IMG/VR virus record: IMGVR_UViG_3300033552_000059
Location: 1 to 21,930 of that record
Direction: 5' to 3' (one strand)
From: a virus
Length of the DNA: 21,930 nucleotides
Shown here: piece after piece, positions 1 to 21,930 of the stretch
Layout: the number at the start of each line of letters is the position of its first letter
How positions within the stretch are numbered: position 1 is the stretch's first letter
Translations under genes and position numbers: made by a program
Notes under the pieces: generated by a model
The model's input: only the letters and a program-made list of their open reading frames with translations
What the model was told of the DNA's origin: nothing
Database searches by the model: none

Positions 1-1349
1 TTTAAATCTTTAGCTTCTATTACGTGCCATTCTTTAATAATATTTTCAATATTTGAAATTAAGAAATCTGATAATTTACCAAATTTAAAATCCTTCAATA
101 TTTCATCATCATTCATAAAAATATATTTGCCTTCTAAAAAAGCTTCACCTAATTTATCTATTACGATCTTATAATCAGGATTTTTGATTCTTAATTTTTT
201 AGCAGAATCTTCTAATTCAATATTAAGGCCTCCAACAGTTAAATCTTCTAATAGATCAGAAAAACATAACCAAAAATCAGAATCAGGACAAACAACAAAT
301 CTTGCTCCATTTTTAGGAATCACAATATAAATATCTCCGTAATCTCTTGCAGTATGTTTGTCAGTTGTTACAATTAGAGATTGATCTCTTCTAGGTAAAT
401 TTAATTTATCTAGAGCAACATCAGTTAGTGCATTAAAATAATCTTTATTATGTTGACCTTTACCAACTCTAATTTTAGATTTTGGATCAATTATTTGATA
501 AGGTTCTTTTATTTCTTTACCTCTATATAGAAGAGTTCTTTCTTCAGCAGGAATACTTAGATAATCTGAACAACTTTTTAATTCTTCTAATATAATTTCT
601 TTTGAAACATTTTTAGATCTGGATTCATTTACATCCATATAGATTTGAGGATCTTCGACTTTTAGCCATTCACCTTTCTTATCTCTTTTTAAATAACCGT
701 TATTGTCTACTTTCCAAAAATTATAATCTGTATTATCTAATGTTACTAAATAAAATTGATCTGCACCTAAATTAGATAATTCTTTCCAATTAGATTTCAA
801 TTTACTATAAACCTGTTTAAAATATACATCATCAACTGTTCTGCCTATAGATTTACCTCGTGATATAATGGAGCTCATAGCACTACTAAAATTTCTATAT
901 AATAGTATTACTAATACATTATAACCAGAGTCACCTGCAATCTCTGTAATTTCTTTTACTCCATTTATATCTGATCCTGTAGTGTCATATATAAAATGAG
1001 AATCTCTTTCATCACTCATAAGAGAATTCTTTAAATATTTTTTAACTAATTCTGTATTACCAGAAATATGTGAATGTACATTATCTGAGCCTTTAAATTT
1101 ATTTCTTCTGGCATTTATTTCATCTGGATCAAATACTTTAAAACTTTTATATTTCATTAAAAAATCTTTGATAAAATAACTTTTACCAGAACCTGGAGCT
1201 CCTGCTAATATTATAAAGAGATTATCTGATTTTAATTCTTTAATAGGATCATTTTTAGACCATTCTAATAAATTAGTAGAATAAGAGATTTCATTTAAAA
1301 AATCTTCTTTTGAGAGTAATACAGGTTTTATCTGATTTTGGTTATACAT
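1..1349 (-). CDS. P-loop kinase (zeta-toxin/PNK-like) with possible ADP-ribosyltransferase-like C-terminal region; 3' end outside window
   Basis: The frame is open from the ATG at 1349 to the window edge (449 codons, no stop), so the C-terminus is missing. About residue 50 is a Walker A motif, GAPGSGKS. It is followed by FDPDE (about 73-77), YDTTG (121-125, the Walker-B-like strand seen in zeta-toxin and polynucleotide-kinase-like folds) and an Arg-rich lid (RGKSIGRT, about 164-171). These show an ATP- or GTP-dependent phosphotransferase. The second half is separate: LLYRG (about residue 270), then RRDQSLIVTTD, an Ala/Tyr-Gly segment, a YIVIPKNGARFVV strand and an FW pair. The Arg / S-T-T / beta order resembles the R-S-E layout of ADP-ribosyltransferases, but this is pattern-level inference. 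A 143-bp palindrome-rich gap precedes it. Substrate unknown; the kinase domain is secure, the second domain is not. Confidence 0.8.
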   Translation of the reverse strand, partial: MYNQNQIKPVLLSKEDFLNEISYSTNLLEWSKNDPIKELKSDNLFIILAGAPGSGKSYFIKDFLMKYKSFKVFDPDEINARRNKFKGSDNVHSHISGNTELVKKYLKNSLMSDERDSHFIYDTTGSDINGVKEITEIAGDSGYNVLVILLYRNFSSAMSSIISRGKSIGRTVDDVYFKQVYSKLKSNWKELSNLGADQFYLVTLDNTDYNFWKVDNNGYLKRDKKGEWLKVEDPQIYMDVNESRSKNVSKEIILEELKSCSDYLSIPAEERTLLYRGKEIKEPYQIIDPKSKIRVGKGQHNKDYFNALTDVALDKLNLPRRDQSLIVTTDKHTARDYGDIYIVIPKNGARFVVCPDSDFWLCFSDLLEDLTVGGLNIELEDSAKKLRIKNPDYKIVIDKLGEAFLEGKYIFMNDDEILKDFKFGKLSDFLISNIENIIKEWHVIEAKDL

Positions 1350-1423
1350 AATTAAAATTTAAATATGAGTCTTACTAAAAATCTTGTTTACAGTTACTTG
1401 AAGTACTAAGACAATGATCTACA

Positions 1424-1486
1424 ATAAGATATCTTATGCTAAACAGTCTCTTGCTAGCTAGTATGTTTTTTGTATGATACAAAAAA
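1424..1486. repeat. Palindrome-rich intergenic stretch
   Basis: Between the helix-turn-helix gene and the kinase gene lie three perfect palindromes: ATAAGATATCTTAT at 1424-1437, CTAGCTAG at 1454-1461, and TTTTTTGTAT / ATACAAAAAA at 1466-1475 and 1477-1486 separated by one base. The last could fold as an AT-only hairpin and act as a weak terminator for the upstream minus-strand gene. The others look like protein-binding sites. The neighbouring DNA-binding protein is an obvious candidate ligand, but nothing here proves it. Confidence 0.5.
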
Positions 1487-1492
1487 ATATAA

Positions 1493-2320
1493 TTATTCAA
1501 TTGTAACTTTATTAGATGATCTAATAAACAAATATCCTTTAGAATTACAATAACAGTATCTTTTAGATTCAAATTGTAATTGAGAAAGACTATATTTGTC
1601 TATTTTTAAATTAGTGCATATATCATCTCTCTTTTCAATTTTAAGAAGTCCTTTTGCTTGGAGTTCCTTTAATTTTTTCCACCCAGAACTCTTAGATTTG
1701 TAACCTAATAATTTAGATGCTAGTTGAGAAGATATTGTAATATCGTAATTAATTGAGGAATTTGTTAAATTTTTTACATCATTATTTGCAACGGCTCGCT
1801 GTACTTGACTATTCATTTCGTTATAATTATTGTATTTTTTAGATTCAATTTTTCTAACTTTACGAATAATGCTCTTGCTAGTTTTTTCTGTGCAGCCGTA
1901 TTTTTGCAAAACATGATGTTTGTAAACTATAAATTCCTGCTGTTTTAAATTACGTGAAAATTCTATTTGTGCAGCTATTGCTAGAGGATCAGCTGAAGGT
2001 ACTTTAAATACTATCAAATTATCATCATCTTTACTAAAGCCGAACATTTTAAAAATTTTATCGTAACTGTTTAATATTAAATCGCCTTTATCATTTTTAT
2101 AACTAAAACCTTTATTTGTCAGAGAATTTATTTTACGATATGCAGTAATTCTAGAACACTCTAATGACTTCATTACATATACTATAATATTTTTTTTGAA
2201 AATATTCCCAGTAACTGTAATAGATTTTAATTTTAAATATGTTTCTAATTCATCAGAAGATTTTGCAATTTGCACTTTCTTTAACAAACCTTCACATATT
2301 TTAACATTTGATATTGGCAT
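1493..2320 (-). CDS. DNA-binding protein with two helix-turn-helix-like segments (275 aa)
   Basis: A basic, Lys-rich protein with two probable winged-helix or HTH segments. The first is around residues 50-75 (VMKSLECSRITAYRKINSL, where SRITAYRKI resembles a recognition helix). The second is around 195-230 (ISSQLASKLLGYKSKSSGWK followed by a KGLLKIEKR wing-like strand). Two winged helices in about 275 residues is the layout of several replication initiators and plasmid or phage DNA-binding proteins, but no diagnostic motif is visible, so transcription regulator remains possible. It is transcribed toward the kinase gene. The palindromes just downstream of its stop (1424-1486) could be its sites. 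Start chosen as the first ATG of the open frame; it ends in TAA. Confidence 0.75.
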   Translation of the reverse strand: MPISNVKICEGLLKKVQIAKSSDELETYLKLKSITVTGNIFKKNIIVYVMKSLECSRITAYRKINSLTNKGFSYKNDKGDLILNSYDKIFKMFGFSKDDDNLIVFKVPSADPLAIAAQIEFSRNLKQQEFIVYKHHVLQKYGCTEKTSKSIIRKVRKIESKKYNNYNEMNSQVQRAVANNDVKNLTNSSINYDITISSQLASKLLGYKSKSSGWKKLKELQAKGLLKIEKRDDICTNLKIDKYSLSQLQFESKRYCYCNSKGYLFIRSSNKVTIE

Positions 2321-2348
2321 ATTAATTATAAAATATCAATATTTAATG

Positions 2349-2528
2349 TTACAACCTTTCTAAATCAGAATAATCATTTTTAATCATACCTTCATTAATT
2401 CCATTTGAATTTAAGTTAAGCTTCTTAAATGCATCTTTTTTCATTTTTTCACCTAATAACTCACCTTCTTCTAACCTATCAGCTTCAGAAAATTTATTTT
2501 TATTGATGTCTTCTAATTTTTTTGACAT
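2349..2528 (-). CDS. Small hypothetical protein, 59 aa
   Basis: A complete frame from the ATG at 2528 to TAA at 2349, read just upstream of the HTH protein gene. The product begins MSKKLEDINK, is highly charged (runs of E, K, D), has no membrane segment or cysteine, and is probably helical or partly disordered. Codon use (AAA, GAA, TTA, AAT) matches the neighbouring genes. It ends 28 bp before the start of the 275-aa gene in the same direction, so the two are likely co-transcribed. Its 5' side shares the short divergent gap 2529-2592 with the plus-strand operon. Function unknown. Confidence 0.65.
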   Translation of the reverse strand: MSKKLEDINKNKFSEADRLEEGELLGEKMKKDAFKKLNLNSNGINEGMIKNDYSDLERL

Positions 2529-2569
2529 AAAACATTTTTAATATTTATTTTTAATTTGATATTAATGTT

Positions 2570-2577
2570 TATATTTG
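2570..2577 (+). promoter_or_regulatory. Bacteroidetes-type -7 promoter element TATATTTG
   Basis: TATATTTG matches the Bacteroidetes housekeeping sigma -7 consensus TAnnTTTG and lies 15 bp before the ATG at 2593. It is followed by TAA, as are the boxes at 3880 and 4345, giving a shared TAnATTTGTAA core. No clear -33 TTG is seen at the usual spacing. Confidence 0.6.
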
Positions 2578-2592
2578 TAAAACTTTAATGTT

Positions 2593-3069
2593 ATGATAAA
2601 AGAATTAGGTATAATGCTAATGAAAACTAGTATTTTTTATAGTGATACTATGCTAAAAAGAGCAGAAGATTTAGCATTATTAATTGGGTGGATTTATTTT
2701 CTTATGATGTTAATATTTTTAATTACACAATTATTATCGATCGGACAAAATCAAAATAAAATTTCAAAATACAGTTTAATTGTTTTTCCTTTACTTATAA
2801 TTACACAATTTTGTATATTTACATTAGTCTGTATTTTATGTTTACAAATATGTTATTTTTCAATTATACCACTTATATTATATGTAATTACTTGTGTTTC
2901 ATTGTCAAATGAAAATGATGACATCTCAATATATGGAATTACTACAACTGTATGTACATATTTTAATAAATTGCGGGAAAGAGATGTCTTATTAAAACAA
3001 TATAATATCGATTATCAAAATACAATTAAAAAATCAGAAACCTTATGGAAAACTCACAAATTGTCCTAA
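2593..3069 (+). CDS. Predicted inner-membrane protein, 158 aa
   Basis: Two or three strongly hydrophobic stretches: about residues 28-50 (LALLIGWIYFLMMLIFLITQ), about 62-85 (SLIVFPLLIITQFCIFTLVC) and about 85-104 (LCLQICYFSIIPLILYVITC). A charged C-terminal region of about 50 residues follows (NKLRERDVLLKQ...), probably cytoplasmic. No catalytic motif is visible. It is the first gene behind a Bacteroidetes-type promoter and the next gene starts 2 bp after its stop, so the pair probably form a transcription unit. ATGs also occur at codons 8 and 10, so the true start could be slightly later. An early membrane protein acting on the host envelope (for example superinfection exclusion) is possible but unsupported. 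Confidence 0.75.
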   Translation: MIKELGIMLMKTSIFYSDTMLKRAEDLALLIGWIYFLMMLIFLITQLLSIGQNQNKISKYSLIVFPLLIITQFCIFTLVCILCLQICYFSIIPLILYVITCVSLSNENDDISIYGITTTVCTYFNKLRERDVLLKQYNIDYQNTIKKSETLWKTHKLS

Positions 3070-3071
3070 AA

Positions 3072-3842
3072 ATGAGTATTGTAGATCAAATACACGAAGA
3101 ATTTGATCAGGCATTCTCAGATGCAGATTTAATATTAAAAAAACATATATCAGATTTAAATAATGAGTTAAATAATCCTACTATTAAAACTATAGATTAT
3201 TCTGATTTATCAGTAAATTTTAGAAATAGTTCTACTATAGTTAAATTAGTTAGTATTAAATCAGATAAATCTTCTCTTAATAGAGAAATTTCAAAAACTT
3301 CAGATTTAATATCAAAATTAAATAATATCAGATTAAAGTATCCTTATAAGATTATTTCATATTCTCAGATAATTACTATCCTCGAAAAATATGATTTGTA
3401 TATTGCGCCGAGTGAAAATTATACAGATATTTTACCTGAAGACAATGCTAAGCATCTTTTAAATTATAAAAGAAGTGTTAGTGATAAAAATATCAATGGT
3501 AATTTTGATAGTAAGTATCCTATATGCTCCCAAAAGATTAAAAATAATTTAAGTGGATTATCTCATAATAGATATGATGTTCCATTACAGTTTTATGTAT
3601 GTGCTCCAATAAAAATGTTTTCGACTATAAATAGATTTATTATAGGTAAAGAATTATTTTATAATTCTTCTTTAGCTCCTAAATTTACTTATGTAAAACC
3701 AACAAAGATAGAAGATCCAATTATATTATCGCCATTATTTTTAGATAATGAAATTGCAAATGATTTAAAATTATTTCATGTTGTTACTGCATGGGGTCCT
3801 GAAGCAAAAGATCCTCTAGTATTTAATCAACTTAGTAATTAA
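3072..3842 (+). CDS. Hypothetical protein, about 256 aa
   Basis: No recognised family. The N-terminal half (about residues 1-110) is Asp/Ser/Lys-rich and mostly helical. The C-terminal half has mixed strands and aromatics, including a QFYVCAPIKMFS segment and a WGPEAKDPLVFNQL end. No signal peptide, membrane segment or metal motif is visible. I prefer the ATG at 3072, which follows the upstream stop by 2 bp. The same frame is open to an ATG at 3045, but that start would overlap the membrane-protein gene by 25 bp. It ends in TAA 12 bp before the left arm of the hairpin that precedes the HNH gene, so read-through from this gene would transcribe that hairpin. Confidence 0.8.
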   Translation: MSIVDQIHEEFDQAFSDADLILKKHISDLNNELNNPTIKTIDYSDLSVNFRNSSTIVKLVSIKSDKSSLNREISKTSDLISKLNNIRLKYPYKIISYSQIITILEKYDLYIAPSENYTDILPEDNAKHLLNYKRSVSDKNINGNFDSKYPICSQKIKNNLSGLSHNRYDVPLQFYVCAPIKMFSTINRFIIGKELFYNSSLAPKFTYVKPTKIEDPIILSPLFLDNEIANDLKLFHVVTAWGPEAKDPLVFNQLSN

Positions 3843-3853
3843 AAATAGTCTGG

Positions 3854-3900
3854 AGGTTTCATGTTACAATAATTTTTTATAGATTTGTAACATGAAACCT
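3854..3900 (+). repeat. 16-bp perfect inverted repeat covering the HNH start codon
   Basis: AGGTTTCATGTTACAA at 3854-3869 is the exact reverse complement of TTGTAACATGAAACCT at 3885-3900; the loop is 15 nt (3870-3884). The right arm contains the HNH ATG (3892-3894), and the Bacteroidetes-type promoter box TAGATTTG (3880-3887) spans the loop and the first bases of the right arm. RNA read through from the upstream gene would fold with the start codon in the stem, whereas RNA started at the internal promoter would lack the left arm. There is no U-tract, so it is not an ordinary terminator. Confidence 0.85.
3880..3887 (+). promoter_or_regulatory. Promoter element TAGATTTG inside hairpin loop, upstream of HNH gene
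   Basis: TAGATTTG fits TAnnTTTG and is followed by TAAC. The ATG starts only 4 bp after the G, so a transcript started here would be leaderless or nearly so. Its placement inside the loop of the 3854-3900 inverted repeat would allow transcription start to control translation of the downstream gene. Confidence 0.55.
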
Positions 3901-4317
3901 AAAAGAAACATACCTTCTAAATTACATAAATACAAAATTCTAAAAACATATACTTTAGAGAAAATATTTTCTATATTAGAAGATGACTCACAATTAGTAT
4001 ATGGAAAGAAGAATAAGAATCCTTATTTTCAAGATGGTGAGTATTTAGTAAAACTACGAAGAGCACTAATTTTTAAAACTACTGGCATTCAATGTGTATG
4101 TGAAAAATGTACTATGTCTGATCACCATTTTGCATTATCAATAGATGGTGGTGGTGGTTTACATTTAGATTTATATGCACATGATGAATTAGGTGAATTA
4201 AATATGATAACAATTGATCATGTACATCCAAAATCAAAAGGCGGTAAAAATCATATATCTAATTATCAAACTATGTGTAAATTACATAATGAAATAAAAT
4301 CAAATAAAATAAGATAG
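3892..4317 (+). CDS. HNH endonuclease (free-standing, homing-type candidate), 141 aa
   Basis: The C-terminal half carries a Zn-supported HNH fold: CVCEKC (C68, C70, C73), then ITIDHVHP (D109, H110, H112), KSKGGKNHISN (H121, N124) and C129 with H132-N133 in MCKLHNEIK. Cys pairs before and after the beta-beta-alpha-metal core are usual in phage HNH proteins. The N-terminal about 65 residues are basic and may bind DNA. HNH enzymes nick or cut DNA with a single metal ion; phage stand-alone copies are often homing endonucleases. The start codon lies in a 16-bp hairpin stem with a promoter in its loop, an arrangement reminiscent of T4 I-TevI. It ends in TAG, one of only two complete genes here to do so, with TAA two codons beyond. 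Confidence 0.9.
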   Translation: MKPKRNIPSKLHKYKILKTYTLEKIFSILEDDSQLVYGKKNKNPYFQDGEYLVKLRRALIFKTTGIQCVCEKCTMSDHHFALSIDGGGGLHLDLYAHDELGELNMITIDHVHPKSKGGKNHISNYQTMCKLHNEIKSNKIR

Positions 4318-4344
4318 GAATTTTAATAAATCATATTTCATTTA

Positions 4345-4352
4345 TATATTTG
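4345..4352 (+). promoter_or_regulatory. Bacteroidetes-type -7 promoter element TATATTTG
   Basis: TATATTTG followed by TAA, 14 bp upstream of the ATG at 4367. Same core as the boxes at 2570 and 3880, and it heads the run of genes to 7769. Confidence 0.6.
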
Positions 4353-4366
4353 TAAAAATAAAAACT

Positions 4367-5389
4367 ATGGGAGGAAATGCTTTAAAATCAATACCTTTAA
4401 TACGATTAACTAAAAATGAGTTTGAACCATATACAAAAGATGTTATTGATAAATTATATACAAAATATAGTTATATATCTCCCTTAAAATATTATAGAGA
4501 TAAAGAAACATTTGGTGATTTAGATTTAATTTTAAAGAGATCAGAATTAATTTCATGGGATCAAGTCAGAGAAAATTTAAAGGAACTTTTCCAAACTAAA
4601 GAAACCTATAAAAACGATTATACAATTTCATTTGAATATAAAAACTTTCAAGTAGATTTAATTTTTGCTAAAGATGATTGTATTGAAACTACTGAATTTT
4701 TCTTTGCAGCTAATGATCTTAATAATCTTGTAGGTCGGGTTGCTAATGCATTTGGTTTAAAATTAGGTGTTGAAGGATTACATTACGTGATTAGATCTCA
4801 TCATGGAGTATTAAAGAAAAGAATTGAAGTATCAAAGGATCCACAAAAAATTTATGATTTTTTAGGATATTCATACAATAGATTCCTATTAGGCTTTAAT
4901 ACAACACAGGAAATTTTTGATTTTGTATTATCTTCTAAATATTTTTCATCTAAAATATTTGCATTTGAAAATCTAAATCATACGAATAGAACTCGTAATA
5001 GAAAAAGAGTAAATTATACCAGTTTTGTTGACTATATCGAAAAGATTCATATAAATGATTTTGAATGGAAAAATGAGTCAGAATATTTACAACAAATTAA
5101 TGACTTCTTTCCTGAATCTCATCTAATTGATAATATAACTAAATTAAAGGAAAATTTCTTAAAAAATAAAGAATTAGACTCAAAATTCACAGGATCAACT
5201 GTCATAGAACTCACTGAATTAACAGGAAGTGATTTGGGATCATTTATATTTAGGTATAAGGAATATATATTAAATATATTTAGTGACTTTAGAGAATACC
5301 TGGGACTATATACCAAAGAAGAAATTAAAGAACATATACAAAAATTTTACAAAACAAATACAATTAACAATTTAAATAAACAATTATGA
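4367..5389 (+). CDS. Nucleotidyltransferase-superfamily protein (MGGNALK family), 340 aa
   Basis: It begins MGGNALK, a start typical of a phage and microbial family of putative nucleotidyltransferases. The polymerase-beta-like active site is visible: FGDLDLIL with Asp51 and Asp53 following a Gly (the G-D-x-D metal pair), and a third Asp97 in FQVDLIFA on the next strand. Such enzymes transfer a nucleotide to RNA, protein or small molecules using two metal ions; the substrate here is unknown. The rest (about 110-340) is helical, with a basic patch around 205-215 (TNRTRNRKRVN). It has its own promoter box and its stop overlaps the next start (ATGA), so translation is probably coupled to the 67-aa gene. 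It could be a tRNA-end or RNA-modifying enzyme given the RNA genes elsewhere; that is inference. Confidence 0.85.
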   Translation: MGGNALKSIPLIRLTKNEFEPYTKDVIDKLYTKYSYISPLKYYRDKETFGDLDLILKRSELISWDQVRENLKELFQTKETYKNDYTISFEYKNFQVDLIFAKDDCIETTEFFFAANDLNNLVGRVANAFGLKLGVEGLHYVIRSHHGVLKKRIEVSKDPQKIYDFLGYSYNRFLLGFNTTQEIFDFVLSSKYFSSKIFAFENLNHTNRTRNRKRVNYTSFVDYIEKIHINDFEWKNESEYLQQINDFFPESHLIDNITKLKENFLKNKELDSKFTGSTVIELTELTGSDLGSFIFRYKEYILNIFSDFREYLGLYTKEEIKEHIQKFYKTNTINNLNKQL

Positions 5390-5589
5390 AAAGCAGATCA
5401 CAAAAAAGAGATGAAGCAGTTCTTAGAAATGAAAAAACTAGGAATTTATCACCAACTGAAAGATTATCACAATTAGATAAAACTTTTGGAGCAAGTCAAG
5501 GTGCAAAAAAAGAGAGAACAAGACTATCTAATATGGTAGTTAATGAAAGTTCAGAAAATGTTAAACCTTCTAAAACAGAAACGAAATAA
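5386..5589 (+). CDS. Small charged hypothetical protein, 67 aa
   Basis: A Lys/Arg/Glu-rich, low-hydrophobicity product (MKSRSQKRDEAVLRNEKTRN...) that is likely disordered, with a short amphipathic region around LSPTERLSQLDKTFGASQGA. Start overlaps the stop of the nucleotidyltransferase gene (ATGA), and its stop overlaps the next start (TAATG). This tight packing supports it as a real translationally coupled gene. No known family recognised. Confidence 0.75.
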   Translation: MKSRSQKRDEAVLRNEKTRNLSPTERLSQLDKTFGASQGAKKERTRLSNMVVNESSENVKPSKTETK

Positions 5590-6035
5590 TGAAAAAGTTT
5601 TTATTATTATTAATTTCAGCAATTGTCTTAACGAGTTGTTCTGAAAATTATGCTAATGGTGAACGTATTGGTGTAGTCACGCAGTTTTCTAAATCTGGAA
5701 TTATTTATAAAAGTCATGAGGGGCATTTAAATGTCACACAGACTGGTATGAATAGTAGTGTACCCTTTGATTTTTCAATTGATAACGACAACGAAGATCC
5801 TAAATTAGTTGCAACTATCGATAGTGCAGCACAATATGGCTGGAAGGTTAAGTTAGTTTATCATGAAACTAAAGGAAAAAACTGGTTCCATAATAGAGGA
5901 GAAACTAGTCACTTTATTGAAAAATGTGAAGTATTAGAAAAAAACTTCGGAAATGCATTTAATGGTAAATCTGAAAATAATACTTCTGGTAAAGTTATTG
6001 ATACTATTTATGTAGTTATTGATAACCGAAAATAA
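5589..6035 (+). CDS. Predicted lipoprotein, 148 aa
   Basis: The N-terminus is a classical type II signal peptide: MKK, a Leu/Ile core (FLLLLISAIVL) and lipobox LTSC with lipidation Cys17, followed by Ser. The mature part (NGERIGVVTQFSKSGIIYKS, then NVTQTGMNSSVPFDFSIDND) is mostly beta strand and resembles small conserved lipoproteins found in flavobacterial and Bacteroides genomes and their phages. The role is not known. It should sit in the host cell envelope. It is followed 26 bp later by a LemA-like membrane protein and then a Cys-rich membrane protein, forming an envelope-directed operon on the early-looking strand, which suggests a role in changing the host surface or in exclusion. Confidence 0.85.
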   Translation: MKKFLLLLISAIVLTSCSENYANGERIGVVTQFSKSGIIYKSHEGHLNVTQTGMNSSVPFDFSIDNDNEDPKLVATIDSAAQYGWKVKLVYHETKGKNWFHNRGETSHFIEKCEVLEKNFGNAFNGKSENNTSGKVIDTIYVVIDNRK

Positions 6036-6061
6036 TTTAAAACTAATTAAATTTTAAAAAC

Positions 6062-6625
6062 ATGAAAAATATAATTGCTATAGTATTATTATGCATTTTA
6101 TTAATTGGAGCAGGTTCAATCTTTATGATGTATGTAAATTACAATAATAGTGAAATTGCCTTACGAAAGCAGGTTGAAGGTCAAAAACAAAAGACAGAAG
6201 CTATTTTTGATAATATGTGGAAAGTTTTAAAAAGTAAGGCCTCTGTTACTGACCAATACAAAAATGCTTTTGCTGAAATATTTCCCGCACTGATTGCAGG
6301 ACGATATTCGAAAGGCGACGGTAGTCTTATGAAATGGGTACAAGAACAAAATCCATCATTTGATGTCTCCTTATACAAAGATTTAATGAGGAGCATTGAA
6401 ATAGAAAGACAATCTTTTATTAATGAACAAGAAGTTCTTATTGATATGGGAGTTCAACATGATATTATGATTTCTCAAATTCCAGGTAAATGGTTTATTT
6501 CAAATACAACTCCTATAAAAATTATAGTAATTAAATCAAGTAGAACAAATGAAGCCTATTCAACAGGAGAAGAAAATGATTTTGAATTATTTAATAAACC
6601 TGTAGCAGATTCAACTAAAAAATAA
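6062..6625 (+). CDS. LemA-like single-pass membrane protein, 187 aa
   Basis: One N-terminal membrane segment (about residues 3-25, IIAIVLLCILLIGAGSIFMM) followed by YNNSEIALRKQVEGQKQKTE and a long helical domain. The YN...R..VE..k...e pattern after one TM helix is the LemA-family signature. The body (KSKASVTDQYKNAFAEIFPA, later INEQEVLIDMGVQH) fits a divergent phage LemA with a helical bundle outside the membrane. The usual DLIPNLV segment is changed. LemA proteins are common in bacteria and some phages but have no firm biochemical role. It lies between the lipoprotein and the Cys-rich membrane protein with gaps of about 20-26 bp, consistent with one mRNA. Confidence 0.75.
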   Translation: MKNIIAIVLLCILLIGAGSIFMMYVNYNNSEIALRKQVEGQKQKTEAIFDNMWKVLKSKASVTDQYKNAFAEIFPALIAGRYSKGDGSLMKWVQEQNPSFDVSLYKDLMRSIEIERQSFINEQEVLIDMGVQHDIMISQIPGKWFISNTTPIKIIVIKSSRTNEAYSTGEENDFELFNKPVADSTKK

Positions 6626-6644
6626 TTTTAAAAACTAACTACAT

Positions 6645-7769
6645 ATGATTTGGTTTACATTATTAATACCAATATTAACAATTATTATTCTATTATGTTT
6701 TTATAGAAAAGATGTTAATATTTTAGAATACTCTATTGTACTTGTACCTAGCTTACTATTTATATTAGCAATGAATTACATTTTTGTAACTTCAAGAGTA
6801 CAAGATACAGAATATTTAGGATCATATGTAGTTAGTATTAAATATTATGAACCATGGAATGAATACATCCATAAAACATGTTCATATACTACATGTACAG
6901 GTTATGGTAAACACAGACATTGTACAACACATTATAGGGATTGTTCATATATTAAAAACCATAGAGAATATTGGGCAATGATCGATAATAATCATAATGA
7001 AATTGAAATTAGTAAATCTTATTATGATTATTTACAAAATTCATATCAAAAACCTAAAGTATTTGTTGATATGAATAGACATTATCATTCATATGACGGA
7101 GACTGTTATCAAACCGATTGGCCAAAGACTATACAAACTACAAAATCTATTACTAGAGAAAATACATATGAAAATAAGATACAGTGTTCTCATAGTTTAT
7201 TTAAAATAGAGGATTTAAATGAAAGTGAAATTAAAAAATGGAAAGTTTATAATTATCCTGACATTAAGGATTATGATCAAAAAACTTTGTTAGGAATAAC
7301 TTTAGTAGATTCAATTGAAAATAAATTTAAATATATTAATAGTGTATATGCAACACAATTTAAAATAAAAACATTTGTTGCAGTCTTTAAAAATATGCCT
7401 TTAAAATCTGCATATAAACAAAGATCACATTGGGAAGGTATAAATAAAAATGAATTTCTCATTTGTGTAGGTACAGATTCAGTTACAAATAAAATAACTT
7501 GGATTAAATGTTTTTCTTGGATGAAAAAGCCAACATTAGAAAAGAATATTGAATCATTAATAGATAATCAAAATTTAACATTTAATGATATAGCAAATGA
7601 ATTATTAAAAACCATACCATCTCAATGGAAAAGAAGAGATTTTGTAGATTTCGATTATTTAAAAATTGAAATAACATCAAATCAATTAACAATTCTTATG
7701 ATATTACTTTTATTTTATAATATAGGAATTTCTATTTTAGTAATTAAAAAAGATATTTCATTTAATTAA
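6645..7769 (+). CDS. Cys-rich multi-pass membrane protein, 374 aa
   Basis: Two N-terminal TM helices (about 3-20 and 30-48) and one C-terminal TM helix (about 348-368, LTILMILLLFYNIGISILVI) bracket a soluble domain of about 300 residues. That domain opens with a Cys/His cluster (C79, C84, C93, C100 with several His) and has further Cys in GDCYQ and IQCSHS, so disulfides or metal binding are likely. The central region contains WNEYIHK, YWAMIDNNHNEIEIS and a long beta-rich part. No enzyme motif recognised. The domain is probably extracytoplasmic. It is the last gene of the plus-strand run and ends 1 bp before the left arm of the bidirectional terminator. Confidence 0.8.
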   Translation: MIWFTLLIPILTIIILLCFYRKDVNILEYSIVLVPSLLFILAMNYIFVTSRVQDTEYLGSYVVSIKYYEPWNEYIHKTCSYTTCTGYGKHRHCTTHYRDCSYIKNHREYWAMIDNNHNEIEISKSYYDYLQNSYQKPKVFVDMNRHYHSYDGDCYQTDWPKTIQTTKSITRENTYENKIQCSHSLFKIEDLNESEIKKWKVYNYPDIKDYDQKTLLGITLVDSIENKFKYINSVYATQFKIKTFVAVFKNMPLKSAYKQRSHWEGINKNEFLICVGTDSVTNKITWIKCFSWMKKPTLEKNIESLIDNQNLTFNDIANELLKTIPSQWKRRDFVDFDYLKIEITSNQLTILMILLLFYNIGISILVIKKDISFN

Positions 7770-7799
7770 AAAAGAAGAGACTATTCAGTCTCTTCTTTT
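7770..7799. terminator. Bidirectional intrinsic terminator between convergent operons
   Basis: A 13-bp perfect stem (AAAAGAAGAGACT at 7770-7782; AGTCTCTTCTTTT at 7787-7799) with a 4-nt loop, flanked by an A-run on the left and a T-run on the right, so it can stop transcription from both sides. The portal gene's TAG stop (7781-7783) falls at the stem-loop junction, so its 3' coding end doubles as terminator. Confidence 0.85.
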
Positions 7800-9364
7800 G
7801 TTTTTTCTTCATCCTTAGGTTTTTCTTCTAATGGATCTGATACAAAAGTTTGTTGAGTTTTTAATTTTAATTTTAATTTAAAATTCTCAATATCTTCCCA
7901 ATCATCAGATGTCATTTGAGTCATGTAACGTTTCATTAACCATTCAGTAGGTAAAAGTTGTTCTTCACCTTCTCCTAAATCTTGTTTAAATTCAGCCATT
8001 TTAGTAACAAATTCAGCCTGTTTTGTTAATGTTTCGATATCTTTCATTTCATCAAAACGGTTTTGTTTTTCAAATACAATACCTAATTGAGATCTAAAAT
8101 TATAATCTCCTCTTAATGAAGGGAAATCTGCAAGCATTTGCCAATATAAAGGATTTAAAATTATTTCTTGAAATATAGATCTTAACCTAACAATGAAATT
8201 AAAGAATCTAATTTCTTCTCTTTGTATACCTTCAGCATTTAATGTAAAAGATCCTCCTCCACTTTCAGTATCAAATCTACTAAATGGAACTCTTGAATCT
8301 CTAATTAATTTATTTGAAAAGTATTTTAATGCATCAGTGTTAGATAAATCATGTCCAGTAGTTTCCATTGTATCTACTTCAACCTGTTCTCCATTTTTAC
8401 TTGGTATAATATAATTTTTAAAAAATTGAATTCCTGGTTTACCTTGAACAAAAAGTTCTCCAGATTCTTCATTTAAATCAATATCTTCTTTATAAGTTGA
8501 AGTCAATGTTGCTAAACTTTCTCTTGCTCTTTGTGGAGATTTAGATCCTATTGGAACAATCATTTTCATTCTATAAGTAGAGTTCATTAAATTCCAAAGA
8601 ACTCTTGAATTTTCCATAGTTCTTAATAAATTAAATGAACGAATTAATCTTTCAACATAAGAAACTTTACCATATAAATTACTTTTACTAAATGATATAT
8701 ATGTTAAGTGAGGCTCATATAATTTTCTGTATAAACCTGGTTGATTTTCATATTGATGCCAAATAGCAACAATTGAACCATCAGATTGTTTTTCTATATC
8801 TGGTCGTAATGATGACCAATCTAATTCTTTAAATCCTATTATTTTCTGACCTTTAGCATCCCAAACATTTTCAAATGCTAAACCACCATCTATTAAAAGT
8901 TGTTTAAAGAATCCCCATGCATTGTGACTATTATTAAAATTTAAATTAGCATAAATTCTTCTGAAATTACTTTTTAATGCATCTTGGATTCTATCATCCC
9001 AATTTCCCTTAAGATAAGGCGAACAGAAAAAATTAGATTCATCATAAACAATTGCTTCATCCGAAATAGTTTCTAATATTAATTCAATTTCAGAATTACT
9101 AGAGATTCTTCTAAGGTATTCTCTTTTATTTTGATATTCTTTATCGTAATATGAAATATAATTTTTTTTCCCAATATCACTAAAAGACATAACATACCCT
9201 AGATTTTGGTCCCAGATATTCTTTTGTCTCATTTGAGCTTCAGTAACACCGACAGCTTTAGAATTTTTCATTATCATATCCTGATAATTCATTCCCAAAT
9301 TAGATAATGATTTTATTTTATCACCAATTCCACCTAAATTCATTCTATCAATAAATCCACTCAT
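7781..9364 (-). CDS. Portal protein, T4 gp20-like, 527 aa
   Basis: Length and motif order match T4-type portals, which form the dodecameric ring at the capsid vertex through which DNA passes. Visible elements are the N-terminal ISDEAIVYDESN (about 100-111), the central KELDWSSLRPDIE and HLTYISFSKSNLYGKVSYVE blocks, the stem/crown helix LIRSFNLLRTMENSRVLW (about 242-259), then YRMKMIVPIGSKSPQRA, TSTYKEDI, SGELFVQGKPG, FFKNYIIPSK, and the C-terminal YFSNKLIRDSRVPFSRFD segment that parallels the gp20 YFQKKLYRSLNVPVSRL. The tail is Lys/Glu-rich. Start overlaps the upstream stop (ATGA). It ends with TAG inside a terminator; readthrough would add only four more residues after the UAG codon before TAA. 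Confidence 0.92.
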   Translation of the reverse strand: MSGFIDRMNLGGIGDKIKSLSNLGMNYQDMIMKNSKAVGVTEAQMRQKNIWDQNLGYVMSFSDIGKKNYISYYDKEYQNKREYLRRISSNSEIELILETISDEAIVYDESNFFCSPYLKGNWDDRIQDALKSNFRRIYANLNFNNSHNAWGFFKQLLIDGGLAFENVWDAKGQKIIGFKELDWSSLRPDIEKQSDGSIVAIWHQYENQPGLYRKLYEPHLTYISFSKSNLYGKVSYVERLIRSFNLLRTMENSRVLWNLMNSTYRMKMIVPIGSKSPQRARESLATLTSTYKEDIDLNEESGELFVQGKPGIQFFKNYIIPSKNGEQVEVDTMETTGHDLSNTDALKYFSNKLIRDSRVPFSRFDTESGGGSFTLNAEGIQREEIRFFNFIVRLRSIFQEIILNPLYWQMLADFPSLRGDYNFRSQLGIVFEKQNRFDEMKDIETLTKQAEFVTKMAEFKQDLGEGEEQLLPTEWLMKRYMTQMTSDDWEDIENFKLKLKLKTQQTFVSDPLEEKPKDEEKTKEETE

Positions 9365-9957
9365 TTATCAAATCTCATTTTTTGTAAATAGTTACTTTCA
9401 ATATTAGAAAGTTGTATGTTTTTTAATTCATCTGGTATCCAATGTAAAGATATATACCAGTCAACGTATTCAATTACTATTTTATTATTTATTCTTCCAG
9501 ATTTCCACTTAAATAGAGCACCTTCCCAACCAGTATTTTTTAAAACAACATCTAAAATATCTTTATCTAATGGAATTAAGCCAATTTTATTAGAAGCGGA
9601 TAAAGTATCTTGATAATTTTTACATAATTTAAATATTCTATCTAAAATAACTACCTTAAATTTTAAAGGTATCATGTTTAAATTTATGCCGTATTCTAAA
9701 ATTTCATTCTTTGAATTTTTAATTTGACCTAAAGATAACACCATAGGTGCAGCATCATAAGAATCTTTAGAAGAACTATATTTAAAATAATAAATATTTC
9801 CAGGCATAAAATAAGGTGTTAAGAATTTAACAGTTACTAAATTTTGGTAATATTTTGTTTTTAAAAATGCCTTTTTTAATTTAAATGAATTAATAGGATT
9901 TTTATCTTCTTTTATCTCCTTTTTATAAATTTCAGAAGGAATAATTAATTTAGACAT
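9361..9957 (-). CDS. Phage structural/assembly protein, possibly gp2 (DNA end protector)-like, 198 aa
   Basis: The core includes YFMPGNIYYFKYSSS, YDAAPMVLSLGQ, YGINLNMIPLKFKVVILDRI and a later WYISLHWIP. The pattern (a short strand pair, Y-D-x-x-P-(M/L)-V-(L/I), then G-(I/L)-N-L-x-x-(I/L)-P) resembles a family in marine T4-like phages often labelled DNA end protector. I assign this tentatively from memory of the pattern. Position supports it: in T4 genes 2 and 4 are adjacent, and here it follows the gp4 homologue with an 8-bp overlap and precedes the portal with an ATGA overlap. Alternative: a neck or baseplate protein. It is clearly a real gene from the tight overlaps on both sides. Confidence 0.85.
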   Translation of the reverse strand: MSKLIIPSEIYKKEIKEDKNPINSFKLKKAFLKTKYYQNLVTVKFLTPYFMPGNIYYFKYSSSKDSYDAAPMVLSLGQIKNSKNEILEYGINLNMIPLKFKVVILDRIFKLCKNYQDTLSASNKIGLIPLDKDILDVVLKNTGWEGALFKWKSGRINNKIVIEYVDWYISLHWIPDELKNIQLSNIESNYLQKMRFDK

Positions 9958-10456
9958 TTAACCAAGGATGATTTTCTTGTGTAATAACTGAAAATTTCCA
10001 ACCCATACTATCACAATATTTAGTTGCAGTAGAAAACTTTTCTCTATTTACTAACCAAGTTGCCAAAGCAGTATTATAATTTTGTAGTTTTTTTTCGGTA
10101 ATTTTATCAATTAAAGGTTTAGGTTTAATTAATTGTTGTAGAGGTTTTATTTCAATAAGATATTTTTTGATTGATCCATCTACAGTTAAAACTTCTAACC
10201 AAAAATCAACTAAATATACTCTTTTTTTTGGATTCCCAAACTTATCTTTTGAAACAGGACATGTATAAGGTATTCTTAATGGTTCAGATGACCATTTTAA
10301 GATAGAATCATTTTTATCACAAAACATCATAAATTTAAATTCCCAACCAGATCTATAAATAATCTTTTCTATATTTCCGATATATTTAGAAATATTTCTT
10401 GGTGAAAAATATCCTGTGTGATACTTACCTTTTTTATTTGGACCAGATTTACTCAA
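9950..10456 (-). CDS. Head completion nuclease-like protein, T4 gp4-like (TnsA/PD-(D/E)XK fold), 168 aa
   Basis: Strong motif-by-motif match to T4 gp4: GYFSPRNISKYIGN parallels GKFTPRNPRKYKGD, YRSGWEFKFMMFCD parallels WRSSWELRFFKWCD, and KWSSEPLRIPY parallels EWSSEETIIPY. It ends with a VDFWLEV strand and YLIEIKPLQQ. The nuclease centre is E39, D84 and E102-x-K104, as in TnsA-like PD-(D/E)XK enzymes. In T4, gp4 acts after packaging so that heads can join tails. A basic stretch at the start (MSKSGPNKKGK) and after the core is DNA-binding in character. It sits in a chain of 8-bp overlapping genes from the 108-aa protein to the portal. Confidence 0.92.
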   Translation of the reverse strand: MSKSGPNKKGKYHTGYFSPRNISKYIGNIEKIIYRSGWEFKFMMFCDKNDSILKWSSEPLRIPYTCPVSKDKFGNPKKRVYLVDFWLEVLTVDGSIKKYLIEIKPLQQLIKPKPLIDKITEKKLQNYNTALATWLVNREKFSTATKYCDSMGWKFSVITQENHPWLNV

Positions 10457-10775
10457 AAATATACATAATATTTAATATCATATTATTTCCTTTAGATTCA
10501 TATGACATTTTAATAGTATAATTTTGAAATACAATATTTTTATTAGATAATGTAAAAATTATATTAGAATCATTATCCACAATTTCTAAGTATACTCTTT
10601 TACAACTAATTAATTGATATAATGCATTTTCTAATGTATTATCAATTGTAAATGATATTGTAATTGAGTTAAATGCTAATTCTATTGATCTAATTTTATC
10701 ATTATAAGATGATTCTACTTGGTCAGATCTATATAAATAAGCATTAAAATTTTCAGATTGTATTATATTTGACAT
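10449..10775 (-). CDS. Hypothetical protein in head/neck operon, 108 aa
   Basis: Beta-rich pattern of alternating hydrophobic residues (SIELAFNSITISFTID, RVYLEIVDNDSNIIFTLSN, YTIKMSYES, MILNIMYIFE). No cysteine pair, signal or TM segment. The all-beta layout and its place between the late sigma factor and gp4 suggest a small virion or assembly protein, but no family is recognised. Its 3' end overlaps the gp4 start by 8 bp; the gap from gp55 is 16 bp, so it belongs to the same operon. Confidence 0.8.
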   Translation of the reverse strand: MSNIIQSENFNAYLYRSDQVESSYNDKIRSIELAFNSITISFTIDNTLENALYQLISCKRVYLEIVDNDSNIIFTLSNKNIVFQNYTIKMSYESKGNNMILNIMYIFE

Positions 10776-10791
10776 AATTTTTATTAAAAGA

Positions 10792-11133
10792 TTATAAGCT
10801 CCAGATATTACTATTCATATAGACAACATCTTTTTGTTTGATTTTATGTAATTGTTTCCAACCTTTCGCAAAACCGTTTTTGATTAATTGAGTATAGTAT
10901 GAAAATGCATTAGTAGATAATTCAGGTTTAAATCCTCTCCAATATTTTAAAATATCCTCTACAGCAGCCTGTTCACAATCATCTCTATCCATTGGATCAT
11001 AATAAGTAAAATTACCACCTATTTTTTTAACCATTTTTAACAACATTACTAAAGCAGATGGTGTTAATTCATTTTTTTCTTTTGATTTGATAATTTCTCT
11101 TACAAGATCTGCATTCTTTACGTGATGACTCAT
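10792..11133 (-). CDS. Late-transcription sigma factor, T4 gp55-like, short form (113 aa)
   Basis: Residues about 8-92 follow T4 gp55 closely in order and spacing: ADLVREIIKSKEKNE (gp55 KELLQAIIDWKTE), ALVMLLKMVKKIGGNFTYYD (gp55 [20 protein letters not shown]), then DDCEQAAVEDILKYWRGFKP and NAFSYYTQLIKNGFAKGWKQ (gp55 [20 protein letters not shown]). gp55 is a minimal sigma that directs host RNA polymerase to late promoters with a single TATAAATA-like element. T4 gp55 is 185 aa; this one stops soon after the helix that follows the sigma-2-like region. The C-terminus ends hydrophobically (NSNIWSL) and may serve as the sliding-clamp-binding tail that gp55 has (inference). A repeated GATAAATATA motif upstream of late genes is its likely target. 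Confidence 0.85.
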   Translation of the reverse strand: MSHHVKNADLVREIIKSKEKNELTPSALVMLLKMVKKIGGNFTYYDPMDRDDCEQAAVEDILKYWRGFKPELSTNAFSYYTQLIKNGFAKGWKQLHKIKQKDVVYMNSNIWSL

Positions 11134-11201
11134 TCATATATATTATTTTCCATTTTATCTGGTTTAATTACAACATTTATAATTAAATTATTGTATAAGT
11201 T

Positions 11202-11238
11202 ACAAAAGAACGACCCTTTATCAGAGTCGTTCTTTTGT
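11202..11238 (-). terminator. Intrinsic terminator of the 1220-aa gene
   Basis: A 13-bp perfect stem (ACAAAAGAACGAC at 11202-11214; GTCGTTCTTTTGT at 11226-11238) with an 11-nt loop, 21 bp after the TAA of the large gene. The flanking U-rich arm on both strands suggests it can act in either direction. It isolates the large gene from the gp55-gp4-portal operon, which therefore needs its own promoter near 11134-11165. Confidence 0.8.
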
Positions 11239-11258
11239 TAAAAAATTAAAAATATTTA

Positions 11259-14200
11259 TTATTCTTTTACAGAATCTTCTATAACTTTTTTAACTTCAGA
11301 ATTAACTATAGCTAAATTTCTTTTTATTGTATTATAGATTTTACCATTAAATGTAAAATCAATATTATCATCATCACCTATTTTTGTATAATCTTCTGGT
11401 AAAATAGAAACTTCTGTTCCTGTAGGAACTTCATCAACATCAGATACTAAGATGACTTTAAATGTGTCAATAGATTCTTCAGGACTAATATAATCGGCTG
11501 TATTTTTTTCGATGTTATTTGCTAATTCCATTTCTAAATCTTCCAATTCACTTAATGAATATGTATTTGATTTACTAGATGAATCTATTACAATAAATTT
11601 TCCGGTATTTTCATCTTTTCCAGTAATAGAACCTAATAAACCTGTAGAAACTATTTTTACTTTATCTCCTATAGCAAAAATAGAATTTTCAAATATTCTT
11701 ATGATTTTTTGATCATAAATTTTAACATTTACTTTAAGTTTTTCTATTTCAGAGATTAATAATTGTTTAGCTTCTAATAATTCAATTGAATCATATAACA
11801 AAATATCATTAGATATTGCATTTTCTATTTTATTATATTGAGCTTGATATTTAGAAATCTTTAATATTGTAAAATTCTTAGATTCGTTTAATGAAGTAAT
11901 TTCAGTATTTTCTTTTTGTAAATATGATATTAATGATCTTGAAATATCAACACCAAACATTTTATTTACATGACTTCTTAAATATGATGCAGTTGTAGGT
12001 TCAAATTTATTAAGTTTTTCCATTAAACTATAAGTATTAATATAAAGTTTTTCATTTATTGTAAAAATACTTATAGAAGAATTATTTCTTAATTTATTTT
12101 TGAAGTTTTTAACAAAATCTATTTCAACTATATTTTCTCTATTTTCATAAAGTTTACATAGGGCAGGAATTAAATTTAATTTTTCATACTTAAATAGACC
12201 AGATTTAATAAGAGCTTCACCTAAATATTGTTCTTCTTCTTCTGAGCTTAACTCCTCAGATTCTTCTCCATTTTCTAATTCAGTTGGATAAATAACTTCA
12301 TCATTTGCTTTAACTTTATTAGATTTTAAATCAAAGGATATTTTATTATCATCTAAGAACATGCCTATCTGATCATCTGATATAGTAAAGCTGTCACTTG
12401 CTAATAATAAACATAAATTATACCATTCTATAGAAATATCTTTAGCAAAATCTTCACCAATTTTTTCAATTTCCGAAGTTGATTTATCAAATTTATAGAA
12501 ATTTGGTGCATTATAGAAATATGTGATATTAGCATCATCTTTACTAAATGCTACAGGTGAAACTACATTTTCTACTGCAATAGATTCATTAACAGATTTA
12601 ATATTAAATGTTGTACCTTTAATATTTAAAAGTTTTTCACTTAATGATTTAATAGATTTGTTAAATTCCCACTTACTGTTAATTTTTAGTATACTTTCTA
12701 ATGTTTCATCATTAGTTAAAGCTTCTTTAACTAAATTAGTCCAATCAGAAAAGAAATCAGCTTGTGAACCAGTTAAAATATCATTAATAGTTTCTAAAAC
12801 TGCAAATTCTTTAGTAAAAGAAGTTTTTAATTTATCATAATACTTAATATCTTCCTTAACATCCATATCAAATTCATAGTGTTTAAGGACATTTAACCAA
12901 GATTCTAAAATAGAAATTTCATTTATAAATTTACCAGTTTCAATAGAATTAGCTAAATAATAAACTTGTGGATTACTAAACCAAGGTTTCTTCTTAAATC
13001 GTGTTATAGATTCAACTAAACCTAATTTTCCAGAAATTAGTTGTTTTCTAGCTTCAGATTCAATAAACCCAGGTTTTTTATTTAAAATTGGAGTAGACAC
13101 AAATTGAAGAGACTCGTTAACTGATGCTGACAAGTCAACATTAAATATAGATTTAATTGATTCACTTAATTCTGATGGTGAATAAGTTTTCATTGAACCA
13201 TTTTTATCTACAAAATAAGAATCTCCTACTTTAAATACTATCCATGAATGATCTACTGATTCCTTAATTCCTAATTCCCATGTAGTATCTAATTCAACAA
13301 TAGAATTTATATTATTTGCAATAGTTTTAATGTTAGTAGAATCTTCTTTGATAGACCATGAGCCTTCTTGTATAACTAAATCTAAATTAGAAGCATCAAT
13401 AATTTTGTTATTAATTGATATACCAGATTCATTTATAACTACTCTACTATTAACTTTATTTTTATCGATATAATAAACTATATCAGAACCTTCTATTTTA
13501 ACATTAGGTAATTGAAAAGTATTACATAATGTTTTAAATGATTCAGATATATTAGTTTTGTTAACAGAAGTATTTGTTATTTCATAAGATGTTCCTTTTA
13601 CAAAAACAATAGTAGAATTTTCGTTTACTATCGCAGGCGAAACTATTTTTTTGATTGTTAATGAATTCTTTTCATAATTTTTTAATGAAATAGATTCAAA
13701 CAATTCTTCATTAATATTAGAAGCATTTAAGAATGATGATACATCAGATTCATTTATTGAAAAACCATAAAAATTCTTTAACAATTCAGATAATACTCTT
13801 TCATTTGAATTTGGATATACTACTGAAGAAGAAATTGAATTCTTGACAATAGAAAAACTTTCATTTAAATTAACAATTAACATATCAACTTCAGAACTTA
13901 AAGATGTTGTCAATTTTTTGATTTCAGTAAAGTTATAAATAAAATTTCTATGTTCTATTAATAACATAGCTTTATGTAATTCGGTGTCGTTTTCTAATAA
14001 ATGAGCACCTAATGATCTACGAACATCTTTAGCTTCAGTTAAAATACCATTAATAAATATTTCTCCATTTAATAATAATTCAATTACATCAGTACCAAAA
14101 TTTCTATTTCTATTATAAATAATTCTATCTTCATAAATTTTAGTATTTACTGAACCAAATATTGCAGTAAATTGTCTCCATCTATTAGGTAATGCTAAAA

Positions 14201-14921
14201 CTTCTGGTTGAGATAATGATTTAACAGAATTTTCGTTAACTTTAAAATATTTACCAGAATCAAATATAATAAATTCATTTGCATTTTCTGAATATACAGG
14301 AGAAACTAAATTAGTTAAAGTAAAAGATTCTAATAAAGATTTATTAGCTTTTTCTTCTCCAACTAATTTTGCAGATAATTTAGTTGAGATATTTCTTGCT
14401 TCGTATACTTTAGATGCTATTTTATCAGAAATTTCAATTAAATCAGATTCAGTAAATCCAATAGAAATATAAGATTCTAAAGAATCTATAACATTTTCGT
14501 AAATAGATTTTTCGATTATATGTGCATTAGATCTAACTTTTTCTAATAAAATTAGAGCAGATAATTCTTTTAAATAAGAATTTTCTAATGATGTTAGAGA
14601 TTCTTTAATTTCAGAAGATTCATTTGCAAGCTCTTTTGCTATATCGTAAGCATCAGATATACTGGGATTCTGAATTTTTTCTTTTGCAGATGATATTAAG
14701 AATAATAAGTTTTCTTTAAGATCAATCATTCTTAGAGTATGTAACATCTTTTGAGATGCATAATCTTCACTATTAGATAAAATAGATAATAAATCTGTTT
14801 TAATTTCAGAAGCTTTTAATTCACCTGAATCAAATTTATGTAAAAAATCTTCACATAAAGATTTTATCTTTTCATCTTTTGTTGTAGTTATTAACAGTTG
14901 AATTTGTCCTATTAAAGTCAT
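11259..14921 (-). CDS. Large repetitive protein in virion block, 1220 aa
   Basis: No known family recognised. The first about 190 residues are helical (probably coiled coil). After that a module recurs: a (V)VSP(V/A) element, a short strand pair with an aromatic K/YF-type turn, a loop, and a helical spacer. Clear copies start near residue 200 (NLVSPVYSENANEFIIFDSG), 423 (KIVSPAIVNENSTIVFVKGT) and 790 (NVVSPVAFSKDDANITYF), with weaker ones near 560 (ESVDHSWIVFKVGDSYFVDK) and 953 (ISIFTINEKLYINTYS). Around 1060-1125 is a KOW/SH3-like segment (IGDKVKIVSTGLLGSITGKD). The end is acidic then strand-rich. It is flanked by its own putative late promoter and terminator. Size, repeats and position suggest a virion or internal-head structural protein; this is inference. 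Confidence 0.85.
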   Translation of the reverse strand: MTLIGQIQLLITTTKDEKIKSLCEDFLHKFDSGELKASEIKTDLLSILSNSEDYASQKMLHTLRMIDLKENLLFLISSAKEKIQNPSISDAYDIAKELANESSEIKESLTSLENSYLKELSALILLEKVRSNAHIIEKSIYENVIDSLESYISIGFTESDLIEISDKIASKVYEARNISTKLSAKLVGEEKANKSLLESFTLTNLVSPVYSENANEFIIFDSGKYFKVNENSVKSLSQPEVLALPNRWRQFTAIFGSVNTKIYEDRIIYNRNRNFGTDVIELLLNGEIFINGILTEAKDVRRSLGAHLLENDTELHKAMLLIEHRNFIYNFTEIKKLTTSLSSEVDMLIVNLNESFSIVKNSISSSVVYPNSNERVLSELLKNFYGFSINESDVSSFLNASNINEELFESISLKNYEKNSLTIKKIVSPAIVNENSTIVFVKGTSYEITNTSVNKTNISESFKTLCNTFQLPNVKIEGSDIVYYIDKNKVNSRVVINESGISINNKIIDASNLDLVIQEGSWSIKEDSTNIKTIANNINSIVELDTTWELGIKESVDHSWIVFKVGDSYFVDKNGSMKTYSPSELSESIKSIFNVDLSASVNESLQFVSTPILNKKPGFIESEARKQLISGKLGLVESITRFKKKPWFSNPQVYYLANSIETGKFINEISILESWLNVLKHYEFDMDVKEDIKYYDKLKTSFTKEFAVLETINDILTGSQADFFSDWTNLVKEALTNDETLESILKINSKWEFNKSIKSLSEKLLNIKGTTFNIKSVNESIAVENVVSPVAFSKDDANITYFYNAPNFYKFDKSTSEIEKIGEDFAKDISIEWYNLCLLLASDSFTISDDQIGMFLDDNKISFDLKSNKVKANDEVIYPTELENGEESEELSSEEEEQYLGEALIKSGLFKYEKLNLIPALCKLYENRENIVEIDFVKNFKNKLRNNSSISIFTINEKLYINTYSLMEKLNKFEPTTASYLRSHVNKMFGVDISRSLISYLQKENTEITSLNESKNFTILKISKYQAQYNKIENAISNDILLYDSIELLEAKQLLISEIEKLKVNVKIYDQKIIRIFENSIFAIGDKVKIVSTGLLGSITGKDENTGKFIVIDSSSKSNTYSLSELEDLEMELANNIEKNTADYISPEESIDTFKVILVSDVDEVPTGTEVSILPEDYTKIGDDDNIDFTFNGKIYNTIKRNLAIVNSEVKKVIEDSVKE

Positions 14922-14928
14922 GTAGAGG

Positions 14929-14952
14929 GTATAATTTATATTTATATTTATC
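14929..14952 (-). promoter_or_regulatory. Candidate late promoter: GATAAATATA ... ATAAATTATAC
   Basis: Read on the minus strand, GATAAATATA (14952-14943) is followed after 3 nt by ATAAATTATAC (14939-14929) and then 7 nt before the ATG at 14921. The same two elements with nearly identical spacing precede the 410-aa gene (17783-17761). The block includes TATAAATA, the T4 late consensus, and a gp55-like sigma is encoded nearby. AT-richness raises the chance-match rate for each single element, but the paired arrangement is less likely by chance. Confidence 0.55.
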
Positions 14953-14971
14953 CATAAATAAAAGTTACAGT

Positions 14972-16438
14972 TTAAAATATCTGATACTTAGTAGAATAAT
15001 AATTAATAACGAATTCTCTTTGTTTATCCGTTAATTGTTTTTTCCATATCATTATTTCCGCAAAGTTGCATGGTAAAAAATCCATCACACCTGAATTCGA
15101 AAACATGAAAGTTTTAGAATTAAAATTACCAATAATATTTCTATTAATAGGAGAAACTCCTATTAATTGATTATTAATTTTTAATCCCATTGTTTTATTA
15201 GCAAACCAAAATTCAACGAGTTTCCATTCATTTAATGTATTAGCATATCCTATAGAAGAACTATCTTCACCTGTTCCTATTGTATAATATAAATCTCCTG
15301 CCTTAAATCCTAATGCCCAACGATCTTCCAATATTTGAGTATTTCCGATTATCATATGGGACTCTAAATCAATACCAACAGATTTCATTAATAAAAATCC
15401 ATGTACTTCATTTAAAATATTAATATTAGGAATCTCTACAGTATTTGATATACCATTAGTAGATATACCTTTTTCTGCACAAAATATAGGATCAATTATA
15501 TTTGGTTGTTTTGTAATATCTAATTCTATTATGTTATTTTGTAATAAACTAGAATCTTTCCAATTAGACATTTTACCCATAGCATTTAAATTGTTACCAT
15601 TTAACCATAATGATAAAAATGGTATTTCATTCATATTAGATAAAATAGCACTATTTGATACTGTACCTATACCACCTTCTGCAATTACAGACTGTCCATT
15701 TGAAATATAGGGAATAGACGTTTGACTTAAATTTAAATCAATTCCTTTAATTAAATTACCTCTAAATAACTCAGTAGTTTCATCTATTACTGGATAATGA
15801 GCTTCTACTGTAATATTTAATGTTAGTGTAGGGTAGCCTTCACCAGATGGATATGAATATTCAAATAATTTTTCAATAGAAACTTCTTCAGAAAAACCTG
15901 CTTGGCAAGGAATTCTAAATCCTTTATATGATGAATTAAATTTTTGTGCTTTATAAAATAAATTTATTAATTGATCTCTTATTTTATAAATTTCAGTCAT
16001 CGTATTACATGTTACTAATACACTAAAAGAAAATTCCATAGGAATCATATTAATATATGATGAATAAGTTCTTGAATAAATATTTCCTTTTTCGTCTTTT
16101 TCTTGTACTATATAAGAACCTCTAACAAATTTATTCTTTAATGCAGAATTATTGATTTTATCTGAATCCAATTTAACATTAGCTCTTGGAATAACATCAG
16201 TTCCACCTTCACTTATAATATTATCACATTCGAGTGTAGTATTGACAAAAAAATCTTGAAGAAATCTTTCAGATCCAGTAAAACTATATAAAAATGGAAC
16301 TCTCTTAAGTTCAAACTTATCATCAGAATACTGATATTTAATTTTAACAATATCAATTAACTTCATTAATCCTACTATTACACTACGTGCAAAAACATCA
16401 TCATAATTCCAGTGATGACCAAATCCAGGTTCCTTCAT
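14972..16438 (-). CDS. Tail-sheath stabiliser/terminator, T4 gp15-like, fused to C-terminal LamG-like domain (488 aa)
   Basis: The N-terminal about 220 residues parallel T4 gp15: GLMKLIDIVKIKYQYSDDKF, RVPFLYSFTGSERFLQ, DVIPRANVKLD, SYINMIPMEFSFSVLVTC, EIYKIRDQLINLFYK and a closing LTLNITVEAHYPVID match gp15's KFIRVPITYASKEHF, ETILPRINLHL, SPIKMIYELSIFT, QIVEQILPYF and WSLTFEVNGWMYPP in order. gp15 caps the tail tube and sheath and joins it to the neck. The C-terminal about 220 residues (SLWLNGNNLNAMGKMSNWKD ... AEIMIWKKQLTDKQREFV ... YYSTKYQI) are a concanavalin-A/LamG-like lectin fold, absent from T4 gp15. I chose the ATG at 16438; a TTG at 16462 would lie in the upstream terminator. Confidence 0.85.
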   Translation of the reverse strand: MKEPGFGHHWNYDDVFARSVIVGLMKLIDIVKIKYQYSDDKFELKRVPFLYSFTGSERFLQDFFVNTTLECDNIISEGGTDVIPRANVKLDSDKINNSALKNKFVRGSYIVQEKDEKGNIYSRTYSSYINMIPMEFSFSVLVTCNTMTEIYKIRDQLINLFYKAQKFNSSYKGFRIPCQAGFSEEVSIEKLFEYSYPSGEGYPTLTLNITVEAHYPVIDETTELFRGNLIKGIDLNLSQTSIPYISNGQSVIAEGGIGTVSNSAILSNMNEIPFLSLWLNGNNLNAMGKMSNWKDSSLLQNNIIELDITKQPNIIDPIFCAEKGISTNGISNTVEIPNINILNEVHGFLLMKSVGIDLESHMIIGNTQILEDRWALGFKAGDLYYTIGTGEDSSSIGYANTLNEWKLVEFWFANKTMGLKINNQLIGVSPINRNIIGNFNSKTFMFSNSGVMDFLPCNFAEIMIWKKQLTDKQREFVINYYSTKYQIF

Positions 16439-16440
16439 AA

Positions 16441-16450
16441 TATATTTATC
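16441..16450 (-). promoter_or_regulatory. GATAAATATA motif just upstream of gp15-like gene
   Basis: An exact third copy of the 10-mer found before the 410-aa and 1220-aa genes. Here it ends 2 bp before the ATG and lacks the second ATAAATTATAC element. If it is a -10 element the transcript would start inside the gene, so it may instead be a leader element or a chance match. Confidence 0.3.
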
Positions 16451-16460
16451 CTTATAAAAC

Positions 16461-16498
16461 AACTATCCCTGAAGCTTCTAATAACCTCAGGGATAGTT
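16461..16498 (-). terminator. Intrinsic terminator after the 410-aa gene
   Basis: A 12-bp perfect stem (AACTATCCCTGA at 16461-16472; TCAGGGATAGTT at 16487-16498) with a 14-nt loop, followed on the minus strand by a T-rich stretch. It lies between the 410-aa gene and the gp15-like gene. Confidence 0.75.
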
Positions 16499-16520
16499 TA
16501 ATATGTACTTTATATAAAAA

Positions 16521-17753
16521 TTATTTAATAACTTCTAATGTTAATTTATTTAAGTTTAAAAAGTTAACTAAAGATTCGTTTTGATCATCTGATAATTCTA
16601 AAAATAATATGGCATCTTCATTGATAAATTCTGATCCTTCTAAATGTGACATTAATTCTTTTGTGTGTTCAGTTTTTTCAGGATCTGTTGATATAGTTTC
16701 AGTATTTATTTTATGTTTATTACTCAAATCTAAATCAATAAAACTATCTTTATGTAAAATTTCTATTTTATGTTTAGAAATTTCTTTTAATTTAGTTAAA
16801 TTAATTTTAGTAATAGATGCTATAGCAAAAATTGAACCTGTATGTATAAAATCACCTATTTTAGCAAGAGCTTCTGTAATTTCATCTGCTGACAATGAAG
16901 TATCATATTTGTTATCTACGTACAGAGTATCTTCTATTTCTGAAAACTTCATCGAGTTTATTTCGTCTAGATCTTCTTTAGATAAAATTGAAGTATCTTC
17001 AACACCTAAAATAGTCAATAATGATTCATTTAAATCATTAAATTTACTTTTAGATTCACCTTCAACTTTAGGTATTAATGAATTAGTTTTAATTTTATTA
17101 AACATTTCATTGTCATCAAAATAGGCCATTTCACCATCATCTGCTACAAACTGATATATAGATTTTTTAGCATCAACACCTTTAAAAGTAAATGTTTTTT
17201 TAGCATTTTTCCAAACAAAGTCATAATCAGCATCCAATTTTAAATAATCTTTGAGCAACTTAGTTACTATAGGATTAAAATTAAAGTTTTTGATTGGATC
17301 AGGCGTTTTAAGATCAACACCTTCATATACTTTTTCTAATTCAAGTTCAGTTATAGAAAAAATTCCTTCTTCTAATAATTCAACTATATATCTTTCTAAT
17401 GTACGATTAACTCTTTTAGTTTTACCGTTTTCATCTTCTTTCCAAATATCAAATCTTTTTTGTAAATTAAGATCTTTTTCATAATCTGATACTTTTTTAG
17501 AACCTAAATTGATAATATCTACCTTATCAGAGTCACTAATAATTTTAGATAGATCGATAGTATGCTTTTTTCCTTGATAATTAATAGTAAATGGCACTAT
17601 TTTATCACCAACTTGTGATAAAATAATATCTCTTGAATATTTTTCGTCAGTAGCTAAAAAATTCTTCTTATTCTTCTTATCAAAATATAAGAAATATTCA
17701 AAGTTTTTCTCAAATAATTGATTTTTAAATTCGTTTAATGAAAATAATTGCAT
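16521..17753 (-). CDS. Hypothetical acidic protein in virion block, 410 aa
   Basis: No family recognised. The product is rich in Asp, Glu, Lys and Ser. Residues 1-30 are aromatic (FEKNFEYFLYFDKKNKKNF), about 50-70 are strand-like (PFTINYQGKKHTIDLSKIIS), a central helical part follows (NRTLERYIVELLEEGIFSIT), and a probable strand-loop module is at about 180-215 (FTFKGVDAKKSIYQFVADDG). The C-terminal half is mostly acidic helix, ending FLNLNKLTLEVIK. Its own putative late promoter overlaps the 3' end of the upstream kinase gene, and a strong terminator follows, so it seems to be a separately transcribed late gene. A scaffold, internal head or tail-associated role is plausible. Confidence is high for the gene and low for function. 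Confidence 0.85.
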   Translation of the reverse strand: MQLFSLNEFKNQLFEKNFEYFLYFDKKNKKNFLATDEKYSRDIILSQVGDKIVPFTINYQGKKHTIDLSKIISDSDKVDIINLGSKKVSDYEKDLNLQKRFDIWKEDENGKTKRVNRTLERYIVELLEEGIFSITELELEKVYEGVDLKTPDPIKNFNFNPIVTKLLKDYLKLDADYDFVWKNAKKTFTFKGVDAKKSIYQFVADDGEMAYFDDNEMFNKIKTNSLIPKVEGESKSKFNDLNESLLTILGVEDTSILSKEDLDEINSMKFSEIEDTLYVDNKYDTSLSADEITEALAKIGDFIHTGSIFAIASITKINLTKLKEISKHKIEILHKDSFIDLDLSNKHKINTETISTDPEKTEHTKELMSHLEGSEFINEDAILFLELSDDQNESLVNFLNLNKLTLEVIK

Positions 17754-17760
17754 TTTAAAT

Positions 17761-17783
17761 GTATAATTTATGATATATTTATC
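17761..17783 (-). promoter_or_regulatory. Candidate late promoter: GATAAATATA ... ATAAATTATAC
   Basis: On the minus strand GATAAATATA (17783-17774), 2 nt, ATAAATTATAC (17771-17761), 7 nt, ATG (17753). This repeats the arrangement at 14952-14929. It overlaps the last codons and stop of the P-loop ATPase gene, so the base pattern is partly coding. Confidence 0.55.
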
Positions 17784-18316
17784 TTATAATATCCAGGCCA
17801 CTTTAATTTATCAAGTATCTTTTGAACTATTACATCAAAGACTTCTCTATCTTTAGGATCAATTGTAGTATAATCAATTGAATTTTCTTTTAATATTGTT
17901 AAAATTGCGTCATCTCTAAAAATTGCATCGTTCTCTGATCCTAATCTACCAGCCTGCTGATATTCAAATTTTCTTTCTAAATAAAAATTCATATTATCAA
18001 ATTTATGGAATTCACTTAAAAGTAAATTTTTTAAATTTTCATTTTCTTCAGGAAAATACGCTAAACTGTTTAATAATGATCCTTCTACTACACAAACATC
18101 AACTTTATCTTTGAGTCTCCATATCATATGATGTTGTTTTGCAAATACATATACCTGATTTTGCAAAGTTGATATTCTATTTTCCCAAGTTAAATCTTTT
18201 GGGTATTCTCTAACAAGTTCAACATTAACATGTTTTTCTTTTAGTGCAACAAAAAGGCGTGCTGCAAAAGTAGATTTTCCAACAGAGGGACCCGCCAATA
18301 AATTTATTTGTATCAT
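17768..18316 (-). CDS. P-loop ATPase/kinase, AAA_28-type, 182 aa
   Basis: Walker A GPSVGKST at residues 9-16 directly after a MIQINLLA strand; then a helix and VELVREYPKDLTWENR, QVYVFAKQHHMIWRL and a Walker-B-like strand VDVCVVEGSLLNSLAY. A Gln-Gln-Ala-Gly-Arg lid (YQQAGRLGS, about 124-132) carries an Arg finger candidate. This is the layout of the phage AAA_28 family, related to NadR and thymidylate-kinase-like nucleoside or nucleotide kinases. Most members have TDSP where this has VEGS. The exact substrate is unknown. The gene starts 48 bp after the end of the tmRNA terminator hairpin, and its 3' end carries the putative late promoter of the next gene. Confidence 0.88.
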   Translation of the reverse strand: MIQINLLAGPSVGKSTFAARLFVALKEKHVNVELVREYPKDLTWENRISTLQNQVYVFAKQHHMIWRLKDKVDVCVVEGSLLNSLAYFPEENENLKNLLLSEFHKFDNMNFYLERKFEYQQAGRLGSENDAIFRDDAILTILKENSIDYTTIDPKDREVFDVIVQKILDKLKWPGYYKINIS

Positions 18317-18363
18317 GAATTTTTTTAAAATTATAAAATAGTAATCTTACATTGTTACAAAAA

Positions 18364-18399
18364 GAAAAAGGGTCAAGACTCTAAGCCTTGCCCTTTTTC
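18364..18399 (-). terminator. Intrinsic terminator of the tRNA/tmRNA transcript
   Basis: On the minus strand a stem of GAAAAAGGG plus CAAG pairs with CTTG plus CCCTTTTTC (one bulged base at 18373), with a 9-nt loop, then a run of five U. It lies directly after the tag reading frame and ends the small-RNA operon. Confidence 0.85.
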
Positions 18400-18404
18400 G
18401 AAGA

Positions 18405-18461
18405 TTATGCTACAGCTAGTGTAGTTTTACCTTTTAGTACGCGAAATGATTCGTCGTTTGT
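18405..18461 (-). other. tmRNA tag-peptide reading frame
   Basis: From an 11-nt stretch (CAAACGACGAA) identical to the start of the E. coli ssrA tag, the frame reads (T)NDESFRVLKGKTTLAVA then TAA. E. coli reads (A)NDENYALAA. The -LAVA end is in the hydrophobic, Ala-terminal style recognised by ClpXP-type proteases. The resume codon is uncertain (ACA at 18461-18459 by alignment). The stretch CTACA/TGTAG (18410-18424) can form a small helix across the tag end, as helix P5 does in other tmRNAs. The tag is longer than most (about 18 aa) and ends in UAA, not UAG. Confidence 0.75.
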
Positions 18462-18598
18462 TTGTTGATATTCTCTCCTCATATCTAACTTATGCAGTCG
18501 AAATCCTTTCGGGCCCATAGTTGTTTATTTTTAGTGGACCCGCCGGTATCGAAACCGGTTGTTGCATACTTAGCATACAAGTGCTAACGAAATTATCG

Positions 18599-18670
18599 AG
18601 CTGACTTTGAGATTCGAACTCACGTATTACAGTTTTGCAAACTGTTGCCTAACCACTCGGCCACATCAGC
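18599..18670 (-). tRNA. tRNA-Cys (anticodon GCA)
   Basis: 72 nt. Anticodon stem ACAGT/ACTGT encloses TTGCAAA, giving GCA. D-arm GCC-AGTGGTTA-GGC type, T-loop TTCGAAT, acceptor GCTGA paired with TCAGC, and U73, the discriminator typical of tRNA-Cys. CCA is not encoded. Two G-A mismatches occur at the acceptor/T-stem junction (positions 7-66 and 49-65), a little unusual. It ends directly before the tmRNA acceptor piece, so the two are probably processed from one transcript. Confidence 0.88.
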
Positions 18671-18685
18671 TTATTATAAAATTAG

Positions 18686-18758
18686 TGAGATATCTCAGAT
18701 TCAAACTGAGGACTTCCGGTTTTAGAGACCAGAGTTTTTTCAACTAAACTAATATCCC
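18686..18758 (-). tRNA. Suppressor tRNA, anticodon CUA (reads UAG)
   Basis: 73 nt with complete cloverleaf: acceptor GGGATAT/ATATCTC (one G-U), D-stem GTTT/AAAC, anticodon stem CTGGT/ACCGG around loop CTCTAAA with U33, anticodon CTA at 18725-18723, variable loop AAGTC, T-stem CTCAG/CTGAG around TTTGAAT, A73. CCA not encoded. The normal tertiary pair G19-C56 is replaced by A19-U56, a compensating change that suggests the RNA is functional and not decayed. The anticodon arm is very close to bacterial tRNA-Trp (loop CTCCAAA), so one C-to-T change could have made it; A73 differs from the usual G73 of tRNA-Trp and tRNA-Gln, so the charging amino acid cannot be told from sequence. Confidence 0.88.
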
Positions 18759-18771
18759 TTATTGCTTTTAT

Positions 18772-18822
18772 TATGATATAAAATTAATACTTTTATTTGA
18801 CAAGTAAAAATTTTATATCATA
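18772..18822. repeat. Long inverted repeat between SmpB gene and suppressor tRNA
   Basis: TATGATATAAAATT (18772-18785) is the exact reverse complement of 18809-18822; inside, ACTT and AAGT extend the hairpin to about 18 bp with a small internal loop. It lies 13 bp upstream of the suppressor tRNA and about 100 bp after the smpB stop. No U-tract on the minus strand, so RNA processing or a stability hairpin is more likely than termination. The rest of 18823-18922 shows no gene. Confidence 0.7.
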
Positions 18823-18922
18823 TTTTTATTTATCTTTTATATGTTTTTGTCTGTTTATGTTGATGTCAGTATTCGTAAGTTTTAATACAAGAATACAATT
18901 ATAGTTGTTATGATTATAATTT

Positions 18923-19354
18923 TTATTCAATATTTTTGGTTAATTCTCTCTGTAAATCTTTTTCTTTAATACTTTCTCTTTTATCATAAAGCTTTTTACC
19001 TTTAGCTAAAGATAATTCAACTTTAATATAACCCTTATCATTTGCAAATATAGATGTTGCTACGAGAGTTAACCCTTTATCTAAAAGAGATTCTATTTTT
19101 TTTATTTCTTTTTTATTTAATAATAATTTACGTTCTCTATCAACTTGATGATTTAACATAGTTGAATTTTTATATTCAGGAATATGAGTCCCTTTTAAGA
19201 AAACTTCACCATTATTTACATATGCATAAGAATCTTGAAAATTAAATCCATTTTGAAAAATAGATTTAACTTCTGAACCTACCAGAACAATACCACAACT
19301 CCAAGTTTCTAATATTTGAAAGTTAAAGAATGCTTTTTTATTTGTATATCTCAT
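18923..19354 (-). CDS. smpB: SmpB, tmRNA-binding protein (143 aa)
   Basis: The whole SmpB pattern is present: N5-KKAFF and FQILETWSCGIVLVGSEVKS (oligonucleotide-binding barrel, residues 5-31), DSYAYVNNGEVFL (41-53), HIPEY, LNHQVDRERKLLLNKKEI (67-84), GLTLVATSIFANDKGYIKVE, LSLAKGKKLYDKRESIKEKD (115-133). SmpB binds the tRNA-like domain of tmRNA, mimics the missing anticodon arm and directs it to stalled ribosomes. The C-terminal tail that enters the mRNA channel is about four residues shorter than in E. coli, and the conserved Trp of that tail is Leu here. It starts 17 bp after a tRNA-like element and lies upstream of the suppressor tRNA, tRNA-Cys and tmRNA on the same strand, so protein and RNA partner are co-encoded. 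Confidence 0.95.
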   Translation of the reverse strand: MRYTNKKAFFNFQILETWSCGIVLVGSEVKSIFQNGFNFQDSYAYVNNGEVFLKGTHIPEYKNSTMLNHQVDRERKLLLNKKEIKKIESLLDKGLTLVATSIFANDKGYIKVELSLAKGKKLYDKRESIKEKDLQRELTKNIE

Positions 19355-19370
19355 TGTAAAATAAATTAAG

Positions 19371-19439
19371 TGGGAAAGAGTGGATTTGAACCACTGACTT
19401 GCATAATAGCTACTCTGGACCGGACTGAGTTACTTTCCC
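19371..19439 (-). tRNA. tRNA-like element with shortened anticodon arm (identity unclear)
   Basis: 69 nt. Acceptor GGGAAAG/CTTTCCC is fully paired with A73; D-stem ACTC/GAGT with a canonical AGTCCGGTCCA loop; T-stem AGTGG/CCACT around TTCAAAT. But only 16 nt separate the D- and T-stems (A-GCTATTATGC-AAGTC), leaving room for a 2-bp GC/GC stem and a 6-nt TATTAT loop, not a 5-bp stem with 7-nt loop. No anticodon can be read with confidence. It could be a decayed tRNA or a structural mimic (acceptor minihelix plus elbow). Confidence 0.6.
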
Positions 19440-19442
19440 AAA

Positions 19443-19490
19443 AGGAAATCTTTTATATCAGCATTTAGTTATCAATATAAAAGATTTCCT
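19443..19490. repeat. 16-bp perfect inverted repeat after the SPFH lipoprotein gene
   Basis: AGGAAATCTTTTATAT (19443-19458) and its exact complement (19475-19490) with a 16-nt loop, then CCTTTT on the minus strand. It is probably a weak terminator or processing hairpin between the lipoprotein gene and the tRNA-like element. The loop segment CATTTAG (19462-19468) is complementary to CTAAATG at 19489-19495, and TTATCA (19469-19474) to TGATAA at 19494-19499, so pseudoknotted folds are possible. Confidence 0.75.
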
Positions 19491-19503
19491 AAATGATAAT
19501 ACT

Positions 19504-20304
19504 TTATTGTAAACCTTTAATTACAGTTGTTCCCGCTCCAAATACATTATTATTACCATATTTACTAACTCCTTTAGAAGCCCATATTGCATCATTTTCT
19601 AACTCTTTCAATCTTAACATTTCAGGTCTAGACATAATAGCTTTAGTTTTAGCATCAAATTCTGCCGCAAAGAAGTCACCTTTAGATTTTTCCAATTTGG
19701 CTGCTGCTAAATTAGTTTCCTCCAATTTCTTTTTCTCTGATAACTTATTCTTTTCATCTTGAGTTTGTTTAGCTACAATCATATCAGATATTTCTTTAGG
19801 AATATCAATATCAATTATATTTGCACCTTGACCCATGATATAAATTTCTGCTAACTCTTTATCTAAAAGTAATCTTAAATGTGAATCAGCTTCATCTCTT
19901 TTACTAACATTTAAATCCAATGCTTTATATTTAGTAACTACATTCTTCAGAGCAGTTTGGAATAATGGAGTAATTTTAGTAACTTCAAAGTCTCCTCCAA
20001 TCTTCTTATGTAATTTATTTGCGGCACCTGGCATTATTTCATAATACAAAACAGCTTCAATTGGAATAGATAATCCATCAACATCCAACAGTGTTGTTTT
20101 AATTCTAACCGTTTTTTGTCTACTATCATAATCTTTCATTTCATCAAACATCCAATGAAATCCAAAATGTACACCCTCATTATAAACTTGAGACATATCA
20201 GTCTCTCCTCCCCAAGAAACTGCAACACCTTGATGACCAGAATCTACTGTCGCACATGATGTAATCATCATTACTAAACCTAACATTAACATTAATTTTT
20301 TCAT
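19504..20304 (-). CDS. Prohibitin/SPFH (Band 7)-type lipoprotein, 266 aa
   Basis: Type II signal peptide (MKKLMLMLGLVMMITSC, lipidation Cys17). The mature protein has the SPFH layout: GHQGVAVSWG near the N-terminus, GVHFGFHWMFDEMKDYDSRQ, KTTLLDVDGLSIPIEAVLYY (beta domain), a helical segment with VTKYKALDLNVSKRDEADSH, GANIIDIDIPKEISDMIVAK, then a long Lys/Glu/Ala coiled coil (about 195-245) ending with an ALRL-type MLRLKELEN stretch. SPFH proteins form large rings at membranes and affect protease access and membrane organisation. Phage prohibitin-like lipoproteins are known from large phages, but the role in infection is unclear. Start is 5 bp after the small TM gene stop. Confidence 0.88.
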   Translation of the reverse strand: MKKLMLMLGLVMMITSCATVDSGHQGVAVSWGGETDMSQVYNEGVHFGFHWMFDEMKDYDSRQKTVRIKTTLLDVDGLSIPIEAVLYYEIMPGAANKLHKKIGGDFEVTKITPLFQTALKNVVTKYKALDLNVSKRDEADSHLRLLLDKELAEIYIMGQGANIIDIDIPKEISDMIVAKQTQDEKNKLSEKKKLEETNLAAAKLEKSKGDFFAAEFDAKTKAIMSRPEMLRLKELENDAIWASKGVSKYGNNNVFGAGTTVIKGLQ

Positions 20305-20309
20305 AAATT

Positions 20310-20441
20310 TTACTTTTTATCTTGTTCCTTTTCTTTACTAAACCAATTTATTTTATTAGGATTTCTTAACCATTCATAAGTCATCCAAAAACCCCATACT
20401 AACAAGGCTAACACTACATTTATTATTAAAACTTTAAACAT
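20310..20441 (-). CDS. Small single-pass membrane protein, 43 aa
   Basis: A complete frame from the ATG at 20441 to TAA at 20310. The N-terminal half is a single hydrophobic helix (KVLIINVVLALLVWGFWM) followed by a Lys/Glu-rich tail ending EKEQDKK. The stop lies 5 bp before the SPFH lipoprotein start and the start is 10 bp after the 109-aa gene stop. This packing and the TM-plus-charged-tail shape make it a likely real gene, perhaps a partner of the adjacent SPFH protein. No family recognised. Confidence 0.65.
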   Translation of the reverse strand: MFKVLIINVVLALLVWGFWMTYEWLRNPNKINWFSKEKEQDKK

Positions 20442-20451
20442 ATATATATTT

Positions 20452-20781
20452 TTATTTGGTAACCTTATTAGAAATGCTTTCATGCATAGAAATCATTTTT
20501 TTATCACTATCTGCAAGTAACTCAATCTTTTTAATATCAATATAAATTTGTTGACTTGATTGAGGATGTTTAATCGTAGCTATAAAACTACGATTATGTT
20601 TATTATATCTTATATCTTTAACTACTCCAACATTCCAGCCTTTTTGTCCAGAGATTTTAACATTTTCATCTAATAAATGTTTATATTTTTTATTGATTTC
20701 AATATCTAGTTGAATTTGTAATGACTGTATTTCATGTTCTTTTCCAGAAATACCTGCAATTATATTATCAATTTTGCTCAT
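20452..20781 (-). CDS. Hypothetical protein, 109 aa
   Basis: N-terminal about 40 residues form a probable coiled coil (IAGISGKEHEIQSLQIQLDI), followed by a short beta-barrel-like segment (VKISGQKGWNVGVVKDIRYN, FIATIKHPQSSQQIYIDIKK) reminiscent of KOW/SH3-type folds. No catalytic motif. It is preceded by a Bacteroidetes-type promoter box at 20805-20798 and followed at 10 bp by the small TM gene. Function unknown. Confidence 0.75.
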   Translation of the reverse strand: MSKIDNIIAGISGKEHEIQSLQIQLDIEINKKYKHLLDENVKISGQKGWNVGVVKDIRYNKHNRSFIATIKHPQSSQQIYIDIKKIELLADSDKKMISMHESISNKVTK

Positions 20782-20797
20782 AATTTAAATGTTTAAG

Positions 20798-20805
20798 CAA
20801 ATATA
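20798..20805 (-). promoter_or_regulatory. Bacteroidetes-type -7 element TATATTTG
   Basis: Minus-strand TATATTTG, 16 bp before the ATG at 20781, the same box and distance as the plus-strand ones at 2570 and 4345. It suggests a new transcript for the 109-aa, TM and SPFH genes. Confidence 0.55.
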
Positions 20806-20831
20806 TCTAAATATGATGATATTATAAAATC

Positions 20832-21308
20832 TCAGTATAAAGAATTTAGAATGTCTATGCCTAATTGATAATCAGATTCTTGTAAACCTATATTACCATC
20901 TGTATGTAAAAAATTAGGTAATTGATAATCATAAAAATCCTTAATATCATCTATAATTAGATATTCTGTAATAATAAGATTAGATTCTTCTAACCAGGTT
21001 TGTATTTCATAACCTCTTGTACCATCACTTTCACTTTCAAATTCACCATAAAAATCATATACCGGAGTAATTCCTATAACTTCACCAGGCAAATTTCTAT
21101 CAGCCCACATCTGCAGAATTTGTTCTAGGCCACGAACTCTCCAAGTAGAAGAAACTACTATTTTAGCTCCAGTCACTTTAACAATTCTATCTAATATGTT
21201 TATACAAGAGGTCTCAAAGAGTATCCCATGATCATCCCTGTTGCTCCCTGACATTACATTATCCCAAGGATTTACAACACCATCGATATCTAAGAATATT
21301 ATTTTCAT
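20832..21308 (-). CDS. HAD-superfamily phosphatase of the RNA-repair (HAD_SAK) type, 158 aa
   Basis: HAD motif I FLDIDGVV (D7, D9), motif II VVSSTWR (S53-T55), and motif IV LIIDD (D120, D121) are all present in a 158-aa single-domain protein without a large cap. The order DIDGVVNPWDN, IVVSSTWRVRGLEQIL, VIGITPVYD, GYEIQTWLEES, LIIDDIKDF is that of the HAD domain found in Swiss-army-knife RNA repair proteins, and of stand-alone phage versions. Such enzymes could remove 3'- or 5'-phosphates from broken RNA. The substrate is inferred, not shown. A metallophosphoesterase of related use lies upstream in the same direction. Start has a TAAATTTG box 13 bp upstream. Confidence 0.87.
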   Translation of the reverse strand: MKIIFLDIDGVVNPWDNVMSGSNRDDHGILFETSCINILDRIVKVTGAKIVVSSTWRVRGLEQILQMWADRNLPGEVIGITPVYDFYGEFESESDGTRGYEIQTWLEESNLIITEYLIIDDIKDFYDYQLPNFLHTDGNIGLQESDYQLGIDILNSLY

Positions 21309-21310
21309 AA

Positions 21311-21508
21311 TTAATACAATACAAATTTAACTGATGTTAATAGATCTTCGACATGTTTAGATGTTTCTGTTGTTATATGAATATCTAATTGCATATCTAT
21401 ATCATCTCCATATATGTCCATTGCATCCAATACTTTATGAGAGATTTTATAATTATGTCTTTCATCTCTCATAATAGATTCTAATATTTTAGTATGTATT
21501 TCTATCAT
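21311..21508 (-). CDS. Small hypothetical protein, 65 aa
   Basis: Starts MIEIHTKILESIMRDERHNY and ends TSVKFVLY. Mixed helix and strand, no TM segment or metal motif. The stop lies 2 bp before the HAD gene start and the frame fits between its neighbours, supporting a real gene in the minus-strand operon. Its last codons also carry the putative promoter box for the HAD gene. Function unknown. Confidence 0.65.
   Translation of the reverse strand: MIEIHTKILESIMRDERHNYKISHKVLDAMDIYGDDIDMQLDIHITTETSKHVEDLLTSVKFVLY
21322..21329 (-). promoter_or_regulatory. Possible Bacteroidetes-type -7 element TAAATTTG
   Basis: Minus-strand TAAATTTG fits TAnnTTTG and lies 13 bp before the HAD gene ATG at 21308. 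It overlaps the 3' coding end of the 65-aa gene, so a chance match is possible. Confidence 0.35.
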
Positions 21509-21542
21509 ATAGATTCAGCTAAAATTTTTAATAAATTTATTT

Positions 21543-21701
21543 TTAATTATTATAAACATATCTCCAAAATCTTGGTTTATATCTTTGGCCCCAATTTATT
21601 GTTGTTGTCCAATTTAACTTTTCAATATAATCGCTATTCCAATATACTTCAATAAATTCTCCAACATTCGGTGATTTCTCATCAAACTTATACCAACACA
21701 T
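21543..21701 (-). CDS. Small Trp/Tyr-rich protein, 52 aa
   Basis: A complete frame from the ATG at 21701 to TAA at 21543. The product starts MCWYKFDEKSPNVGEF and is unusually aromatic (six Trp and six Tyr in 52 residues), ending with a basic aromatic stretch (QRYKPRFWRYVYNN). It begins 10 bp after the stop of the metallophosphoesterase. Small Trp-rich proteins of this style (MCWYK...W..R) occur in many phages as unknowns. It might fold as a small beta protein. Confidence 0.65.
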   Translation of the reverse strand: MCWYKFDEKSPNVGEFIEVYWNSDYIEKLNWTTTINWGQRYKPRFWRYVYNN

Positions 21702-21711
21702 TAATTATTAC

Positions 21712-21930
21712 TTATTTTTCTAATTCTAATTCAAGTATATATGCGGATTTTGATCGAGTATCAGTATATGTGATATTTGAATTTATACCTCCAATAGTAA
21801 TGGCAATATCACCTACAGGAGTATGTCCAACTATTTGACTATATCCAAGTAGTATATCAGATTCAGTTTCTTTTTTATCTGCCCATACAATTCCACCATA
21901 TAGGTTAGATCCTCCCCTTTCATATCCTAC
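21712..21930 (-). CDS. Calcineurin-like metallophosphoesterase, PPP type, C-terminal part (5' end outside window)
   Basis: The frame is open from the window edge to TAA at 21712 (72 codons). It contains YERGGSNLYGGIVWADKKET and QIVGHTPVGDI. The G-H-T-P with a preceding Gln-Ile-Val is the last metal-binding block (VVGHTP) of Ser/Thr-phosphatase-like metallophosphoesterases, and the (G)GxVWA stretch is the usual segment before it. The following INSNITYTDTRSKSAYILEL is the closing strand pair. Such phage enzymes (as in lambda) remove phosphate from protein or RNA ends. With the HAD RNA-repair-type phosphatase downstream, an RNA end-healing role is possible. The catalytic N-terminal D-x-H is outside the window. 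Confidence 0.85.
   Translation of the reverse strand, partial: VGYERGGSNLYGGIVWADKKETESDILLGYSQIVGHTPVGDIAITIGGINSNITYTDTRSKSAYILELELEK

Follow-up and report, generated by a model that had tools for sequence, protein, structure and literature searches.

In transposons of the IS10, IS50 and IS200 type, the transposase gene is shielded from read-through by a 5' hairpin, which only transcripts entering from outside can form. In the T4 system, the long early RNAs of I-TevI, I-TevII, I-TevIII, segB, Aeh1 mobE, e and soc contain hairpins that pair the ribosome-binding site or the AUG, and RNAs lacking the 5' arm arise from late promoters near those genes (PMC2988022, PMC3014915). The initial annotation of the locus described here had named I-TevI, e and soc as precedents, and these papers bear out all three as well as segB and Aeh1 mobE. 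In Flavobacterium johnsoniae, which lacks Shine-Dalgarno (SD) sequences, structure near the start codon is among the determinants of initiation, and transcription begins 4–5 nt past the −7 box (PMC6847099). The consensus of this box was revised to TAHHTTTG, since among 241 promoters of this species the occurrence of G at −10 is 'virtually zero' (PMC6847099). According to two further reports, leaderless mRNAs form a small minority in Bacteroidota (F. psychrophilum, 5.5%; B. theta, 3.7% under 10 nt; PMC9723704, PMC7366714).

We analysed a stretch of 21,930 bases from an uncultured virus fragment (IMGVR_UViG_3300033552_000059), hereafter called the window, which encodes a portal protein of the T4 type and a late sigma factor similar to gp55. 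The host of the virus is probably a member of the Bacteroidota, since the kin of the window include the Tenacibaculum phages PTm1/pT24 and Lak phages of Prevotella, besides 65 IMG/VR loci. A megablast search of the window against phages returned no match, and an exact-peptide search of IMG/VR found no close relatives of the HNH nuclease, the nucleotidyltransferase, the upstream gene or the portal. The features around the start of the HNH gene are collected in Table 1.

Table 1. Features in and around the hairpin at the HNH start codon (window coordinates)
Feature	Position	Strand	Sequence and remarks
Promoter-like site	2570–2577	+	TATATTTG; precedes the gene pair 2593–3069 / 3045–3842
Upstream co-directional gene	3045–3842	+	function not assigned; stop codon 11 nt ahead of the hairpin; proposed source of read-through RNA
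Left (5') arm	3854–3869	+	AGGTTTCATGTTACAA; inverted repeat
Possible −33 element	3857–3860	+	TTTC, matching TTTG at 3/4 positions; spacing of 19 nt; lies within the left arm
Loop	3870–3884	+	TAATTTTTTATAGAT; 15 nt, between the arms
−7-type element	3880–3887	+	TAGATTTG; Bacteroidota type but G at −10; extends from the loop into the right arm
Right (3') arm	3885–3900	+	TTGTAACATGAAACCT; spans the HNH start codon and codons 2–3
HNH start codon	3892–3894	+	predicted transcription start of a putative leaderless mRNA, 4 nt past the −7 element
HNH nuclease gene	3892–4317	+	141 aa; PF14279 HNH_5, PF01844 HNH
Promoter-like site	4345–4352	+	TATATTTG; precedes the downstream nucleotidyltransferase-like gene 4367–5389

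The HNH start codon had been described as lying inside a 16-bp hairpin, and this is what we found. The ATG falls within the right arm, the two arms, 15 nt apart, are 100% complementary (16/16 bp), and the whole hairpin measures 47 nt. Its computed RNA fold has a free energy of −25.7 kcal/mol (z −5.6), and none of 200 shuffles was equally stable. At 16 bp, its perfect stem is equalled in length by that at 19443–19490 and exceeded by none in the window. When the whole window was shuffled 20 times with a second-order Markov model, no perfect stem longer than 14 bp arose. Among about 1,300 starts in the window and its low-GC relatives, five ATGs lie within a perfect stem of at least 10 bp (16, 13, 11, 10 and 10 bp), and that of the HNH gene is the only start in a perfect stem of at least 14 bp. 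A second copy of an arm with fewer than three mismatches was not found elsewhere in the window, nor was the two-arm pattern found again in viral contigs, where the exact 16-mer of the arm occurs in three stretches, about as often as expected by chance. At the left arm, a GGAGG is followed after 4 nt by a three-codon open reading frame, ATG-TTA-CAA-TAA (3861–3872), the whole spanning 3852–3872 on the plus strand; this arrangement is unusual for a phage with 11% G and possibly arose by chance.

The ATG at 3892 is the only plausible start of the HNH gene, because no other ATG, GTG or TTG precedes the conserved YKILKTYT segment. In read-through RNA, the AUG is computed to be paired, with a probability of 0.00 of being unpaired, and opening the region from −15 to +13 costs 16.0 kcal/mol, as compared to 1.4–8.6 kcal/mol at the 20 remaining starts in the window. 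The computation therefore agrees with the proposal that read-through RNA hides the AUG, and reproduces the T4 feature of a start codon or ribosome-binding site paired in such RNA. In RNA begun at 3888 or 3892, which lacks the left arm, opening the same region costs 0.9 kcal/mol, in line with the open start that had been predicted for the shorter transcript. A source of read-through RNA into the HNH gene is plausible, since a promoter-like TATATTTG at 2570 precedes two overlapping genes, both located between it and the HNH gene, and no terminator was reported in that interval.

The initial annotation had also located a promoter in the loop. The element TAGATTTG is indeed present, with five of its bases in the loop; its last three, TTG, belong to the right arm. 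The 8-mer TANNTTTG is common by itself, occurring 48 times in the window. Upstream of the relatives' genes, its two variable positions are mostly TA or TC, the spacer is T-rich, and TTTG stands 19–20 nt upstream of the box in 39 of 115 cases. The context score of the HNH site lies at the 98th percentile of antisense intergenic decoys and at the 65th percentile of sense sites, although the low GC content of the phage flatters this score and the decoys control for GC only partly. The site resembles the host sigma-A box, and no late gp55-type promoter (TATAAATA) of the T4 kind was found in 3842–3892. Its last G stands exactly 4 nt ahead of the ATG, the spacing of leaderless Bacteroidota promoters, but its base at −10 departs from the H of their consensus. 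Upstream of genes in related phages, G occupies −10 in 3 of 137 sites, as compared to 197 of 1,370 in coding sequence, and intergenic boxes bearing this G show no sense enrichment (13 sense, 16 antisense). Position and context thus suggest that TAGATTTG is more than a chance match, while the G at −10 speaks against it; on balance, we lean somewhat towards an active promoter. The use of a host-type (early/middle) promoter, homing activity and a convergent control of the nuclease, as had been suggested, are putative.

Upstream of 1,302 unique ATG starts, the distance from the G of TAHHTTTG to the start codon peaks at 4 nt (11 sites). Sites are absent at 0–3 and 8–12 nt and increase broadly from 13 nt on, and control motifs gave no peak at 4 nt. 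Genes of this arrangement occur at L024:15673, L025:5351, L033:3697 and 15565, L040:16175, L045:16754, L055:3174, L061:15149, and L064:7693 and 8041; that at L045:16754 carries the identical TTTGTAAC directly before its ATG. Given that F. johnsoniae transcription begins 4–5 nt past the box, the TAHHTTTG-N4-ATG genes should form a leaderless class in Bacteroidota-type phages akin to the Tenacibaculum and Lak phages. As the HNH site shares this spacing, the first base of its RNA would be the A of the AUG, and the internal transcript, originally described as nearly leaderless, would be exactly so. A point against such a start is that transcription beginning one base later would lose the AUG. A limited literature search found no account of the class, which helps the annotation of Tenacibaculum- and Lak-related phages whatever the role of the hairpin. 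Other leaderless genes proved to be sequestered no more often than ordinary ones (Mann-Whitney p 0.65), and the idea that read-through RNA sequesters leaderless starts as a rule was rejected.

The assignment of the gene product to the HNH nucleases rests on scores above the cut-offs for both PF14279 (35.9 bits; cut-off 27.5) and PF01844 (26.9 bits; cut-off 21.4). The HNH core is intact, with D109, H110, N124, C70, C73, C129 and N133 invariant in A2, and the protein is not known to be a homing endonuclease. Homologues occur in 66 loci, with 26–56% identity over the matched stretch; no close relative was present in the collections searched or in the genome contigs, and the search for a related phage in which the corresponding site is empty or occupied found none. 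Among full-length matches, the best (L082, 50%) is a 340-aa fusion gene that overlaps its upstream gene in another gene context, and its start has neither the promoter nor the hairpin. Likewise, no hairpin covers the start of the distant HNH genes of phage G, B23 and pf16 or of the further HNH loci examined. The absence of the hairpin from the distant homologues does not refute its role here, as these genes do not occupy the corresponding position.

The minus strand of the window carries several RNA-related features. At 18416–18600, a structured RNA (fold z −5.5) resembles a permuted tmRNA, in which a T-arm and CCA end precede a 5' part GGGCCC...GGATTTCGAC; it scores 30.7 bits with RF04321, below the gathering threshold of 47 (E 4e-4). 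A 143-aa SmpB-like protein, recognised by eye, is encoded at 18923–19354 and has matches of 39–45% identity in L016, L027 and L045, in whose stretches no tmRNA was found. A phage-borne permuted tmRNA beside its own SmpB would be notable. A tRNA with a CUA anticodon (18685–18758; tRNA-Pyl according to ARAGORN) is likely an amber suppressor, although TAG serves as the stop codon of two genes, HNH and portal, and does not occur within any long gene; a reading of the hairpin as coding sequence under TAG = Q was rejected on these grounds. Finally, a gene that resembles a tRNA but has a shortened anticodon arm (19371–19439; Rfam 46.6 bits, missed by ARAGORN) sits 3 nt away from the other perfect 16-bp hairpin (19443–19490).

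We propose that the 47-nt hairpin acts as an RNA gate on HNH translation. In read-through RNA from the site at 2570, the left arm would pair with the start region and render the AUG double-stranded. Ribosomes of a Bacteroidota host, which are expected to work without SD sequences, would then fail to initiate on it in vivo. The internal promoter-like site would yield RNA from the A of the AUG or an adjacent base, without the left arm; this message, leaderless or nearly so, could be translated. The nuclease would then be made only upon the firing of its own promoter, and not by leakage from its neighbours. Points against this reading are the G at −10, the lack of the hairpin in relatives, the small share of leaderless mRNAs in Bacteroidota and the finding that other leaderless genes are sequestered no more than ordinary ones. 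For this combination of a hairpin that sequesters the start codon and a leaderless promoter inside it, in the manner of T4 I-TevI and mobE, we consider the chances evenly divided. The stronger statement, that the choice of RNA polymerase alone sets HNH translation and that an SD-free switch of the T4 type arose independently in a Bacteroidota-type phage, is put forward tentatively, the balance tipping a little against it. The observation in the initial annotation is confirmed, and its interpretation is partly supported.

In one alternative, the hairpin silences HNH on read-through RNA and TAGATTTG is no promoter, the nuclease being made at a very low level or after the stem is opened by a protein, an RNase or a ribosome. 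The G at −10 is counter-selected, the burial of the AUG needs no promoter, and a ribosome on the GGAGG-led short open reading frame could melt the left arm. However, the GGAGG is probably unused, since Bacteroidota mRNAs naturally lack SD sequences, and the motif stands at the exact 4-nt leaderless spacing, with a good spacer and a three-quarters match to the −33 element. We judge this alternative unlikely.

The palindrome could also be a 47-bp DNA operator, covering the HNH promoter from roughly −38 to +9 and bound by the HNH protein or another regulator. Its midpoint falls between the −33-like and −7-like sites, both of which it includes, but its perfect 16-bp arm exceeds the usual half-sites of dimeric regulators, and the window holds no further near-copy of the arm. 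I-TevI does autorepress through an operator overlapping its promoter, but that operator is described as a copy of the homing site and not as a palindrome (PMC2988022). An operator function seems distinctly improbable.

As a third alternative, the hairpin could serve as a 3'-end terminator or stabiliser of the upstream gene, overlapping the HNH start only because the gap between the two genes is about 50 nt. Three other long hairpins of the window (19443–19490, 11202–11238 and 16461–16498) do start 14–23 nt past a stop codon, but all three have more T in their tails. Among the 79 perfect hairpins of at least 11 bp located just past stop codons in the window and its relatives, the HNH hairpin, followed by AAAAGAAAC, has the lowest T count (1 of 12 positions, most others having 7–10). 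The terminator scan does not report it, its only report in the region being at 7770–7799. Given this lowest T-tail score, the hairpin is not an intrinsic terminator, for which a GC-rich stem followed by a U-tract is expected, and a 3'-end role as a whole is highly improbable. A neutral palindrome, left without function by a recent template switch that copied the gene start in inverse, would suit the mismatch-free arms and the lack of relatives, but is scarcely credible in view of the exact coincidence with a start codon and a promoter-like site at functional spacing.

Returning to the gate on translation, we compared it with the systems described above. The IS10/IS50/IS200-type elements likewise combine a gene of a selfish element with a 5' hairpin, but involve transposases, SD sites and terminal repeats. 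The closest likeness is to I-TevI (in the td intron), I-TevII, I-TevIII, segB and Aeh1 mobE, in which the start of a nuclease gene is paired in a long RNA and a promoter inside the hairpin region, putative in our case, drops the 5' arm. In those homing genes, however, the hairpin sequesters an SD site and a late promoter of the gp55 type is used, whereas here the AUG itself is paired without SD logic, the predicted transcription start coincides with the AUG, and the site is of the sigma-A type. T4 e and soc share the block of read-through RNA by structure and the translation of a short RNA (late in T4, predicted here), but they are SD-led lysis and capsid genes with late promoters and show no homology to the HNH case. 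The leaderless mRNAs of Flavobacteria and Bacteroides resemble it in having a TAnnTTTG promoter directly before the AUG, whereas a sequestering hairpin is not described in the available parts of the reports on them (PMC9723704, PMC7366714). If the gate operates as proposed, a guard against untimely expression of a selfish nuclease would have evolved again in a lineage without SD initiation, in its simplest possible form, a 5'-AUG RNA as opposed to a paired AUG, and the locus would allow leaderless initiation in Bacteroidota to be tested cleanly with two states. The logic of hairpin and late promoter is thus already known from T4; what would be new, if the internal promoter is real, is its SD-free 5'-AUG variant.

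Follow-up and report, generated by a model that had tools for sequence, protein, structure and literature searches.

Besides mitochondria, three main bacterial clades are known to have permuted tmRNA. The region 18598-18364 on the minus strand of the window, by which we mean the whole stretch analyzed (21,930 nt, IMG/VR virus record IMGVR_UViG_3300033552_000059), raises the question whether a phage carries such a gene here and where this gene might have come from. We put the probability at about 0.88 that a large T4-like phage, probably of a Bacteroidota host, has in this region a circularly permuted and reduced tmRNA gene whose product teams up with phage-encoded SmpB in a rescue system.

Organization of the locus

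Both strands of the region were examined, and every feature of a permuted tmRNA is on the minus strand. Along this strand, smpB is followed by a tRNA with a CUA anticodon, tRNA-Cys, the acceptor piece of the tmRNA, a spacer, the coding piece and a terminator. The acceptor half thus precedes the coding half, as the initial annotation had stated, with a spacer of exactly 18 nt (18534-18517). By this gene order the product is taken to be two-piece, with the intervening sequence (18517..18534) predicted to be removed during maturation.

The acceptor piece (18535..18598), delimited by sequence and fold, abuts tRNA-Cys (GCA; 18598..18670, ARAGORN) with its 5′ end. It comprises the 3′ strand of P2 in three parts (CTTGTAT, CTAA and TATGCA; 18563..18581), a T arm of 5 bp with a 6-nt loop (CCGGT-TTCGAT-ACCGG; 18543..18558), the 3′ strand of the acceptor stem (CGGGTCC; 18536..18542) and A73 at 18535. 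CCA is not encoded after this piece, the window having ACTA instead, and ACAA is found where the classical GGAC precedes the T stem. The coding piece (18364..18516) consists of GGGCCCG (18516-18510), a spacer, the D-like segment TTCGAC (part of TTTCGAC at 18503-18497), the 5′ strand of P2 (TGCATA, TTAG and ATATGAG; 18478..18496), the tag frame and an intrinsic terminator hairpin (18364..18398) closing the transcript. All seven positions of the acceptor stem pair, including G3-U70, so that the acceptor pairing, G3-U70, A73 and TTTCGAC are all present as first described. The same holds for the three-part P2 joining the halves, which forms 17 bp (7+4+6; 18581-18575/18484-18478, 18573-18570/18488-18485 and 18568-18563/18496-18491) in the minimum-energy fold.

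The tRNA with the CUA anticodon (18685..18758) would decode amber codons and is labeled tRNA-Pyl by ARAGORN. Despite this tRNA, the large structural genes of the window contain no in-frame TAG; TAG ends two genes, and the tmRNA tag ends with TAA. The stop codons in the window are TAA (21), TGA (3) and TAG (2). Amber recoding of the window genes was considered and rejected, since reading TAG as Q adds at most 5 codons to any large structural ORF.

Computational support for the tmRNA assignment

Folding of the precursor with RNAfold without constraints yielded the tmRNA architecture as minimum-energy structure. For the full 235 nt the fold has a z-score of -5.37, with none of 200 shuffled sequences reaching an energy as low. 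A signature composed of 7/7 acceptor pairs, 5/5 T-stem pairs, the T-loop motif and TT(C/T)GAC has a single match in the window and none in 3.29 Mb of first-order Markov sequence. Chance hairpins were rejected on the basis of the fold and this absence. A looser scan of loci from SmpB-bearing phages gave no further match combining 7/7 and 5/5 pairs.

The initial annotation had suggested scoring the region with the covariance models for permuted tmRNA. RF04321 (tmRNA_permuted) matches with 30.7 bits (E 9e-5; gathering score 47) and RF01851 with 25.5 bits (gathering score 70), the latter being the sole match among the clade-specific models RF01849-RF01851. The region therefore does score with tmRNA models, while no gathering score is reached. 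All tmRNA models listed in the open-threshold Rfam search are permuted ones. RF00023, the model for one-piece tmRNA, does not match, and the order of the acceptor strands is reversed relative to the one-piece form. At gathering scores, Rfam and also ARAGORN report only the two tRNAs and no tmRNA here, and annotation tools run with default settings miss this gene. The sub-threshold scores and the two adjacent tRNAs might also be expected of a chance arrangement or a decayed remnant of the tRNA cluster. This explanation is very improbable given that all helices are perfect and the terminator is in place, together with the fold statistics and the random-sequence result described above.

Tag reading frame and reduced architecture

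The tag frame (18405..18467) encodes (QQ)TNDESFRVLKGKTTLAVA, ends in LAVA and is closed by TAA (18407-18405). It has CAAACGACGAA in common with the E. coli ssrA tag, in agreement with the first reading of the locus. The resume codon is ambiguous: the upstream context (AAUAU) is better for CAA at 18467, whereas ACA at 18461 aligns with ANDE-type tags. Both candidates lack the usual G, which is a point against the tmRNA explanation. Two alternative frames, NKQTTNHFAY* and TNKRRIISRTKR*, were set aside because they do not have a degron-like end. A tag ending in LAVA* is also found in the crAss-like phage cr10_1 (GNNFVTDYTQLAVA), and related huge phages have tags that are long or end in AVA. Unusually long tags of 28 aa sharing a GK-VK(F/L)-A pattern were predicted by ARAGORN in three phage copies (L141, L154 and L160).

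PK1 can be dispensable in other tmRNAs. In the window, the tag begins 29-35 nt after TTCGAC and 10-17 nt after P2, which leaves no room for this pseudoknot. The TTCGAC-to-tag distance in phage copies of the alpha/beta/cyano type is 52-87 nt, mostly 64-68; the 49 nt obtained for L136 and L139 were counted from an internal TTCGAC, and L161, which is related to both, has 72 nt. A downstream pseudoknot is likewise absent in the window, where only the terminator follows the stop codon.

The associated smpB, the phage and its host

Just upstream of the tmRNA, with the two tRNAs in between, lies an intact smpB of 143 aa on the minus strand (18923..19354), which had been overlooked in the initial annotation. 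The assignment is based on PF01668 (169 bits) as well as NF003843 and TIGR00086, both above cut-off, and the protein can be aligned over its length with SmpB of solved structure. Among bacterial proteins, those nearest to it come mostly from Bacteroidota. In a tree calculated from few alignment columns it falls into a part made up of Bacteroidota and megaphages (94/89), beside two viral sequences (95/64). In the viral contig L065 (4299-5414), which has two further genes in common with the window, clpP is located directly upstream of smpB, a neighborhood that supports a role in tagging and degradation in this phage group.

The proposed T4-like nature of the phage is supported by a portal protein of the gp20 type (PF07230, 199 bits). 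In phage records, the portals closest to it belong to huge phages (LR756500, 44%), Lak phages of Prevotella, Tenacibaculum phages and PAU; in viral contigs the best match has 50% identity. A relative of 374 kb with a portal identity of 50% (G457) has its own SmpB and a one-piece tmRNA containing ATCGAC and the acceptor strand GGGACCG. The window has a GC content of 25%, and no Shine-Dalgarno sites are evident before its genes. The motif TAnnTTTG is located at -21 to -24 relative to the start codon of four genes, upstream of 2593, 4367, 20781 and 21308 (5 occurrences against ~2 expected), and is possibly a phage or Bacteroidota-type promoter. Taken together, the portal relatives, the missing Shine-Dalgarno sites, TAnnTTTG and the relatives and tree position of SmpB make a Bacteroidota host likely, so that the host suggested at first is retained as a probable one.

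Permuted and one-piece tmRNAs in phages and Bacteroidota

Permuted tmRNA in phages is already known. Two-piece forms account for 53 of 133 unique phage tmRNAs in one survey (PMC9004378), another lists 79 phage tmRNAs (PMC11915505), and huge phages with both tmRNA and SmpB have been described (PMC7162821). Scanning viral contigs with a pattern yielded 29 stretches, nearly all of them permuted genes in alpha/beta/cyano style. One-piece tmRNAs above threshold were detected in 19 of 47 records, most of them SmpB-bearing, and in 2 of 36 records with portal relatives. The 47 records also include L089, whose tmRNA is clearly permuted (63.8 bits, tag GNKTSYAMAA).

That Bacteroidota chromosomes carry the one-piece form held for the sampled genomes. 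RF04321 matched in only one of 395 Bacteroidota genomes (G281, locus L245), where the permuted tmRNA (1501-1774, minus strand) has tRNAs and short phage-like ORFs for neighbors; elsewhere G281 carries a one-piece tmRNA of the ordinary kind. A Bacteroidota host chromosome as direct origin was rejected on account of this single match within a phage-like tRNA cluster. Most of the fetched Bacteroidota one-piece tmRNAs have TTTGAC or ATTGAC, and TTCGAC is found in those of Ignavibacteria, Balneolaceae and Chlorobiales.

DNA searches starting from L245 and L089 led to permuted tmRNAs in the crAss-like phages cr53_1 (L266), cr60_1 (L268) and cr10_1 (L269) and in the cultured Chryseobacterium phage MA9V-3 (L270). 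Three of these copies are called tmRNA* by ARAGORN, and three score above gathering with RF04321. A tmRNA is named in GenBank for cr10_1, cr60_1 and MA9V-3 but not in the stretches of cr53_1 and cr56_1; a published description of permuted tmRNA in crAss-like phages or MA9V-3 was not found in the literature searched. In cr56_1 (NC_055890; L272, 6745-7500) the pieces are 601 nt apart, and an antisense endonuclease CDS (6763-7344) lies in and over the spacer. In three crAss-like phages (L267, L268 and L271) a RAGATH-20 RNA is located upstream of the tmRNA or of its coding piece.

The D motif and the tag of the Bacteroidota-phage copies are separated by 41-47 nt, CCA is not encoded where this was measured, and the copies of the crAss-like phages, MA9V-3, L089 and L245 are apparently PK1-less. 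G3-U70 and A73 are kept in all eight Bacteroidota-phage permuted genes compared. The proximal P2 is likewise paired in 8/8, i.e. in the window and seven other copies, with different bases. Pairs were counted in a hand-set register and then in a free register, as the MAFFT alignment had the window one base off in the stems. With the register left free, own pairs outnumber swapped ones (P ~6e-4, calculated over sequences that are partly related). A close relative was not found with narrow patterns, by DNA similarity in phage records or by related-locus searches, those with a thymidylate-kinase-like protein and with the single portal yielding nothing useful.

Origin of the window tmRNA

The evidence on the origin points both ways. 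One explanation is a transfer, in which a permuted tmRNA from Alphaproteobacteria, Betaproteobacteria or Cyanobacteria is the ancestor of the gene, which came in via a T4-like phage and was then reduced with loss of PK1 and CCA; we consider its chances somewhat below even. It is favored by TTCGAC, by the 6-nt T loop, which 8 of the 29 phage copies from the pattern scan share and the seven sampled permuted copies from Bacteroidota phages lack, and by the scores of two models. R2, built from 15 phage permuted tmRNAs of the proteobacterial/cyano type with the window excluded, gives the tRNA-like part of the window 44.9 bits (E 7e-9), whereas R1, representing the Bacteroidota-phage type, gives 29.0; the alphaproteobacterial tmRNA L244, held out of R2, behaves similarly (42.4 and 13.4 bits). 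The R2 score has to be read in light of a training set selected by the TTCGAC pattern, and MA9V-3, which is clearly of the Bacteroidota-phage type and has TTTCGAC, also reaches 46.7 bits with R2. R2 matches in the portal relatives G457 and G482 correspond to a one-piece tmRNA and ordinary tRNAs. The nearest single match (L150) comes from a T4-like phage with a gp32-like protein and has the TTCGAT loop, a short spacer and GAAAGG in common with the window. However, nucleotide similarity was not detected between the window tmRNA and any phage record with permuted tmRNA, and the one-piece gene of G457 speaks against a transfer as well.

The other explanation is an origin in place, i.e. permutation of a one-piece tmRNA within Bacteroidota-infecting phages, independent of the three classical lineages and either in the line of the window phage or shared with the crAss-like type. 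For the window we give this close to an even chance. In line with it, one-piece tmRNAs occur in the records with SmpB or portal relatives, and the window SmpB is placed among Bacteroidota and megaphages. Moreover, the copies from crAss-like phages, the Chryseobacterium phage, L089 and L245 mostly have TTTGAC, no CCA and no room for PK1, which makes at least one origin in place likely; with the Bacteroidota mark TTTGAC, those of L089, L245 and the crAss-like phages look like permutation within the Bacteroidota line. The window itself fits this type less well, with its TTCGAC, its 6-nt T loop, a spacer of 18 nt against 60-601 nt in the others, and the lowest R1 score of all permuted copies.

Proposed function

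The following steps are modeled on established knowledge of two-piece tmRNA (Caulobacter) and SmpB. A single transcript would run through both tRNAs and both tmRNA halves to the terminator (18398-18364). By analogy to known permuted tmRNAs, RNase P may cut before GGGCCCG (18516) and the 3′ end of the acceptor piece may be trimmed at A73 (18535). As CCA is not encoded, its addition by an enzyme is proposed. The 7-bp acceptor stem and the 17-bp P2 would hold the halves together, and G3-U70 would mark the RNA for alanine charging. Phage SmpB would then deliver it to stalled ribosomes, translation would resume on the tag frame, and the added peptide ending in LAVA may mark the chain for host (ClpXP-type) proteolysis. 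A complete rescue pair of this kind could keep ribosomes and amino acids available during infection.

The RNA might instead work without tagging, as a decoy for SmpB, EF-Tu or host proteases that would block trans-translation in the host. Its reduced structure without pseudoknots would be compatible with this, and there is a precedent in phage DS6A, whose CDS-less tmRNA-like gene is reported, in work cited in PMC11915505, to block host trans-translation. Since the tag frame is open and keeps its hydrophobic LAVA end and stop codon, and the phage supplies an intact SmpB, we regard a decoy as unlikely.

Returning to the tmRNA-SmpB rescue pair, we tentatively suggest, with the odds leaning against it, that permuted tmRNA evolved in Bacteroidota phages independently of the three classical lineages, and that its most reduced version is the one in the window, a two-piece RNA of ~200 nt that is free of pseudoknots and forms a private rescue system with phage SmpB. 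Permuted PK1-less copies in several unrelated groups of Bacteroidota phages, compared with one-piece genes on the sampled chromosomes, suggest phages as a further place of origin or spread of permuted tmRNA. A pseudoknot-free tmRNA with its own SmpB would also test how much of tmRNA trans-translation needs.

Comparison with known systems

The window tmRNA shares with the permuted forms of Alphaproteobacteria, Betaproteobacteria and Cyanobacteria (RF01849, RF01850 and RF01851, merged in RF04321) the gene order, the acceptor stem with G3-U70, A73, the T arm, TTCGAC, P2 and a tag frame with stop codon. It differs from them in lacking PK1, a downstream pseudoknot and an encoded CCA, and in its ACAA in place of GGAC, its 18-nt spacer and its sub-gathering scores. 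Like the window phage, Methylophilales phage Melnitz and Pelagibacter phage Mosig are T4-like myophages with permuted tmRNA (PMC9004378). Their two-piece tmRNAs have been linked to SAR11/alphaproteobacterial ssrA, with a glutamine riboswitch also reported (PMC9004378), whereas the window phage is megaphage-like and AT-rich and has its own smpB.

With cr53_1, cr56_1, cr60_1, cr10_1, MA9V-3, L089 and L245 the window has in common the lack of CCA, the missing room for PK1, a multi-part P2 and the Bacteroidota context, and their tags may end in LAVA as well. These copies have longer spacers, mostly TTTGAC (TTCGAC is found in MA9V-3 as in the window), a GGC or GGA resume codon, in most cases a 7-nt T loop, and conserved P2 loop motifs that the window does not have. 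Huge phages (PMC7162821; Lak, LR756501 and others) resemble the window phage in their phage-borne rescue pair and related SmpB and portal, while their tmRNAs, where found in the records, are one-piece. New in the window are the absence of room for PK1 and of an encoded CCA, the 6-nt T loop and the linked smpB, and this stripped-down form and its crAss-like relatives appear not to have been described before.
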